The notes under the pieces were generated by a model. It saw only the letters and a list, made by a program, of their open reading frames with translations, was not told the origin of the DNA and made no database searches. This document shows, piece after piece, positions 1-64,000 of a stretch of DNA of 64,000 bases. The position numbers and the translations under genes were made by a program. The stretch comes from Acidobacteriaceae bacterium. GTDB lineage: Bacteria; Acidobacteriota; Terriglobia; Terriglobales; Acidobacteriaceae. Location: positions 558,001-622,000 of the forward strand of contig JAOAPC010000024.1 of the NCBI GenBank assembly GCA_025462735.1, written 5' to 3'. How positions within the stretch are numbered: the first letter of the stretch is position 1; every line of letters starts with the position of its first letter.

Positions 1-71
1 AGTTCTTGCAGCAGCACCATGTAGACTTCGTCGCCGAGATCGTTCCCCACCATGAGGAAACACTGGCCCAT
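1..71 (-). CDS. possible 5' end of a gene running off the window
   Basis: An open frame begins with ATG at 71 and runs out of the window, reading MGQCFLMVGNDLGDEVYMVL and onward. An in-frame stop (TAG) lies roughly 45 bases upstream of the ATG, so this would be the true N-terminus. No ribosome-binding site is obvious and 23 codons are too few to assign a family. It could equally be noise. Nothing else is recognisable between 72 and 226. Confidence 0.2.
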   Translation of the reverse strand, partial: MGQCFLMVGNDLGDEVYMVLLQE

Positions 72-226
72 CCTGCTAGCGCTGGGATGTCGCTGGTGAG
101 CGATCAGCTAGTGAAGTCGGGAGAAGACAACATTCAATGGCGCGTTTGGAAGGTGGAACAGTCCCATCCCGAGCCGGCAGGCCGATGAGCCGTCCCGGCC
201 ACGAGGCTGCCCGGAAACACGGATTC

Positions 227-1030
227 TTACCTTCTCGGCACCGGCTGGACATGCGGCGCCAAAAACTGCAGCAGTTCGTCTTTGAGACTCGGTCCGCAGG
301 CGATCAAGCCGTCGATTAAAGAGTCTTTGCGGTTGAGTGTAAGACGCGAATTAAGTGTTTGAACGAAACCGCCGGCGCTCGCAATGAGCGCTGCGCCTCC
401 GGCGATGTCCCATTCATTTTTTGGAGTCAAGGTGAATGTGATGTCCGCTAAACCGGCTGATACGCGCGCTAATTTGTACGCTACCGAGCCCATCGGCTGA
501 ATCTTGAACGGGGCGTTTTGAAATTGCAGCCACTCCCCGCGCTTGGTCTCGCTGCGGCTGGCTAGAACCAGCGCACCTTGCAATTCACCTCGTTGGCTGG
601 CGCGAGCTGCTGCGCCATTGTAGGTGAGCCCGCATCCGACCGCGCCGAGGAAGACTTCATTTGTGGCCGGATTATATATCCCTCCCGCGACCGGCTGTCC
701 GCGCTCAACCATCGCAATCGAAACGCAGAACTCCGGGATTCCCTGCACAAATTCGCGTGTACCGTCGAGGGGGTCGACGACCCAAACCCGCTCGCGATCC
801 AGCCGCGCAAGATCATCCACGCTTTCCTCTGAAAGCCATCCTTCGTCATCCCGCAGCAAATTTTTGCGGAGCACGGAATCAAGTGCGCGGTCCGCCTCGG
901 TCACCGGATCATGTCCAGCCTTGTATTCGGCAGCGATCTCTCCCGGCGTGAAGCGGCCAAAAACTTCCCGGGCCGCTTCGACCGCAGCTTGAATCCTATC
1001 GAGTACGCCGGAATAAGAAGACTTGGACAT
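227..1030 (-). CDS. cysQ: 3'(2'),5'-bisphosphate nucleotidase, inositol-monophosphatase family
   Basis: Predicted Mg-dependent phosphatase that removes the 3' phosphate of PAP/PAPS, protecting the cell from the by-product of sulfate activation. Family hallmarks are visible: an SEES acidic motif (residues 67-70), the metal-binding DPLDGT motif (86-91) and WDIAGG near the C-terminus (207-212). The length of 267 residues is normal for CysQ. The frame is open to an ATG at 1111, but that would overlap the permease gene by about 70 bases; ATG 1030 lies 8 bases after the permease stop and suits an operon. It is the last gene of a minus-strand cluster after the ATP sulfurylase/APS kinase fusion and the permease, which favours PAP/PAPS over inositol phosphate as substrate. 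A general inositol monophosphatase is the alternative. Confidence 0.85.
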   Translation of the reverse strand: MSKSSYSGVLDRIQAAVEAAREVFGRFTPGEIAAEYKAGHDPVTEADRALDSVLRKNLLRDDEGWLSEESVDDLARLDRERVWVVDPLDGTREFVQGIPEFCVSIAMVERGQPVAGGIYNPATNEVFLGAVGCGLTYNGAAARASQRGELQGALVLASRSETKRGEWLQFQNAPFKIQPMGSVAYKLARVSAGLADITFTLTPKNEWDIAGGAALIASAGGFVQTLNSRLTLNRKDSLIDGLIACGPSLKDELLQFLAPHVQPVPRR

Positions 1031-1038
1031 TTGGCTGA

Positions 1039-1818
1039 TTAATGAAAGGGTACCCATAGCATTCTGGCGCCAGTTGCCAACAAAATCGCGCACAGTATGC
1101 GCCGCAGCCACAACACCGGAACTCGAGTGCTGAAGTAAGAACCCAGGATGCCCCCGGGAACTGAGCCAATGAGCAGATAAGCCACGAGCGACGGATCGAC
1201 ATTGCCCAAACGGAAATGCATAAAGCTGGTGACCCCAGTGAGCACGACTGCATGCACGATGTCTGTACCCACCATTACCTTGGGTTGATAACTGTAGAAC
1301 ATCAGCAGGAGCATCATGATGATGCTGCCCGATCCGACAGAGGTCATTCCGACTAGAAATCCAGCGATCAATCCAATGATTGCCATTCCGGTGAAAGATT
1401 TGGTTGTGGGAGGCCTGCTCGCCACCTGGCGCTCGATTTTTCGCTGTAAGAGCAGCAGAGTAGAAACGATGATCAGCAGAATGCCTACAGCTGACTTGAT
1501 GAAGTCGTTGACACCCGCGCCGTGAACAACCCGGAGGTGCTGGAGTAGTCGGACGCCAAGGATCGACCCTGGTACGCTGCCAACTGCCAATGCCAGCACG
1601 ACCCGGCGGCGGACGGTCCCTTTCATGAGATGGACTGCGCTCGAAGGGATCTTGGTGAGGAAATTGAACGCCGCGTCGGAACCCACGGCGATAATCGCAG
1701 GTATTCTGAGGCCGAAGATCAGGATCGGCAGGAGCAGCACGCCCCCGCCAAGCCCGGTAAGGCCAATCAGGAAGCCAACCCCAAGTCCGATCAGGACTTT
1801 GATTGCGATCAATTCCAT
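1039..1818 (-). CDS. TauE/SafE-family membrane permease (sulfite/sulfate-type)
   Basis: A 259-residue integral membrane protein made of about eight hydrophobic segments. It shows the two glycine-rich family repeats, an N-terminal one with GLTGLGGGVLLLP and a second with GFLVGMTSVGSGSIIMM, placed symmetrically in the two halves. TauE/SafE proteins move small sulfur anions or organosulfonates across the inner membrane. The gene sits 54 bases after the ATP sulfurylase/APS kinase gene and 8 bases before cysQ, so sulfate or sulfite is the most likely substrate. Direction of transport cannot be read from the sequence. No strong ribosome-binding site is seen, consistent with a downstream operon gene. 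Confidence 0.8.
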   Translation of the reverse strand: MELIAIKVLIGLGVGFLIGLTGLGGGVLLLPILIFGLRIPAIIAVGSDAAFNFLTKIPSSAVHLMKGTVRRRVVLALAVGSVPGSILGVRLLQHLRVVHGAGVNDFIKSAVGILLIIVSTLLLLQRKIERQVASRPPTTKSFTGMAIIGLIAGFLVGMTSVGSGSIIMMLLLMFYSYQPKVMVGTDIVHAVVLTGVTSFMHFRLGNVDPSLVAYLLIGSVPGGILGSYFSTRVPVLWLRRILCAILLATGARMLWVPFH

Positions 1819-1872
1819 CGTAATCGTGCCGGATCCATCTTGATGCCGGAGTTGCGTGTTCCGGGATGCGTT

Positions 1873-3633
1873 TTACGCTCCAGCAGAAAGCGCAGGCTCG
1901 GGACTGACTCCGATGAATCCCTGTTGCTCAAGATGAAGAATAATTTCCTGGGCAGCCTCTTCTGCACTTAACTCCGCCGTGTTGATCACAACCTCGGCAT
2001 TTGTCGGAGCTTCGTAAGGATCTGAAACGCCCGTGAATTCCTTTACAATTCCCGCACGCGCCTTGGCGTAGAGTCCCTTGCGGTCGCGCTGCTCGCAGGT
2101 TTCAATTGGCGTGGCTATATGCACCAGGATGAACCCTCCGTAGGGTTCAATCATCTGCCGCACCTGAGTGCGTACGGAATCGTACGGTGCGATGGGCGCG
2201 CAGATCGCGATGCCGCCATTCTTCGTAATTTCCGAAGCAACGTAACCGATTCTCCGGATATTAATGTCGCGGTGCTCTTTGGAAAATCCAAGCTCCGAAG
2301 AAAGATTTTTCCGGACCAGATCGCCATCCAGAATGGTGACCGGTCGTCCACCCATCTCGAGAAATTTGGTGAGCAGAATATTCGCAATGGTTGACTTGCC
2401 GGATCCCGACAGTCCGGTAAAGAAGATCGTCACGCCCTGCTTGTGACGAGGTGGGAAGCTGCGGCGCAACTCCCGTACCACCTCGGGATAAGTGAACCAT
2501 GGAGGAATGTCTCTACCCTCGTTCAGCCGGTCGCGCAGCTCCGTCCCAGAAATGTTAAGGACGCGCGCGCCCGCGGGTACCTCGTTATCGGGAACATAGC
2601 TGTCCTGGTTTTCCAGATAGACCATCATGCTGAACGGAACCATGGTGACCCCGATGTCTTTCTCATGTTTCGCGAACAATTCTTGAGCTTCGTAGGGGCC
2701 ATAGAACGGCTTGCCGTCGGAGTCTTTTCCCGGTCCGGCGTGGTCGCGGCCCACAATCAGATGAGTCACGCCATGATTCTTGCGGATCAACGCGTGCCAG
2801 ATCGCCTCGCGTGGTCCACCCATGCGCATGGCAAGCGGCAGCAGCGAGAGCTTAACCGTGCCAGGAGGATATTTGGAAAGTAGCAGCTGATAACAGCGAA
2901 CGCGAGTGAAGTAGTCGACGTCGCCGGGCTTAGTCATTCCAACCGAGGGATGGATCAACAGGTTCGCTTCCACTGTCTTCGCCGCACGGAAAGTGAGCTC
3001 AACGTGGGCGCGGTGCATAGGGTTTCGCGTCTGGAAAGCAACCACACGCCGCCATCCCAGGCGCGAAAACTCGGCGCGCAACTCGGTAGGCGTGAGCCGC
3101 AGCGTTTTGAAATCATAATGTGAGGGCAACTGCAGGCCTTCGAGCTTTCCGCCCACGTACCATGGATTGGATTTGTTAAGAAGATATTCAACCCCAGGAT
3201 GCACCGTGCTGGTAGTACCGAAGACCGACTGCGCCTCGTCTTTGCGATCGGGCCGCCAAACTTCTTCCACGTCCAGAACAGCTAACATCACGCCTTCGGG
3301 GTCGCGCAACGCAATCTTGCTGCTGCCGGGCGTTAACTTTTTTGCGAACTCCTCGGTAACATCCAGGGTGATTGGCATCGGCCAGAGAACACCGCTGGTG
3401 AGGAGCATGTTGTGGCAAACGCGTTCGTAATCGGCGCGTCGCATGAAACCGCGCAAGGGCGAAAACCCGCCGCTCAGCAGCAATTCCAGATCACATAGTT
3501 GCCGTGGCGTAAGGTCCCAGGAGGGCCATTCGCGGGAGTGGGCCTTCAGTTCAGCGCTACGTTCCGCTGATGCTACGAGTTGCGCAAGTTCCCCGCCATG
3601 GGGCGGAATAAGATGGCTGGTCGAATTAGTCAA
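1873..3633 (-). CDS. bifunctional sulfate adenylyltransferase / adenylylsulfate kinase
   Basis: Makes APS from ATP and sulfate, then phosphorylates it to PAPS. The first ~395 residues are ATP sulfurylase, with the QTRNPMHRAH nucleotide motif (201-210) and GRDHAGPG (295-302). The last ~185 residues are APS kinase, with P-loop GLSGSGKS (407-414) and the DGD segment near 436. The C-terminal part resembles CysC; the N-terminal part is the single-chain Sat type, not CysD/CysN. The frame is open to ATG 3681, but a GGGAGG ribosome-binding site sits 9 bases before a TTG at 3633, and homologues usually begin close to the IPPHGG segment, so TTG 3633 (586 residues) is preferred. It leads the operon with the permease and cysQ. 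No PAPS reductase or sulfite reductase is in the window. Confidence 0.9.
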   Translation of the reverse strand: MTNSTSHLIPPHGGELAQLVASAERSAELKAHSREWPSWDLTPRQLCDLELLLSGGFSPLRGFMRRADYERVCHNMLLTSGVLWPMPITLDVTEEFAKKLTPGSSKIALRDPEGVMLAVLDVEEVWRPDRKDEAQSVFGTTSTVHPGVEYLLNKSNPWYVGGKLEGLQLPSHYDFKTLRLTPTELRAEFSRLGWRRVVAFQTRNPMHRAHVELTFRAAKTVEANLLIHPSVGMTKPGDVDYFTRVRCYQLLLSKYPPGTVKLSLLPLAMRMGGPREAIWHALIRKNHGVTHLIVGRDHAGPGKDSDGKPFYGPYEAQELFAKHEKDIGVTMVPFSMMVYLENQDSYVPDNEVPAGARVLNISGTELRDRLNEGRDIPPWFTYPEVVRELRRSFPPRHKQGVTIFFTGLSGSGKSTIANILLTKFLEMGGRPVTILDGDLVRKNLSSELGFSKEHRDINIRRIGYVASEITKNGGIAICAPIAPYDSVRTQVRQMIEPYGGFILVHIATPIETCEQRDRKGLYAKARAGIVKEFTGVSDPYEAPTNAEVVINTAELSAEEAAQEIILHLEQQGFIGVSPEPALSAGA

Positions 3634-3832
3634 AATGCAAAGCCTCCCTGCAAATTCTGGCGATCTCGCCAGAGCACTCATACATTAAGGGGATAAAGAA
3701 ACGGTGTTCCTGAGGTCATCCCAAATTTAGCAGATACTGTGCACATTGATCTTACCAAAGGTAACTTGCTGAAAGCCGTTTGTAGCAAAAACCTCGGTGC
3801 CTGCTGGGGTAATTGGGGGTAAGATATGAAGA

Positions 3833-4228
3833 GTGAAAATTATTGTGTTGTTCATGCTCGTCGCAGTTCTGCAGGGAGCGGCGTTTGCCCAGAAAACCCA
3901 AAACCCGGAACTGCGCAATGAGCATGCCGCGAACCCAAAGAAGACGCAGTCACACAAATCTAAGTCAGTAACGACTCTTCCCGTAAGGTCGAAGGGCGAC
4001 TCGGCCGCCGAATTGGCGAAAATTGAGCAAAGCGGCACTCGGAAAACCGGCGCGCACAGATCGACTCGAGCAAAAGCTGCTCTCCCTTCCTCACAAACCG
4101 GGGCTGCAGCGCAGGGCAAGAACAAACCGGTAAGGTTTTCCCATCATTCGTCTCATGCTGCCGGCAAGGCTCCGGTTAACGGAGGCCGTACAGCAGCTTC
4201 ATCCCGACCACCAAAAACCTTGCGGTGA
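3833..4228 (+). CDS. small basic secreted protein of unknown function
   Basis: A 131-residue protein starting at GTG with a clear signal peptide (MKIIVLFMLVAVLQGAAFAQ, likely cleavage after AFA) and a strongly basic, low-complexity mature part rich in Lys, Ser, Thr, Ala and His. No domain is recognised and little secondary structure is expected. The gene is a single transcription unit flanked by minus-strand genes, converging with the GT2 gene 8 bases downstream. A cationic, disordered periplasmic or surface protein is the only description the sequence supports. Confidence 0.55.
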   Translation: MKIIVLFMLVAVLQGAAFAQKTQNPELRNEHAANPKKTQSHKSKSVTTLPVRSKGDSAAELAKIEQSGTRKTGAHRSTRAKAALPSSQTGAAAQGKNKPVRFSHHSSHAAGKAPVNGGRTAASSRPPKTLR

Positions 4229-4236
4229 GCTGAATG

Positions 4237-4992
4237 CTAATCGCGAGCGTTTTGGCGATTCACTACGGTTGGCTTCACTAAGCCTTGCTCTCTCGTTTGA
4301 ACCGGCTCTTTCACTGAATATTTAAGCAAGCACCAGAGTGCGCGTACTCCATCTCTCCATCCGATTTTCTTGCCTTCCTCGTAAGTGCGCCCCCAGTAGC
4401 TGATGCCGACTTCGTATATCCGCAGCCGGCGTTTCGCAACTTTTACCGTAATCTCGGGCTCGAAACCAAAACGATCTTCTTCAATGGGAATCGATTGAAT
4501 AACTTCTCGCCGAAAAACTTTGTAACAGGTTTCCATATCGCTCAGATTGATGTTGGTCAGGCAATTGGAAAGCAGCGTCAGCAGGGAGTTGCCGACAGAA
4601 TGCCAGAAGTAAAGTACTCGGTGTGGGCCGCTACCAAGAAAGCGTGAGCCGTACACGACGTCCGCTTTTCCTTCTAGCAGCGGGCCAAGCAGCGAGGGAT
4701 ATTCTCCGGGATCGTACTCGAGGTCGGCATCCTGAATGATCACAAAGTCGCCTGTCGCCTCCTGTATGCCACGTCGCAGCGCGGCACCCTTTCCCATGTT
4801 TTGCGGCTGGAAGAAGACTTTGACCTGTGGCTTCGCAGAATGCAGCTCTTGCAGGATTTCGCGCGAGCCATCTTGCGATCCATCATCGACGCAAAGCAGC
4901 TCGATTTCCAATGGCACCGCGAGCACACGCTCGACAACAGAACGCAGGGTGGCGCTCTCGTTGTAAATAGGCATGACGACTGAAAGTTTCAC
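4237..4992 (-). CDS. family 2 glycosyltransferase, DPM1/polyprenyl-phosphate type
   Basis: A 251-residue GT2 enzyme starting at GTG 4992. The GT-A signature is plain: [12 protein letters not shown] at the N-terminus, VDDGSQDGS for nucleotide binding, and QDADLEYDP with the metal-binding DxD. Length and sequence flavour match dolichol-phosphate mannose synthase-like enzymes that move a sugar from a nucleotide donor to polyprenyl phosphate. No membrane anchor is seen at the C-terminus, unlike DPM/ArnC fusions. A GT39-type membrane protein that could use such a lipid-linked sugar is encoded at 16452-17921, though the two are not adjacent. The exact sugar cannot be told. Confidence 0.8.
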
Positions 4993-5085
4993 GGTTGACC
5001 CAAAATCCAGCGAGCAACAGTGTAAGGCATTTGCCAGAGGTTAGGCAGGAATACGCGATGGGCGGATTGATCACCCCGGCTCTGA

Positions 5086-6063
5086 CTAAGGTTGAGTCTT
5101 CATCGCCTCAACCGAGGCGCTTGCGTAGTACCCCTTGCGGCAATTCGCCCGAAGCCCCTTCTTGACTGGGAGTACTTCAACTTTGTGATATGCGCCGTCA
5201 GCGTGAAATTCAGGCGGGCTGTAAGCGACAACATACTGGTTACGCAGCGCCTTCTCAACGTTGCGAAGAGAAGACGATAAGCGTGGCTCATCGTGCGCCG
5301 GCAGTATACTGCCGCCTGTCGATATCGCGAGCTGCCTCAAAACCTCGTCACCCTTGGCATTTGGTTCAAATTGCGAGGTGTTCGTGGTCAAAGAAAAAAT
5401 CATGACTTCGGCCCGCGCGACTGCCGCTTGTGCCTGTAGCAGGCTCGAGCGATTTACCGTGTCCACTCCATCGCTGACTACCACAATTGCCCGCCGCGTG
5501 ATCCCGTCTTCGGGGATCCTGCGCAGCTTCTCGGCAGCATAAATCACCGCGTCATAAAGAGCAGTGTTGCCCTCGGGGTTTACCCTGGCGATTGCTTTCG
5601 AGACGCTAGTCGCCCGATCGGTGAGGTCCTGGATCGTGGTCACCTGATCGTTAAATGCAATCACGAGAGCTTTGTCTTTGCCGGGGCGCAGGATTTTTCT
5701 TACAAACGCAAGCGCCGAATTCTGCTCCACTTTAAATCGGTATTTGACCGATGCACTGGCGTCAATGAGCACCGCCACGTGTAATGGTAAGTCGCTACGC
5801 TGTTGGAAGAAGGTCAAGCGTCGTGGGGTGAGTTGATTATCCAGAAGACGAAAGTCGTCTGGCCGCAAATTGCTGATGAAATGACCATGATGATCGGTCA
5901 CCGTGAAAGCCAGGTTCACCTCATTGACTTTGCTCGAAATGGTGGCCAGTGGCGCAAGAAATCGATATTCGGGTGCGCTCGCCGGAGCGGGGGATTGCGC
6001 CGTGGCGAGAAGAGATATTCCTAAGACGCAGAGCGGAGGGCAGAATCGGAAACAAGAGAGCAC
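5086..6063 (-). CDS. secreted VWFA-domain protein (Acidobacteria-type)
   Basis: A 325-residue protein with a signal peptide (hydrophobic stretch 8-21, then TAQ) and a von Willebrand factor A domain from about residue 94. The metal-ion adhesion site is intact: DASAS (101-105), the Thr of GNTALYD, and VVVSDGVDTVN. Before it lies a short beta-rich segment typical of the VWFA-related proteins that are abundant in Acidobacteria, where they are secreted and of unknown role; adhesion or protein-protein contact is a reasonable guess. It is a single minus-strand gene diverging from the S53 peptidase gene, with about 260 bases between them. Confidence 0.8.
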   Translation of the reverse strand: MLSCFRFCPPLCVLGISLLATAQSPAPASAPEYRFLAPLATISSKVNEVNLAFTVTDHHGHFISNLRPDDFRLLDNQLTPRRLTFFQQRSDLPLHVAVLIDASASVKYRFKVEQNSALAFVRKILRPGKDKALVIAFNDQVTTIQDLTDRATSVSKAIARVNPEGNTALYDAVIYAAEKLRRIPEDGITRRAIVVVSDGVDTVNRSSLLQAQAAVARAEVMIFSLTTNTSQFEPNAKGDEVLRQLAISTGGSILPAHDEPRLSSSLRNVEKALRNQYVVAYSPPEFHADGAYHKVEVLPVKKGLRANCRKGYYASASVEAMKTQP

Positions 6064-6272
6064 TGGTTACCTCGGGGGACCGGAATTCGCGGAGGCAAGC
6101 ATGAGCAATCTCGCGGCCTCTACGATGCCATGCTCGGAAGTGTGGCTGTACTAGAAGGAAAATTGGGGCGTCAATACGTGAGTAACAGTAACCTGCTCAG
6201 GTCTTGTAAATAATTCTTTACAGTTATAAGGGGTTGGGAATACATCCCCGCTGGGGTACTCTGAATCTATCC

Positions 6273-6286
6273 TGCAATCGGTTGCA
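6273..6286. promoter_or_regulatory. LacI-type operator-like palindrome upstream of the S53 peptidase gene
   Basis: TGCAATCGGTTGCA is a 14-base palindrome around a central CG with one pair of mismatched positions (12 of 14 match). The form TGCAAnCGnTTGCA resembles operators of LacI/GalR-family repressors. It lies about 40 bases before the peptidase start codon, where a repressor would block transcription. No LacI-family gene is in the window, so the assignment rests on form and position only. Confidence 0.3.
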
Positions 6287-6324
6287 AACGTGTCACAGCA
6301 GTAGATTTGGAAAAAACCTTTCTT

Positions 6325-8865
6325 ATGTTCAAAAAAACCTACCTGCATTTCGGCTCGGCCACTCTGAGTGTGTTTTTGTTAGTTGGCGTACTTTTCTTTT
6401 TGGCGGTTTCCGGCAGCACACAAAACGGCCCGAAAGACAGGATTTTGTATGCCGTCGATTCCAGCCGGACTGCGGCCGTAAAGGGGACTGCGCATCCGCG
6501 AGCGCATTTGCAGTTCGACCGGGGTCGGCTGAGCCCAGAACGACAATTCAGTGGCGTAGCTTTGACGTTCCGGCTCTCTGCTGCTCAGCAATCAGATATG
6601 CAACAGCTTCTCCGCGAGCAACAGGACCGATCTTCTCCCAATTACCACAAATGGCTCACGCCTGAGCAGTACGCCGGCCGATTTGGAATGTCTCCAAATG
6701 ACCTGGGCAAAGTTAGCTCCTGGTTGCAATCACAAGGGCTCACGGTCGCTGCTATCTCTCGCAATCGGAATGAGATTTACTTCAACGGCAGCGTGGGTCA
6801 GATCGAGTATGCGCTCAAGACCGAGATCCACAATCTCTCGGTCAACGGCGAGGAGCACATCGCTAACACCACCGACGTCTTCCTCCCCGAAGCGGTGGCT
6901 GGGGCGGTACTCGGAGTGAGAGGGCTAAATGATTTCCATCCCAAACCGAGAGTTCGCAAGGTATTCCCCAGATTCACTTCGAATATCTCTGGGAATCACT
7001 TCGTAATTCCGGGAGATTTCGCGACTATCTATGATGTGCCCTCCAATTTCGACGGCACTGGGCAGAGTATCGCCGTGGTGGGCCAGACGCTCATCAGCAC
7101 CACCGACATCGACGCTTTCCGAAGCGCGGCCGGCCTTCCCGGCCGCACCAGCGCAAATTTCCAGCAGATCCAAGTCCCCGGCACAGGGACGGCAGTAGCC
7201 TGCACAGGCGACGGGACAGAGGCGGATCTTGATCTGGAATGGCCGGAAGGTGTAGCTAAGAACGCGACAATCAAGTTCGTATATGCAGGGCTCGGTTCAG
7301 GTACGACCTGTAACAATAGAACGAGCAATGTGTTTGACGCCCTGCAGTACGCAATTACCAATAACGTGGCGCCGATCATCAGTATCAGCTACGGAAACTG
7401 TGAGGCGAACCTTGGCACTTCTTTTGTGCTTACCGTGCAGCAATGGGCCCAGCAAGCAAACGTACAGGGCCAAAGCATAAGTGGGCCCACTGGGGATAGC
7501 GGCGCTGCTGATTGTGATACAGGAGCCTCTGCGACGCAGGGCTTCGCGGTGGACGTTCCAGCTGCTATTCCCGAAGTGACAGGTGTCGGAGGCAGTGCGT
7601 TTACTGGCGATGCGGCAGCGACCGTGAGCAACGGCTGCGCTATAGCTACTGCGTATTGGAAAACTGAGTGCAACCCCACTGACGCGGTTGGGACCGCGAT
7701 AAGCTACATCCCAGAAACAGGGTGGAACGATACAGCTCAATCACTTGCGGCAAGCCCTCCCGGATTCTCCGCTAGCGGGGGTGGCGCAAGCACAATTTTC
7801 GGTAAGCCGTCATGGCAAAGCGGAACAGGTGTTCCCGGTGACGGAAAGCGTGATGTTCCAGATATTGCCCTGAATGCCTCGAATTTCCACGATTCTTATT
7901 TGATTTGCTCGCAGGATTATTTCAACGGCACAGCCGGGGTTACAAGCTGCGCGAACGGCTTCCGGTCGAGCAGTACGAACAGTAATGAGAATAATCTCCT
8001 CGATGGCATCGGCGGAACGTCCGCCGGCGCACCGACATTCGCAGGAATTCTTGCGCTAATCAATCAAGCCACAGGTTCAAGCGGTCTCGGCAACGTGAAC
8101 TCAATGCTGTACAGCTTGGCTGCGACTTCTCCAGCCGCGTTTCACGACATCACTTCGGGGAACAACAGTGTCCCGTGCACCACTGGGACCAAGAATTGTC
8201 CAAGTGGCGGCACGATTGGATTTTCGGCGGGCGCTGGATACGATCAAGTCACAGGGCTGGGCTCTCTCGATGTAGCCAAACTTATTTCCGCGTGGACAGC
8301 AGCAACCCCCGCTGGAGATTTTTCGCTCGATGGGTTGGTTTCTTCAGCTGCTGCCGCCGGCCAAGCGGGCACCTCGAACATTACCGTCACTGCGATGAAT
8401 GGCTTCACCGGGACAGTGAATTTGACCTGCAGCGCAATTTCAGCAGCCGTCAAAATCTCCTGTTCTTTGACTCCTGCGAGCGTCACCTTTCCGGCGACCT
8501 CAGGCAACACTCTGAATTCCACACTGAGCATGACCGCCGCGGCGGACTTGCAACTCCCCAAGGGGTTAACGTCGCGCAAATCCAGATTGGAAATGGCCGG
8601 CTTGGCGACCAGTGGATTCGGCGCTACAGGCGGCCTGTTTGCGGTAGTTATTCTGGGCGGTGTTTCATCGCGACGCAAATGGGCCGCTTTGTTTGGATTA
8701 GTTTTGCTCGCCATTGCTGTTGCTGGCGTCGGCTGCGGCGGAGGTAGTAGTAGAGTCGTGCCGAAAGGTCCGCAAACCTACATCGTGACCGTCACCGGTA
8801 CGGGTACGAACAGCGGTGGTACAGCGCTGAGTCACAGCACGACGGTGAGTTTCACGGTGCAGTAG
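6325..8865 (+). CDS. secreted S53 peptidase (sedolisin/kumamolisin type) with pro-domain
   Basis: An acid-active serine-carboxyl endopeptidase precursor of 846 residues. After a signal peptide (hydrophobic ~10-30) comes a pro-kumamolisin activation domain (~60-205) and the S53 catalytic domain (~220-670). The catalytic Glu and Asp are in TEADLDLE (Glu299, Asp303), the oxyanion Asp in GDSGAAD (Asp391) and the nucleophile in GGTSAGAP (Ser566); the calcium site follows in GYDQVTGLGSLD. The C-terminus is unusual: an Ig-like segment, two hydrophobic stretches separated by an RRKW segment, a GCGGGSS motif, and a short Thr/Val-rich beta strand region. ATG 6325 fits the signal peptide better than TTG 6307. 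Such proteases are typical of soil Acidobacteria feeding on protein at low pH. Confidence 0.92.
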   Translation: MFKKTYLHFGSATLSVFLLVGVLFFLAVSGSTQNGPKDRILYAVDSSRTAAVKGTAHPRAHLQFDRGRLSPERQFSGVALTFRLSAAQQSDMQQLLREQQDRSSPNYHKWLTPEQYAGRFGMSPNDLGKVSSWLQSQGLTVAAISRNRNEIYFNGSVGQIEYALKTEIHNLSVNGEEHIANTTDVFLPEAVAGAVLGVRGLNDFHPKPRVRKVFPRFTSNISGNHFVIPGDFATIYDVPSNFDGTGQSIAVVGQTLISTTDIDAFRSAAGLPGRTSANFQQIQVPGTGTAVACTGDGTEADLDLEWPEGVAKNATIKFVYAGLGSGTTCNNRTSNVFDALQYAITNNVAPIISISYGNCEANLGTSFVLTVQQWAQQANVQGQSISGPTGDSGAADCDTGASATQGFAVDVPAAIPEVTGVGGSAFTGDAAATVSNGCAIATAYWKTECNPTDAVGTAISYIPETGWNDTAQSLAASPPGFSASGGGASTIFGKPSWQSGTGVPGDGKRDVPDIALNASNFHDSYLICSQDYFNGTAGVTSCANGFRSSSTNSNENNLLDGIGGTSAGAPTFAGILALINQATGSSGLGNVNSMLYSLAATSPAAFHDITSGNNSVPCTTGTKNCPSGGTIGFSAGAGYDQVTGLGSLDVAKLISAWTAATPAGDFSLDGLVSSAAAAGQAGTSNITVTAMNGFTGTVNLTCSAISAAVKISCSLTPASVTFPATSGNTLNSTLSMTAAADLQLPKGLTSRKSRLEMAGLATSGFGATGGLFAVVILGGVSSRRKWAALFGLVLLAIAVAGVGCGGGSSRVVPKGPQTYIVTVTGTGTNSGGTALSHSTTVSFTVQ

Positions 8866-8922
8866 GGAGTCGAGGTCCGACTGAGTTTCCGGGCTTGACG
8901 CCGTCACGCAACGCTAGAATGC

Positions 8923-9294
8923 TCAGCCCGTTTTAGCTTTGTTCGCGGCGGTGCACTCTTGGCAAGGACAGATTTCCCTCAGCCACTTCCACGAATAAAT
9001 TCCTAGTTTGTGGCCGTCGTTCCAGTCGAACTTAATTGCGTATTTGCCGACGGCTTCGGCTGACTCGGGTTTGACGGCAGCCTTGAACATTGGCAATTCG
9101 CCGGGTTTCGCTTTGGCTGGCTGTCCCGGTTCGCGGCCACTCTTCGCTCGTTCTTCATCGCACAAAGCACAGGGGCACGCGTCACGCAGATAGGGGAATG
9201 TGTATTGCGAAAGATGCCCGTCTTTCCACTCGATGTCCACTCCCTTACCGGAAGTCAGGTGTACCTTGACGGATTTCGGGTCGGCGGAAGGCAT
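8923..9294 (-). CDS. DUF971-domain protein
   Basis: A 123-residue protein matching the small DUF971 family, the domain also found at the N-terminus of gamma-butyrobetaine hydroxylases. Visible hallmarks are the WKDGH and FPYLRDACPCALC segment and the C-terminal KFDWNDGHKLGIYSWKWLRE followed by CPCQEC. The paired CPC-x-x-C clusters suggest metal binding, perhaps linked to iron-sulfur metabolism, but the function is not established. It diverges from folD, and its start codon is only 30 bases from the long hairpin in the folD leader. Confidence 0.8.
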   Translation of the reverse strand: MPSADPKSVKVHLTSGKGVDIEWKDGHLSQYTFPYLRDACPCALCDEERAKSGREPGQPAKAKPGELPMFKAAVKPESAEAVGKYAIKFDWNDGHKLGIYSWKWLREICPCQECTAANKAKTG

Positions 9295-9324
9295 GTGATT
9301 TCAGTATCGCAAAAAAGCCAAGAC

Positions 9325-9424
9325 GTCGTTGGTCGTTCGTCGTTGGCCGCGAGGCAACGAATTCCCTACGGAAGTGCCGCGACGCTGGGACTCGGTGTTT
9401 TGCCAACGACCAAGGACCAACGAC
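9325..9424. repeat. long inverted repeat of the GTCGTTGGTCGTT type in the folD leader
   Basis: Two 23-base arms at 9325-9347 and 9402-9424 are inverted copies with 21 of 23 positions matching, and each arm is itself made of the repeated word GTCGTTGG. The 54-base loop holds no gene. The element lies between two divergent genes and ends 38 bases before the folD start codon, so it would be transcribed as a hairpin in the folD leader if the promoter lies upstream. The same words recur inside dnaG (39984-40015), showing a dispersed family. Confidence 0.75.
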
Positions 9425-9462
9425 AAACGGCAACGGTGCTAAAATTTCTCTTCACCCAACCC

Positions 9463-10404
9463 ATGCCTGCAGCCATTCTAGACGGTAGCAAAATCGCAGC
9501 TGAAATTCGCGGAGAGGTTGCGGCCGAGGTCAAAGCCATGTCCGCCGCGGGAATGCGCCCGGGCTTGGCCGTGGTTCTCGTGGGCCATGATCCAGCTTCC
9601 GAAGTTTACGTTCGCGGCAAGGTGAAGAGCAGCGAAGAAGTTGGCATTTACAGCGAGAAGCACACTCCGTCTGAAAGTGTCACAACCGAGGAATTGCTGG
9701 ACCTTATTGCAGATCTCAATCGCCGTGACGAAATCGATGGCATTCTGGTGCAGCTGCCTCTGCCGAAGCAAGTGGATTCCAAGAAGGTCCTGCTCGCGGT
9801 CGATCCGGCAAAAGATGTGGATGGATTTCATCCCATGAACGTGGGATTTCTTTCCACACAGCGTCCGGGGCTGGTGCCCTGCACGCCGGCCGGGATCATG
9901 GAAATGATGCAGAGGAGCAAAATCAAAATCGCCGGACAGGAAGCCGTAGTCGTCGGGCGCAGCGATATTGTCGGCAAGCCGATGGCGATGTTGCTCTTGA
10001 ATGCGAACGCGACCGTCACTGTCTGCCACTCGAAAACCCGTGATCTGCCGGGCATTTGCCGCCGCGCTGACATTTTGGTTGCAGCCATCGGACGCGCGGG
10101 GATGGTCACGAAGGAGTTTGTTCGTCCAGGCACAACCGTAATTGATGTTGGCATGAACCGCGTAACCGACCCAAAAGAATTCGCGCGCGTTTTTGCGGGT
10201 AATGCCAAGCGGGACGAGACATTTCGCAGCAAGGGATCGGTCCTGGTGGGTGATGTACATCCCGAGGTAGCTGAAGTTGCCGGAGCCATCACCCCTGTCC
10301 CCGGTGGGGTCGGACCATTGACCATTGCCATGCTCATGGCAAATACCGTGAAGGCGGCGAAGATGCGCAGAGGCAGCCGGGTAGCGGAACTATCGCGGGT
10401 TTAA
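9463..10404 (+). CDS. folD: methylenetetrahydrofolate dehydrogenase / cyclohydrolase
   Basis: Interconverts 5,10-methylene-, 5,10-methenyl- and 10-formyl-tetrahydrofolate with NADP as cofactor, supplying one-carbon units for purines and formyl-Met-tRNA. Family motifs are complete: VYVRGKVKSSEEVGI with the catalytic Lys region, QLPLPKQVD, DVDGFHPMN, VVGRSDIVGKP for the dinucleotide-binding domain and PVPGGVGPLTIAML at the end. The frame is open back to 9205, but that part covers a repeat element and overlaps DUF971; ATG 9463 gives MPAAILDGSKIAAEI, the normal FolD N-terminus, and 313 residues. The protein runs slightly past the usual ~290 residues with a basic tail. Confidence 0.95.
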   Translation: MPAAILDGSKIAAEIRGEVAAEVKAMSAAGMRPGLAVVLVGHDPASEVYVRGKVKSSEEVGIYSEKHTPSESVTTEELLDLIADLNRRDEIDGILVQLPLPKQVDSKKVLLAVDPAKDVDGFHPMNVGFLSTQRPGLVPCTPAGIMEMMQRSKIKIAGQEAVVVGRSDIVGKPMAMLLLNANATVTVCHSKTRDLPGICRRADILVAAIGRAGMVTKEFVRPGTTVIDVGMNRVTDPKEFARVFAGNAKRDETFRSKGSVLVGDVHPEVAEVAGAITPVPGGVGPLTIAMLMANTVKAAKMRRGSRVAELSRV

Positions 10405-10424
10405 GACTTAAAAACGGAAATCCT

Positions 10425-10495
10425 AACCACAGAGGGCACAGAATCACAGAGACAAATGCTCAGAAGTCAAACCCTCTGTGCTCCTCTCTGTGGTT
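10425..10495. repeat. AACCACAGAGGGCAC-type inverted repeat between folD and coaE
   Basis: AACCACAGAGGGCACAGA at the left is complemented by TCTGTGCTCC and TCTCTGTGGTT at the right, giving an imperfect hairpin of about 18 base pairs. The word type is widespread between genes in Acidobacteria. It lies just after folD and 28 bases before coaE and may act as a transcription or RNA-stability barrier. A related copy (AACCACAAAGGTCACGAAGG) occurs at 60458-60539. Confidence 0.7.
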
Positions 10496-10523
10496 TAATG
10501 TTTCTGGTTTTAACGAGGAGCGC

Positions 10524-11156
10524 TTGCTTAAAGTCGGATTGACAGGTGGTATCGCTACCGGGAAATCACTGGTTGGCGGCATGTTCGCCGAATTGGGCGT
10601 GCACACAATCGACGCCGACGAGATTGCGCACGACCTGATGCGCCCGGGCGAAAAAGTTTACGACGCGGTAGTACAGCGCTTCGGACAGGAGATTCTGAAT
10701 CCGGACGGAACTGTCAACCGCGCTCGCCTGGCCGAACTTGCATTCGATCAAAAGCGTCCGCGGATTTATGAGCTCAACAGCATCGTTCATCCGGCAGTTA
10801 TCGAGCGGCAGCAGCAGTGGATGGAAGGCATCCAGCGGCGTGAGCCGGATGCGATCGTGATGCTGGAAGCGGCATTGCTGCTCGAAGCTGGACTGCGAAG
10901 GAAATTCGACCGCGTCATCGTGGTGAGTTGCAAACCGCAACAGCGGATCGAACGATGGGAGAAGCGATTGAATGTCGATTCCGAAACCGCCCGCCGCGAG
11001 GTGACCCGCCGGATGATGGCCCAGGCCCCGGATGAAGCAAAGATCCAGGCAGCCGATTACGTGGTCGACAACAGCGGCAGCGTCGAAGAGACCAGAAAAC
11101 AAGTCCAGAAGATCCACGAAGCGCTGCTGTCGCAAGCGCAAGTCAAAAGCGCCTGA
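10524..11156 (+). CDS. coaE: dephospho-CoA kinase
   Basis: Last step of coenzyme A synthesis: phosphorylates the ribose 3'-OH of dephospho-CoA using ATP. The P-loop GLTGGIATGKS sits at the very N-terminus, followed by the typical DADEIAHDLMRPG segment and the central LLEAGLRRKFD. Length (210 residues) is normal. The start is a TTG with GAGGAG only three bases upstream, tighter than ideal but the only reasonable start since the P-loop begins at residue 6. The intervening repeat separates it from folD, so it may have its own promoter. Confidence 0.93.
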   Translation: MLKVGLTGGIATGKSLVGGMFAELGVHTIDADEIAHDLMRPGEKVYDAVVQRFGQEILNPDGTVNRARLAELAFDQKRPRIYELNSIVHPAVIERQQQWMEGIQRREPDAIVMLEAALLLEAGLRRKFDRVIVVSCKPQQRIERWEKRLNVDSETARREVTRRMMAQAPDEAKIQAADYVVDNSGSVEETRKQVQKIHEALLSQAQVKSA

Positions 11157-11162
11157 CCTCAT

Positions 11163-11258
11163 AGCATTCAGCATCTCCCCCCTGTAATGCTCTATTTTGA
11201 GAACGCCGCCCAGCATATGCAGATGTCCCCTTGGGCTGAATGCTGAGTGCTGAATGCT
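11163..11258. repeat. inverted AGCATTCAGC / GCTGAATGCT repeats
   Basis: AGCATTCAGCAT at 11163-11174 is complemented by GCTGAATGCT at 11235-11244 and again at 11249-11258. The right side is a short tandem of the word CTGAATGCTGAGTG. The element fills most of the 151-base gap between coaE and the permease gene and belongs to the same class of word-like intergenic repeats seen elsewhere in the window. Confidence 0.65.
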
Positions 11259-11307
11259 GACCGCCACTTTGCGACTCCGGCGCGTAGCGCGTAGCATCTA
11301 ATTTTGT

Positions 11308-12549
11308 ATGTCAGTCACCACTGCAGTTTCGACACTGGCCCCGAAGCTCGCGTTTAGCGAGATCATGACCTTTGCCTTCGATTCTTTCTGCAGCAACAAA
11401 GTTCGCTTTCTGCTTACTGCGTTGGGCATGGTGATCGGCACGGCTTCGCTGATTCTGGTGGTCACGATCGGACTGACTGGCAAGCAGTACGTCTTGAACC
11501 TGATCCAGGGTATCGGCGCAAACCTAATTTATGCGGAGTACGAAGGCGGGGCGCAGCGCATCACCAACAGCGCCGCCGACCCACTTACCGTGAACGACAT
11601 GCAGGCCGCCCAGGAAGTGGTGCCGGGTATCGTCAGCGCTTCACCAGTACTTGATTTGAATGAACGCGTGCCAGTCGGCAACGGCAAAGAAAGAGATCTT
11701 CAGATTTTGGGCGTGTACCCTGAATACCGAATCGTGCGAAACCTGGTCGTAGTTTCTGGCCGGTTCTTCGACGCCCAGGACGAGCAGGCCCACAACAAAG
11801 TCGGCTTGATTACCGATAAACTCGCAGACGAGCTCTACGGTTCTCCTGAATTGGCAATCGGGAAAATCGTTCCCCTCAGCCACCTGCCGTTTACTGTTAT
11901 CGGGACCTTCCGCGAGCGCGTGAATACTTTCGGCGAATCAGAAGTGACTACCAGCACTTTCCTCATTCCGTTCAGCGTTGCGCGCTATTTCACTGAGACA
12001 TCGACCGTGAAACTCATTTATTTCTCTGTCGCCGATCCTTCGATGATTGAGCCGGTGACGGAGCAAATTCGGAAGGTGATTCAGTCGCGGCATCGCGCGG
12101 AGTCTGTATATAGCGTCACCAACCTGACTCAGTTGGTAGCGCTCGCCGACAAAACCGCGAACGCTTTGACCATGGTGCTGCTTGCCGTGGCGGCAGTGGT
12201 GTTGCTGGTCAGTGGAATCGGAATCATGAACATCATGCTGGCGACGGTGAGCTCACGCATCCGTGAGATTGGTATCCGAAAAGCGTTGGGCGCTACCAAC
12301 CGCGAGATCCGCTTTCAATTCTTGTCGGAGGCCGTGGTAATTTCTGTCGGCGGCGGATTGCTGGGAGTAGTTATCGGCCTGGCGTTGCCTTATTCCATCC
12401 GGTTTCTAACCGAGTACCGCGTTCCTGTCTCCGGATTATCTGCGATTGTGGCAATCGTGGTTTCGTCGCTGGTGGGAATTTTGTTTGGCACGGTTCCGGC
12501 AGCACGAGCAGCAAAGCTGGACCCGGTGGAGAGTTTAAGGTACGAGTAA
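11308..12549 (+). CDS. ABC transporter permease, FtsX/MacB type
   Basis: A 413-residue membrane protein with the MacB layout: one transmembrane helix near residues 30-55, a ~200-residue periplasmic MacB_PCD-like domain, and three C-terminal helices (about 285-400) forming the FtsX domain. The conserved cytoplasmic loop TVSSRIREIGIRKALGATNR is visible and the protein ends in the usual PAARAAKLDPVESLRYE. Such permeases work with an ATP-binding subunit to drive mechanotransmission across the envelope, for example macrolide or lipoprotein export. No ATPase or membrane-fusion gene is adjacent, so its partner must be elsewhere. Confidence 0.88.
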   Translation: MSVTTAVSTLAPKLAFSEIMTFAFDSFCSNKVRFLLTALGMVIGTASLILVVTIGLTGKQYVLNLIQGIGANLIYAEYEGGAQRITNSAADPLTVNDMQAAQEVVPGIVSASPVLDLNERVPVGNGKERDLQILGVYPEYRIVRNLVVVSGRFFDAQDEQAHNKVGLITDKLADELYGSPELAIGKIVPLSHLPFTVIGTFRERVNTFGESEVTTSTFLIPFSVARYFTETSTVKLIYFSVADPSMIEPVTEQIRKVIQSRHRAESVYSVTNLTQLVALADKTANALTMVLLAVAAVVLLVSGIGIMNIMLATVSSRIREIGIRKALGATNREIRFQFLSEAVVISVGGGLLGVVIGLALPYSIRFLTEYRVPVSGLSAIVAIVVSSLVGILFGTVPAARAAKLDPVESLRYE

Positions 12550-12554
12550 GCGGT

Positions 12555-12625
12555 GCTTAGTGAATAGTGACAGGTGACTAGAGAACCCGTCTCCCTGATC
12601 ACTAGCCACTGATCACTGACAACTA
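12555..12625. repeat. AGTGA/TCACT word repeats after the permease gene
   Basis: The words TAGTGAATAGTGACAGGTGA on the left and ACTAGCCACTGATCACTGA on the right complement each other loosely. The same ACTGATCACTGA vocabulary is found at about 14905-14945 and 33533-33680. Likely a degenerate member of a dispersed intergenic family. Confidence 0.45.
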
Positions 12626-12641
12626 CTCCAAAAACAAGAAC

Positions 12642-12661
12642 GCCGGGCTGGTTGGCCCGGC
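12642..12661 (-). terminator. probable rho-independent terminator of the small minus-strand gene
   Basis: GCCGGGC (12642-12648) and GCCCGGC (12655-12661) form a perfect 7-bp stem with a 6-base loop. Read on the minus strand the stem is followed by GTTCTTGTTTTTGG, a T-rich tail. It lies about 90 bases downstream of the stop of the gene at 12751-12981. Confidence 0.55.
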
Positions 12662-12750
12662 TGCTTCCTTGTCACTCATCTGTGGGGAGCGACTGGTTAC
12701 GTCTTTGTCCCCGCGGATCTCTTAAAACTATTTGAAGTCCGCCTCACCCA

Positions 12751-12981
12751 TTATTGGACGAGGGCTAGGCCTTCCAGTTCTTTCTCCAATACTGGCAGCG
12801 CACATCCTGACATTTCCACCCGGCTCACCGCGTCCCGGGCAGCCTGAGGCGACACCCCGTAGCCCCGGCCCATCAGGAATATTTGCACCAGTTCGGCAGC
12901 CTCACGCGAATCGGCTAAACCGCCTTGCAGCAGGTCGTTTCGCAGAGCCGCTAGTTCGGTGACTGAAAATCGTTCTCGCAT
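12751..12981 (-). CDS. small protein of unknown function
   Basis: A 76-residue, probably helical cytoplasmic protein beginning MRERFSVTELAALRND. ATG 12981 is chosen because a strong GGAGGTGG ribosome-binding site lies five to six bases upstream; the frame continues to 13065 but that part has no such site. The sequence has two helices predicted from heptad-like Leu/Ala spacing (ELAALRNDLLQGGL and EAAELVQIFLMGRG) and no Cys or metal motif. No family is recognised. It stands alone, with a probable terminator downstream. Confidence 0.65.
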   Translation of the reverse strand: MRERFSVTELAALRNDLLQGGLADSREAAELVQIFLMGRGYGVSPQAARDAVSRVEMSGCALPVLEKELEGLALVQ

Positions 12982-13311
12982 TTTCCACCTCCGACCCTGA
13001 CTGCTTCTACCCATTAGACTCAGCTGCACCTGGTTTTGTTGCATGCAATTCGTCTGCCGAATCAACAGCGTTCCTGTAAATCCGGCTGGAGAAGCCCATA
13101 GTCCCTTAAACCCTTGAATGTACTCGAAGTTGCTAATGTCATCGGCAAACCGGGGTCGGAGGGTGAGAGCGGATGCCGTCTCACAGGTGACACAAAGTGT
13201 CAGATTGGCCCTGATTCCGTTCGTTTTTGAGACGGTTACGGCGGTTCCGGCGTCGGACTCTGTCTCGGCGATTACAACCGGAGACCGCCTTAGGACCTTA
13301 GTCCAAGCAGC
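12982..13311. other. intergenic stretch without recognisable features
   Basis: 330 bases between two minus-strand genes. Open frames here have no homologue-like composition, and no tRNA, repeat or clear promoter was recognised. It presumably holds the promoter of the small gene at 12751-12981. Confidence 0.4.
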
Positions 13312-14868
<1,557 letters not shown>

Positions 14869-14976
14869 CAACTCTTTGACAGTAAAAACGATCTACACTG
14901 TAGAGTGCAGTGGGAGATCACTTGCCAGTGATGACTGACCACTGAATCACCAAAGGACCTGAAGATCAATTTGGCT

Positions 14977-15393
14977 ATGGGATTGAGAGCCGCGGAAGCA
15001 GATGCGCAGCCTGCTACGGCCAACCGCTTGTGGCGCACAATCAAGAGTTTTATTTTTTGGTCCTACGAGCGGGGTACCGTGCAGTACGACATCATGGTCA
15101 CGCTCATTCTGATCTTCGTGTTTTTCTCGCCGCGCCTCATCAACTTCAACGACCGTCCCGTACAACGCAACCCACATTCGACAGGCGTCGTCGTATATCC
15201 GGACGGCCAGGGCGAATTCATTTATCAGGTCGACTCCCGCGCTGTTCCTGCTGGCAACGATTTCGCGGTCCGAGCAGCCTTGCTTCGGGTTATTGAACCG
15301 ATTTCGGGTAGCGTGAGCATCTCGCGCTATGAAGCTGTTACCGACGATAGGGGCCACGTCGTCGCATATAAAGTGTGGGTGCAGCGAGAGTAA
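14977..15393 (+). CDS. single-span membrane protein of unknown function
   Basis: About 138 residues with one clear transmembrane helix (around residues 40-57, within IMVTLILIFVFFSPRLINF) and a C-terminal soluble domain of ~80 residues that looks like alternating beta strands. TTG 14971 is an alternative start two codons earlier. It is followed after 15 bases by the LolA-like gene and both probably share a transcript, possibly with serS. The topology (N-terminus inside, domain outside) and neighbour suggest an envelope role. No family is recognised. Confidence 0.65.
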   Translation: MGLRAAEADAQPATANRLWRTIKSFIFWSYERGTVQYDIMVTLILIFVFFSPRLINFNDRPVQRNPHSTGVVVYPDGQGEFIYQVDSRAVPAGNDFAVRAALLRVIEPISGSVSISRYEAVTDDRGHVVAYKVWVQRE

Positions 15394-15408
15394 GAGGACG
15401 CCGGCACA

Positions 15409-16116
15409 ATGAAAAGATCTGCGCTTTCAAATTGGAGATTCGCGCTATGGCTAGTGCTGCCCGTGCTCGCGATCGGCTCGACGGCAGCCGCTGCGCCCGA
15501 CACAGGACTGGACAACATCCTTACGAAAATGGACGAAACTGCTTCCAAGTTTCGTGGTGCGCAGGCCAATTTCACCTGGACCACATATAACAGCGTCGTC
15601 AATGCGGAGTCTGGAAAGCAGACCGGCAAGATCTACTTCCGGCGTGTCGGAAACGAAACCGAGATGAGCGCCGAAATCGATCCCCCAGATGCGCAAAAAA
15701 TAATCTTCTCCAAAGGAAAAATTCAAATCTACAAGTCGAGAATGGGAACGGTAGATGTGTACGACGCCGGCGCGCACCGCGAGGAGTTCGAAGCTTTTCT
15801 GGTTCTCGGCTTCGGCAGCAGCGGCGAGGACATGCGCAAATCGTTCGATGTAAGTTATGGTGGCGAAGAGAAAATTGATGGGATTGATGCCGCGAAACTC
15901 GACCTTGTTCCGAAATCGGAGAAGATAAAACAACACTTCCCACAGATTGTGTTGTGGATCGATCCAAAAATAGGAGTGTCGGTGCAGCAAAAGTTGGTTG
16001 AACTCAGTGGCGATTACAGACTGGCCAAATATTCCAACATTCAACTCAACCAGAAAATTCCAGACAAAGTATTCAAGTTGAAAACATCAGGCAAGGTAAA
16101 AGTCTTAACTCACTGA
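15409..16116 (+). CDS. LolA-like periplasmic lipoprotein-carrier/outer-membrane sorting protein
   Basis: A 235-residue secreted protein with a signal peptide (cleavage likely after STAAAA around residue 28) and a LolA/LolB-type half-barrel pattern: repeated amphipathic strands such as FRGAQANFTWTTYN, TGKIYFRRVGNETEMSAEI and DVYDAGAHREEFEAFL. LolA family members carry lipoproteins or other lipidic cargo through the periplasm. It matches the broad outer-membrane-lipoprotein-sorting family but not enterobacterial LolA closely, so cargo is uncertain. It is 15 bases downstream of the small membrane protein, probably co-transcribed. Confidence 0.7.
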   Translation: MKRSALSNWRFALWLVLPVLAIGSTAAAAPDTGLDNILTKMDETASKFRGAQANFTWTTYNSVVNAESGKQTGKIYFRRVGNETEMSAEIDPPDAQKIIFSKGKIQIYKSRMGTVDVYDAGAHREEFEAFLVLGFGSSGEDMRKSFDVSYGGEEKIDGIDAAKLDLVPKSEKIKQHFPQIVLWIDPKIGVSVQQKLVELSGDYRLAKYSNIQLNQKIPDKVFKLKTSGKVKVLTH

Positions 16117-16241
16117 TAATCAGCAACTTAGGTGACCTGTTGTGATCAACTTTCTGGCTGCATTGGGTAAGATGCGGCGTTATACTCGGAAACACCATCA
16201 AAAGACCATTGAGATTATCTCCAGATAAGAAGCGGAGCGAC

Positions 16242-16460
16242 ATGGCCAAAGTCTTCACCATCCCAGTTCCCCCAGACATCAGCCGGAAGAGACCACGCGA
16301 GCGCACATCCGACCCGCGATATGTGGACGGCCAGCGCGTTTTAGTGGAAGCCATGCGCTATCTTGCGCAAACGGACCCCATTGCGAACCGCCATGCTATT
16401 GAATTGCTCTCCGAGCACGTGCGCACCCGCTTCCGTATGAGCGATTCCCCGCTAAGCTGA
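16242..16460 (+). CDS. small conserved-looking protein of unknown function
   Basis: A 72-residue basic protein beginning MAKVFTIPVPPDISRKRPRE. ATG 16242 is preferred over 16209 because GCGGAG lies about six bases upstream. The C-terminal half looks helical (QRVLVEAMRYLAQTD and IELLSEHVRTRF). No family is recognised. The last nine bases overlap the 3' end of the convergent membrane glycosyltransferase gene. Confidence 0.5.
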   Translation: MAKVFTIPVPPDISRKRPRERTSDPRYVDGQRVLVEAMRYLAQTDPIANRHAIELLSEHVRTRFRMSDSPLS

Positions 16461-17921
16461 GGCGCGAACCGCGGCAGTTTCCGCACGGCTTTTGCCGGCA
16501 AGTGCGTACGCGGCGAAGACGATCACGATTGGATACATCTCCAGCGTGTATCGAGGCTCCGGGTTTTCGAGCGTACCCAGAAAACCCGAACGCAGCACAA
16601 CGAATAAGAGCAGCAGTCCTGTCAGTGGGAACTTCCGCGAATGCAGCCACCCGACCAGCGCACAGGCAACGTAAAAAAGATTAACAATCCCCAGCGAGAC
16701 AGCCAGCGCTGACCATTGGAGACCGTCATTGAATTCCCACCAGCGGCTGTCGCACGGCAGCATTTCCGTTCGCGGGCGCAGCCACATATCCATGATTCGC
16801 CGGATCGGAAGGCTCAAGTAATATCGCGCCGGATGAGCGTGAATGCGCCTCGCGGCGAGCGCCTCGAATCTCCTGTCCAGCTCCGGCGTAACGTGGAGAG
16901 ATTCGTTGTAATCGTTGATCAGCGCCGAGGTTTCAACCCTCTCTTGGGGATTATAAAACGCCCGGAAGGGAAGTTTCGTGGGATCAATGGGACTGCCAGG
17001 CACAGCCCAGTAAATCTCCTCTACCGAAGCGTAATCTACGATCCAAGTCTTTACCCACCGGTTAAAGCCCATCGGGACAAACTCATCCTCTTCGTTGGCG
17101 TACCGCGGCGCGAGGGGCTGGAAACGATGAAAGACATTCCAGTTTCGAATTGTCCAGGGCACAAGCGGTGCTAGCGCAATAATGGCGACGAGTGCCGCGG
17201 CCAAAACATTGCGGAGTCTCGTCGGTGCGGCGAAGCCTGTCGTGAAGGTGGCTGAAGACTGCCTTCCAGGACTACTGCTCGGATCGCTGATGTCGTAGGT
17301 TGATCCGAGCCAGCTCGGAAACAGAAATCTCGCGAACAAATATAGCTCGACTGCGATTAGAAGTATGGCGCCATCGGGCCTCAACAAGATTGCTGCCGCG
17401 CAGGCCGCCCCGCATCCGGCCCAATATCGCAGCGATTCCCGTTGCAGGGCCTTTATCGCCAAGTCGAATGCCAGCGCGGTGAAGAACACCTCCAGTGTTT
17501 CGGTGAGTGCTGCTGCCGAATACTCCGCCAGAAACGGGCAAAGGCAAGCCAGCACGAATGCGATCCTGGCATATTTAGGTCCCAGGATACGCAGCGCGAT
17601 ATCGGCGCAAACGAAGCAGGTCCCTAGATCGACGAACATTTGCGCGAGCAGAACCGCCCGGTAATGCTCCGTGCCAAATATCGCGAAGATAAACGCCAAA
17701 AATGCGGGATATCCCGGCAGACGTATGTAAGTAGGAGAGATTTCGTCCGGCCCGCTCAGGCCGTAGATGCCGTGCTGCAGCCAATTCTTGGCTATGTCGC
17801 CATATACAAAGGAGTCGGTTACAACTCCGGGAAACCGGAAGATGAAAAACAGCCGCAAAAGTAGAGCAGCCGCCGAAAAAAGCAGGAAAAATCGCAGATT
17901 TCTGCGAACCAGTTCGCCCAC
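16452..17921 (-). CDS. GT39/ArnT-type membrane glycosyltransferase
   Basis: A 489-residue polytopic membrane protein with about ten hydrophobic segments. The first loop carries FPGVVTDSFVYGDIAKNWLQ, the acidic DxxxYGDIA-type motif of the PMT/ArnT superfamily, which uses polyprenyl-phosphate-linked sugars. The long hydrophilic stretch 270-390 would be extracytoplasmic. Substrate cannot be told; transfer of a sugar to protein or lipid outside the inner membrane is usual for the family. The DPM-like GT2 at 4237-4992 could supply the lipid-linked donor. Confidence 0.72.
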   Translation of the reverse strand: MGELVRRNLRFFLLFSAAALLLRLFFIFRFPGVVTDSFVYGDIAKNWLQHGIYGLSGPDEISPTYIRLPGYPAFLAFIFAIFGTEHYRAVLLAQMFVDLGTCFVCADIALRILGPKYARIAFVLACLCPFLAEYSAAALTETLEVFFTALAFDLAIKALQRESLRYWAGCGAACAAAILLRPDGAILLIAVELYLFARFLFPSWLGSTYDISDPSSSPGRQSSATFTTGFAAPTRLRNVLAAALVAIIALAPLVPWTIRNWNVFHRFQPLAPRYANEEDEFVPMGFNRWVKTWIVDYASVEEIYWAVPGSPIDPTKLPFRAFYNPQERVETSALINDYNESLHVTPELDRRFEALAARRIHAHPARYYLSLPIRRIMDMWLRPRTEMLPCDSRWWEFNDGLQWSALAVSLGIVNLFYVACALVGWLHSRKFPLTGLLLLFVVLRSGFLGTLENPEPRYTLEMYPIVIVFAAYALAGKSRAETAAVRASA

Positions 17922-18044
17922 CTTGGAAATATATCGCGTTTCGACGAGTGGGCATTCATCTACTAGCCCCGGTCATCACGCATCTAATCACACAGGTTTG
18001 ACCCTCCTACATCCTCCCGCTAGGATGTTTTTGGTCTTCAAAGC

Positions 18045-21000
18045 ATGGCACAACCGGTTTTCTATGACCCCAAAAGGGGCCGCTGGAAACGTCTCCGGAC
18101 GCTGCTCGACATTGCAGGCGTCTTGGTCAGCACGGTCATTATCGTGTTCATCTACACGGCGACGCGGGAGCCACTGCCAAAACTTTTCCTTCCCTTCGAG
18201 AAGCACCCTTATCACGCCCTGAAAGAGCCCTATAAGGGAGTGAAGGAGACCGAGAGGGAAAAAGCCCGGGAGAAGCGGAATCTACTTGCCCGACGTAGCC
18301 ATCGCCGGACCAAGATCGCGCCGTCAATGGTGGAATTGAACACCGATGAAGGCATTCGCGCGGCCTTCTATGTCCCATGGGATGCTGCGAGCTATTCGTC
18401 ACTGCGCGAGTATGCGCGGCAAATCGATTTGCTGTACCCCGAATGGCTGCACGTGCTGACCCCTGACGGCCATTTGCAGGGCGTTGATTCTGAGACTAAT
18501 CACTTTTTCGACGTGCTGCATGGAGGGGCAGTGCACCCGGTCGACTACAAAGTAATGCCGTTTCTCAAGTCGGAAGAAACGGGCACAGAAGTTTTTCCGC
18601 TGGTAAACAACTTCGATGGTACCGACTGGATAGATATTTCCGCCTTTCTGAATGACCCCAATGCTCGTAGCCGATTTCGCCAGGAGATCGCGTCATTTCT
18701 CGCAAGTGATAAATTTCGCGGTTTGATGGTCGACTTCGAAGACTTTCCCACCAGGGCACAGCCCGCGTTCATTGCCCTGCTTAACGAGCTCTCGAGTGAT
18801 CTGCACGCGAAAGGCATGAAGCTGTACGTCAGTGTGCCGTCTGGAAATTCAGACTTCGACTATCGCGACGTAGGCAAAGTTGCCGACGGCGTTGTGCTCA
18901 TGAATTACGACCAGCACTATGCCGGCGGCGGAGGCACTGCAGGACCCGTTGCTGCCCAGGATTGGTTCACAACCAATCTGTCGCAAGCCAAAAAAGTGGT
19001 TCCAATCGCGAAGCTCATTTGTGCTATCGCGAACTACGGTTATGACTGGGTGCAACAGCCGAAACGCGGAAAGCTTCCTGCAGACGAGCACGATATTAAC
19101 AAGAGCGTCCAGGATGCGTGGCTGGCGGCCCGAGACTCCGAAGCGGACGTTCATTTTGACGCCGATAGCATGAATCCGCACGTCGTCTATCTCGACGAGC
19201 ACAATTTCCAGCACGACATATGGTTTCTGGATGGCGTGACAGCTCTGAACGAAATGCGCGCCGGGCGGCAACTGGGAGTACGCACATTCGCGTTATGGCG
19301 GCTGGGCTCCGAAGACCGTTCCCTGTGGAAGATTTGGGACTCTCCCACCGACGCTGCTGCGCCCGCGAAACTCAGTGCCGTCCCGCCCGGTCAGGACGTC
19401 GATATGGAGGGCAGCGGAGAGATACTCAACGTTGAAGCCACACCCGAAAATGGCGAGCGCAAAATTTCGATAGATGATTCCGCCGGCCTTATTAGCGATG
19501 AGACGATGGATTCATTGCCCGAGCCCTACCGCGTGGGGCGGTATGGCGCCAGTCCTAACCAAGTGGCGATCACGTTCGATGATGGCCCGGATCCGGACTG
19601 GACACCGAAGATTCTCGACGTTCTAAAGCGCGAGCACGCGCCGGCGACATTTTTCTTGATCGGAAACCAGGCCGACCGCTTCGCTTCGATTACTTCGCGG
19701 ATTTACAAAGAAGGCCATGAGATCGGCAACCACACCTTCACCCATCCCGATATCAGCGACCTATCGAGCACGATGGTGGAGTTGGAGTTGAATCTAACCG
19801 AGAGCTTGTTTGCCAGCCGGCTTGGAATTCGAACTCATTTGTTCCGTCCGCCGTATTCGATCGACGCCGAACCAGACACAGAAGATGAAGTTCGTCCACT
19901 AGAAGTCACGGAAAGACTTGGTTATTTCACCATTGGCGACAAGATCGACCCCGACGATTGGCGCGGCGGCCGCTCCGCCGAGCAGATCTCTAACTTCGTG
20001 CTGCAGCATCTCCCCCCATGCCAACCAGGGCGACTAAGCTGCGGCAATATCATCCTGCTTCATGATGGAGGCGGAGACCGTCGCGAGACGGTACGCGCCT
20101 TGCCCATGATCATTGAGGGCGCACGCGCCAAAGGAATACAGATCGTCTCGGTCAGCGACCTTTGGCACAAAACCCGGGCCGAGGTCATGCCGCCGATTGG
20201 GCGCAATGAGCTGTGGTCCGCATGGCTGACGTTGGTGGGCTTCTGGATGTACGGCGTTGGCCTTAAAACGATTGCCTTCATCTTTTTTATTGGCGATTTG
20301 CTTATGACCGGACGCCTGCTTTTTATTGGTATTTTCGCAATTATCGATCGCTTAAAGAGCCACCGTTATAGCCGCGACCTGACCGATGCGTACAGCCCGC
20401 GAGTTGCGGTGCTGATTCCTGCCTACAACGAAGAAAAGGTGATCGAACGCACCATTCGTGCCGCGCTGCGATCAAGTTATCGTAATCTCCGCGTAATCGT
20501 GATTGACGACGGATCAAAGGACAGGACGCTGGAAGTTGCGCAGACCTGCTTCCCACGAGAGGAGGCCTCAGGCCGGCTGCTGGTTTTAACCAAGGCTAAT
20601 TCAGGCAAAGCTGAAGCCCTTAATTTCGGCTTGCAGCACGTACGCGATGAGGATATTTTTGTTGGAATCGATGCGGATACGGTGATCGCAAGAAACGCGG
20701 TATCACTGTTAGTGCCGCATTTCCTGAATCCGAAGGTCGGCGCGGTTGCGGGGAATGCGAAAGTTGGCAACCGGGTGAACCTGTGGACGCGCTGGCAAGC
20801 ACTCGAGTACATCACGAGTCAGAATTTCGAGCGCCGCGCTCTGAACGTGCTTGGCGCAGTAAGCGTGGTTCCCGGAGCGATCGGTGCATGGCGCATATCC
20901 GCGGTACTCGAAGCTGGGGCCTATCACACCGATACGGTTGCCGAAGACGCCGATTTGACGATGGCATTACTCCGGCGCGGCTATCGCGTGGAATACGAAG

Positions 21001-21557
21001 ATCAGGCGCTGGCTTATACCGAAGCGCCCACCAGTGCAAATGGCCTCATGCGTCAACGGTTCCGCTGGTCGTTCGGCATATTGCAGGCTGTTTATAAACA
21101 TCGCGGAGTGTTCGCGCGCAAGGGGGCGCTCGGCTGGGTCGCGCTGCCAAATATCGTGATATTCCAGATTTTATTGCCCCTGGTTTCGCCATTTATCGAC
21201 ATCATGTTCGTGGTTGGCGCGCTCTGGTACTTCCTGCAGAGACATTTCCACCCGGGATCGACCGATCCCGCGAGCTTCCAGCGGTTGGTGATCTTCTTTG
21301 CCGCATTTTTAATTATCGACTTCATTACTTCGGCCATTGCTTTCGCACTGGAGCGTCGCACGCCCGATACGCGAGAAGACCCGTGGTTGCTCAGTCAGGT
21401 CTGGCTGCAACGTTTCGCCTATCGCCAGTTGTTTTCACTGGTTCTGTTCAAAACCGTCAAGCGCGCGGTCACGGGAGAGCCGTTCTCCTGGGACAAACTC
21501 GATCGAACCGCCGCAGTTACCTACGAAGAAGCGGAAGATTCGGTGCAAGTACCCTAA
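18045..21557 (+). CDS. trifunctional polysaccharide protein: GH18-like, NodB deacetylase and GT2 synthase domains
   Basis: A 1170-residue protein. An N-terminal membrane helix (23-38) is followed by a GH18-like domain (~100-430) with the strand-end LMVDFEDFP (Asp230, Glu232 as putative catalytic residues) and VVLMNYDQHY. A complete NodB deacetylase domain follows (~500-710): TFDDGPDPDW (metal Asp512/513), HTFTH (563-567), RPPYS (601-605) and LLHD (671-674). After two membrane helices (725-765) comes a processive GT2 domain with DDGSKD (821-826), DAD (876-878), AEDADLT and QRFRW (1004-1008), then C-terminal helices. The combination equals PgaB plus PgaC-like functions in one chain: polymerise, deacetylate and trim an N-acetylhexosamine polymer. 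The polymer's identity is inferred. Confidence 0.88.
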   Translation: MAQPVFYDPKRGRWKRLRTLLDIAGVLVSTVIIVFIYTATREPLPKLFLPFEKHPYHALKEPYKGVKETEREKAREKRNLLARRSHRRTKIAPSMVELNTDEGIRAAFYVPWDAASYSSLREYARQIDLLYPEWLHVLTPDGHLQGVDSETNHFFDVLHGGAVHPVDYKVMPFLKSEETGTEVFPLVNNFDGTDWIDISAFLNDPNARSRFRQEIASFLASDKFRGLMVDFEDFPTRAQPAFIALLNELSSDLHAKGMKLYVSVPSGNSDFDYRDVGKVADGVVLMNYDQHYAGGGGTAGPVAAQDWFTTNLSQAKKVVPIAKLICAIANYGYDWVQQPKRGKLPADEHDINKSVQDAWLAARDSEADVHFDADSMNPHVVYLDEHNFQHDIWFLDGVTALNEMRAGRQLGVRTFALWRLGSEDRSLWKIWDSPTDAAAPAKLSAVPPGQDVDMEGSGEILNVEATPENGERKISIDDSAGLISDETMDSLPEPYRVGRYGASPNQVAITFDDGPDPDWTPKILDVLKREHAPATFFLIGNQADRFASITSRIYKEGHEIGNHTFTHPDISDLSSTMVELELNLTESLFASRLGIRTHLFRPPYSIDAEPDTEDEVRPLEVTERLGYFTIGDKIDPDDWRGGRSAEQISNFVLQHLPPCQPGRLSCGNIILLHDGGGDRRETVRALPMIIEGARAKGIQIVSVSDLWHKTRAEVMPPIGRNELWSAWLTLVGFWMYGVGLKTIAFIFFIGDLLMTGRLLFIGIFAIIDRLKSHRYSRDLTDAYSPRVAVLIPAYNEEKVIERTIRAALRSSYRNLRVIVIDDGSKDRTLEVAQTCFPREEASGRLLVLTKANSGKAEALNFGLQHVRDEDIFVGIDADTVIARNAVSLLVPHFLNPKVGAVAGNAKVGNRVNLWTRWQALEYITSQNFERRALNVLGAVSVVPGAIGAWRISAVLEAGAYHTDTVAEDADLTMALLRRGYRVEYEDQALAYTEAPTSANGLMRQRFRWSFGILQAVYKHRGVFARKGALGWVALPNIVIFQILLPLVSPFIDIMFVVGALWYFLQRHFHPGSTDPASFQRLVIFFAAFLIIDFITSAIAFALERRTPDTREDPWLLSQVWLQRFAYRQLFSLVLFKTVKRAVTGEPFSWDKLDRTAAVTYEEAEDSVQVP

Positions 21558-21605
21558 GCATTTTCTTGCTGTGTCCTCGCCTCCTGACGTGATTCAATTA
21601 GTCGC

Positions 21606-22967
21606 ATGCCACGCACCATCATCGAACCTTTTCGTATCAAGAGCATTGAGCCGATCCGCTGGACGACCCGCCTACAACGCGAGAAGCTTCTCCGCGCTGC
21701 TCATTACAATCTATTTCTGCTTCCGGCGGATGACGTTTTGATCGATCTGCTTACTGACTCCGGCACCGGCGCTATGTCCACGCATCAATGGGCCGCAATC
21801 ATGGAAGGAGATGAAAGCTACGCCGGCAGCAAAAGCTTCGAGCGTTTCCGCGTTTCAGCGCAGGATATTTTCGGCTATCGTCACGTGATTCCCACGCACC
21901 AGGGACGGGCCGCCGAGCGAATTCTCTTTAGCGTGACCTGCAAAAAGGGTGATGTAGTACCGAACAATACGCACTTCGATACGACTCGCGCCAACGTTGA
22001 ATTCGTCGGCGCCGAAGCGGTTGACCTGGTGATAGCAGAAGGGCGCGACCCGCGCACCAATCACCCATTCAAAGGCAACATGGATGTGCGTGCGCTCGAG
22101 GAGTTGATCGGTCGCGTTGGCCGCGATCATGTTCCGCTCGTAATGCTGACGGTAACCAATAATTCCGGCGGCGGCCAGCCAGTCTCCATGGAAAACATCC
22201 GACACGTAAGTGCCGTCTGCCGAAAGCACAAGGTCCCGCTCTATTTCGATGCCTGCCGCTTCGCGGAAAATTCATACTTCATCAAGGTGCGCGAAAAAAG
22301 CTACGAGTCGAAGACTCCTAAACAAATTGCGCAAGAAATGTTCAGCTACGGCGACGGTTGTACCATGTCCGCCAAGAAAGACGGCATGGCGAACATCGGG
22401 GGCTTTCTTTGCACCAACGACGACTTGCTCGCGCAACAGGAAAAAGACCTGCTCATCTTGACCGAGGGTTATCCGACCTATGGCGGCCTCGCGGGGCGGG
22501 ATTTGGAAGCCATTGCCGTGGGGCTGCAGGAGGCACTGGAAGAAGATTATCTGCAGTACCGAATTGCCTCGACTGCATATCTAGGCAATCACATTGCTGA
22601 ACATGGAGTTCCTATTGTGCAACCTCCTGGCGGCCATGCGATTTATCTCGACGCCCGGGCTTTTCTGCCTCACATTCCCGCGGAACAGTTTCCGGCCGTC
22701 GCATTGGCAACCGAATTGTATTTGGAAGGCGGGATTCGTTCCGTCGAAATCGGCCGGCTCATGTTTGGCGCTTCCGCAAAAATGGATCTGGTGCGCCTGG
22801 CAATCCCTCGCCGGGTGTATACCCAGAGCCACATTGATTATGTGGTCGAAATTATTCTTGAAGTCTGGAAGAAACGCGACGCGATTCGCGGGCTTCAGAT
22901 CACTTACGAAGCGCCGTTCCTGCGGCACTTTACCGCCAAACTGGAGCCAGTGAGCGAACGGAATTGA
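21606..22967 (+). CDS. tnaA: tryptophanase (tryptophan indole-lyase)
   Basis: PLP enzyme cleaving L-tryptophan to indole, pyruvate and ammonia. Length (453 residues) and order of motifs follow the TnaA/tyrosine phenol-lyase family: IDLLTDSGTGAMS, IPTHQGRAAE, the PLP lysine in SAKKDG (Lys258) and GYPTYGGLAGRDLEA. Three positions that separate the two activities point to tryptophanase: Asp in HFDTT (Asp125) where phenol-lyases have Thr, Ile in RSVEIG where phenol-lyases have Arg, and His in LRHFTAKL where phenol-lyases have Phe. Indole production would follow. There is no tna leader peptide or tryptophan permease next to it. It lies 48 bases after the preceding gene. Confidence 0.85.
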   Translation: MPRTIIEPFRIKSIEPIRWTTRLQREKLLRAAHYNLFLLPADDVLIDLLTDSGTGAMSTHQWAAIMEGDESYAGSKSFERFRVSAQDIFGYRHVIPTHQGRAAERILFSVTCKKGDVVPNNTHFDTTRANVEFVGAEAVDLVIAEGRDPRTNHPFKGNMDVRALEELIGRVGRDHVPLVMLTVTNNSGGGQPVSMENIRHVSAVCRKHKVPLYFDACRFAENSYFIKVREKSYESKTPKQIAQEMFSYGDGCTMSAKKDGMANIGGFLCTNDDLLAQQEKDLLILTEGYPTYGGLAGRDLEAIAVGLQEALEEDYLQYRIASTAYLGNHIAEHGVPIVQPPGGHAIYLDARAFLPHIPAEQFPAVALATELYLEGGIRSVEIGRLMFGASAKMDLVRLAIPRRVYTQSHIDYVVEIILEVWKKRDAIRGLQITYEAPFLRHFTAKLEPVSERN

Positions 22968-22977
22968 ACATGCGTCT

Positions 22978-25422
22978 CTAGGCGGCTTTTCTGATCCCCT
23001 TTCTTTGCCCGGTCAATGTTTTCTGAGGCGGATCAAATAATGAGCAGTAAACGCCTTGCATTTCTGTTACAACCGTTTCCCATAAATATTGCTGACGAAT
23101 TCGTTCCTGCGCGCGGCGGCCCGCATTTTCGCGGACCACTGGATTTGACAACAGCAACGCCAGCATTCGTTGCAGGTCGTGAGCATCCCCATGTTTGAAA
23201 GCAAAGCCGGCATCTCCGATCGCTTCCATATTCTCCGGAACATCGCTTGCGAGCACGCACAAACCAGCGCCCATTGCGTCTAGTAGCGCAAGCGAGAGGC
23301 CCTCGATATCCGAGGGCAAAACAAAGATAGCGGCGTTAGTCAAAACTTCTTCGAGAGCATCTCCGGAAAGCCAGTCGAGAAATTTGATCCGCTCGCTTTG
23401 GCGGTCGCGCAGGCGGGCGACGTAATCATCGGTATGGCTCGATCCGCCGCCAAAGACAAGCTTCACCGGCGAGTCGAGTTTCTCAAAGGCATCAATTAAA
23501 AGACCGCAGTTCTTTTCTGGCGAAAGCCTTCCCAGGAAAAGCACGTAGCTGTCGGGCTCGATGCCAACGCTTTCCAGGTAACCTGCGTTTCGTCGTGTGC
23601 GAATTTGTGTTCCGTTTGGTATATACGAACATTCTTTCGCGTATCGTGAGCGATAGTATTCCTGCAGCGTTCGCGATACCACTACTGTCCTACTTGGCAA
23701 GAGTGCTGAGGTCCGCTCGCAGAACTTCAGGGCCCATCTCGCGGCGGTGCCCCACTTCTTGCGTTTCCAGTCGAGACCTTGGACGCCAACAACAGTTTTT
23801 TTGCCGAACAGGCGCGGGACGAAAGAGAATACCGATGGCCCCAACGTGTGGTAATGCACGACGTCGTAGTTGCTGAAACAAGCATGCATCGTGCTAAGGA
23901 ACGTGTGAATCAGCGTCTCCAGATGTTTCGACCGTATGGTCGGCAGGCGAATAACGCGAATTCCACGGTGCTGGGACGTTGCCGGAGTGAAGTAGGTTCT
24001 GCAATAAGCGGTGACTGCGTGGCCCATTTCCACGAGGCGGGCGCCGGCTTCCTCATAATAAGTTTCGATGCCGCTGTACTTGCCGATTACGCCGCGTCCT
24101 CCTATGAATGCAATTCGCAGTCGGTCCCGTTTACCCGGGGGGGACGAATTTGACCTGTGGGACGGCGGGGGATTTCCCGGATTATTTTTTTTCGCTATGA
24201 GACCAGCATAGATCGCTTCCAGGGCTTCTAAGTGCTGCTGATGGGAGTGGCGCGTTCGTACCAACTGATTCCCGGCCTCGCCCATTCTCTTTGCCAGCTC
24301 CGGCCGATCGTGCAAAAAAGAGATCGCCGAAGAAAGCTTCCCAACATCTTTGACTGGATACAGCAGCCCGGTCGCTCCGGATTCAACCAGTTCGCGCCTG
24401 GAACCGAGATCGGAGGCCACAACTGCCCGCCCTTGCGCATAGGACTCAAGAATGCTTTTCCCCATAGTTTCGTAAGCGCGCGAGGGAAAAACCGTGAATC
24501 GCGAATCGGCGATCAGTTGCTCCAGCGCTGTGCCGGAGATGTGTCCCGCGAAGCGAACGTTGCTGAGTCCCAGGTTCCGCGCAAGAGTGTCGAGTCGAGA
24601 ACGTTGCGGGCCCTCGCCTGCAATCACCAGTTGAACGCCAGGTAATCGCTGCATCGCCGAAACGAGATCATCGACGCCCTTTTCTGCGGACAGGCGTCCA
24701 AAATATAAAATAGGAGCGTCTCGCCCAGGATAGGGGGGGACCTCTGAGGGGCAATTCTGAAAATGCGGCAGCACTTCAATCCGCTCGTCCGCCCAGCCAT
24801 TGCCATTCTCTATCAGCTTCCGTTTGGCGAATTGGCTGGGCGCTAGGATTAAATCCACGCACTTTTGATAGGTTAAAATCCAGCCATGAAAATACGCTTC
24901 GGCGGCGAGAACCGTCGAAGCCACAGGCCCGCCCGGGTAGCATCCTTCGCGGACGACGTTCCAGAACTTACCGCCCTTACACTGTTCGCACGCATCGCCA
25001 GACGAAGAAATCAAGTTGTAATTAGGGCAGATCAACTTGAAATCGTTCATGTGATAAAGCACGGGCACGCCGCGCGACTTCAGCTCCCAAAGAATTGACG
25101 GCGAGAGATGGTGATAGATGTTTCTGACGTGCGCCACGTCAGGTCGGAAGTCTTCGACCATGTGCGCGATCCGTTTCCGCGCTTCGGTACAGTAAATGGC
25201 ATGTAATGCCAAGCGGGCCTTAGCTGCGAAACCGCCGCTCTGCTTGAAATCCGTGAGCGGAACGAAGTGGCGGTCATAAGCGGTTGCTGGTCCGCGTTCA
25301 TCCGCCATCGAAAACAGTGCGGCCTCGTGTCCTCGTGACCGCATGAGTTCCATGGTTTCAAACAGGTATGCTTCGGTCCCGCTGAAGCGGAAGTTGTACT
25401 TGTTGCAGTACAGGATTCGCAT
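22978..25422 (-). CDS. tandem GT4-GT4 glycosyltransferase fusion
   Basis: An 814-residue protein with two complete GT-B glycosyltransferase family 4 units: residues 1 to ~405 and ~440 to ~800, joined by a Pro/Ser-rich linker (NPPPSHRSNSSPPG). Each half has the donor-binding C-terminal segment, PSRAYETMGKSILESYAQG in the first and PSDIEGLSLALLDAMGAG in the second, so both should be active. Two consecutive sugar additions by one polypeptide are likely. ATG 25422 is chosen over the TTG six bases earlier. It is the last gene of the EPS operon and its start overlaps the end of the previous GT4 gene by 65 bases. Confidence 0.88.
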   Translation of the reverse strand: MRILYCNKYNFRFSGTEAYLFETMELMRSRGHEAALFSMADERGPATAYDRHFVPLTDFKQSGGFAAKARLALHAIYCTEARKRIAHMVEDFRPDVAHVRNIYHHLSPSILWELKSRGVPVLYHMNDFKLICPNYNLISSSGDACEQCKGGKFWNVVREGCYPGGPVASTVLAAEAYFHGWILTYQKCVDLILAPSQFAKRKLIENGNGWADERIEVLPHFQNCPSEVPPYPGRDAPILYFGRLSAEKGVDDLVSAMQRLPGVQLVIAGEGPQRSRLDTLARNLGLSNVRFAGHISGTALEQLIADSRFTVFPSRAYETMGKSILESYAQGRAVVASDLGSRRELVESGATGLLYPVKDVGKLSSAISFLHDRPELAKRMGEAGNQLVRTRHSHQQHLEALEAIYAGLIAKKNNPGNPPPSHRSNSSPPGKRDRLRIAFIGGRGVIGKYSGIETYYEEAGARLVEMGHAVTAYCRTYFTPATSQHRGIRVIRLPTIRSKHLETLIHTFLSTMHACFSNYDVVHYHTLGPSVFSFVPRLFGKKTVVGVQGLDWKRKKWGTAARWALKFCERTSALLPSRTVVVSRTLQEYYRSRYAKECSYIPNGTQIRTRRNAGYLESVGIEPDSYVLFLGRLSPEKNCGLLIDAFEKLDSPVKLVFGGGSSHTDDYVARLRDRQSERIKFLDWLSGDALEEVLTNAAIFVLPSDIEGLSLALLDAMGAGLCVLASDVPENMEAIGDAGFAFKHGDAHDLQRMLALLLSNPVVRENAGRRAQERIRQQYLWETVVTEMQGVYCSLFDPPQKTLTGQRKGIRKAA

Positions 25423-26638
25423 GAGCAACTTCTTTCTTGTCCGCTACACCTTCGACGCGCCGGAGAAAATCGTCCGCCCAAAGTTCCAGATTTCGTGTTT
25501 GGTTAAAGTGCGAGTTGATATGACGCCTTGCTTCGTGCCGAATGCGATCGAGAGACGAGCCCGCAGCCGCAATGAGAGTTAATTTCGCCAGGAAGTCGGG
25601 CATCGAATCCGGTTGGTAAAGAAACCCGGTTTGTTTGTCCGCGATCAACTCCGGAATTCCTGTGATCTTAGGCGCGAGCACAATCCGCTCCATTGCCATA
25701 GCTTCCATCAGAGTTTGCGGAATTCCTTCGCTGTGGCTGGTGAGCACAACGACGTCGGCTTGCCTGTAGAGCTCTGGCAATTCTTCGCGCGGAACGTGAC
25801 CGCGAAGCTCGACTTTGTCTTCAAGGCGAAGATGGCGGATCAGGTCTTGCAGGCGTTCGTACTCCTCGCCGTCGCCGATGATCGTGCACCGAAAGTGCAC
25901 GCCGCTGGCCTTAAGCTCACAGCAGGCGCGGATCAAAAATTCATGGTTCTTGATCGGGTGCAGGCGGCCCACGCTCAGGATGGAAAAAGCTGACCCGAAC
26001 ACTCGGTTTGGGGAGCGGCGCCAGAAGTCCAGATCAACTCCCAGCCGGTGTACGAGTATTTTGCTGAGATCTATTGCCGGGTAACGCTGATGAATATGGT
26101 TGCGATTGAACTCTGAAACGGTTATGCAGAACCGGCAATGGTTCAGTTTGATGTCGAGGTAATCCGCGCGGACTAGAAGATCTGACCCGTGCAAGGTCAT
26201 GCTGACTGTTGCGCCGAGAAACCGGGCCGCGACCATTCCTGCCCACGATGAAAAATAGCCATGATGAACGTGGATGTGACCAATTTGTTTTTTGCGAAGA
26301 GCGGCCGCAAGGTAGGCCCCGAGCCACGTATGGAGCAGCGTTCGCAGTCGTCGCAGAACTGGTTCGCATCCTCGGATTATTCTCCATAGAAGATCGAGGA
26401 TCAGGTTCAGCCGCGATATGCACATCCAGGACGCACGCAAAGCCAGACGCGCCTGAAGAGGAAAAACGTAGAACGTTTCAGACGCGGATCTTTCTGGTTT
26501 TAGCGAACCCGGTGCAGGTCGTCGAAAGCTGCATGGGATCACCTTCCGTCCGCGATTACGCAGTTCGCAAACTTCCTCCCAAACGTATGCTTCCGCTGGT
26601 TCCGGAAAGCTGTTCGCGAGGTATGCCATCTTTTTCAT
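25358..26638 (-). CDS. GT4 glycosyltransferase of the EPS operon
   Basis: A 426-residue GT-B enzyme. The N-terminal acceptor domain starts MAYLANSFPEPAEAYVWEE and the C-terminal donor domain has SILSVGRLHPIKNHEFLIRA and the E-x7-E region LTSHSEGIPQTLMEAMAMER. It probably adds one sugar to the growing lipid-linked repeat unit at the inner face of the membrane. Its ATG overlaps the stop of the polymerase gene (ATGA), and its 3' end overlaps the next glycosyltransferase by 65 bases, indicating translational coupling. Confidence 0.88.
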   Translation of the reverse strand: MKKMAYLANSFPEPAEAYVWEEVCELRNRGRKVIPCSFRRPAPGSLKPERSASETFYVFPLQARLALRASWMCISRLNLILDLLWRIIRGCEPVLRRLRTLLHTWLGAYLAAALRKKQIGHIHVHHGYFSSWAGMVAARFLGATVSMTLHGSDLLVRADYLDIKLNHCRFCITVSEFNRNHIHQRYPAIDLSKILVHRLGVDLDFWRRSPNRVFGSAFSILSVGRLHPIKNHEFLIRACCELKASGVHFRCTIIGDGEEYERLQDLIRHLRLEDKVELRGHVPREELPELYRQADVVVLTSHSEGIPQTLMEAMAMERIVLAPKITGIPELIADKQTGFLYQPDSMPDFLAKLTLIAAAGSSLDRIRHEARRHINSHFNQTRNLELWADDFLRRVEGVADKKEVAHANPVLQQVQLPLQRDRSIPV

Positions 26639-27969
26639 TGAGTGGCGGCGCTATGTTGGAGGTGCATCGCCCGACGATCAGCCCAACCTTGTGCTGCAAG
26701 AATTCCTGCAATTGTGAACAACACGGCATTTACAAACTGATAGTTCATGACTACGGCACTTGCATTCAGCAAATACACCCCCAGCAGCAGCGGCCACAGC
26801 CTGCGAAAATGTAGATTCGAAAACGCGGAATCGCTTTCGGACACCGCTGCCGGACTCCTGCTTAGCCGAAAAAGGCAGATCATCATCCAGGAGTACAGAC
26901 CCAGCCCGAGCAGACCGCGTTGGACCGCGATTTCCAAAAAGGTGTTATGGAATACGTAGTATTCGGGATGGAAGGTGCTGATTCGCTTTTCAACTTCAGG
27001 CTGGATGAGCCACTCGTTGCCCCACCCGAAAGCCGGCTTCTCAATAAACATTTGCCATCCCGCCCGGTACATCTCATTTCTGAAATCGACCGGCGACCTG
27101 TCTAGTGCGCGTTCTGTGATGGAATCCGCCCCGGCTTGGTAGAGAAATAGGGTTCCTAACCCGACCGTTGCCATAACACACCAGGCGAGTGCGATCCGGC
27201 GCAGCTTTGGGGTGGACCCGAAGCAAGCCACCAGAAGGACCGACAACGCCGCTGAAATCCAAACCGCGCGAGTTTTCGTGGCAAGCAACGCTAGTGGCAC
27301 GGCAAAAAACAAAGACACCGCTACGAGGCAGGGCAGCTTCCTCCTTCTAAACGAATCCAGTGCAACGAGGCCCAGGAGATTTAAACAAACGCCGTTTGCG
27401 ACAGCCTGCAAAAATGGTCCCCGCGCTCTGTCGGCGTGGATTCCGATTCCCTCGTCGGTGATGAATTGTGGGAATATGACGCTCTTTGCGCCCAGGAGAG
27501 AAAATATCGAAATTGCGCTGAGATAGACGAGCACCATCAAGAGAAATATTTCCAACTTGCGCAATGAACTGTCGTCGTGAAATACAACACCGGCAATGTG
27601 AAAGAGAACAAATGGCACCATCCACTTGGCCGCAAACAGGCTCCAGGCCTGTGGGCCATATGGCTGGGTCATCGTGCCCCAGAGTCCGATCAGAAGCAAT
27701 GCCAGCAACGGCCACGTGGCAGGATAGGTCCGTAGCGGTTCCCGATGGATGCACAGGCGAACGCATATGAGGATAATCAGGGCGAAGAATACAACCCTGT
27801 CGATGGGGAACGTTTTCAGGTCAGGTGGCCGGAACAGCATTGCCGCCAAGGCCACAAGGAACATGAAGGTCGGCAAACTGAGCCACATGTGAAGGAGTTT
27901 GAGCGGCAGAACGATCAGCGCTGATGCAGGGTTGCCGTAACGATACGGGCCAGCCGATATAACGTTCAC
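26635..27969 (-). CDS. O-antigen ligase/polymerase-like (Wzy/WaaL) membrane protein
   Basis: A 444-residue protein with about ten to twelve hydrophobic segments and a large extracytoplasmic loop around residues 270-350, where KTRAVWISAALSVLLV and the following AFGWGNEWL match the Wzy_C/O-antigen ligase superfamily. In an EPS operon the likely role is polymerising lipid-linked repeat units in the periplasm. The start is GTG 27969, overlapping the stop of the upstream gene in GTGA, with AAGGGGAG a few bases upstream; an in-frame ATG at 28038 would lie inside the upstream gene. Confidence 0.8.
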   Translation of the reverse strand: MNVISAGPYRYGNPASALIVLPLKLLHMWLSLPTFMFLVALAAMLFRPPDLKTFPIDRVVFFALIILICVRLCIHREPLRTYPATWPLLALLLIGLWGTMTQPYGPQAWSLFAAKWMVPFVLFHIAGVVFHDDSSLRKLEIFLLMVLVYLSAISIFSLLGAKSVIFPQFITDEGIGIHADRARGPFLQAVANGVCLNLLGLVALDSFRRRKLPCLVAVSLFFAVPLALLATKTRAVWISAALSVLLVACFGSTPKLRRIALAWCVMATVGLGTLFLYQAGADSITERALDRSPVDFRNEMYRAGWQMFIEKPAFGWGNEWLIQPEVEKRISTFHPEYYVFHNTFLEIAVQRGLLGLGLYSWMMICLFRLSRSPAAVSESDSAFSNLHFRRLWPLLLGVYLLNASAVVMNYQFVNAVLFTIAGILAAQGWADRRAMHLQHSAATQ

Positions 27970-29534
27970 ACGCCGCTCCCCTTGAGCACAGCGGAAATAG
28001 TTTTGCAAAGAATGCGAAGGTCGAGCCGCAGGTTCCAATTCTTGATGTACTCCACATCCAGGGCGACGCTGCGCTCAAAAGATGGATCGCGACGGGCGGT
28101 GACCTGCCACAGCCCGGTGATGCCGGGAACGAAATCTAACCTCTGCAGATGTTGGAGTTTATACAAGCTGACGTCATCAGGAGGGTGCGGTCGTGGCCCG
28201 ACCAGACTCATGTGGCCCAGCAACACGTTCCACAACTGCGGGATTTCGTCGACACTGTACTTCCTGAGGAATCGTCCGATACGGGTAACCCGGGGGTCGT
28301 TTTCGATTTTAAAAAACGCACCGTGGCGTTCGTTCTTGGTGCGCAGATTGTCTTTGACGGCATCCGCTTCCGCGATCATGGTGCGGAATTTGTAGCAGAG
28401 GAACTGTCGTCCTTTGCGTCCGGCTCTTGTCGCACGATAGAAGACGGGACCTGAAGAATCCAACTTGATAAGGATCGCGACAAGGAGAAGTAACGGCGAT
28501 AACGCAATTCCACCAAACGTCGCAAGGACAACATCCAAGCCGCGCTTCAACGCCAACCCGCACTCTGGCGATCGATGATCGTGGATTTTCAGCAGAGCAA
28601 TACCGCCTACATTCTCGAATACCGTCTCGTTGCCTGATGGCGGGATGGAGATGTCAGGCGCGATCTTTACGTCCAGCTTATTGCGACATGCTTCTTGAAT
28701 GGCAATTCTTACCACTCCCGGATCGGTGCTTGCAATGATGATTTCATCGACGAATTCCTCGCGCGCGATTCTATTCAACATGGCCGACCCATAAATGTTC
28801 CTGATGTGGTTTTCCGCCACGTAACCCTTGACTAATCGAGATGAGCTCGGGTCATGATGAATCGCGTCCGAAATTTGTTTGGCTCTGGTTCCGCTACCCA
28901 CGATCAGCACATTGCGTTTGTGGTCGTTCGCGGGAGAGAGCGCTCGCCGGAGTAGCCTCGCAGCCATCAGCACAAAGAGGCTACCCAAGCTGAGGGCGAG
29001 GACTGGGGCAGCAGAGCCGCGAGCCTCTGACCAACTCAGGGAGAAGATGCCGAAGAGCGTCGCCCAGCCGACCGCGCGGATGGCTGCTCCGTTTTCCGAC
29101 ATTGTGGTCTTTTGTTGTGAGTACAAATTTTCTTCAACGGCAAAGATCAGAAAGGCCGAGATGTAAATGCACACGCTCGATAGACTCAATGCAAGCCGAG
29201 ATAATCCCAGCAGCCACGTTTCAAACACAAAAACCGAAACGATAAGCGTTAGATCCAGAATCGCCGGAGGCAACATTGTGGCTTGAAATCGTTTGAAGAA
29301 CCGCGGCACGATCTCGGCCGCCAACCTGCTCAGGAATAATAGTGGAGCCGAGCCGGCGAAGATGGGACCGCTGACACCGTGCAATCGCTTCTCGATGGAC
29401 AAATCGTCAGAGGTGCCGGGGATCAAACGGGCTAAGTCGGAGTATCCGGCGTGTACTGGCGCGAACACTGCCGCACTCGTAGCCTTTGGTCGGTGCACGG
29501 CGCGGAAGTCAATGATGTTGGCAGTATGTCCCAT
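27966..29534 (-). CDS. polyprenyl-phosphate sugar phosphotransferase (EPS initiating enzyme)
   Basis: A 522-residue WbaP/CpsE-type enzyme that starts repeat-unit synthesis by moving a sugar-1-phosphate to undecaprenyl phosphate. The N-terminus has about four membrane helices, then a Rossmann-like CoA-binding fold (NVLIVGSGTRAKQISDAI). The C-terminal catalytic domain has LKRGLDVVLATFGGIALSP with its membrane hairpin, then CYKFRTM, DPRVTRIGRFLRKYSVDEIP and LVGPRPHPP. All motifs are intact. Gene order just after the kinase homologue and before the polymerase is typical of EPS operons. Confidence 0.9.
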   Translation of the reverse strand: MGHTANIIDFRAVHRPKATSAAVFAPVHAGYSDLARLIPGTSDDLSIEKRLHGVSGPIFAGSAPLLFLSRLAAEIVPRFFKRFQATMLPPAILDLTLIVSVFVFETWLLGLSRLALSLSSVCIYISAFLIFAVEENLYSQQKTTMSENGAAIRAVGWATLFGIFSLSWSEARGSAAPVLALSLGSLFVLMAARLLRRALSPANDHKRNVLIVGSGTRAKQISDAIHHDPSSSRLVKGYVAENHIRNIYGSAMLNRIAREEFVDEIIIASTDPGVVRIAIQEACRNKLDVKIAPDISIPPSGNETVFENVGGIALLKIHDHRSPECGLALKRGLDVVLATFGGIALSPLLLLVAILIKLDSSGPVFYRATRAGRKGRQFLCYKFRTMIAEADAVKDNLRTKNERHGAFFKIENDPRVTRIGRFLRKYSVDEIPQLWNVLLGHMSLVGPRPHPPDDVSLYKLQHLQRLDFVPGITGLWQVTARRDPSFERSVALDVEYIKNWNLRLDLRILCKTISAVLKGSGV

Positions 29535-29540
29535 AGGCAG

Positions 29541-30233
29541 TCAAAGCCGCCTGTAAATCGATTCCGGAATCGGCAGCGTCCTTTCATCGAGTACAGTTCC
29601 GAGCAATGTCACTCCTTGCCTCAGCAACTGCTCCTTTGCTCTGAGTGCTGTTTCCCTTCGAGTGACATTTGCGGTCAACACCAGAACCGCCGCCTGGCAC
29701 AGATTGCAAAGAATTGGAGTCTCGCTCTCATTGATCGCAGCCGAGAACAAGAAATATTTGAAGGTGCTGCGGAGTTCTTTGAGTCCGTCAGAAGTTGAAT
29801 CGCGGCTTGCACCGCATTCGTTGCCAAGCAGAGCTGGGGGAATTCGCCAGATCCCTTCAGAGAGCCGTGACGAATAGACTTGCCACAGCCCGCGGCCAAA
29901 GCTCGACGGCATACCCTTTTTGGTCCAAGGATTCCGATTCAAACTCGAACAGGCTTCAACGATTCCAACCATTTCGCCTGAGACTTTTGAGAGTGCGATC
30001 GCTATTTGTTCACAAAGCGCCGAGGCCCTAGAGCGCGCATCTGCTGCGGCGAATAAAATGGACGTGCGTCTAAGTGTTGCACTCGGGAAAAAAAGCTGAT
30101 GCATTAGCGAAAACGCTGGTGCCTCGGATAAGTTACCCAGTCGCGCCATTGCTGCGGCGGGCACGGGCGGCTTACGGCCAGAAACGTTCGCGCCTGAGCC
30201 AATCTGCTTCCAAATTTGCGCGCTGATACTCAC
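29541..30233 (-). CDS. degenerate CapB/BY-kinase-like protein lacking Walker motifs
   Basis: A 230-residue protein aligned by pattern with the cytoplasmic tyrosine-kinase half of PCP-2a systems. Where a kinase has a Walker A (SAAPGEGKST type) this protein has FAAADARSRASALC (61-74), with no GKS/GKT. Walker A' (VDAD type) reads VEAC (92-95), and Walker B (DYVIIDSPP type) reads KYFLFSAAI (159-167). The C-terminal VLVLTANVTRRETALRAKEQL is well kept, and the tail has a single Tyr instead of a tyrosine cluster. ATP hydrolysis is therefore unlikely. Its ATG overlaps the Wzz gene stop. It may be a structural regulator of Wzz. Confidence 0.72.
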   Translation of the reverse strand: MSISAQIWKQIGSGANVSGRKPPVPAAAMARLGNLSEAPAFSLMHQLFFPSATLRRTSILFAAADARSRASALCEQIAIALSKVSGEMVGIVEACSSLNRNPWTKKGMPSSFGRGLWQVYSSRLSEGIWRIPPALLGNECGASRDSTSDGLKELRSTFKYFLFSAAINESETPILCNLCQAAVLVLTANVTRRETALRAKEQLLRQGVTLLGTVLDERTLPIPESIYRRL

Positions 30234-31741
30234 GAAACCTCCGGGTTGGACTGGGGCTCGCCGGCTCGGGCTGGAAGCGACATCAAGACCGGAGACCTCA
30301 GAAATTCCACGACTTCCTCTGGCGTTCGAAAGGAAGGATCGAAATAGTCAGCCACGAACACCAGGCCGGTGCTGAATCCGCAAGCTCCAATGAAAGAAAA
30401 GCAGGTAGCTGCCCAAAGAGGCCACACTGGAAGTGCGGGAACGCGCGGTTGCTGTGCGATCGCGACATTCAAAACACCGTCTTGGTCAAGCGCATCGCCA
30501 ATCCTCGCCTCTTCGCGTTTGTTGGAGTAGAGCAAGTACTTCTCCTCAGCCGTTTTCATCTTCTGTTCTAAATCGTGTTGAGCCACTGCATTTTCTTCTA
30601 ACTTCTGCGCCGCCCTGCGATACGCAAGAACCTGTTGATGTGATACGGCCTCCTGCTGCTGCAACGCTCGCAGTTCCACTTCGTTTTTCAAACGTTCGGA
30701 GTGGGCCCACTCGAACTCCGGATCGTCTCGGGTTGTTTCGTCGCGCAGAGGCTTGAGTTCCTCGACGTCGATGGCAGTCTTGGCTTGCGCGATTTGCTGA
30801 TCAACTTCCTGGACCAGGCGATAGGAGGGTTGAAATTTAGTCGTCAGCTCAGTCCTCCGCAACTCCAACTCGAGCAGCTTCGATTTCAGCTTTTCCTGCA
30901 ATTGAGGATTGTCGGCATTCGTAATAGCAACCACGCGGCGCTCCGGCAAATCGCGAAGCCTTGCTTCCAGGGATTGGACGCGTTCACTTGACCCGGCGAT
31001 GGCAGATTCCAGACCCAACTCCGACGCTTCCGCATCACTCAGCTTGTGCAAAGTAAGGTCACGTTCGAGTTCGGCCGACACGACTCGTTCTTTGTGAGAG
31101 AACGCAATCAGGGCCTTTTGTGCCTCTTCAAGCACAAGTTGCGATTCTCGTATTTGCTGCTCGAAGAAAGTTTGTTGTCCCGAGGGCCGGGCGCTCTCTG
31201 CATGTTTCGTAAGATATGTTCTCGCCAGAGAACGCAACACCGCAGCCGATTTAGCGGCGTCGGAAGAACTGTACGAAATGGTGATGAGCCGCGACTTGCG
31301 CACCGGCTGCACTTCCACCTTCCGCGCCAGCCGACGAACCGCCTTTTCAGTTCGCTCCTCAGGGGTCTGACCTCTCAGCGCCGAACTCCAGGTTTCGCGT
31401 GCCAACCCGGTTTCGAGCACGACCTGCCGTAGGATGTCTTCGTCGTGCAGTAGTTCCACCTCCGAGTTCAACTCCTCTTCTGCGATTTCATCGTGTTCGA
31501 ATGCCGGCGACGGGCTCGGTGTTGGCGTAACAGCTGGGTCGATCCTTCCGCGCCGCAGCATTACTTTCATCTCCGCTTTGTAAGAAGGAAAGAGGGCCGA
31601 ATACAAAACTCCTGCGGTTGCAACTACGGCAAATGAAACTATCAGCAATCGCTTGTGCCGGAAGAAAACAGCCGCCACGTCTCTGAGCGTCGGGGAGTGT
31701 AACGACTCTGGTGCGGTGCCGGTTTGTAAATCTTGAGGCAT
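30230..31741 (-). CDS. Wzz/GumC-type polysaccharide co-polymerase
   Basis: A 503-residue inner-membrane protein with a Wzz domain. One helix lies near residues 33-52 and a second near 447-470 (PVWPLWAATCFSFIGACGF), preceded by proline as in co-polymerases. Between them is a long periplasmic region with coiled-coil stretches (about 170-410). It probably sets chain length and links the inner-membrane polymerase to the Wza exporter. The protein lacks a fused kinase domain; a separate degenerate kinase homologue follows with a four-base overlap. It starts three bases after the Wza stop. Confidence 0.88.
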   Translation of the reverse strand: MPQDLQTGTAPESLHSPTLRDVAAVFFRHKRLLIVSFAVVATAGVLYSALFPSYKAEMKVMLRRGRIDPAVTPTPSPSPAFEHDEIAEEELNSEVELLHDEDILRQVVLETGLARETWSSALRGQTPEERTEKAVRRLARKVEVQPVRKSRLITISYSSSDAAKSAAVLRSLARTYLTKHAESARPSGQQTFFEQQIRESQLVLEEAQKALIAFSHKERVVSAELERDLTLHKLSDAEASELGLESAIAGSSERVQSLEARLRDLPERRVVAITNADNPQLQEKLKSKLLELELRRTELTTKFQPSYRLVQEVDQQIAQAKTAIDVEELKPLRDETTRDDPEFEWAHSERLKNEVELRALQQQEAVSHQQVLAYRRAAQKLEENAVAQHDLEQKMKTAEEKYLLYSNKREEARIGDALDQDGVLNVAIAQQPRVPALPVWPLWAATCFSFIGACGFSTGLVFVADYFDPSFRTPEEVVEFLRSPVLMSLPARAGEPQSNPEVS

Positions 31742-31744
31742 ATA

Positions 31745-32491
31745 TCAGAATTGCGCGGGTGTAAAAAACGTGCTCAGGCTCGATACCGGCAAGAACTTTC
31801 TGATTTTTGAAATCCTGTTCTGTGGCACGAAAACCATGTCTCCGGGCTTGAGTTCGAGGTCCTCTTCCAAATTTCGCGAGGCCAGCATAGCCTTCATATT
31901 CAGAACACGTGCTTCAACGATGCCGTCCGTAACCTTCCGAAACAAAACGACTTGTGAGTGCTTGGATTGTTCGGTGAAGCCGCCAGCGATGGCAATCGCC
32001 TCGGCGACACTAATCGGTGAACGCAGCTCAAACTTGCCAGGATGGCCCACCTGTCCACCGGCTAAGAAGAATGGCCGCTCGAAATCGCTCAAAATTACGC
32101 TGACCTCTGGATCGCGCAGTGTGGTTGCGTACGCGCTCCGTACCGAGTCTCTCAGTTCAGAAATTGTCGACCCTTCGGCGAAGACATCTCCCATGGCCTT
32201 CAACGCGACAAATCCGTCCGGTTGAACGGTCACGGTCTGGTCAAATTCTGGGGAGAAGGTGAACCTGATTTCCACGACATCGCTTTTGCGCAGCCGGTAC
32301 AGCGGATGGCGTGCCCCCGTCAAGGTTGGACTCCCGTTATTGGGACCCCTCGTGCCATCCGCCGCACTGGTGCTGGTGACGCCTGCTCCTTCCGAAATTT
32401 GAGCATGCGCAGGGAAAGCTGGTTGGACAAGCAATCCGCCAATCAAAGACAACAGAGCTGTACGCTGAATGTTCATTGAAAGAGATCGCAT
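31745..32491 (-). CDS. Wza/GumB-type polysaccharide export protein
   Basis: An outer-membrane exporter precursor of about 248 residues. The signal peptide (TALLSLIGGLLVQPAFPAHA) is followed by a PES domain (YRLRKSDVVEIRFTFSPEFD and VTVQPDGFVALKAMGDVF) and an SLBB repeat with PFFLAGGQVGHPGKFELR. The signal ends in AHAQ, not a lipobox, so it is not an obvious lipoprotein, unlike enterobacterial Wza. Start codon is uncertain: ATG 32491 or ATG 32476. It is the first gene of the seven-gene EPS operon, with a 330-base divergent region to the regulator gene. Confidence 0.85.
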   Translation of the reverse strand: MRSLSMNIQRTALLSLIGGLLVQPAFPAHAQISEGAGVTSTSAADGTRGPNNGSPTLTGARHPLYRLRKSDVVEIRFTFSPEFDQTVTVQPDGFVALKAMGDVFAEGSTISELRDSVRSAYATTLRDPEVSVILSDFERPFFLAGGQVGHPGKFELRSPISVAEAIAIAGGFTEQSKHSQVVLFRKVTDGIVEARVLNMKAMLASRNLEEDLELKPGDMVFVPQNRISKIRKFLPVSSLSTFFTPAQF

Positions 32492-32820
32492 ATCCGACCA
32501 GAGTGCAGTTGCTCGACAAAAATTATCTGTGTGCCCGCAAAACGACAAGACGCGAAAAGTAGCGTGCACGAAAGTAGCTAAAACTGCTTATGGTGACATT
32601 CACGAGAACCCGACAGGTCCGAGGATGAGTGAAAGTAACTCTAGGAAGGTCGGTCCGCTTGCATGGCCAAACGTTGCGAGGGCCATCCGTTAGGACTAAA
32701 TAGGGCTGCGAACTTTTCCACAGGCGAAAGTTAATCGAAAGGTTCTCCGGTCACTGAAATTGATATCCGGAGCAGATAAGTTCGTACAATTACGTCCAAA
32801 TTCTTCGCGTTGGTAGAGCC

Positions 32821-33528
32821 ATGACAAATAAAAGTGCTTCTTCGCCATCGGGAATCAGCGTGTTGCTTGCTGACTCTAAACAGCTGGAAAGCCAGCTATT
32901 GGCCGGTTCGCTTCGTGATTGCGGGTTTGAGGTGCTGTGTTGCCCAAGGGAGGTTCCTCCCATTTTGGAGTTTCTCGATGCCGGAGGCGCAGACGTTGCG
33001 GTGATCAATTGCGCGGCCCCGTACTCCAGCGCGCCTGACTTGGCGATGATCCGCACCCTTCACCTAATGCATCCCCAAATCCCGAAAGTTTGCCTAATGG
33101 ACACAGAGAGCCGGCAAGTGGCCGTGCAGGCCTTTCGCTCCGGTGCCCGTGGGCTGTTCTGTTTGGGGAATTCGTCGTTCCAGCTATTTTGCGAATGCAT
33201 CGAGCGAGTCCACCGCGGAGAAATCTTTGCTACCAACCAGCAACTGAGCTATTTGCTAGACTCCGTCTGTCAGTCTCTGTGCATGCGTGTGGTGAGTACG
33301 ACCGGGAAAATCCTGCTTACCTCGCGGGAAGAACAAGTGGTGGCGCTGGTAACCGATGGGCTTTCCAACCGCAACGTCGCTAATGAATTGGGGTTGAGCG
33401 AGCACACCGTCAAAAAATATCTCTTCCGCATCTTCGAAAAACTCGGGATTTCCAGCCGCGTAGAGCTTGTGCTCTATGCTCTACACCACGGTTCGCCGCA
33501 ACCCGCGGCTTGGAGTGCTGGAGCGTAG
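32821..33528 (+). CDS. LuxR-type regulator with a degenerate receiver domain
   Basis: A 235-residue NarL-like protein. The C-terminal HTH (164-225) is complete: LTSREEQVVALVTDGLSNRN, VANELGLSEHTVKKYLFRIF and KLGISSRVELV. The N-terminal ~135 residues fold like a receiver but lack its chemistry: the phospho-accepting Asp position is Asn63 (DVAVINCA), only one acidic residue (Asp18) remains in the pocket, and the conserved Lys is missing near 115. Phosphorylation is thus unlikely and another signal must control it. It diverges from the EPS operon and probably regulates it. Confidence 0.82.
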   Translation: MTNKSASSPSGISVLLADSKQLESQLLAGSLRDCGFEVLCCPREVPPILEFLDAGGADVAVINCAAPYSSAPDLAMIRTLHLMHPQIPKVCLMDTESRQVAVQAFRSGARGLFCLGNSSFQLFCECIERVHRGEIFATNQQLSYLLDSVCQSLCMRVVSTTGKILLTSREEQVVALVTDGLSNRNVANELGLSEHTVKKYLFRIFEKLGISSRVELVLYALHHGSPQPAAWSAGA

Positions 33529-33532
33529 AGTC

Positions 33533-33680
33533 AGTGATCCGTGGTCAGTGCTGCAGTGACGACTGCTCAATGAGCGGCAAGCTCTACCGCTGAACACTGA
33601 TTCCGAATTTTGATCACCCGATCCCAGCGACCTATCACTGAATTTCCCCACTGAACACCAGCCACTGACCACTTCCTCAC
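33533..33680. repeat. CAGTGATC/ACTGACCACTGA word repeats before rpiA
   Basis: The stretch is built from short recurring words: CAGTGATCCGTGGTCAGTG, CTGAACACTGATTCC, TATCACTGAATTT and CACTGAACACCAGCCACTGA. Several pair with each other as imperfect hairpins. It fills most of the 177-base gap between the regulator gene and rpiA. Confidence 0.5.
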
Positions 33681-33705
33681 TCCTGTCATACAATGTCAGA
33701 TCGCT

Positions 33706-34407
33706 ATGACCTCACCTGGGACCGAAAACGATGTGCGAGACAACGAAAAGCAGGCCGCCGCAAGCGCGGCCGTGCAGCTTGTGGAGGCTGGAAACGTCGT
33801 TGGATTAGGATCAGGCTCAACCGCGAACTACGCCATCAGGTTCCTGGCTGAACGCGTTCGGGGAGGCCTAAAGATTATCGGCATTCCCACTTCGCAGAAA
33901 ACCAAGCAACTCGCCGAGCAGTTGGGGATCCCGCTGACCACGCTCGAAGAGCACCCTCACATCGACATCGATATAGACGGCGCCGATGAATTCGACCCTC
34001 AGCTGAATTTAATCAAGGGTGGTGGCGGAGCATTTTTGCGCGAGAAAATCATTGCTTCGGTGTCGCGCCGCTTCATCGTCATTGCCGATTCCGCAAAGCA
34101 GGTGAAACGGCTGGGCAAGTTTCCACTTCCGGTCGAAGTTGTGCCGTTCGCGCAGGCGTTGATCAAGCTTCGAATCGAAGCTTTAGGCGCTCAGGTTTCT
34201 CTACGGAGCTACGCTTACGGCAATCCCTACGTCACCGATGAAGGCCATCACATCCTGGATTGCACCTTCGGCGAAATTCCCGATCCGCCGGCCCTGGCAG
34301 AAAACCTGCGACGCATTCCAGGCGTGGTCGAGCACGGCCTATTTATTGGAATGGCGGAGATGGCTCTGGTAGGGAAAGATGGGGAAGTGGTCCAGCTTCG
34401 ACGGTGA
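33706..34407 (+). CDS. rpiA: ribose-5-phosphate isomerase A
   Basis: Interconverts ribose 5-phosphate and ribulose 5-phosphate in the pentose phosphate pathway. Family motifs are complete: GLGSGSTANYAIRFL (phosphate loop), HIDIDIDGADEFDPQLNLIK with the catalytic Asp pair, and GGGGAFLREKI. The length of 233 residues is normal. It lies alone between two repeat-rich stretches. The rpe gene for the partner epimerase is 10 kb away on the other strand. Confidence 0.94.
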   Translation: MTSPGTENDVRDNEKQAAASAAVQLVEAGNVVGLGSGSTANYAIRFLAERVRGGLKIIGIPTSQKTKQLAEQLGIPLTTLEEHPHIDIDIDGADEFDPQLNLIKGGGGAFLREKIIASVSRRFIVIADSAKQVKRLGKFPLPVEVVPFAQALIKLRIEALGAQVSLRSYAYGNPYVTDEGHHILDCTFGEIPDPPALAENLRRIPGVVEHGLFIGMAEMALVGKDGEVVQLRR

Positions 34408-34501
34408 CCACAGGCCGTGTGAGTCAGACATTCTTGTCCGACATTTCCTTGTTTGTTGATCCGATTTTTATTTCAAACTCTACTTCAGACGTGGGTGCCC
34501 C

Positions 34502-34591
34502 ATCTTTCCCTGGTTTTGGGAAAAGCCTGCCCCTTCGGCTTCGCTCAGGGCAAGCTCTGAGCTTGCCGAAGGGGTGGGAACCGCGGGCCCA
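34502..34591 (+). repeat. direct-repeat module, left copy (interrupted)
   Basis: Begins ATCTTTCCCTGG and ends GAACCGCGGGCCCA. It holds a hairpin with arms CCCCTTCGGC (34530-34539) and GCCGAAGGGG (34565-34574). Compared with the right copy at 34891-34954 it carries an additional ~24 bases between the shared halves. Same orientation as the other copy. Confidence 0.7.
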
Positions 34592-34625
34592 AGTAGTACC
34601 GATGTCACAGACGCCAACCGGGAAG

Positions 34626-34645
34626 GGCACGACTTCAGTCGTGCC
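34626..34645. repeat. GGCACGACT inverted repeat, copy 1
   Basis: Perfect 9-bp arms GGCACGACT and AGTCGTGCC with a TC loop, preceded by GGGAAG. The same unit is found at 35096-35116 and inside dnaG at 40063-40082. Confidence 0.85.
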
Positions 34646-34699
34646 GAGAGTGCCGCTGCAGGGTGGCGGCTTTAGCCAGCTGAGGTTCGGTTGTATCAG

Positions 34700-34719
34700 G
34701 GCACGTCTTCAGACGTGCC
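34700..34719. repeat. GGCACGTCT inverted repeat, copy 2
   Basis: Perfect 9-bp arms GGCACGTCT and AGACGTGCC with a TC loop; a sequence variant of the GGCACGACT unit. Confidence 0.85.
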
Positions 34720-34812
34720 GCATTTACCCGGTGGACGAGGACGCGAGCTTCAGCGAAGCCCGTTTGTTTGACCCCGCGGGGGCTAAAGCCCAAATCTCCT
34801 GCTGTCATGACT

Positions 34813-34832
34813 GGCACGTCTAAAGACGTGCC
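34813..34832. repeat. GGCACGTCT inverted repeat, copy 3
   Basis: Perfect 9-bp arms GGCACGTCT and AGACGTGCC with an AA loop. Variant unit like the copy at 34700. Confidence 0.85.
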
Positions 34833-34890
34833 CTGATACGAACCGCGAACAAGGTGCGGATAAGGTTACCGAACACAGATAAGGATGCTT

Positions 34891-34954
34891 ATCTTTCCCG
34901 GGTTTGGGAAAAGCCTGCCCTGAGCTTGCCGAAGGGGTGGGAACCTGGGGCCCA
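34891..34954 (+). repeat. direct-repeat module, right copy
   Basis: Begins ATCTTTCCCGGGTTTGGG and ends GAACCTGGGGCCCA. It matches the left copy (34502-34591) almost base for base outside the left copy's insert. Confidence 0.7.
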
Positions 34955-35095
34955 GACAACTCGGTTTGGATCTCAGGTCGGACATTACCCAGGTTTGGCA
35001 AAGAACGCGAAAGGATCGGGCACCCATGCAGCGCTTGGCGCTGCATCAGGCCCTAATGGGCGATCCTTTCCCGGACCGTCCGCACAACCGGGAAG

Positions 35096-35116
35096 GGCAC
35101 GACTTACAGTCGTGCC
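35096..35116. repeat. GGCACGACT inverted repeat, copy 4
   Basis: Perfect 9-bp arms GGCACGACT and AGTCGTGCC with a TAC loop, again preceded by CCGGGAAG as in copy 1 and in the dnaG copy. Confidence 0.85.
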
Positions 35117-35279
35117 GCCTGCTGTGGCAAGGACTGCGGATTTAAGCCGCTGAGGTGGCTGTTCAAACCTTTACGAGGAAGAAGCGGGCCCCAGCGGCTG
35201 GAAGCCGCATCTGGAAGGGAAAGGCAGCTCCATACACCTCTGGCAGGCGAACTTAAAACAAAGTAGATTGTAAGTCGAT

Positions 35280-35990
35280 ATGGAAGATCAGAGTTTTGAA
35301 AATTTGCCGTTGAAGCTTGCGTATGGCTTCCTACTGTCTAACGGGTTCGGGAAGGAAGCTACGGAGATCCGGGAGAGCAAAGCGAAGCTTGGCTCCTATG
35401 ACTCGACGTTAAAGCGAGCGCGCATCCTAGCTGAACTCATACGCAACCAGTTGCTTGACCAATTTATTGCTGAACACTGGCCGCACGGAGCTACGCTTGA
35501 GGGTCAAAAGAGAATTAGACGGCTAAACAAGATCTACTCGAGGTACCAGGAATCAATTGGGAATGAGACAGCTGGGAGCGCTGTTGAAGAGGATGAACCA
35601 GAAAAGGGTACCGCGTTCGCATACGAAGAGCACTTGCGTGATTTCCTGGCCCAGCATTTGGAACGACTTGAAAAAGGTCTCAGACCATGGAGTAAGGGGG
35701 ATGAGGATGCTGTGGAATTTCCGGTTGACGGAAGAAGGATAGACATCCTCGCTGAAGACAAAGGTGGACAGCCAGTAGTGATAGAGCTGAAAGTTAGCCG
35801 AGGACACGAGCGAACCATTGGGCAGGCGCTTTACTACAGGGCCAAAATCAAAGAGATGTTTAAAGTTGATAGGGTCAGGATATTCATAGTAGCGTTGGAG
35901 CTAACCTTGGAGCTTCGTGCCGCGGCAAAGGAAGTATCGGACGTTTCTCTTTTCGAATACGCCATCTCCATGACCATCAAACCACTGTGA
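35280..35990 (+). CDS. NucS/DUF91-like nuclease-domain protein
   Basis: A 236-residue protein. The C-terminal half (~115-236) matches the nuclease domain of NucS-type endonucleases: YEEHLRDFLAQHLERLEKGL, then the PD-(D/E)xK core with GRRIDILAED (Asp) and PVVIELKVSRG (Glu-x-Lys), then GQALYYRAKIKEM. The N-terminal ~110 residues are helical and differ from the NucS DNA-binding domain. Catalytic residues are present, so it should cut DNA. Base composition looks more AT-rich than its neighbours, and it follows a repeat island, which suggests an accessory or acquired gene. Mismatch repair, restriction or other defence are all open. Confidence 0.7.
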   Translation: MEDQSFENLPLKLAYGFLLSNGFGKEATEIRESKAKLGSYDSTLKRARILAELIRNQLLDQFIAEHWPHGATLEGQKRIRRLNKIYSRYQESIGNETAGSAVEEDEPEKGTAFAYEEHLRDFLAQHLERLEKGLRPWSKGDEDAVEFPVDGRRIDILAEDKGGQPVVIELKVSRGHERTIGQALYYRAKIKEMFKVDRVRIFIVALELTLELRAAAKEVSDVSLFEYAISMTIKPL

Positions 35991-36009
35991 AGTCTGTAAA
36001 TTCCGATCC

Positions 36010-37395
36010 CTACCCCACATCCTCTCCCCAGCCCTCCAGCGTCTTCTTCACGAACGCCATGAATTGGTCGGCGACAGCGCCATCGATGATGCGATGGTCG
36101 TAACCCAGGGTCAGGTGCACAACCGAGCGGATGGCAATCGAGTCTGCGCCGTCTTTATCGGTGACGACCAGCGGCATCTTGGTGATTCCACCCACGCCCA
36201 TAATCGCCGAGTTCGGTTGATTAATGATAGGCAAGCCGAAGACGGCGCCGAACTGGCCGGGGTTGGTGACAGTGAAGGTCGAGCCTTCGACCTCTTCCGG
36301 CTTTAACTTCTTGTTGCGGGCGCGTTCGCCCAGGTCAGTGATGCCGCGCTGCAATCCCAGGAAGTTCAACTCATCGGCATTTTTCAGCACGGGCACGATC
36401 AGTCCCCAATCAAGCGCAACCGCGATGCCCACGTTTACATGGCGATGATAGCGAATGCCGTCGCCTTCGAGTGAGGCGTTGACAATGGGGAACTGCTGCA
36501 GCCCGATGATCGCTGCTCGGACGAAGAACGGCATGAAGGTCAGGCGCGCACCGTTGCGCTGCTCGAAACTGGACTTGAGTTTGTTGCGAAGATTGACGAT
36601 GCGGGTCATATCCACTTCGAACATGCAGTGGACGTGCGCGCTGGTGCGGCGAGACTCAATCATGCGCTGCGCGATGATCTTGCGCATATTCGTCATGGGA
36701 ACAAGGTCGCCTGGGATGGCTGCGGGACTGGGGCGAGGCGCTGGAGCCGGTGCTGACGGTTGAGAAACATCCCCACCCTGTCTCGCCAACGCCGGGCTCG
36801 ACAAGGATGGGGCACCCGTTCGCTGCTGGACGGGCGAGACGCCCGTCGCTCCAGATTCTTGCACAGCAGCTCCGGACTGTCCTTCAATAAACGCCAGAAT
36901 GTCTTGCTTGGTGATGCGTCCGCCGAGCCCGGTTCCTTCAACTTGCGAAAGATTGACGTTGTGCTCGCGGGCCATCTTTCGCACTAGTGGAGAAGATCGC
37001 GCATGCTCGTCTTCCTCATGCGCCTGCGCCGCAGGCGCGGGGGCAGGTTCGGGCCTCGCAGCGGGTCGCGATTCTGCTTTAGGAGCAACCGGGGCGGACG
37101 CCGGTGCTGCTTTCTTTTCTGGCGCCGGAGCGGCCTTGGTAGCAGCGGGCGCTTCACCATCGGATGAAATCGTCCCCACGACGGTGTTCACCTGAACGGT
37201 GGTGCCTTCGGTGACCTTGATCTCCTGCAACACGCCTGACGCGGGCGCAGGAATCTCGGCGTCCACTTTGTCGGTGGAGATTTCAAACAGCGGCTCGTCA
37301 CGCTGGATCTTGTCGCCCGGCTTCTTCAGCCATTTAGTGATGGTCCCTTCAACGATGGACTCGCCCATCTGGGGCATAACAATTTCGGTAGGCAT
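36010..37395 (-). CDS. 2-oxo acid dehydrogenase E2 acyltransferase
   Basis: A 461-residue dihydrolipoyllysine acyltransferase. An N-terminal lipoyl domain has the lipoylated Lys43 in STDKVDAE. An Ala/Pro-rich linker leads to a peripheral-subunit-binding domain (~130-170, SPLVRKMAREHNVNLSQVEG), then a second linker and the catalytic domain with the active-site YDHRIIDGA near the end. One lipoyl domain plus this catalytic type fits pyruvate, 2-oxoglutarate or branched-chain complexes; the sequence alone does not decide. E1 and E3 genes are not nearby, so the E2 is expressed apart from its partners. Confidence 0.88.
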   Translation of the reverse strand: MPTEIVMPQMGESIVEGTITKWLKKPGDKIQRDEPLFEISTDKVDAEIPAPASGVLQEIKVTEGTTVQVNTVVGTISSDGEAPAATKAAPAPEKKAAPASAPVAPKAESRPAARPEPAPAPAAQAHEEDEHARSSPLVRKMAREHNVNLSQVEGTGLGGRITKQDILAFIEGQSGAAVQESGATGVSPVQQRTGAPSLSSPALARQGGDVSQPSAPAPAPRPSPAAIPGDLVPMTNMRKIIAQRMIESRRTSAHVHCMFEVDMTRIVNLRNKLKSSFEQRNGARLTFMPFFVRAAIIGLQQFPIVNASLEGDGIRYHRHVNVGIAVALDWGLIVPVLKNADELNFLGLQRGITDLGERARNKKLKPEEVEGSTFTVTNPGQFGAVFGLPIINQPNSAIMGVGGITKMPLVVTDKDGADSIAIRSVVHLTLGYDHRIIDGAVADQFMAFVKKTLEGWGEDVG

Positions 37396-37589
37396 AATTC
37401 CTCTTTCGACTCACAGTTCAATAAGCTGAGCCAAATCGCAACCTGTAATTATAACGAAGCGGGAGCGGTTGGCCGCCACGGTAGTAGCCCGAACATTGGG
37501 CGCGTGCGATTCCGGAGAAGCTTGCCAGTCAACCTCAGCTCATTCGCGCCGCGCTATAATCCCGCCGACGTGGAGACGGTTTCGTCAGC

Positions 37590-38702
37590 GTGAGGATCAG
37601 GATAGATTTCGTGAATCGCACTCCCTCTCTTTTTCTTCTATGTGCCTCGTTGTCGGTGCTGTCGTCCTGTGGCCAAATGCTCAACACGGCTGCGGAATCC
37701 CGCAATGATTCGCGATCCGACCGTTGGTCCTTCGCCATCTCCGATCAAAAAGTGATTCAGAGTGGCGCCAGTGACAGCAGCTACAATCAGGCGCCTGCTG
37801 TAGTCGAGACAGCAAATAGTGATTACCTCCTCAGCTACAAGAAGGGAACTAACCACGTCGACGATCCCAATGTGATTCTGCGCCACAGCTGGGACAAAGG
37901 CGCGACGTGGGGTCCAGAAATCATTCAGTGGAACACCAACAGCCCTGACCCGACTCTGGCACGAACGCCCATCGCGCGGGATGTGCTCGTCGAATTCGGC
38001 AAGCGCAACCAAGGCGGCACAACTGGAGCCGCTTACGCGAGGTCAACTGATAATGGCTTTACATGGAGCGCGTTCACATTCTTCGACAACCCCATAGAGG
38101 ACACTTCCTTCACTCCCACCCTGTACCTGAACGACGAGCTCATAATGTATGCCGCGGCATACGGGCCCTACGGCGACGGCACCGACGATGCGATCATCTG
38201 GGTCTCTAGCGACGACGGCTACACCTGGGCAAAGCAATCTACGGTTCGACAGCCTGGCGATGCAGGAATAAACGAGACTGCGCTGGCGAAAGTTGGTGCA
38301 ACCACGCTGCTCGCCATCAGCCGAGATGACGCCAACGCTCACACGTGGGCGCATTTTTCAGTAGACATGGGAGCCACGTGGGGACCGCAAATCGACTATA
38401 CCCCGCAGGTTGGCATACTCCAGCTTCCCCAACTCCTACAAGTCGAAAATGTTGTGCTTTTGTTTGGACGTAATCCGACCGCCAATCAGCTGGTTATGTT
38501 CGCCTCATATGACGGAGGAGTCTCTTTCTCGGATCGCACAGTCCTGGAGACGTACGCGGGCCTGAGCATAGACGGAGGATATTGCTGGCCTATTTTGCGT
38601 TCGGAGAAAGAAGTTTTCGTGGTGTACTACGCCGATTCCAGTGGCCTTCGCTTGCCAGACATTAAATCCTTGGTTGTGCGGTTGAAGAAAAAACCACACT
38701 AG
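37590..38702 (+). CDS. BNR/Asp-box sialidase-fold lipoprotein
   Basis: A 370-residue exported protein starting at GTG, with a lipoprotein signal (hydrophobic 13-24, then LSSC). The mature part contains five Asp-box repeats of the S-x-D-x-G-x-T-W type: SWDKGATW, STDNGFTW, SSDDGYTW, SVDMGATW and SYDGGVSF. This defines a six-bladed sialidase-like propeller. The family includes exo-sialidases and many non-enzymatic or other glycosidase members; the Arg triad of true sialidases could not be placed with certainty. It probably acts on glycans at the cell surface. It ends four bases from the convergent dnaG gene. Confidence 0.78.
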   Translation: MRIRIDFVNRTPSLFLLCASLSVLSSCGQMLNTAAESRNDSRSDRWSFAISDQKVIQSGASDSSYNQAPAVVETANSDYLLSYKKGTNHVDDPNVILRHSWDKGATWGPEIIQWNTNSPDPTLARTPIARDVLVEFGKRNQGGTTGAAYARSTDNGFTWSAFTFFDNPIEDTSFTPTLYLNDELIMYAAAYGPYGDGTDDAIIWVSSDDGYTWAKQSTVRQPGDAGINETALAKVGATTLLAISRDDANAHTWAHFSVDMGATWGPQIDYTPQVGILQLPQLLQVENVVLLFGRNPTANQLVMFASYDGGVSFSDRTVLETYAGLSIDGGYCWPILRSEKEVFVVYYADSSGLRLPDIKSLVVRLKKKPH

Positions 38703-38706
38703 CCGT

Positions 38707-40698
38707 TTACACGGCGGCTTCAATTTTCAGGCCGGGATCCATCAACACCCGCTTCAGGCGGAGTTTCTCGTCCATTAGCGCTTTGAGTTGCGCGCCATCT
38801 GTGCTGCGGAACGATTCAAGTTGTCGCTGGATCTGTTCCAAGCGACGGCGGATCTGCAATCGCCGCAGGGCCCGGGTTGCGCCCTCCACCTTCTCTGCCG
38901 TCAGCTCTTCGTCGTCTTTGAGCAAAATGGCTGCGAGCAGTTGCCGGTCTCCATCCGAGAAGTGGAGGTCCATGATGCCGGTTTCAGGTGCCCGGTTCAG
39001 CAGTATTTCGATCAGCGACTCGGTGCCGAGTCCGATGTGCAGGCGCTCTGAGGAGAGTACGTATCGCGCCTGCCGCGCCGGTTCGAAGGCGTCGTCTGCG
39101 CCAGAACGGTGGGAAACATAGTCTTCGCTTTGAACCTGAGATTCAGATGCCAATGCGCGAATGAGAATTTTTTCAGCGTCGGTAACTTGCGCGTCGGTAG
39201 GCGCTTTCATGGTAGCGGTCTTGCGACTAACAGCGGCGTGCTTAAGTTCCTGCCGCAGCACCGCAGAGTCGATATTCAGCTTTTGCGCAACTTCCTCCGC
39301 GATCGAATCGCGGACAATCCGGCTAGGCACGCGCTGGATATGTGGCAGCAAGTAGTTCACAGCTTTTTGCTTGCCTTCGGCACTGCGCACGGGAAATTGC
39401 TGCCGTGCCCGTTCGATGAGGTAGTCGAAATACTTCTGTGAATTTTTCAGTGCCGCCGTGTATGCGTCTTTGCCCTTGCGCCGCACGAACAGGTCAGGAT
39501 CCAGGCCCGCTTCGAGCGTTAGCACGCGAATGTCGAATTCTTCTTCGATCAAAAGCGCGAGGGTCCGTTCCGTGGCTTTGGCCCCGGCGGCATCCGGATC
39601 GAAATTCACTACCGCCTGCTTGCTGAACCTTCCTAAAAGCGCTGCTTGCGCCGCGGTGAACGCGGTCCCCGAGCTGGCAATCACGTTGTGAAGACCGGCG
39701 GCAAAGACTGAAATGCAATCCATCTGGCCTTCGACCAGAATTACGTAATTCAGCGCACGAATCGCCTCTTTGGCTAGATGAAGATTGAAAAGCACTCGGG
39801 ATTTTGAGTAGATTGCGGTCTCGGGCGAGTTCAGATATTTCGGCCCGGCTTTTTCGTCGGTAGAAAGCGTTCTCCCGGTGAATGCGATTACGCGCCCGCT
39901 CTCGTTGGCGATGGGGAAAATCACCCGGTTGCGGAACTTCGAGTACATCGCCGAGAAGGCACTTGAATTCTGGCTTTTTGGTGCGTCGTTGGTCTGAGGT
40001 CGTTGGTCGTTGGCAACATCATCGGCTGACGTCGGCGTTCCCCCTTGTCGCGACGTTTTTTCGGCACGACTCAAGTCGTGCCCTTCCCGGTTTTCCTGAC
40101 GGCTGACGGCTGATGGCTGAGAGCTTTCTTTCCACGAAAACAGCCCACTTTCCCGCAATACTTCCTCGCCGAACTCGCCTTTTAATCTGTCGCGAAGGAG
40201 AAAGCCGGAGTCCGGAGCAAATCCAATGCGGAACTGGCGTATAGTCTCTTCGTCTGATCCGCGTCCGGCCAGATACTCGCGAGCTCGCGCACCCTCAGGT
40301 CGCCGCAAACATTCCTGGAAAAATACGCAGGCACGCTCGTGAATTTCCAGCAGCGCGGTCCGCAATTTTGCGTCCTTAGCTTCGGCTTCGGTGCTGAACG
40401 CTTGCTTGGGCATTGGAACCCCAAGCTTCTGCGCCACTGCTCTAACCGCTTCAGGAAAGGTAATGTTCTCGATTTTTTGAACAAAACTGAATACGTCTCC
40501 GGAAGCCTGGCAGCCGAAACAGTGGTAAAACTGGCGCGCGGCATGCACCGAGAATGACGGCGACTTCTCCTTGTGGAACGGGCATAGACCGGAGTAGTTC
40601 TGCGAGCCCGCCTTCCTCAGACTGATGTAGCCGCCCACGATGCGGACAATGTCGGCCTGCTGCTTGAGAGTTTGCGCGAAGTCGGAGGCGAAAGCCAT
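38707..40698 (-). CDS. dnaG: DNA primase with an in-frame repeat-derived insert
   Basis: Makes RNA primers for replication. The N-terminal CHCC zinc ribbon is complete (CPFHKEKSPSF and FYHCFGC), followed by the catalytic core with FRNRVIFPIANESGRVIAF and the TOPRIM segment VILVEGQMDC and VVNFDPDAAG. The C-terminal ~220 residues would bind DnaB. ATG 40698 (MAFASDFAQTLK) is preferred over 40755. Between residues ~190 and ~250, just before FRNRVIF, a polar segment rich in Ser, Gln, Asp and Arg (about 60 residues, bases 39952-40131) has no counterpart in other primases and is encoded by intergenic-type repeat words. It lies in a surface linker between subdomains, so function is probably kept. Confidence 0.95.
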   Translation of the reverse strand: MAFASDFAQTLKQQADIVRIVGGYISLRKAGSQNYSGLCPFHKEKSPSFSVHAARQFYHCFGCQASGDVFSFVQKIENITFPEAVRAVAQKLGVPMPKQAFSTEAEAKDAKLRTALLEIHERACVFFQECLRRPEGARAREYLAGRGSDEETIRQFRIGFAPDSGFLLRDRLKGEFGEEVLRESGLFSWKESSQPSAVSRQENREGHDLSRAEKTSRQGGTPTSADDVANDQRPQTNDAPKSQNSSAFSAMYSKFRNRVIFPIANESGRVIAFTGRTLSTDEKAGPKYLNSPETAIYSKSRVLFNLHLAKEAIRALNYVILVEGQMDCISVFAAGLHNVIASSGTAFTAAQAALLGRFSKQAVVNFDPDAAGAKATERTLALLIEEEFDIRVLTLEAGLDPDLFVRRKGKDAYTAALKNSQKYFDYLIERARQQFPVRSAEGKQKAVNYLLPHIQRVPSRIVRDSIAEEVAQKLNIDSAVLRQELKHAAVSRKTATMKAPTDAQVTDAEKILIRALASESQVQSEDYVSHRSGADDAFEPARQARYVLSSERLHIGLGTESLIEILLNRAPETGIMDLHFSDGDRQLLAAILLKDDEELTAEKVEGATRALRRLQIRRRLEQIQRQLESFRSTDGAQLKALMDEKLRLKRVLMDPGLKIEAAV
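39984..40122. repeat. composite of three intergenic repeat words inside dnaG
   Basis: Three separate elements lie side by side: GTCGTTGGTCGTTGG (39984-40015), the perfect inverted repeat GGCACGACT-CA-AGTCGTGCC followed by CTTCCCGG (40063-40082 and on), and GACGGCTGACGGCTGATGGC (from about 40099 to 40122). Close copies of the first and second are intergenic at 9325-9424, 34626-34645 and 35096-35116. The total length keeps the dnaG frame and contains no stop. Confidence 0.85.
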
Positions 40699-40837
40699 GT
40701 AGCTATTTAAAAATGGAATACCAAAAACGGACCTACTGGAAAGATTGTCAGCCACGACCGTGCATTTAGGAATATAGCTGAGGGCGATTGCTGTGGAGAA
40801 GCTGTGGGAAAGAACGTCCCCTGCGGAGAATTACGGT

Positions 40838-42391
40838 CTATTTCTTGTCGTTCGCCAACTGCTTCGCGATCTCTGCCAGCAGTCGGGGTTTGAGCTCAGC
40901 GAGAACGCTGTCGACGATATTCGAAAGCGCGTCGCTTCCGGAGGCTGGCGCCGCGTCCTGTGCTGGTGGCGCAGTAGGCACCTCATTCTGGGACGAAACC
41001 GCCCCGTCGGCCATTGCCGCCGCCGATTCGGCAATAGCGTCGGTCGTTTGCTCTGTGATCACTGTGTTGCGTATGCGTCGCCAGTTGTCCCATGCGGCTG
41101 AGGGTTCGGAACCGGTGGGAGGCTCGGAATTCGCATTGATCGCGCTAATGGCATTAGTCTGCGCAAAAGAATCGGACGCGGAAGCCGCCGCCGCGAACGC
41201 CGCACCCGACTCGGTTTCCGGAGCTGCCGGGGGCTGCCAATTATTTTCGGAAGCTGAAGTGCGTTCCGCCGCCGAATCCTGACTCGGGTGAGGATCGCTT
41301 GGCGCCGGCTCGTTCATGGCGTCTGCCTGCTGCATTTCTTCTTCGAGCGAACGAGAGGCTTCTTCGGAAGTCGGGGCTACAGTTTCGGCGACCCAATGCC
41401 GGGGTGCTTCAGGCTGCGGGGTCGGCGAGAAATCAATCGCTGCGCCTTCCGGGACCAGACCTGGTTCAACATGCAGCCCCGCGCCCGTCTCCGTCGTCGA
41501 AATTTCAACTAGCGGATCCCGATCGAAATGTACTGGCGCATCGGATACAGATGACGCGGAGCTTATTTCCGCGGCCGGTTCGGGCTGTTGCTCGACCTCG
41601 ACTTCGCGCTGAATCTCGAATTCTTCTGCTAGCCTTGCCGACGCTATTACTTCTGGCTCATAGATTGGTCCCGAGGCAAAGGTCACCGCTCCATCACGTT
41701 CTTCCGGCGTAATCGTCGCAGCCGGCGGTTCATAAGTTGAAGCCGCAGGTTCGTAAGAAGGGGTTTCCGCTACCGCTGGCATCTCCGCCGTGGCTACAGA
41801 CTCGTCAATCGCCGGGGCTGGGTTAATTGGGGGTTGTGCAACTGGAGAATCAAAGGTTTCAGAAACCTCGTCAGCCGGACGGCGTTGCTTTGCCCGTGCC
41901 AGATACTCGATTTGCGCGGTGTGACCGTCATCAAAACTGACAGCCGGATCTTCCGTCGGCAGGGTTCGCTTTTTCGTTTCAGATTTTGCGCGGCTTCCTC
42001 GTCCGTTTTCCGATTGCGGGACAATTTTGTCTTCCAGCTTGGTCAAAGCGGACAGCAGTTCGCTCGCGTCAAATGGCTTAATGATATGGCCGTCGGCGTG
42101 TACCCGCTTGGCTTCTTCGGCCTTGAAAGGCTCCATTTTGCCAACGGTCAGCAGTACCGGAATCTTCATGGTCGCTTCGGATTCCTTAAGCCGCTGGCAG
42201 ACTTCAAGGCCTCCATAGCCCGGCATATACACATCGAGCACAATCAGGTCAGGCCGTTTCTCATGGATTTTCTTGAGTGCCGCGGAGCCATTGTTGACAG
42301 TAATAACTTCGTAGCCGGCATCTGTCATGATGCGGCGACCCATGTTCTGGGCGGTTACGCTGTCGTCAGCAAGCAGTACTATGCGCGCCAA
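40838..42391 (-). CDS. response regulator with a long disordered tail
   Basis: A 517-residue protein. The first ~125 residues are a standard CheY-like receiver with Asp9/Asp10, phospho-acceptor Asp53 (LIVLDVYMPG) and the Lys of HIIKPFD. The following ~350 residues are low-complexity, rich in Ala, Glu, Pro and Ser, with no domain. The last ~35 residues form an amphipathic helix (SNIVDSVLAELKPRLLAEIA) that may bind a partner or oligomerise. The design resembles PilG/FrzZ-like signalling proteins more than a transcription factor, since no DNA-binding domain exists. The cognate kinase is not in the window. Confidence 0.82.
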   Translation of the reverse strand: MARIVLLADDSVTAQNMGRRIMTDAGYEVITVNNGSAALKKIHEKRPDLIVLDVYMPGYGGLEVCQRLKESEATMKIPVLLTVGKMEPFKAEEAKRVHADGHIIKPFDASELLSALTKLEDKIVPQSENGRGSRAKSETKKRTLPTEDPAVSFDDGHTAQIEYLARAKQRRPADEVSETFDSPVAQPPINPAPAIDESVATAEMPAVAETPSYEPAASTYEPPAATITPEERDGAVTFASGPIYEPEVIASARLAEEFEIQREVEVEQQPEPAAEISSASSVSDAPVHFDRDPLVEISTTETGAGLHVEPGLVPEGAAIDFSPTPQPEAPRHWVAETVAPTSEEASRSLEEEMQQADAMNEPAPSDPHPSQDSAAERTSASENNWQPPAAPETESGAAFAAAASASDSFAQTNAISAINANSEPPTGSEPSAAWDNWRRIRNTVITEQTTDAIAESAAAMADGAVSSQNEVPTAPPAQDAAPASGSDALSNIVDSVLAELKPRLLAEIAKQLANDKK

Positions 42392-42519
42392 TGGAGGTCC
42401 TTATCCGGAGGAGATACCGTGAAGGTAACTTGGATAAGTCGTTAAGTCAATGAATCCAGAGGTTTAACTAGGTTACGAGGGGACAATAGATTTAGTGCAC
42501 TTTCTCGTCACCTGGGGCT

Positions 42520-44025
42520 CTACGAGCCAGGGATAATTTTACGCAGACCCTTCTTTTTCTTATGCTTGCTGGAGGCTAAGTCTTTATCGTCGGCAAGTTG
42601 CTGGCTAGCGGCGTTGCTCGAAGCATCCTGCCCCGCGGTAGCTGAACTTCCGTCGCCTTGCAGAATTTCATTGACCTGGGCCGGTGCGGGCGCAGGCTGA
42701 TCCGATCGCGCTTCGGGCTTCAGTTCGTTCGGATCCGGGGCAGCGGCAACTGTTGATGACGGATCCGCTGCACTGGCATTCGGCTTCAGTTCGTTCGGAT
42801 CGGGTTGAGCTGGAGTGGCATTCGCGTCGCTGGCCGGAGTATCAGACCTCGGCGCAGGTTCATTTTCTGGCAGCGCGCCCTTTATCGTCTGCACAGAGAG
42901 TGAGTCATTACCTTTGCTGCCCATTGCAACCCGATTGGCCCGTTGCATCATGCCTGTCGCGCTCATAGGGGTGGGATCAGTTAAGGTGGGCTCCCCAATT
43001 TTTGCCGCCGGGGAAGCATCCGCATGCCGGTTGAATCCACTCATCACGCGGCTGAGCATGGTTTGTTCGCCTCGGCCTGCTTCTTCGGCTTTATTCAGAG
43101 CGAGGGCAGCTTTCGTCGGGCGGGGAATCGGCTGGTGCAGCGCGGTAAGTCGAACGCGGGCGTCATCGGCACGATTCATTGCTGGATACCGAGTAATAAT
43201 TTTCGAGTAGGCCTCAGCCGCTTTGCTCGCGAAATCGGTAGCCAGGCGTTCCCGGGCGAGTTCGTCATTCTTGAGTTGCGCCTCATTCACGCGGTGCATT
43301 CGCTCCATCTGCTGACGCTCGACACCGTCCATCTTTTTCAGCATTGCGATCTCTCCTTCGTAGGACTGGCCTAGAAGGTACAGAGTTTCGTCTGCCTTGC
43401 TGTAAAGCGGATAGCGGTCAACCAGCGATTGCAATCTCGCGATTGCCGCCGGATAGGACTCCTTCATGGAATAGAAACGTCCGATTCGAAACTCCCGCTC
43501 GGCAATCACTTCTTGCACCTGTAAAAGTCTCTTTCGTGCCTCCGAAACCATTTTCTGGTTGTCCGGATACTGCAGGATCACTTTGCGATACTCCTGCTCG
43601 GCGCGCACTGCATGCGTGAAATCGCGATCGGGCTTCTCCATCTGCTGGTAATGGATATTGGCGATTTTGACCTGGGCCTCGGCGGCCTCGGGCATGTTGG
43701 GGAAGAAGGTCTCAAAATCCTCGTATTCCTGCTCCGCCTGCGCCAGAGCGGCGGTTCCGCCTTCCGCATACCAGGAATCAGCCAGCGAGAGTTTGGCCCG
43801 CGCGATGAACTCAGAATCTGGATAAGTATTGATAAGGGTCTGCATGTCCAGGCGCGCGATGTCGAAGTGGTTGTGCTTCATCGCGTCCATGCCACGGTCG
43901 AACAGCACCTTGTCGGGCTGCTTGGAATCGACTTTCGCCAGTGGATTATTGACCTTCTTATTAGTGCATGCGGTTGTGAGCGCCAGCGTCGCGGCCAGAG
44001 CAGTCACGGTAATTCGCAAGGACAT
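42520..44025 (-). CDS. bamD: BamD-like outer-membrane assembly lipoprotein with an extended C-terminus
   Basis: A 501-residue lipoprotein of the BAM complex, which folds beta-barrel proteins into the outer membrane. The signal peptide ends in the lipobox LTTAC. Residues ~30-290 hold TPR-like repeats (KVLFDRGMDAMKHNHFDIAR, TYPDSEFIARAKLSLADSWY, PEAAEAQVKIANIHYQQM), as in BamD. Then comes a ~200-residue low-complexity tail not found in enterobacterial BamD, with two copies of the PDPNELKP motif and a Lys-rich end. ATG 44025 has GAGG about nine bases upstream and gives a good signal peptide. A 25-bp palindrome lies just upstream. Confidence 0.85.
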   Translation of the reverse strand: MSLRITVTALAATLALTTACTNKKVNNPLAKVDSKQPDKVLFDRGMDAMKHNHFDIARLDMQTLINTYPDSEFIARAKLSLADSWYAEGGTAALAQAEQEYEDFETFFPNMPEAAEAQVKIANIHYQQMEKPDRDFTHAVRAEQEYRKVILQYPDNQKMVSEARKRLLQVQEVIAEREFRIGRFYSMKESYPAAIARLQSLVDRYPLYSKADETLYLLGQSYEGEIAMLKKMDGVERQQMERMHRVNEAQLKNDELARERLATDFASKAAEAYSKIITRYPAMNRADDARVRLTALHQPIPRPTKAALALNKAEEAGRGEQTMLSRVMSGFNRHADASPAAKIGEPTLTDPTPMSATGMMQRANRVAMGSKGNDSLSVQTIKGALPENEPAPRSDTPASDANATPAQPDPNELKPNASAADPSSTVAAAPDPNELKPEARSDQPAPAPAQVNEILQGDGSSATAGQDASSNAASQQLADDKDLASSKHKKKKGLRKIIPGS

Positions 44026-44049
44026 GAATAACCTCAAATGCTGTTTTAT

Positions 44050-44109
44050 AAGTTTCAACGTTTCAAGGTTTCAAACGAGAGATGTTGAAACCTTGAAACA
44101 TTGAAACTT
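44050..44109. repeat. near-perfect 25-bp palindrome between rpe and bamD
   Basis: Arms at 44050-44074 and 44085-44109 match in 24 of 25 positions, around a 10-base loop. Each arm is made of the repeated word GTTTCAA. It sits between the rpe stop and the bamD start on the minus strand; no T-run follows on either strand, so a simple terminator is not supported. Confidence 0.8.
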
Positions 44110-44113
44110 GGAC

Positions 44114-44788
44114 TTAAACCTTTTGCAACGTAGCCTCTAATGCTGCCTTCAACAGATTTTGGGCGTTAATCATTGGATCGCCGTGGCTAAATACGGCGTT
44201 GCCCGCGACCAGAATTTCTGCACCAGCGCGTACTACTTTGCCGACCGTATCGAGGGCGACCCCGCCATCGACTTCAATCCTATAGTTCAAGCTCCGTTGT
44301 TCGCGCAAGTCCCTCACTTTGCGAAGCTTATGCAACGAATTCGGGATGAACGGTTGCGCCCCGAACCCCGGATTCACGGACATCACCAGCACGTAATCGA
44401 CGATATCCAGGACCTCAGTCAGCACATCCACCGGAGTAGCAGGATTGATCACTACGCCGGCGTGGCAATCGTGGCTCTTAATCAAATTCAGCGTGCGATC
44501 CAGATGACGGCAGGCCTCCTGATGCACCGAAATCCAGTCCGCCCCAGCGTCGGCAAACGCCGGAATGTACTCGTCCGGGTTCTCGATCATGAGGTGGCAA
44601 TCGAGCGGCAGCTTGGTGGCCTTGCGCAGCGAGCGCACGAGTTGCGGCCCGAGAGTGATATTGGGGACAAAATGCCCATCCATCACATCGACATGGATGA
44701 TGGTGCCCCCACCCTCCGCAGCCCGCGCCACTTGGTCTGCGAGATGCGCAAAATCAGCCGATAAAATGGATGGTGCTAGCTCAATCAA
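44114..44788 (-). CDS. rpe: ribulose-phosphate 3-epimerase
   Basis: Interconverts ribulose 5-phosphate and xylulose 5-phosphate in the pentose phosphate pathway. The TIM-barrel family motifs are complete: LSADFAHLADQV, the metal-binding HVDVMDGHFVPNITLGP and DCHLMIENP, and VLVMSVNPGFGAQPFIP. The length of 224 residues is normal. It diverges from mltG and precedes bamD, from which the palindrome separates it. Confidence 0.94.
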   Translation of the reverse strand: MIELAPSILSADFAHLADQVARAAEGGGTIIHVDVMDGHFVPNITLGPQLVRSLRKATKLPLDCHLMIENPDEYIPAFADAGADWISVHQEACRHLDRTLNLIKSHDCHAGVVINPATPVDVLTEVLDIVDYVLVMSVNPGFGAQPFIPNSLHKLRKVRDLREQRSLNYRIEVDGGVALDTVGKVVRAGAEILVAGNAVFSHGDPMINAQNLLKAALEATLQKV

Positions 44789-44950
44789 AGGAGAACTCTC
44801 GGGAGAAATGCTTCGGAAATTCTACCATGCTGCGTCCACGGCGCAGCACTGGCGGTCCCTTTTGTCATGCATCTCTCGCGAAGGTGCTCTTAGGCGTTAG
44901 TCCTTTGGTAAACCAGCTTCAATTCAGCAATCCTCTAAACTAGATGTACG

Positions 44951-45931
44951 ATGCGAAGGCTGCTGACATTTTTGTTGCTTTGTGCCATCGGACTCACGGC
45001 ATGGTTGGCCTGGGCTTTGTGGCTGCCGATGTCGCCGGGCGGGCAGAAATTCGTCATGCTGCACACGGGATACTCCACCCGACACGTCGCCCGCGAGCTG
45101 AAATCCGCAGGCGTGATCCGCAGCTCTGAAGCGTTTGTCCTCTGGCATGCATTCCATCGCCGTCCATCGCTTAAAGCTGGCGAGTATCTGTTCGAGCACG
45201 GTGCCAACGGAATCGCGGTGCACAATCGCCTTGCCCGAGGAGACGTTTATGTCCATACCGTGGTAATTCCGGAAGGTTTCAATATCTTCGATATCGCCGC
45301 AGCGATCGAAAGTGCCGGACTCGGCTCCCGTCAGGATTTTCTGAAAGTTGCCACCAACGATACCGCGTTGATTTCAGATCTGGCTCCGCAAGCCGTGTCT
45401 CTCGAAGGCTATCTTTTCCCCAACACCTATGAGTTCAGTCGCGCGCAGAGCATGCAGGAGATGGCGGCGGCAATGGTCAAGCAGTTCCGCAGGGTCGCGG
45501 CTGAAATTGGCTTGACCGAAAACGTTCAGCGAACCGTGACTTTGGCTTCGATCATCGAGAAGGAGACTGCGGTTCCGGAGGAGCGTCACGAGGTCGCGAG
45601 CGTCTACAAAAACCGCCTGACCGGTCGAGTTCCGTTGCAGGCTGACCCCAGCGTTATTTACGCGGAACTGCTGCAAGGACGGTACACCGGCGGATTGCAT
45701 CATGACGATATGAGCTTCGATTCTGCCTACAATACTTATCGCCACATCGGTCTGCCGCCTGGCCCTATCGCGAATCCGGGAAAAAGCTCCTTGCAGGCGG
45801 CAATGCAGCCTAATCAGACTAATTTTCTCTATTTTGTGAGCGACGGGAACGGGCACCACCGCTTTTCCAATAATCTCGAAGAGCACAACCGGAACGTCGC
45901 CGCTTTGCGACGTGCAGTTGCGAAAAGATGA
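44951..45931 (+). CDS. mltG: endolytic murein transglycosylase MltG
   Basis: Cleaves nascent glycan strands of peptidoglycan at the inner membrane, thought to release chains from synthesis complexes. A single N-terminal helix (residues 4-26) anchors it, then the LysM-like YceG subdomain and the catalytic domain with LASIIEKETAVPEER (catalytic Glu), GRVPLQADPSVIYA and the C-terminal YNTYRHIGLPPGPIANPG. The length of 326 residues is normal. It is the first of three plus-strand envelope genes. Confidence 0.93.
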   Translation: MRRLLTFLLLCAIGLTAWLAWALWLPMSPGGQKFVMLHTGYSTRHVARELKSAGVIRSSEAFVLWHAFHRRPSLKAGEYLFEHGANGIAVHNRLARGDVYVHTVVIPEGFNIFDIAAAIESAGLGSRQDFLKVATNDTALISDLAPQAVSLEGYLFPNTYEFSRAQSMQEMAAAMVKQFRRVAAEIGLTENVQRTVTLASIIEKETAVPEERHEVASVYKNRLTGRVPLQADPSVIYAELLQGRYTGGLHHDDMSFDSAYNTYRHIGLPPGPIANPGKSSLQAAMQPNQTNFLYFVSDGNGHHRFSNNLEEHNRNVAALRRAVAKR

Positions 45932-46040
45932 CGCCAACGCCCGAAATAGCAAGGCAGGCACCTCGTTAACAAATTCCTCGAAGCGTAATCGACCTTCTCA
46001 CCATCTCTATATACTGATTGTCGTTAGGTTTGCGAGCCGA

Positions 46041-46958
46041 ATGCCTTTGACCTCCCGCTATTCCATCATTCCCGTTATCTTGAGCGTTTTGTTGACGACC
46101 GGCTGCCTGTTTCATACCCGCCGAGTGGAGCAAAGCATCAGTCCGGTGGCTTTGAAAACGGCCACCAAAGCCGAGCTCATCTCCTACATCAACTCGCAAG
46201 CCGCAAAAATCCAGACCATGCAGGCCACCGTCGATATCGACACCGCTGTAGGTGGGACGAAGAAGGGCAAGATCACGGAATATAAAGAGATACGCGGCTA
46301 TGTGCTCGCGCGCAAGCCAGCCATGTTGCGGATGATTGGCCTGTTGCCGATTCTCCGCAATACCGCCTTTGACATGGTTAGTGATGGGCAGGAATTTAAG
46401 GTCTCGATCCCCCCGAAGAACCGTTTCGTGATTGGCCGGAATGATGTCATTGTGCCGAACCGGCAGCAGCCGCTTGAGAACCTGCGCCCGCAAATTATTT
46501 ATGACGCGCTGATGCTACGCGCGATAGATCCAAAGAGTGAGATTGCGGTCATGGAAAACGGTACCGAGGTCGTGACCGGCGATAAGAATCGTAAGTTCCA
46601 ACAGGCAGACTACATAATTGACGTTATCCGCACGGGAAATGGCGATAGCTGGCTTTCGCGTAAGATCGTCTTCAGCCGAGTGGATCTGCTGCCGCACCGG
46701 CAGCTTATTTATGACGAGGCCGGGAACGTGGTGACCGACGCACGCTACAGTAATTACAAAGACTACAATGCGGTCCTGTTTCCATCAGTTATCGAGATCA
46801 TCCGGCCGCAGGAAGAGTACGACATTACTTTGCGCATGGTGAAGCTCGAAATCAATTTGCCGCTCGACAACAATAAATTTGTTTTGGAGAAGCCCCCCGG
46901 CGCGCAAGAGATCCACCTCGACCAGCCGCCGCCTTCGGTCGGTGGAGGAACGCACTGA
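46041..46958 (+). CDS. LolB/DUF4292-like outer-membrane lipoprotein
   Basis: A 305-residue lipoprotein; signal peptide with lipobox LLTTGC. The mature part alternates strands and resembles the half-barrel of LolA/LolB-type proteins (MQATVDIDTAVGGTKKG, VLARKPAMLRMIGLLPI, MVSDGQEFKVSIPPKNRFVI). A role in carrying lipid or lipoprotein at the outer membrane is suggested by fold and by the following FtsX-type permease, but remains inference. The frame is open to 45912, overlapping mltG; ATG 46041 gives the proper signal peptide. Confidence 0.68.
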   Translation: MPLTSRYSIIPVILSVLLTTGCLFHTRRVEQSISPVALKTATKAELISYINSQAAKIQTMQATVDIDTAVGGTKKGKITEYKEIRGYVLARKPAMLRMIGLLPILRNTAFDMVSDGQEFKVSIPPKNRFVIGRNDVIVPNRQQPLENLRPQIIYDALMLRAIDPKSEIAVMENGTEVVTGDKNRKFQQADYIIDVIRTGNGDSWLSRKIVFSRVDLLPHRQLIYDEAGNVVTDARYSNYKDYNAVLFPSVIEIIRPQEEYDITLRMVKLEINLPLDNNKFVLEKPPGAQEIHLDQPPPSVGGGTH

Positions 46959-46997
46959 GTCCAAGAGTGAAGAACTAACAGTTAAGAGCAAGTTCCA

Positions 46998-48101
46998 ATG
47001 ATGAACAAGATGATCATCGCCAACCTCGCGAACCGGCCGGTGCGCTCGGTCATCAGCATTGTCGCCATTGCGCTCGAGGTCACGCTGATTCTGCTGATTG
47101 TGGGTTTCTCGATCGGAATGCTGAACGATTCGCGATCGCGCCAGGCCGGAATCGGAGCTGACGTGATCGTGCTGCCGCCGGGCGCTTCCAACATTGTGGG
47201 GCTTACTAGCGCCCCGATGCCTGTGAAGATTGGGGACATTATCGCCAAACTGCCGCATGTGGCTGTGGTCGCGCCCGTCCTAATGCAGGTGTCCACCTCC
47301 GGTGGCCATCTACAGAACATATTTGGTATTGACCTGCACAGCTTCGAGGCCCTGCACCCTTTTACTTATCTGAAGGGCGGGCCCTTTCGACGCGACAACG
47401 ATATCCTTGTCGACGACATCTACGCGAACGGCAATCACGTGAAGCTTGGCGACACTGTCAATTTGTTTAATCAGAATTTTCAGATCTGCGGAATCGTAGC
47501 TCACGGCCAGGGTGCACGCATTTTTCTTCCGTTGTCCAAGTTGCAGGAGCTTAACGGCGCGGTCGGCCGGGCGACCGCATTCTACATAAAGGCCGACAAC
47601 CCGGCGAATACAGATGCCGTCGTCGCCGAAATCAGAAACATCCCCCACATGGAAACCTACGGCGTGCACTCCATGAGCGAGTATCTCTCGATGCTCACGC
47701 CAGATAATATCCCCATGCTTTCGACTTTTATCCGCATTGTGATCGGGATTTCAGTCACCATCGGCTTTATCGTGATCTTTCAGGCTATGTACGCCGCAGT
47801 CATGGAACGCACCCGCGAAATCGGGATACTCAAGTCTTTGGGTGCGTCAAGGTTTTACATAATTAATGCGATTCTTCGCGAGACCGCATTGCTCGCGATA
47901 GGTGGAATCATCGTTGGAATACTGATTAGCCTGGCGGCCAGCGCGGGAATTCAGAGGCGTACAACTTTGCCAGTCGATATCACTTCCGCCTGGATCATTC
48001 GCGCAGTCGTTATCGCAATCGTCGGCTCGATCGCCGGCGCAGTCTATCCTGCATTCAAAGCCGCGCAGAAGGACCCCATCGACGCGCTGGCGTATGAGTA
48101 A
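46998..48101 (+). CDS. ABC transporter permease, FtsX family
   Basis: A 367-residue inner-membrane protein: one helix near residues 18-42, a periplasmic domain (~45-235) and three C-terminal helices with the cytoplasmic loop VMERTREIGILKSLGASR and the ending PAFKAAQKDPIDALAYE. It resembles LolCE/DevC-type permeases. It follows the LolB-like lipoprotein gene by 39 bases, so the pair may form part of an envelope lipid or lipoprotein pathway. No ATPase gene is adjacent. Confidence 0.88.
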   Translation: MMNKMIIANLANRPVRSVISIVAIALEVTLILLIVGFSIGMLNDSRSRQAGIGADVIVLPPGASNIVGLTSAPMPVKIGDIIAKLPHVAVVAPVLMQVSTSGGHLQNIFGIDLHSFEALHPFTYLKGGPFRRDNDILVDDIYANGNHVKLGDTVNLFNQNFQICGIVAHGQGARIFLPLSKLQELNGAVGRATAFYIKADNPANTDAVVAEIRNIPHMETYGVHSMSEYLSMLTPDNIPMLSTFIRIVIGISVTIGFIVIFQAMYAAVMERTREIGILKSLGASRFYIINAILRETALLAIGGIIVGILISLAASAGIQRRTTLPVDITSAWIIRAVVIAIVGSIAGAVYPAFKAAQKDPIDALAYE

Positions 48102-48251
48102 CCACTAACTGGCAGCAACAATCTTTTACACACCTTCACTAATCTATGGGCAACGTTCGCCTAGGTCTGTGCTCCAATCTCAGTGGACGAGCAAGTTTCC
48201 CGTCCGCGCCAGCGACGGCTCTCACTTACTGAGCTTCCGCAGGAGGTCGTC

Positions 48252-49328
48252 ATGACCAAATGCAGTGGTGGTCCAGGCTTCTTCTCTTCTGTCCAGCTAG
48301 TCAGCCAAAAATCTCTTGCTGTTTCCTTGGCATTGCTAATCGCGGCCGTCTCCTGTGTTGCCCAGGACTCGCCCCCAAGCAGACCGGATTCGAATCCGGG
48401 ATCACAAGCGTCGCCTCAGGTCCAAACCCCGCAAGATCAGGCTCAGCAGGATCAGACCCGGCAGGACCGGACTCAGCAAGGTGAGACTCAAAATCGTGCG
48501 ACTGACGGACCCCCCATCACTATTCCTGCTGGGACCCACCTTGCAATGGCGCTCACGCACCCGGTCGATAGTAAGACCATTCACCGCGGAGACGAGATTT
48601 TTGCGCAGACGACGTCCCCGGTAATTGTCTCTAACCAAGTAGTCATACCCGCTGGAACGTTCGTGCAAGGCAAGGTTGATAAGCTTGCGCGCCGGGGCAG
48701 CCGGGGAGAACTGCTGATGCGATCTGTTTCAGTCGTGTTTCCAAACGGCTATGTCGCTAGCATAGGGGGCCCGGCAAAAATGGAGAGCGATGAAGGCACT
48801 GCCTGGAACAATCCAAGCTCGGCGACAAAGGCTGGTATCATCGCAGCGCCGCTCGCGGGTCTTGGCATAGGCGCCGCGATCGGAGCCTCTCAGCACACGA
48901 CCCAGAGCTCCACTCTGGGTGGAACAACTATCAGCAGCAGTACACCGAAAGGCTTAGCGATCGGGAGCATTGTTGGATTAGCAGCAGGCGGCGCGGTGTC
49001 ATTGATACTCCTCGCGCGAAGTCATCATTTCTACGTACAAGAGGGGTCGCCGCTAGAAATGTCACTTCCGCAGCCTGTGACTCTGGCCCAAGCACAAACC
49101 ACGAGCCCGGAGTCCGGAGCGGCGCCCGTTGCGACTTTACCGAAGCGTCCGCCAGCCTCGCCAATGCCTGCTTCGGCGAACCATGGCACCTGTTACGTCC
49201 CCGGCAGACCCGGAACGCCTGCCACTTACATTCCCGGAACTCCGGCTGTAGGAAACTCCTCGGGAACACCCGGCACGTACTTTCCGGGGATGCCTCCGAC
49301 TCCGCCGATTACATATCCGTGCCCGTGA
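48252..49328 (+). CDS. secreted protein with a VirB10/TrbI-like beta segment, function unknown
   Basis: A 358-residue protein starting at ATG 48252, chosen because AGGAGGT lies four bases upstream. A hydrophobic signal (SLAVSLALLIAAVSC) ends in a Cys, so a lipoprotein is possible. Then comes a Gln/Asp/Thr-rich repeat stretch (DQAQQDQTRQDRTQQ), a beta-rich domain (ITIPAGTHLAMALTHPVDS, VIPAGTFVQGKVDKLAR) like the end of VirB10/TrbI proteins, two Gly/Ala-rich helices (~215-290) and a Pro/Gly-rich tail with repeated GTPATYIPGTP words. No further secretion gene is near. Confidence 0.6.
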   Translation: MTKCSGGPGFFSSVQLVSQKSLAVSLALLIAAVSCVAQDSPPSRPDSNPGSQASPQVQTPQDQAQQDQTRQDRTQQGETQNRATDGPPITIPAGTHLAMALTHPVDSKTIHRGDEIFAQTTSPVIVSNQVVIPAGTFVQGKVDKLARRGSRGELLMRSVSVVFPNGYVASIGGPAKMESDEGTAWNNPSSATKAGIIAAPLAGLGIGAAIGASQHTTQSSTLGGTTISSSTPKGLAIGSIVGLAAGGAVSLILLARSHHFYVQEGSPLEMSLPQPVTLAQAQTTSPESGAAPVATLPKRPPASPMPASANHGTCYVPGRPGTPATYIPGTPAVGNSSGTPGTYFPGMPPTPPITYPCP

Positions 49329-49377
49329 GTCGGAGGCCACCAGCCACACACCCTGGTCTGCGATGCGTGTGAATAGC

Positions 49378-50352
49378 TCACCGCGGACTGTTGTTATTCG
49401 GTGAAACTACACGGCCATATTCGGAAGCCCGACCAACCCGATCGAACATTCGATAAGCAGCAGATGATATGCGAGCGATTGCGTCTTCTCCGTCACGTTC
49501 ATTGCGTAGGTATGTCGTCATCACGCAAATTACGTACGGACGATTCTGGGCAAACACAATTCCGCAATCGTTCCGCACGGCTTCCAGTTCGCCCGGTTTA
49601 TTCGCGGTCCGCACTCCATCTGGCAAGTCGCGCGGGATAAAACTCTGTTTGTGTGTGCTGAGCATTTTCAAGAAGCCTTCAGTCATTTCTTTGTTCAGCA
49701 CTTTGCCTCGATAGATCTGTCCGAGCAAGGTCATCATCTCTCGCGGGGTAGAGACATTTTCCCTGCCTTCGCTCGCTGCCTTTACGTCCATCATCTTGCG
49801 GCGAAGGCGCGTGTGCGTGAGGCCTAAGCTGTCCATTAACCCATTGACGTTTTCCATGCCTACTCGGTCGATGAGCACATTGGTTGCCGAGTTGTCGCTG
49901 ACAGCGATCATCATGGTGGCAAGGTCGCGGCTGGTGATCCGCGTGACCGATGGAGTAAGACCGAGCATTATGTCGCTGTCTGGAACCAGATCGCTGGCAT
50001 TTACCGTATACAGATCCGACAGCTTAGCCTTACCGGTAGCACCCTCAGCCGACAGTTGAGCCTGGTGATAAAGCTCAGCTAGCACGGCGATCTTGATCGA
50101 ACTGGCCTGAGGAAATATTTCATCTTCGCGCAGAAAGAATTTCTGTCCGCTTGTGAGGTCCTCTATGGCGACACCCATGACGCCATCGAGGTTATGGTCA
50201 ATCTCCCGGATTGACGATTCGAGTTTCTGCCATAAGACCTGCTGTTTTTCGCCCGAGGCGTGCTGTTCGCTGGGTACGGCTTGCGCGCACAAGTTCGCAG
50301 CAAACAGCGCAGAGCAGATGATTGCTCTCAAGCCAAGTGTTCTCCGAGGCAT
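49378..50352 (-). CDS. class A beta-lactamase-fold serine hydrolase
   Basis: A secreted protein of about 324 residues with a signal peptide. Active-site elements are the SSIK tetrad (nucleophile Ser89, Lys92 counted from the upstream ATG at 50367), SDN (157-159) and KPG in place of the usual KTG (257-259). The Glu166 of true class A enzymes cannot be placed: the omega-loop position reads RKMMDVKAASEGREN. It may be a peptidase/esterase-like relative or a weak beta-lactamase. ATG 50352 suits the signal peptide. Its 5' end overlaps the upstream hydrolase gene by 155 bases. Confidence 0.75.
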   Translation of the reverse strand: MPRRTLGLRAIICSALFAANLCAQAVPSEQHASGEKQQVLWQKLESSIREIDHNLDGVMGVAIEDLTSGQKFFLREDEIFPQASSIKIAVLAELYHQAQLSAEGATGKAKLSDLYTVNASDLVPDSDIMLGLTPSVTRITSRDLATMMIAVSDNSATNVLIDRVGMENVNGLMDSLGLTHTRLRRKMMDVKAASEGRENVSTPREMMTLLGQIYRGKVLNKEMTEGFLKMLSTHKQSFIPRDLPDGVRTANKPGELEAVRNDCGIVFAQNRPYVICVMTTYLRNERDGEDAIARISSAAYRMFDRVGRASEYGRVVSPNNNSPR

Positions 50353-51544
50353 CGTCATAAGATTCACAGTTTGGTGGAGCGCCCAAAAACAAATCTGCTA
50401 CCTGCAGCGCAAGAGCCGACGGATTCAGGTCAGCGCGATTGCACAGAATAATAATTGTGAGATTGTCCGCGACGAAGTGCTGAATCGTGGTCCGGAAGCC
50501 CATCGTTTCACCGTAATGCCACATCCGCTGGTGGCTCCGGTAAGGGTTCAGAAACCATCCAAAACCATATGCAGCGGGCGAACCATCAGGTCCGCTGACT
50601 TGGCCGCTCGAAACCTTCACCGGAGTCAACGCAGGCTGCATTTCCCGTTGGCTGAGCAATGCGTTCCGTCGCAATGCCTGGTCCCACTTCGCCAAATCTT
50701 CCAGCGAAGAATATACGCCGCCATCGCCAAGAGTGGCCGATGTGGGACTCTGGTCTGTCTGCATCGACGACTTGCCTTCCAGGCTGTGGCCGAAAGCGCG
50801 GTTCGGAATGTCGTTCTTACCACGCACGTAGGCGACTGTGCTGCTCATGTTCAGCGGCTGGAAAATTCGATCATGCAAGAAATCGGGGAAAGTCTTGCCC
50901 GAGACTTTCTGAACAATGAGTCCGAGCAAAACATATCCCGAGTTGCTGTAGGCCCACTGCGATCCCGGAGTAAATTTCGTGCTTGTCTGCCGCTTGAGAA
51001 GATCGAGTACGCCGGCATCCTGGATTTGAATCTGCTCAACCGGAACGGCTGGATCGGGGGACATCAAGTCTTCATAGTCTTGAAGGCCGGAGGTGTGATT
51101 GAGCAAATTGCGAATTGTGATTGCCCTGCCGTACTCGGGAAAGTCAGGAAAAATGTCAGTCAGGCGTTCGCCATAATGCAGTGTTCCGTCATGCACCAGT
51201 AGCATGATCGCCATCGCGGTGAATTGCTTCGTGCACGATGCCAGCCGGAAATTTGTCCGGGCATCTATTTTGCGTTGTGAACGAAGATCGGCAAAGCCGT
51301 AACCGCGCTGGAACAGTACTCCGCCATTGTTTGCTACGAGAACCGCCGCTCCGGGAATATTGCCCGCCGTCAGCCCGGCGGCGACGAAAATGTTATCGAT
51401 TTTTTCCGATTCCGCCGATTCCGGGTCTGAACGTTTGAGAAGCATAAGAGGAACTGCGTTGGGCTTGTTCAAGGCTGAGGCGATTGACGAGGCGAGCCCG
51501 CCACCAATGAGGGCACCGTTCCGCAGCCATTCTCGCCGGTTCAC
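50198..51544 (-). CDS. class C beta-lactamase/CubicO-family serine hydrolase with Tat signal
   Basis: A 448-residue exported hydrolase. The N-terminus NRREWLRNGALIGGG is a twin-arginine signal. Active-site motifs are SCTK (Ser103, Lys106), YSN in WAYSNSGYV and HYG in MWHYGETMGF. Family domains usually end near VADLFLGA; here ~58 further residues (from NCESYDD) run across the start of the next gene in another frame. A one-base shift would place a TGA right after the domain, so the normal stop may have been lost. Function may be esterase, peptidase or beta-lactamase. Confidence 0.78.
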   Translation of the reverse strand: MNRREWLRNGALIGGGLASSIASALNKPNAVPLMLLKRSDPESAESEKIDNIFVAAGLTAGNIPGAAVLVANNGGVLFQRGYGFADLRSQRKIDARTNFRLASCTKQFTAMAIMLLVHDGTLHYGERLTDIFPDFPEYGRAITIRNLLNHTSGLQDYEDLMSPDPAVPVEQIQIQDAGVLDLLKRQTSTKFTPGSQWAYSNSGYVLLGLIVQKVSGKTFPDFLHDRIFQPLNMSSTVAYVRGKNDIPNRAFGHSLEGKSSMQTDQSPTSATLGDGGVYSSLEDLAKWDQALRRNALLSQREMQPALTPVKVSSGQVSGPDGSPAAYGFGWFLNPYRSHQRMWHYGETMGFRTTIQHFVADNLTIIILCNRADLNPSALALQVADLFLGAPPNCESYDDASENTWLESNHLLCAVCCELVRASRTQRTARLGRKTAGLMAETRIVNPGD

Positions 51545-51708
51545 TTCACTCTCCAGTACGCTAGGAGTATAGGCGTCGAAGGCATGCGGCCGATCTGAGC
51601 TTGATTACTACCATGTGATGTGTCGCTAGGATTATTTATGTAATCAGGCGATTTTAGTCAGAACTCGTGAAGTTCCCAGCTGGCGAGCATCATTTGGTCA
51701 GAGAATAT

Positions 51709-51936
51709 TTACTTTCGCGGTGGCAGCCCTGCGCCCATGTGCTTCAGGGCGGTTTCGACGGAAGTGAGAATCACGTCCAGGCCTAGGAAAACCAGATCAA
51801 CTCCGGCGAGTGAGATGACTACGTTGCCGCGCAAAACCACACCCTGGTTCAGCACATGATCCAGAATGTCGAGCAGAGTCATCTCGTCGCTGGGGTCGTC
51901 CCCGGCGAAAACGACGGCATTTGTAGGTGCGCTCAC
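51709..51936 (-). CDS. GvpA-family protein (GvpJ/M/S-like)
   Basis: A 75-residue protein with the GvpA core: TLLDILDHVLNQGVVL, then GNVVISLAGVDLVFLGLDV, then SVETALKHMGAGL. The spacing of helix, strand, strand, helix is that of gas-vesicle proteins. The GVVxxGxxxISxAGVDLVxLG pattern is closer to accessory GvpJ/M/S than to the structural GvpA, which has DAWVRVSLVGIELL. It starts at GTG overlapping the GvpF/L stop (GTGA). It is the last gene of a three-gene operon with GvpF/L and an ArsA/Get3-like ATPase; other gas-vesicle genes are absent nearby. Confidence 0.82.
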   Translation of the reverse strand: MSAPTNAVVFAGDDPSDEMTLLDILDHVLNQGVVLRGNVVISLAGVDLVFLGLDVILTSVETALKHMGAGLPPRK

Positions 51937-52703
51937 TTTGATCTCACTTTATTTTCCGGACGCGACACGAACGAATAAGGTGGCCATGGGCCGGTGCATT
52001 CAATCCGGTGGTCTTGCGCCCATTCGCGGGCAAACTTCTCGAGTAACGATTCGAGCTTGTTCCGCTTCGAGCGCCTAACCAGCAGCGAGGTCTGGAATGC
52101 CAAACCTCGTTGTCCGCGGCTCATGTTTCCGGCCGACGCGGTCTCAGTCGCAACACCAGCGAGGGCCCGCTCAAACTTCAGCATCTCATCGCGAGCGGCC
52201 GGTTTGCGCCTGCGATGTGGCAGCAGGGCGGCTTTGGCCTTCAGGTAATCCTTGCCGCTCCGAACTTTGGAAATCGTCGGAATTGCAGGTTGAATAGCGA
52301 ACACCTTAACGCCCCATTCGTCGGCGCCCTTGATCCGTCCAAAATCTTTTTTCAGGCCGCGCACACGCTTTGCAATGTGCTTGCAAAGAGATTCTTCCGT
52401 GCGAAACACGGCGCCAAAACGAGTAGGCAGAATGTCGGTGTGCCGCGCGATGGCAGATATGACGCGCTGGTGCGCAACGCTAGTTTCGGCCAGCCAGTCG
52501 AGGTTCTCCATGTTGCGAGCGAGGTTTTTTTCAAAATCTAACGCCGGCACGCGGCTAATCCAGCAAAAAACTCCATCGCAGTCGATAGATTCGATTGGCG
52601 CGAAACGGTCCACTCCAACCAGCTCTGGAAGGTCGCGCGGCCGCGATTCCGTGATTCCGTACAGGTACAGCACAGAACGGTCGGTTGTCAGTTCAGCCGC
52701 CAT
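51933..52703 (-). CDS. GvpF/GvpL-family gas-vesicle protein
   Basis: A 256-residue protein of the GvpF/L family: the N-terminal SVLYLYGITESRPRD, ARNMENLDWLAETSVAHQRV and ILPTRFGAVFRTEESLCKHI segments match the family closely, as does the C-terminal CTGPWPPYSFV. In gas-vesicle systems these proteins bind GvpA-type subunits and help assembly. Its ATG overlaps the end of the double ATPase gene by 16 bases, and its stop overlaps the start of the GvpA-like gene. It is the only GvpF/L copy in the window. Confidence 0.85.
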   Translation of the reverse strand: MAAELTTDRSVLYLYGITESRPRDLPELVGVDRFAPIESIDCDGVFCWISRVPALDFEKNLARNMENLDWLAETSVAHQRVISAIARHTDILPTRFGAVFRTEESLCKHIAKRVRGLKKDFGRIKGADEWGVKVFAIQPAIPTISKVRSGKDYLKAKAALLPHRRRKPAARDEMLKFERALAGVATETASAGNMSRGQRGLAFQTSLLVRRSKRNKLESLLEKFAREWAQDHRIECTGPWPPYSFVSRPENKVRSK

Positions 52704-54616
52704 AATTCGTGTGTAATAGTGCGCAGTCCGCTCGCCCCCGCGATTTCATCCGGAAAATTCCGGATGGCAAAGACCTCTTTTGCAGAATGGCGTTTCCTCA
52801 GCTTTTCCAAAACTGATGCCTGCCACTCCGCCGCAACCTGGCAACGGGCGCACCCGGCGGCGTCCTTCGCGAAAATGATTCGATTCACAAACAGCGCCTG
52901 CGGTTTTAGTCCGAGACGATCTAATTCTGTAAGTAATCTCTCAGTTTCACGATCTGGCAGCGGTTCGGGCAACATGACGGCAAAAACACCTACTTCACCA
53001 GAGTTCTTGAACGCGTTCAATAATTCGCGTGCTCGCAATTCCAGCTCTGCAATCCGGACCGCGGCATTACGGGCAAGCGCCAGTTTACGGTGCACCGCCA
53101 GGCTTTTCAACAACAGCCGCGACCAAGTCACGATTCGCCCTGGCATGCGCAGCAGTTCGAGTGCATGTCCGGTAGGTGCCATGTCAATTACGATCTTCCC
53201 CGATGTGCCCGCCCGCAAATCGACGATGCGGAAGATTGCGAGCACCTCGTCCAGGCCAGGCGGCACAATATCCAGCAACGCCGACAACATCTGCCTCTCA
53301 AACGAGAGATCCACGTGTACTCCGGAATGTTCGCTGGTAGTTGCGGAATCAACTTCTTCTTGAATCTCAGCTACCCAGCTCCTAAATAGCGCGATTGAAT
53401 CCAGCTCCGAAGCTCGGAAACGTTTGTCGCCGAGGACCGGTGTCGGAGTATCACCGATTGCGGTCTGGAAAATGTCATCCAGAGAGGGCGCAGGGTCGAC
53501 GGAGCAGATTTCGACCGGTGAGTCGGAAGTTTTCCGCGTGTGAAACCCCAATGCGGCGGACACCGTAGTCTTTCCCACTCCGCCTTTTCCTATCACGAAC
53601 GAAAGCCGCGACTTCAGCTCCGGCCATTGCGCGGCTGCTGGTGTCCCCCGTTTGTGTTTCGACCTGGGTAACAGCGGATCAAGTCGAAGACGTTTCCCGG
53701 CAAAAACGTGCTCCCCGAATTGATGAAGCGCATCCGTTCCCATGATCGGGAATCCGGGGTCTTCGGCGACGTGCAGCTCCGTGGAAGAAAATTGCTTGTG
53801 TAAAAAGGATTCCGCAGCCCGGGCCGCCGCGACTCGCCTCTTGCAGAAATTACATTTTCCGGCGCGGCGCACCACCCGGTTCAACACGATGGACTTCAAT
53901 TTTAGAGTGGGATTTGTTTCTCCTACTTCTTTTATACAGCGCACGGATTCATTCAACGCGAACTTCTCGGCCGTGGTCACTAGAAATAAGTCAGAGGCAG
54001 AGAAGGCTTGCGCGAGTTGCTCCACTTTGCCGCGCCAGTCTTCAATAAGTTCTGGCTCTCGCGCACGGGTTCTACCGCCAAAGTGCTCGGCCAGCGCTCG
54101 ATCTCGGCCGGCAGCGATTTCGAGAAAATTTAGTACCCGAACGAATTGCTCAGGTAGGCTAAATAAACGAAGGGTGTGGCCGAAGGGTGCAGTGTCGACC
54201 ACGATGTGCGAATATTTCCCAGAGTCAATCGCATCTCGGATAGCAAGCAGCGCCGCTATTTCAGACATTCCCGGCAGCGCTGTTTCCAGTAGAGGAGAAA
54301 TTTCTTTTGCTGAGAATAAAGACCCGCGCTCCACAATCTCCAGAATGGATTGCTTGTATGTGCGAAAGAAATCGCCGAACAGGGCGGAAGCATCCAGTTC
54401 CCACGCCCACAGCTTGCCGCCGGCCTTGGTCGGCACAGCCTTCGGAGATCCGCCCAGCTTTCGTTGCAGAACATCTCCCAGCGAATGCGCGGGATCTGTA
54501 GAAACCAGGAGCACGCGGTTGCGGAAATTCTGCAGCGCGGTTCTAACTGCATAAGCGGTCGCAACCGTGGTCTTGCCTACGCCACCTTTCCCGACGAAAA
54601 ACGCGAGGCTCGGCAC
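52688..54616 (-). CDS. double ArsA/Get3-like ATPase
   Basis: A 642-residue protein made of two complete ArsA/Get3 units. Unit 1 has the deviant P-loop GKGGVGKTT (9-17), DPAHSLGDVL (41-50), DTAPFGHTLRL (141-151) and CNFC (255-258). Unit 2 has GKGGVGKTT (343-351), DPAPSLDDIF (374-383), DMAPTGHAL (479-487) and CARC (589-592). The CxxC pair is the zinc-clamp signature of Get3/TRC40 dimers, here within one chain. Arsenic-binding cysteines of ArsA are not apparent, and no arsenic genes are near. Its tight overlap with GvpF/L suggests it serves a hydrophobic GvpA-type client. Confidence 0.85.
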   Translation of the reverse strand: MPSLAFFVGKGGVGKTTVATAYAVRTALQNFRNRVLLVSTDPAHSLGDVLQRKLGGSPKAVPTKAGGKLWAWELDASALFGDFFRTYKQSILEIVERGSLFSAKEISPLLETALPGMSEIAALLAIRDAIDSGKYSHIVVDTAPFGHTLRLFSLPEQFVRVLNFLEIAAGRDRALAEHFGGRTRAREPELIEDWRGKVEQLAQAFSASDLFLVTTAEKFALNESVRCIKEVGETNPTLKLKSIVLNRVVRRAGKCNFCKRRVAAARAAESFLHKQFSSTELHVAEDPGFPIMGTDALHQFGEHVFAGKRLRLDPLLPRSKHKRGTPAAAQWPELKSRLSFVIGKGGVGKTTVSAALGFHTRKTSDSPVEICSVDPAPSLDDIFQTAIGDTPTPVLGDKRFRASELDSIALFRSWVAEIQEEVDSATTSEHSGVHVDLSFERQMLSALLDIVPPGLDEVLAIFRIVDLRAGTSGKIVIDMAPTGHALELLRMPGRIVTWSRLLLKSLAVHRKLALARNAAVRIAELELRARELLNAFKNSGEVGVFAVMLPEPLPDRETERLLTELDRLGLKPQALFVNRIIFAKDAAGCARCQVAAEWQASVLEKLRKRHSAKEVFAIRNFPDEIAGASGLRTITHELWRLN

Positions 54617-54703
54617 TGCATGATTCTAAAGGTTTGTGAGAAGTCGCCGTTTGCAATCCGCTATGGATTATGCGGCCACAGTCGGAATACCCGCAACGCG
54701 GTA

Positions 54704-55141
54704 TCACGGCGTCTCCGGCCCCGTCCTTGTCAGTAATCCGATCCTCTGTACTCCCGAAGTTCGGGCGATGTCGATGGCATCGGCGACGAATTCAAAATCC
54801 ACGTCATCGTCGCCTTTGACGAACGCCACGCGCTCGACCCGTCCAGTGAAAATTTCAGAGAGGCGATCGTGCAGCTGCTCCCATTTCACCTCATCGTCAT
54901 TGATCTTCAACGACGGCTGCTGATTGTTTCCCGCCCATGCGACCTGGATCACAATGGTTCGTTCGGGCTGAGGCGGAGACTTTTCGTTTGCAGGTTGCGG
55001 AATCTGCGCCTCCAGTCCCTTCTCCTGCGACATTGAGACCACCACCATGAACACAATGATGAGCACGAGCAAAATATCAATCATCGGTGTGATGTTGATC
55101 TCTGCTCTGAGCGGACCACGGCCTGCTGTCGAGAATGCCAT
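54704..55141 (-). CDS. ExbD/TolR-family biopolymer transport protein
   Basis: A 145-residue protein with a short N-terminus (INITPMIDILLVLIIVFMVV), one membrane helix containing the functional Asp of PMID, and a periplasmic domain. ExbD/TolR proteins work with an ExbB/TolQ motor to use the proton gradient for energising outer-membrane processes. ExbB and TonB genes are not in the window. The gene is 87 bases upstream of the ArsA-like gene on the same strand and diverges from the cytochrome gene, but a link to either is not supported by its sequence. Confidence 0.88.
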   Translation of the reverse strand: MAFSTAGRGPLRAEINITPMIDILLVLIIVFMVVVSMSQEKGLEAQIPQPANEKSPPQPERTIVIQVAWAGNNQQPSLKINDDEVKWEQLHDRLSEIFTGRVERVAFVKGDDDVDFEFVADAIDIARTSGVQRIGLLTRTGPETP

Positions 55142-55251
55142 ATGAAGCTCCTCTCAAGCACGCGCGTGTCTGGAGAATTGGACAATGCTGGCTTCACATA
55201 AGTTCCAGCGCCAGAATCTCTACCGTGGATTCGTCTGCTAAACTTTTTGTC

Positions 55252-56382
55252 GTGCGTGCTCGCATTAGCATCTCGATAAATCACATCGTTTTTTTGTTGT
55301 TACTTGCTCCGGCCTTGTTATTCGCTCAAGCTGGAAATCAATCAACCCTGCATCTCGATACCGGCGAGCACATTTTCAAGTCAGCATGCATAGCCTGTCA
55401 CGGTCCTGATGGCAGGGGCGCGCCGGAAACCATAGCCGGATTCGAGCGACCCGACTCGTTCCCCGACTTCACCCGCTGCGATCAGACGACCGCGGAGCCC
55501 AACATCACATGGCAGGACGTGATCACGCATGGCGGACCTTCTCGGGGATTCTCACAAATCATGCCCGCGTTCGGAGATGCTCTAACTTCTGAGCAGATCA
55601 GTAAGGTGGTCAAGTACATGCGAAGTTTCTGCCGGGGCAAGGGTTGGGCGCGTGGAGAGTTGAATTTGCCCAGGGCGATAGCTACCGAAAAAGCATATCC
55701 CGAGGACGAAGTTGTAATTTCGAGCGGGTTTAACGTGCGGGGAGGGCCGGGCGTATCGAATGACGTTATTCACGAGCAGCGCTTCGGCGTGAAAAACCAG
55801 ATTGAGGTTGACGTTCCCATTAACTTTGTGGATCAGAACCACGTCTGGCATGGAGGCGTCGGCGATACGACTCTAGGCGTCAAGCGAGTAATGTTCTCGA
55901 GCCTGCGTTCGGGATCGATTTTGAGCTTGCAGGGATCGGTCATTGTGCCGACCGGCAACCGGGCCCACGGCCTGGGCAGTGGAACCACGACATTCGAAAC
56001 GTTTGCCGCTTTTGATCAGCTTTTTCCGACGAATACTTTTGTGCAATTTCAAGCTGGCGCGGATTTACCACGCCACACTGATATATCTCCTCAACCGGTC
56101 TTCTGGCGAACTGCAGTCGGCCAAAGTTTCGCGGCGAATCACGGGCTCGGCCGATTATGGTCGCCAATGGTGGAGTTTTTGGCCAACAGAGATCTGACCA
56201 CTGGAGCCCGGACAAACTGGGACGTGTTGCCACAGATGCAAGTGACGATCAGCCACCGGCAACACATCAAAGCTGACTTGGGCGTTCGCACGCCGGTCAG
56301 TAATACGGCGGGACGACCCGTGCAACTGATGTTTTACATTCTCTGGGACTGGCAAGACGGCAAGTTGACTGAAGGTTGGTGA
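55252..56382 (+). CDS. cytochrome c / outer-membrane beta-barrel fusion protein
   Basis: About 376 residues. After a signal peptide (HIVFLLLLAPALLFAQA) comes a monoheme cytochrome c domain with CIACH and a downstream methionine in IMPAFGD as a likely axial ligand. The remaining ~240 residues alternate amphipathic strands (VISSGFNVRGGPG, FVQFQAGADLPRHTD, MQVTISHRQHIKADLGV), resembling an outer-membrane barrel of the phenol-degradation MetA type, and end in an aromatic (Trp). Start is uncertain; GTG 55252 gives the best signal peptide. The stop overlaps the start of the pentaheme cytochrome gene. The two are probably made together. Confidence 0.72.
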   Translation: MRARISISINHIVFLLLLAPALLFAQAGNQSTLHLDTGEHIFKSACIACHGPDGRGAPETIAGFERPDSFPDFTRCDQTTAEPNITWQDVITHGGPSRGFSQIMPAFGDALTSEQISKVVKYMRSFCRGKGWARGELNLPRAIATEKAYPEDEVVISSGFNVRGGPGVSNDVIHEQRFGVKNQIEVDVPINFVDQNHVWHGGVGDTTLGVKRVMFSSLRSGSILSLQGSVIVPTGNRAHGLGSGTTTFETFAAFDQLFPTNTFVQFQAGADLPRHTDISPQPVFWRTAVGQSFAANHGLGRLWSPMVEFLANRDLTTGARTNWDVLPQMQVTISHRQHIKADLGVRTPVSNTAGRPVQLMFYILWDWQDGKLTEGW

Positions 56383-58004
56383 TGCCAAAGCGCGTGTGTT
56401 GTTTATCTTTTCTGGCAAGCTTCCTAATTGCGGCGCCCACGCTGATGAGTTCCGCGCAGCATCCCGCGCTGGACCGGAAATTTCAAACATCGGACCGCTG
56501 CCTGGCGTGTCATAACGGAATGGTGACATCTTCGGGACAAGATGTTTCGATCGGAATCGATTGGCGCTCGGGCTTGATGGCGAATTCCGCGCGCGATCCA
56601 TATTGGCAGGGTAGCGTACGGCGAGAATCGATCGACCATCCTGAATCGCGCGCCAATATCGAAGATGTCTGCTCCACCTGCCACATGCCCATGTCTCACT
56701 ACGAGGCAAAATGGCAGGGCCGCAAGGCTGAAGTCTTCTCCCATTTGCCTTTTGACGCTGACCCCAAAAAATCCGCTTCGGCCGAAGATGGCGTGTCGTG
56801 CTCAGTATGTCACCAGATCAGCAAGGAGAAATTGGGAACTCGAGAGAGTTTCAATGGCGGATTTGTTATCGATCCCCCGGTTGCTCAGGGCAGTCATCCG
56901 GAATATGGTCCGTTTGCGATTCAAGCTGGACAGCAGCGCATCATGCAGACCTCCACCGGAGGGTTTCATCCCACCGAAGCCGCCGCGCACATCCGAGACT
57001 CTGCGCTCTGCGGAACCTGTCACACGCTGATTACGGAAACTCTCGGAGCTGGCGGGAAGGTTGTCGGGTCATTTCCGGAACAGATGCCGTATCAGGAGTG
57101 GCTGCACAGTGACTATCCCGACAAGAGCACTTGCCAGTCATGCCACATGCCCGAAGTACACGAGGCCGTACCTATTACCACAGTTCTTGGCGTGCCCCGC
57201 ACCGGAGTACATCGCCACAGTTTTGTTGCAGCGAATTTTTTCGTAGAAGGCATGCTGAATCGATATCGCCAGGATCTTAACGTTACAGCGCCGCCGGAGG
57301 AGTTAACTGCAGCATCCGAGAGAACGGTTGACTTTTTGCAATCCGAATCTGCTCGGGTGAGTATTCGGGACATAGGCATAGTCTCGGGCAGTCTTCAGGC
57401 GCAGGTGTTTGTGCAGAACCTCAGTGGCCACAAACTCCCGACCGCATATCCTTCACGCCGCGCGTGGCTCCATGTGGTCGTCAAAGATCACGACGGACGC
57501 ACGGTGTTCGAGTCGGGCGCGCTGAATCCCGATGGTTCTATTCAGGGAAACGATAATGATGCTGACCCGGCGCGCTTTGAACCTCACTATCGCGAGATCA
57601 CCAGCAGCGATCAGGTAGAAATCTACGAGCCAATTCTGAAAGACTCAGACGGGCACGTGACCACCGGCCTGCTCTCTGCAGTCGGATACCTCAAAGACAA
57701 CCGGCTGCTACCCTCCGGATTTGGCAAAGCTACTGCGGAAAAAGATATTGCAGTGGTTGGCGAGGCCGCAGAAGATCCCGACTTTACTGACGCGGGAAGC
57801 GTGGTGAAGTACTCGGTGCCTGTCGGCGATGCGCAGGGTCCGTTCCACGTCGAAGCCGAGCTGTGGTATCAGCCCATAGGATTTCGCTGGGCTCACAATC
57901 TTGCTCCCTATGACGCGCCAGAACCCCGCCGCTTCGTCAGCTATTACGATTCGATGGCTTCGAGCACAGCTGTAGTGTTGGCGCGGTCGGAAGCGACCAA
58001 GTGA
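56382..58004 (+). CDS. secreted pentaheme cytochrome c (c554-like)
   Basis: A 540-residue exported protein with a signal peptide (FLASFLIAAPTLMSSAQ). Five CxxCH heme sites are visible: CLACH, CSTCH, CSVCH, CGTCH and CQSCH, all in the first ~260 residues, with extra histidines nearby as likely axial ligands. The C-terminal ~280 residues are beta-rich, Ig-like, and carry no heme. The ATG is formed within TGATG at the stop of the fusion-cytochrome gene, so translation is coupled. Such proteins carry electrons in the periplasm or at the cell surface; acceptor and donor are unknown. Confidence 0.88.
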   Translation: MPKRVCCLSFLASFLIAAPTLMSSAQHPALDRKFQTSDRCLACHNGMVTSSGQDVSIGIDWRSGLMANSARDPYWQGSVRRESIDHPESRANIEDVCSTCHMPMSHYEAKWQGRKAEVFSHLPFDADPKKSASAEDGVSCSVCHQISKEKLGTRESFNGGFVIDPPVAQGSHPEYGPFAIQAGQQRIMQTSTGGFHPTEAAAHIRDSALCGTCHTLITETLGAGGKVVGSFPEQMPYQEWLHSDYPDKSTCQSCHMPEVHEAVPITTVLGVPRTGVHRHSFVAANFFVEGMLNRYRQDLNVTAPPEELTAASERTVDFLQSESARVSIRDIGIVSGSLQAQVFVQNLSGHKLPTAYPSRRAWLHVVVKDHDGRTVFESGALNPDGSIQGNDNDADPARFEPHYREITSSDQVEIYEPILKDSDGHVTTGLLSAVGYLKDNRLLPSGFGKATAEKDIAVVGEAAEDPDFTDAGSVVKYSVPVGDAQGPFHVEAELWYQPIGFRWAHNLAPYDAPEPRRFVSYYDSMASSTAVVLARSEATK

Positions 58005-58050
58005 GGCGCAGGCGACCTGACGCTAGCCAATCTCCCGGCACTGAGTCAAC

Positions 58051-59112
58051 TCATCCTGCCGGCTCCGGAGCGGGCGTAGTCGGAGGAGCGGGAGTAACCA
58101 GCGGAGGCGGCGGATACATCAAGCGTGCAAGCAGCGGATAGCGCGCCGCAAAAAAGTAAATCGAGTAAGCAGGGAAGAAAACAATTACCGGAACCGAAAC
58201 CAACGCTATCGCATAGAACGCGACCATCAGAAATATGCTGCCCGCGACCACGGCCGCGGTAATAGTGAACACGTTCCAGGTCAGTCCCGCCGCCTTTCCC
58301 GCCAGTACCGTTATCGCCCCCAGTCCCCCGAAAGGAATCAACAAAATGATGATCACGATAAAGGCCAGTATTCCAATTCCAATCCCAGCGCCAATGGTCA
58401 GGATCACTTTCATGCCGCCATAGCCGGCATAGGATCCCTTTTCCGAGCCCAGCATTCTCCACAAGCGACGCCAGCCTTCGAACGCTGAAAGGTTTTCCAG
58501 AGCCATCTGGGGAACAACAAAATCCTTGGTGAATACTTGCACAACTATCGAAGCCACCATCCAGAACATAAAGGCAAAAAACACGAAGATGCCGGTCAGG
58601 ATCAAGGGCGCCAAGTGTTGCCGGGGAGCAGTAAACCAGCCCAGAAGGAATGCAGCCAAGGCAGGAACTCCGATTAGAACGGCCATTCCAGCAAGGGTCG
58701 CCAGCACAAATACTATTTGCCAAACGAAGTATTGCAACGCGGGTTCGCGGCGTTCGCGCCACATGCGGCCCAGCTCGCATTTTTTTGCAATTACGCTGTC
58801 AAACAAAACGAACCGCATTCTGCTGTTCAGGTAGATGAGCAGCAACCCTATTAATGGAAGTGTAATCAGTGCGATCGCCAGCAACGGACCAAGCAGTGCC
58901 CAGTTGGGAGGTCCAACAAATGCGAAATCACGATGAGTGGTTCCCGTGTGTGATGGAATATTGAAGTTACAACCGCCGCCTGAGCTCATTTCGCCTGCAA
59001 ACAACCCGACTAGTGCGAGTCGTGTCCACTGGCCAAAACGAAAAGGCCGGAAGAGTTGCTGTTTGGTGTGTTCGAACGCAGGGCTTATCGAATCGACGGC
59101 GGATATGGGCAC
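58051..59112 (-). CDS. multi-span membrane protein of unknown function
   Basis: About 353 residues with six or seven hydrophobic segments and a Pro-rich C-terminal tail (PPPPLVTPAPPTTPAPEPAG). No catalytic motif or transporter signature is recognised; the general look is that of a DUF-type integral membrane protein with glycine-rich helices. GTG 59112 is preferred, with GAGGTG about six bases upstream; the frame continues to ATG 59190, which coincides with the last base of the preceding permease gene. It is probably co-transcribed with the two MacB-type permeases. Confidence 0.65.
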   Translation of the reverse strand: MPISAVDSISPAFEHTKQQLFRPFRFGQWTRLALVGLFAGEMSSGGGCNFNIPSHTGTTHRDFAFVGPPNWALLGPLLAIALITLPLIGLLLIYLNSRMRFVLFDSVIAKKCELGRMWRERREPALQYFVWQIVFVLATLAGMAVLIGVPALAAFLLGWFTAPRQHLAPLILTGIFVFFAFMFWMVASIVVQVFTKDFVVPQMALENLSAFEGWRRLWRMLGSEKGSYAGYGGMKVILTIGAGIGIGILAFIVIIILLIPFGGLGAITVLAGKAAGLTWNVFTITAAVVAGSIFLMVAFYAIALVSVPVIVFFPAYSIYFFAARYPLLARLMYPPPPLVTPAPPTTPAPEPAG

Positions 59113-59189
59113 GGAGCACCTCGCGAAGGTTGCTTCAATGCGATTGAAAGTACAGCCCCAGGCGGGGCCGGTCAACCAAATTCTTGACA

Positions 59190-60446
59190 CTACTCGTATC
59201 GCAACGCTTCGACAGGGTCAAGCTTCGATGCTCGCAATGCCGGAATCAATCCACTGATTACTCCGACGAGCAACAATACGAATGTAGAAACTGCCAAGGT
59301 CGCAACCGAAATGTGCAGGTGAATATCACCTCTGCCGGAATCGTCTTCGAACAACGGACCCATCAGCGGAAGGGTGCCGACGCCTGCGGCGACCGCATAC
59401 GAAACCAGCACGCCAATTGCTCCGCCCAAAAGCATGATCAGAAGGGTTTCAGCCAGGAACTGGAGTCGAATGTGACGCTTCCTGGCGCCCAGCGCCCGCC
59501 GCAGTCCGATCTCGCGTATGCGTTCTTCGACTGACACCAGCATAATATTCATCACGCCCACGCCACCTATCCCTAGCGTCAGCGCGCCCACAAACGTTAG
59601 CAGCACTTCGAGGCCAATCGTGATCGCGTCGATTACGGGCCGGAATTCGTCGCGCCCAAACATCTGCAGCGCTTTGGGGTCTGTAGGCGAGAACTGCTGG
59701 CGGGCAGCAAGAGCAGCGAGCACCTGAGCCATCGCCCGCTTCTCGAATTGCGGAGCAATCGGTTCAAACACGAGGACGGCAGCGTATCGCGTGTCCCACA
59801 AATCGCCCGCGGTGGAGTACGGAATCCACGAAGACTCGTCATCGCTCGAAAAATAATTGCTGAGCTGGATTTTTCGCGCCATTACACCAATTACCGTGAA
59901 TCGCACGCCGGAAACCAGCACCGACTCACCTACGGCCGGCCGACCGCTGAACAGCTCCTCTCGCAATCGGCCACCAAGAAAAATCACTCGCCGACGTTCC
60001 AATTCGTCCTCGGCATTGATCCACCGCCCTTCTGAGGGGACCTCGTTGCGCATTTCGCCGTACTCTGGACAAACCCCACGTACCGGGGCCGTTCCCACTA
60101 GCCGGTCCTGATAAGCAATGCCGGGTCGCCGCACGGTTTCGCGGCACGCGTACTTCACCAGAGGGGCGGTGGCCTTCACCATCTCGAGATCTTCCTTCTC
60201 AAGGACGACCTTCTTGCCCGCACGCTGGCCTCCAGGTTGCTCGCTAGTCTGCTGCGGCCAACAGATGACGACGCTCTTGCCGAATGCATCGAAGCCGCCC
60301 ACCAAAATGTTGCGGAAGCTGCTGCCGTACGCGATTAACAGCGTTACCGTAGCGATGCCCCACACAATGCCGAGCATGGTCAGAAAGGTGCGCGTGTAAT
60401 TGCGCTTCAGCGCTATCCAAGCTTCGCGGATGATTTCAAGCAACAT
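59190..60446 (-). CDS. MacB-type ABC permease (second of a tandem pair)
   Basis: A 418-residue FtsX/MacB permease: an N-terminal helix (~20-42), a MacB_PCD periplasmic domain (~45-260) and three C-terminal helices (~285-405), with the loop VSVEERIREIGLRRALGARKRH and the ending PALRASKLDPVEALRYE. It is a paralogue of the next upstream gene (60555-61817), from which a 108-base gap holding an inverted repeat separates it. Neither has an ATPase next to it, so they may form a heterodimer with a remote MacA/ATPase. Confidence 0.88.
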   Translation of the reverse strand: MLLEIIREAWIALKRNYTRTFLTMLGIVWGIATVTLLIAYGSSFRNILVGGFDAFGKSVVICWPQQTSEQPGGQRAGKKVVLEKEDLEMVKATAPLVKYACRETVRRPGIAYQDRLVGTAPVRGVCPEYGEMRNEVPSEGRWINAEDELERRRVIFLGGRLREELFSGRPAVGESVLVSGVRFTVIGVMARKIQLSNYFSSDDESSWIPYSTAGDLWDTRYAAVLVFEPIAPQFEKRAMAQVLAALAARQQFSPTDPKALQMFGRDEFRPVIDAITIGLEVLLTFVGALTLGIGGVGVMNIMLVSVEERIREIGLRRALGARKRHIRLQFLAETLLIMLLGGAIGVLVSYAVAAGVGTLPLMGPLFEDDSGRGDIHLHISVATLAVSTFVLLLVGVISGLIPALRASKLDPVEALRYE

Positions 60447-60457
60447 AGAAGATCATT

Positions 60458-60539
60458 AACCACAAAGGTCACGAAGGTACACGAAGTAAAACGCAAAAGC
60501 TCGCTATCTTCTTCGTGTGCCTTTGTGCCCTTCGTGGTT
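60458..60539. repeat. AACCACAAAGGTCACGAAGG-type inverted repeat between the permease genes
   Basis: The left arm, from AACCACAAAGGTCACGAAGG, pairs imperfectly with the right arm ending CCCTTCGTGGTT, over about 25 positions. It belongs to the same word type as the element between folD and coaE (10425-10495). It fills nearly the whole 108-base gap between two probably co-transcribed genes. Confidence 0.75.
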
Positions 60540-60554
60540 TACGCCTTTGCAACA

Positions 60555-61817
60555 CTATCCCCCCGCCTCAAATCTCAGAGCTTCAATCGGATCCACCAAT
60601 GCTGCTTTGCGCGCGGGATACAGCGCCGACAGCACGGCAATTGCGCCCAGCATTGCGCAGGCAAGCAGACCAGACTTCCATGTTGGCAGCAGTCCGGCGA
60701 AAAAGTCTGGCATTGGCAAAAGGTCCACTAGCCAGCACAGGCCGTAGGCAACGCCCAGGCCTACACCTCCGCTCACCAACGCGATGATCATCGCTTCAAT
60801 AAAGAATTGTTTCAGAATTGCGTGGGCAGGCGCGCCCAGGGCTTTGCGCACTCCGATTTCTCGTGTGCGCTCCCGTACCGCAACCATCATTACGTTCATG
60901 ACGCCTATGCCGCCGAGGAACAACGTTACGAAGCCGACGGCACCGAGAAAATATTTCATACCATCGGTCATCTGATTGAAGGCTTTCGCCTCTTGCACCG
61001 TGTCCCAGATTGGACAAGCTTCTTTGTCGAGGGGATCGTAATGATGCATGTTCGCCAAAACTGCGCGCAGCTCATGCTTGCAGGCTTCGTGGTGCTGCAC
61101 CGATTTCGGAGTGACCAGCATCATGTCGAATGTGCGGGCCGTTCCCGGCGGCTTGTCGGGGAAATCGCGCCGCATAGCCGAAAACGGAATAAAGACTTTG
61201 TTTACGTCCCAGCCGTCATAGCTCGAATCCTGTTTCTTCTTGGCCATGACGCCGATCACCAGAAAAGGCATCTGGTTCAGATAAACATTCTCGCCAAGAG
61301 GATTTCGGCCCTCGGGAAAAAGTTGCTTGGCTGCATCGGTGCCGAGGAACGCCACTCTTCGCGCGGCGCTTAGATCATCCCAGTTGTAGAAACGTCCCCG
61401 TCCAACATTCAGACTCCGAATTTCCCCGAACTGAGGATAGGAGCCAGTCACCAGAAAGGCCGCATTGTTGTAATTGCTGTGAATGCGAACGTCTTCCTGC
61501 TCCAACTCCGGAATCGCATACTGGCAGTCGGGAGCCTGAGACTGCACCGCTTGCACGTCTGGATCCTCCCAATGGACTACGCGGCCGGCGCGGGTTCCCC
61601 CGGCTTGCAAGCTAGTGCGGCCATGGAAGACGATCATGATGTCTTTACCCAGAGTCTTGGTTTGCTCTTCCTGCCCCTTGCGCAGCCCTTCGCCGGCCGC
61701 AACCATCAGTACGATAGAAACGATTCCCCACGCGATCCCGAACATAGTCAGGAACGTACGCAGCTTATGTGACCAGAGAGTACGAAATACGTCGCGGATG
61801 AGGTCGCGTAGGACCAT
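60555..61817 (-). CDS. MacB-type ABC permease (first of a tandem pair)
   Basis: A 420-residue permease with the same plan as its neighbour: N-terminal helix, MacB_PCD-like periplasmic domain with QYAIPELEQEDVRIH and FLVTGSYPQFGEIRSLNVG, and C-terminal helices with VAVRERTREIGVRKALGAPA. It ends in PARKAALVDPIEALRFEAGG. The two proteins share the plan but differ in sequence, so they diverged long ago. The pair lacks ATPase and membrane-fusion partners here. Confidence 0.88.
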   Translation of the reverse strand: MVLRDLIRDVFRTLWSHKLRTFLTMFGIAWGIVSIVLMVAAGEGLRKGQEEQTKTLGKDIMIVFHGRTSLQAGGTRAGRVVHWEDPDVQAVQSQAPDCQYAIPELEQEDVRIHSNYNNAAFLVTGSYPQFGEIRSLNVGRGRFYNWDDLSAARRVAFLGTDAAKQLFPEGRNPLGENVYLNQMPFLVIGVMAKKKQDSSYDGWDVNKVFIPFSAMRRDFPDKPPGTARTFDMMLVTPKSVQHHEACKHELRAVLANMHHYDPLDKEACPIWDTVQEAKAFNQMTDGMKYFLGAVGFVTLFLGGIGVMNVMMVAVRERTREIGVRKALGAPAHAILKQFFIEAMIIALVSGGVGLGVAYGLCWLVDLLPMPDFFAGLLPTWKSGLLACAMLGAIAVLSALYPARKAALVDPIEALRFEAGG

Positions 61818-61961
61818 AGGTCAAAAACATGGCGCAAGACTTGGACGCCCGCTGCGCCAGAAGGTGAGCCGGGCAGAAAGCGTCCTGAAGAAAATACGTA
61901 AGAGAAACTGGATTTGTTCAGAGAGATATTGCCAGGTCGTGGAGCGTGGCGGCGAAATCCT

Positions 61962-63881
61962 TCAACTCAGATACCAGGGCACGTTCACAACATTGATTCT
62001 GCGGTCGCCTTTGGCATAGAGAATCAGTTTCACTGCGGTGGCACGCTGGTTGTGCAGAAAAAAGTAATACCAGTGCCGCTCCACCAGTTCAGGAACCAGC
62101 ACAGAAATCCATCGGTCGGGATGTTTTTGCGCAAGCTCGAGTATGTATTCATAGATTGGCGTGATTACCAGGCGATAGCGGGATTTCACTATGACTAGTT
62201 CCGGAGGTTTGAATCCCGCCTGTACCGCGGGTTTTTCAATGTATTCATCCCAAAGCTTCATCAGGTCATCTTTGCCGGGATCTTGTTGTTGATCCTCAGT
62301 TGCGATGTGAAGCACTACCAGATCTCGCGAGAGCACATATCCAAACCGCAAAGCCTTCTCCGCAAGCTTGCTCCAGCGTTGCAATGGCACCACCACGAGA
62401 GGCGGGACAATGTTTTTCAGGTTTGCGGGAGAGTGGCACTCGGTTTCGCGTTGAATCTCCTCGTAGTGTCGGTGGACCGTCGACATTAATAGGATCAATG
62501 CAGGAATTGCCAAGACCGTGATCCACGCGCCTTCCGTGAACTTTGCCACGATCACAACGCAAGTGGTCACACCCGTAGCCAGACCGCCTACGCCGTTGAT
62601 CAACATGCTAGTGCGGGCGCCGCGCCCCGGGTTCCTTTTCCAATGCACGACCATGCCGGCCTGCGAAAGCGTAAACGCCGTGAACGCGCCCACCGCAAAT
62701 AATGGGATGAGCCGGTCAGTTACTCCGCCGAACACGGTAAGCAGAAGCCCGGCAACAATCGCCAGCACGTAAACGCCGAAGGAAAATACCAGCCGGCGAC
62801 CTCGAATGGTGAAAAGGTATGGTAGATAACTGTCTTCAGCAATGGAACGGCACAGCCGCGGAAAGTCTGCGAATGATGTGTTCGCGGACAACGCCAGCAC
62901 TGTTAAGACAGCGACTATGGTGACGAAATAAAAAACCCCACGGCCGGCTACCGCAGCCGTGAGTTGCGACAGCACGCTCTGGTATCCCTGTTGACCCGGC
63001 GGGGTAGATCCGACTTGATAGACCTTACACAGGTAAGCAATTCCTGCGAGCAAGAGGATGAGAATCGCGATGACGGTGGTCAGCGTTATGCGCGCGTTCT
63101 TAACTCGGGGTTCGCGAAAGGCCTGCACACCATTGCTTACGGCTTCGACTCCGGTCATGGCCGTACAGCCGCTGGAGAATGCTTTCACCAGCAGCCACAA
63201 GCTGACGGCGGTCATCGGAGCGGCAGGCCGGGGAATTGGCGCAGCCGGAATTGGATGTCCACCGTGAACAATGCTCTCGAAAAGCCCGGCGACAATTACT
63301 CCGCCAAGGCAGGCGACGAATATATAAGTGGGCGCCATGAACGCCAGCCCTGCTTCGCGCACGCCGCGCAAGTTGATCAGGGTCAAAACCACAAGGATAC
63401 CCAGACAGAGTCCGAGCGTATGCGGCTGGAGCGAAGGCACTGCGGAAACAATTGCGCCTACGCCGGCGGAGATTCCAACGGCGACGTTCAGAACGTAATC
63501 GAGCATCAGTGCCGCTCCCGCCAGCAGCCCCGCGCGCGCGCCCAAGTTCGCGCTGGCCACGATGTAGGACCCGCCGCCGCTTGGGTAGGCTGCGATCGTC
63601 TGCCGGTAGGAGAAGTAAACGATGCTGAGTAAAACAATGATCGTTACGCTGATCGGCAGGATGTAGGCCACACCCAGCAGTCCGAGAGGGATAAGGATGG
63701 TCAGCGCAGCTTCCGGTCCGTACGCGGCCGAACTCAACGCGTCGAGCCCGAAAACCGGAACGCCAGCGGCCGGCCCGATCTGCTCCTTCGCATCTTCTTC
63801 GGAGGACAGTGGGCGACCGAACAAGAAGTTCAGGATGGACTTTCGTTCTGGGGAAACGCCGCTTTTTTCTGTGATCTGCAA
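61962..63881 (-). CDS. KimA-like potassium importer (APC/KUP superfamily)
   Basis: A 639-residue transporter with about twelve membrane helices (to ~residue 480) and a cytoplasmic C-terminal domain. The N-terminus (FGLDALSSAAYGPEAAL, AYPSGGGSYIVASANLGARA, LLVKAFSSGCTAMTGVEAVS) and the very end (LHNQRATAVKLILYAKGDRR) match the Bacillus KimA/YdaO pattern, a high-affinity proton-coupled K+ importer controlled by c-di-AMP. Other APC amino-acid permeases are the alternative, but the C-terminal domain supports the KimA type. The start is a weak TTG at 63881. Nothing recognisable follows to the end of the window. Confidence 0.75.
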   Translation of the reverse strand: MQITEKSGVSPERKSILNFLFGRPLSSEEDAKEQIGPAAGVPVFGLDALSSAAYGPEAALTILIPLGLLGVAYILPISVTIIVLLSIVYFSYRQTIAAYPSGGGSYIVASANLGARAGLLAGAALMLDYVLNVAVGISAGVGAIVSAVPSLQPHTLGLCLGILVVLTLINLRGVREAGLAFMAPTYIFVACLGGVIVAGLFESIVHGGHPIPAAPIPRPAAPMTAVSLWLLVKAFSSGCTAMTGVEAVSNGVQAFREPRVKNARITLTTVIAILILLLAGIAYLCKVYQVGSTPPGQQGYQSVLSQLTAAVAGRGVFYFVTIVAVLTVLALSANTSFADFPRLCRSIAEDSYLPYLFTIRGRRLVFSFGVYVLAIVAGLLLTVFGGVTDRLIPLFAVGAFTAFTLSQAGMVVHWKRNPGRGARTSMLINGVGGLATGVTTCVVIVAKFTEGAWITVLAIPALILLMSTVHRHYEEIQRETECHSPANLKNIVPPLVVVPLQRWSKLAEKALRFGYVLSRDLVVLHIATEDQQQDPGKDDLMKLWDEYIEKPAVQAGFKPPELVIVKSRYRLVITPIYEYILELAQKHPDRWISVLVPELVERHWYYFFLHNQRATAVKLILYAKGDRRINVVNVPWYLS

Positions 63882-64000
63882 AGTTAAAGTTGAGGTCTGC
63901 GCTTAGATGCGCAACGCCGTGAATTCGAATGCGGTCTATCCAGCCCTGAGTGAGCTCTCCTGAATCGGTTTTAGCCATTGCTCCAACTCTCGGAGAGCAA

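Follow-up and report, generated by a model that had tools for sequence, protein, structure and literature searches.

The locus comprises two overlapping genes on the forward strand (Table 1) of the window, that is, the whole stretch of 64,000 nucleotides that was analysed: (i) a gene whose secreted product, P0001, joins a cytochrome c domain with one heme-binding site to a predicted outer-membrane barrel; and (ii) a gene that encodes a pentaheme cytochrome, P0002. The start of the fusion gene was placed at a GTG, a plausible choice within a frame that is already open from 55135. At the junction, the fusion stop overlaps the ATG of the pentaheme gene by one base and a GTG in the same frame as that ATG by four bases. 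Both the CIACH motif near the N-terminus of the fusion and the overlap of its stop with the start of a secreted protein with five CxxCH sites had been pointed out in an earlier note on this DNA, and both were confirmed.

Table 1. Features of the fusion-pentaheme locus (nucleotide positions are those of the window; residues are those of each protein).
Feature	Position	Strand	Description
Fusion gene, P0001	55252..56382	+	376 aa open frame; hydrophobic N-terminus
P0001 signal peptide	residues about 1-26		predicted
P0001 monoheme cytochrome c domain	residues 36-128		
P0001 heme-binding site CIACH	55387..55401	+	residues 46-50; sole CxxCH
P0001 linker (putative plug)	55636..55707	+	residues 129-152, GKGWARGELNLPRAIATEKAYPED; most conserved stretch of the protein
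P0001 predicted outer-membrane barrel	55708..56349	+	residues about 153-366; 12 long strands and one short (AlphaFold2 model)
Junction GTGATG	56379..56384	+	fusion stop TGA (56380-56382) overlaps the pentaheme start
Pentaheme gene, P0002	56382..58004	+	540 aa, exactly five CxxCH
P0002 features			signal peptide; CxxCH at residues 40, 97, 140, 210, 251
P0002 C-terminal beta domain	residues about 324-540		predicted

In Pfam searches, residues 36-123 of P0001 match cytochrome c (PF13442, E 2.9e-11; PF00034, E 8.4e-9), and residues 197-343 match PF13557 (Phenol_MetA_deg) below the threshold (E 0.0019; 18.7 bits for a cut-off of 22). Related fusions were aligned in 79 rows, P0001 included, and "invariant" refers to these rows; two of 80 loci were left out, namely L082, in which about 40 residues, the region of the Met ligand among them, are deleted internally, and L134, which is cut by the end of its contig. 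Each of the 79 fusions has one CxxCH and is matched by the cytochrome c models of Pfam, and 26 of them are matched by PF13557 at E<=0.01 (best 1.4e-8). The proposed axial ligands of the P0001 heme are His50 and Met104; Cys76 and Cys127 are invariant. The strands had also been described as ending in Trp: the C-terminal Trp is real and invariant, P0001 included, but it sits beyond the last predicted strand of P0001 (residues 358-366). Mean column entropy is 0.77 in the linker, 1.38 in the cytochrome domain and 1.42 in the barrel.

The AlphaFold2 model of P0001 has an overall pLDDT of 90.1, which reaches at least 93 in 19 of the 21 ten-residue blocks of the barrel (residues 151 to 360) and drops to 71-80 at residues 91-110, the region containing Met104. 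Its best barrel match is FapF (5o65; Z 22.9, rmsd 2.4, 219 aligned), a 12-stranded amyloid secretion channel and not a redox protein, and a COG4313 channel (4rl8; Z 22.1, rmsd 2.4, 215 aligned) is also matched. To our knowledge, neither COG4313/Phenol_MetA_deg nor FapF proteins carry a heme domain. Taken together, Pfam, the model and the fold matches uphold the earlier claim that one polypeptide unites a heme domain with what is predicted to be a barrel. COG4313 channels are 12-stranded and hold an N-terminal segment inside the lumen, which is only about 10-12 A wide once this plug is removed (PMC4493636). P0001 is likewise predicted to have a 12-stranded-type barrel, and the fold alignment to 4rl8 starts with model residue 144 on chain residue 2, so that the conserved linker aligns with the start of the plug segment; unlike members of PF13557, however, P0001 scores below the Pfam gathering cut-off.

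Mean entropy is lower at the predicted lumen-facing positions of the barrel than at the lipid-facing ones (1.10 vs 1.60; 68 vs 66 positions; Mann-Whitney p 5e-4), with the inward or outward orientation assigned by hydrophobicity, which is ambiguous for some strands. The stronger conservation of the lumen-facing residues and of the linker argues for a working lumen rather than a mere anchor; the needs of plugging or folding could be another explanation.

The pentaheme cytochrome P0002 was also modelled with high confidence (pLDDT 91.1). Its model matches cytochrome c552 of Thermochromatium tepidum (5ze8; Z 25.8, rmsd 2.9, 351 aligned, 21% identity) over residues 31-540, the C-terminal beta domain included, and the next solved structure reaches only Z 7.2. 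By sequence profile, c552 is a distant match (E 3.2e-5), and an H-x-x-P-T motif is common to the pentahemes studied here and the PHC/c552 relatives. The ExtKL model NF040886 gives P0002 16.4 bits, far under its curated cut-off of 250, and matches 50 of the 72 aligned pentahemes at E<=0.01 (best 1.3e-10); since the NrfH model TIGR03153 matches even more of them (60/72), the ExtKL matches partly reflect a common multiheme likeness. The alignment in question has 72 rows, P0002 among them, and leaves out nine loci: L059, which has a foreign C-terminal tail, and eight in which the gene is cut or absent at contig ends (L066, L079, L088, L089, L093, L116, L131 and L133). Five CxxCH sites are found in all 72 pentahemes; as regards histidines outside CxxCH, only 86, 279 and 350 are invariant, with 364 and 402 conserved at 93%.

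P0002 is, then, distantly related to cytochrome c552 of Thermochromatium and to ExtKL of Geobacter. With the PHC cytochromes (Geobacter ExtKL and GSU2801; sPHC and lPHC of cable bacteria) it shares the five CxxCH sites and the overall fold of their structural relative c552, but it is only distantly related to them by sequence and is encoded directly after a cytochrome-barrel fusion instead of in an ext cluster. Membership of the nitrite reductase NrfA was rejected: none of the 72 pentahemes has the CxxCK active-site heme, a test that CxxCH variants of NrfA would escape, and the fold match of P0002 to NrfA is only partial (8bcx; Z 6.6, 176 aligned).

The role of partner that the earlier note gave to the pentaheme is borne out by gene order. 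A pentaheme gene directly follows the fusion in 79 of 80 loci, the remaining locus being a contig end. Of these 80, 70 entered a count of junctions, in which 5 proved unscorable; in 49 of the 65 that were scored, the stop overlaps the start codon closest to it, a choice of start that biases the count toward short gaps. Apparently, both genes are translationally coupled. When the pair was sought in other genomes, as that note had suggested, it was present, and beyond what chance would give: a full-length fusion occurs in 18 of 100 genomes, its own included (the copy of genome G002 has an internal deletion), and a pentaheme at E<=1e-20 in 17, every one of them among the 18 fusion carriers. Of 297 sampled genomes from the phylum to which the window belongs, 33 carry the fusion, and wherever a strong pentaheme was found (at least 640 bits), the fusion lies adjacent to it (25 of 25 such genomes, its own included). 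The carriers of the fusion architecture include cultured strains, among them Granulicella aggregans M8UP14 (L108) and Acidipila rosea DSM 103428 (L096). The two-gene unit is carried by many Acidobacteriota.

No third gene was found to be conserved with the pair. In a set of 17 loci, no neighbour is common to more than 3, once frames that are antisense to the pair or overlap it are set aside; among the 80 loci (frames of at least 100 aa, flanks up to 5 kb), the largest neighbour family is present in 9. This family corresponds to a long secreted protein of varying position and strand. Promoter-like sites were about as frequent as in shuffled sequences, and terminator-like sites were fewer than in shuffles. 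The tree of the fusions comprises 40 of the 79 alignment rows and 14 other sequences, with a midpoint root and two long-branch rows; two of its labels, "penta" for L079 and "none" for L147, belong to loci whose partner lies beyond the contig end. Among the best-listed open-licence literature, no title or beginning of an abstract describes the fusion-pentaheme pair, which is weak evidence of novelty.

Some fusions lack an adjacent pentaheme. In 8 of the 12 such cases examined, a protein with a cupredoxin-like pattern is encoded instead, an example of this alternative partner being encoded at 7375-8070 of L047; no redox neighbour was recognised in 3 of the 12 (L138, L139 and L157). Type-1 copper ligands are His, Cys, His and Met, and the alignment of the alternative partner shows LH and C-x2-H-x-W invariant (6/6), with a Met after the W in 5 of 6. 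Sequence profiles match it to copper nitrite reductase (4.9e-5) and blue copper proteins (6e-5), whereas its top match, NOMO2 (2.3e-8), falls on another, C-terminal domain; Pfam Copper-bind stays below the cut-off. Judging from its sequence, the alternative partner is likely a blue-copper protein (cupredoxin). Every recognised partner of the fusion is, by its sequence pattern, a redox protein, either a pentaheme or cupredoxin-like.

The closest layout in print is that of Cyc2, a precedent missing from the earlier note. Cyc2 is an iron-oxidising fused cytochrome-porin whose presence in a genome is used to recognise iron oxidisers (PMC8406198); another fused cytochrome-porin is Cyc572 (PMC10654088). 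Like Cyc2, P0001 has a signal peptide, an N-terminal cytochrome domain with one CxxCH and a predicted outer-membrane barrel in a single polypeptide, and its length exceeds the 365-aa rule; unlike Cyc2, the fusion described here has a conserved pentaheme partner. P0001 and its relatives were not assigned to Cyc2 on three grounds: (i) the motif AXPXFAR[QK][TY], which defines Cyc2 and lies upstream of CxxCH (PMC8406198), is found in none of the 79 aligned fusions; (ii) PXL, expected 4 residues after CxxCH, is found in none of the 79 within 3-5 residues; and (iii) 12 long strands and one short are predicted in P0001 vs the 16 strands of the Cyc2 porin (PMC8406198).

Sequence and structure prediction give a one-heme domain that precedes a narrow barrel of 12-stranded type in the chain, the two being joined by a conserved linker. 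The reading that we favour, with about as much confidence as doubt, is that the pair constitutes a self-contained redox gate of the outer membrane. The linker would plug the barrel and hold the heme domain at its periplasmic mouth, while a small redox-active compound would reach the heme domain through the conserved lumen, or bind within the barrel, with no chain of hemes carrying electrons across the membrane. The lumen route is not certain, since for COG4313 channels a sideways release of hydrophobic substrates has been proposed and polar ones barely pass (PMC4493636). The electron-exchange partner of the monoheme would be the pentaheme or, among relatives, the likely cupredoxin, and this partner would either link the monoheme to the periplasmic pool or perform catalysis. 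The conserved pairing, the conserved lumen and linker and the redox character of the recognised partners speak for the gate, with Cyc2 and the ExtI-ExtKL pair of Geobacter as precedents; the fusions whose neighbours include no recognised redox protein, and the secretion role of FapF, speak against it. The title of the paper on cytochrome c552 calls this protein low-potential; if P0002 were similar, the easier flow would run from the pentaheme, through the His/Met monoheme, to an external oxidant.

Other readings of the pair differ in what, if anything, would cross the membrane. Nothing would do so if the barrel, sealed by the plug, merely tethered the monoheme cytochrome in the outer membrane; the pentaheme, trading electrons with that cytochrome, would then act in the periplasm as a reductase or as an electron store. 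A predicted barrel that is narrow and probably plugged (PMC4493636) suits such an anchor, and the three invariant and two nearly invariant histidines available outside CxxCH for five hemes leave room for an open heme; we nevertheless regard it as rather unlikely, given that a plain anchor has no need of conserved lumen-facing residues and linker, unless folding or plugging accounts for them. Alternatively, the barrel might import an oxidised small molecule, for instance an oxyanion, to be reduced in the periplasm by the pentaheme, with the fused cytochrome feeding or gating the reduction. The model here is ExtI of Geobacter, a barrel for which 12 transmembrane segments are predicted, which is clustered with the pentaheme ExtKL and whose loss impairs selenite and tellurite reduction (PMC5877670). 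The likeness lies in a predicted 12-segment barrel that is encoded alongside a pentaheme of the same kin, one that the ExtKL model matches in most of the aligned loci. However, the low score of P0002 and the more numerous NrfH matches weaken it; the extHIJKLMNOPQS cluster has 11 genes, and the available text of its source mentions no heme domain for ExtI (PMC5877670), whereas the unit described here has two genes, with no conserved third neighbour such as other ext genes in the 17 and 80 loci. Moreover, the likely cupredoxin of relatives is no signature of an oxyanion reductase. Uptake of this kind seems improbable.

The earlier note had put forward a possible minimal conduit similar to MtrAB; in such a conduit, electrons would cross the outer membrane along a heme chain formed by the fused heme and an inserted pentaheme. 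MtrAB, PioAB and MtoAB do combine an outer-membrane barrel with a multiheme cytochrome, and the conserved pairing and overlapping genes favour the idea. But MtrB-type barrels have 26 strands and an inserted decaheme (PMC8406198), while 12 long strands of the FapF/COG4313 class are predicted here; the fusion has a single heme, located N-terminally to the barrel; and a 540-residue pentaheme, its large predicted beta domain included, should be too bulky for a lumen of about 10-12 A, the width of the emptied COG4313 channel (PMC4493636) and not of the P0001 model. On the barrel class and the single heme, this conduit was rejected as the main reading and is very improbable; it also fails on the probable narrowness of the barrel, which, according to that note, would refute it. 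The family MtrB_PioB (PF11854) was not listed for P0001 and had no match in its genome, a weak absence as none of 14 control genomes reached the cut-off. Hardly to be expected, too, is a pentaheme that polymerises into a wire with the fused barrel as its foot in the outer membrane: P0002 shares the fold of c552, which has been suggested to be related to the archaeal nanowire AvECN (PMC11976967), but c552 is not described as a filament in the literature consulted. Furthermore, the pair shows no apparent export route for a folded pentaheme. Export through the barrel, an idea taken from FapF, was rejected on theoretical grounds: attachment of c-type hemes takes place in the periplasm and precedes folding, and the folded pentaheme should be too large to fit.

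On a broader view, held tentatively and with somewhat more doubt than confidence, the redox gate would represent a further independent lineage of fused cytochrome-porins, after Cyc2 and Cyc572, that trades electrons with small compounds and has swappable partners. It would combine a 12-stranded barrel of COG4313/FapF type with a PHC-like pentaheme or a cupredoxin, be spread through Acidobacteriota, and exchange electrons across the outer membrane with compounds such as humic or phenolic shuttles or dissolved iron, in bacteria not known as metal breathers. The exchange of partners, a pentaheme in some loci and a likely blue-copper protein in others, provides an internal control that can tell which component transfers the electrons and, since the conserved unit has only two genes, it should be easy to express and to knock out. 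If true, a second fused cytochrome-porin architecture would extend the range of outer-membrane redox chemistry to the Acidobacteriota.

An earlier note described, in the window, a one-heme fusion of cytochrome c and outer-membrane barrel, with a stop that overlaps the start codon of the next gene, which encodes a secreted five-CxxCH protein; the gene pair found here confirms this description. The cytochrome c domain of the fusion matches PF13442 (E 2.9e-11) in Pfam and its barrel part matches PF13557 weakly. Since both flanking frames are on the opposite strand, the pair is apparently isolated. Only one match in the genome is a full-length fusion copy; two more cover just the cytochrome part. 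A gas-vesicle gene lies nearby, beside an ArsA ATPase frame and a GvpA-type match, and another contig carries two further GvpA-type matches.

Coordinates of features in the window and in homologous loci (L-numbers)
Feature	Stretch	Position	Strand	Description
Fusion gene	window	55252-56382	+	376 residues, secreted, one CIACH
Pentaheme gene	window	56382-58004	+	540 residues, secreted, five CxxCH
ExbD gene, upstream of pair	window	54704-55141	minus	
Frame downstream of pair	window	58051-59190	minus	
GvpL/GvpF gas-vesicle gene	window	51933-52703	minus	PF06386, E 3.3e-40
ArsA ATPase frame	window	52688-54616	minus	PF02374, two matched stretches
GvpA-type match	window	51763-51879	minus	PF00741
Six-CxxCH protein	L152	5701-8331		876 residues, pentaheme-like part
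Six-CxxCH protein	L154	6589-9303		904 residues, pentaheme-like part
Two short frames	L036 and L068	4008-4687		3' of intact pair

With 79 sequences from the window and the loci as input, the AlphaFold2 model of the fusion (mean pLDDT 90.1, pTM 0.84) has helices within residues 38-124 and twelve long strands plus a short one within 153-366; residues 91-110 are less certain (pLDDT 71-80). Three structural likenesses can be distinguished: (i) barrel and FapF (5o65; Z 22.9, rmsd 2.4, 219 residues aligned); (ii) barrel and COG4313 channel (4rl8; Z 22.1, rmsd 2.4, 215 residues); and (iii) cytochrome domain and KustC0563 (5mxy; Z 12.3, rmsd 1.8, 83 residues). COG4313 is described as a 12-stranded barrel whose first ~14 residues fold into a lumen that is ~10-12 Å wide without them (PMC4493636). 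As the alignment starts with fusion residue 144 on residue 2 of 4rl8, the conserved fusion linker probably takes the place of this plug.

His50, Met104, Cys76 and Cys127 are invariant in all 79 aligned fusions; the first two suggest His/Met heme ligation, and Cys76-Cys127 is perhaps a disulfide. The linker is the best-conserved part (mean entropy 0.77). Predicted lumen-facing residues are better conserved than lipid-facing ones (mean entropy 1.10 versus 1.60, p 5e-4), a contrast that is indicative only because facing was set by hydrophobicity. At L045/L082 (genome G002), the fusion lacks ~40 internal residues, the putative Met ligand among them, and the neighbouring pentaheme is intact.

For the pentaheme model (72 sequences, pLDDT 91.1), one solved structure ranks far ahead of the others listed: Thermochromatium tepidum cytochrome c552, itself a penta-heme protein (Foldseek E 5.9e-17; Z 25.8 over 351 residues, the next among the matches listed having Z 7.2). 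A published comparison of the PHC family (PMC11976967) groups Geobacter ExtKL and GSU2801 with cable-bacteria proteins, finds small members structurally like c552, counts these proteins as potentially catalytic and notes a likeness to the archaeal nanowire AvECN. The ExtKL model is matched at E<=0.01 by 50 of the 72 pentahemes, the window's own being far under the model cut-off; since 60 also match the NrfH model, general multiheme likeness contributes to these matches. Only His86, His279 and His350 are invariant beyond the CxxCH sites in the 72 rows (His364 and His402 reach 93%), so conservation leaves the ligands of at least two hemes unaccounted for.

The earlier note had proposed to look for the pair elsewhere, and it recurs: among 80 loci kept from 281 fusion relatives in a species-genome scan, the pentaheme lies directly 3' of the fusion in 79, the 80th (L079) ending at a contig edge. 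By their labels, 75 come from Acidobacteriota groups, and one is labelled only 'bacterium'. Strains with the fusion include Acidipila rosea DSM 103428, Granulicella aggregans M8UP14, Occallatibacter savannae AB23 and KBS 83, 89 and 96. Four loci (L112, L121, L124, L132) come from MAGs labelled Gammaproteobacteria or Rhodanobacteraceae, where the pair may reflect transfer or mis-binning. L112, L124 and L132 nest inside Acidobacteriota on the fusion tree, from which L121 was left out; the gene is rare in the class of L121's genome, with matches in 2/185 genomes, one being L121's own.

Of 100 genomes close to that of the window, itself counted, 18 have a full-length fusion, a wider tally of 77 taking in plain cytochromes, and 17 have the pentaheme at E<=1e-20, all within those 18. 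The spread is patchy (3/8 genomes of the window's genus in this set, G000-G007), and the genes adjoin in 16 of 17 loci, the exception being L047 (G079). In a sample of 297 genomes of the window's phylum, which the named relatives indicate is Acidobacteriota, the fusion occurs at E<=1e-40 in 33 and the pentaheme in 31; 25 of the 31 have a pentaheme of at least 640 bits, always with an adjacent fusion. In G274 the pentaheme is split over two contigs, and its first part adjoins the fusion. For the six remaining pentaheme genomes (L148-L153), the stretches examined showed no adjoining fusion, L150 reaching a contig edge; likewise, none was found within those examined near the six-CxxCH proteins of L152 and L154. 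The short frames of L036 and L068 match the pentaheme C-terminal part (~335-465) and are a broken partial duplicate.

Of 70 loci given, 65 had scorable junctions: the nearest pentaheme start is <=15 bases from the fusion stop in all 65 and overlaps it in 49, most commonly by four bases (39), in a count biased towards short gaps and overlaps by taking the nearest start codon. Between-locus distances of the two proteins correlate (r 0.84, 70 rows), a value that common descent alone could produce.

Twelve fusion relatives with no pentaheme next to them were examined: L047 (near set), L138-L147 (297-genome sample) and L156/L157 (class of L121's genome). A pentaheme-paired fusion is also present elsewhere in two of these genomes, G183 and G202. 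In eight (L140-L146, L047), the next gene encodes a secreted protein of ~215-286 residues that carries LH and C-x2-H-x-W sites, the latter followed by Met in 5/6 aligned rows. Against PDB, a six-sequence profile hits copper nitrite reductase at E 4.9e-5 and, at E 6e-5, a blue type-1 copper protein; its top match, NOMO2 (2.3e-8), falls on the C-terminal domain, carboxypeptidase-regulatory-like in Pfam. With this mixed profile and a Pfam copper model below threshold, a type-1 copper protein (cupredoxin) is likely, short of proof. L147 meets a contig edge after the fusion, and no redox protein was recognised next to L138, L139 or L157. In a 54-fusion tree, both partner labels cluster (pentaheme, 2 changes versus 11.0 in shuffles; cupredoxin, 4 versus 7.6), but no partner order follows, as the root is not known and several deep forks (e.g., around L047 and L048) are not firm.

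The earlier note had interpreted the pair as a possible minimal electron conduit. One part stands, namely a heme domain and a predicted barrel in one chain; the MtrAB-type conduit was rejected, since that system has a 26-strand barrel with an inserted decaheme chain (PMC8406198), versus twelve long strands predicted here. The layout is instead Cyc2-like, a single chain in which the monoheme domain would sit where the barrel opens to the periplasm. Cyc2 identity was likewise rejected: both tested motifs are missing in 79/79 fusions and the predicted barrel class differs. For Cyc2 it is argued that, as the heme does not span the membrane, the pore has to admit the substrate (PMC8406198). The Geobacter ExtI/ExtKL pair (PMC5877670) is a second, looser parallel.

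There is about an even chance that fusion and pentaheme form a putative redox gate at the outer membrane, in which a small redox compound would enter or bind in the barrel and trade electrons with the heme domain and a swappable partner. The main rival, that the barrel merely anchors the monoheme cytochrome to the outer membrane and nothing crosses, is rather unlikely. Among the cultured hosts, Granulicella and Acidipila, for example, are aerobic organotrophs. If this is right, it argues against obligate metal respiration and would favour soluble redox partners.
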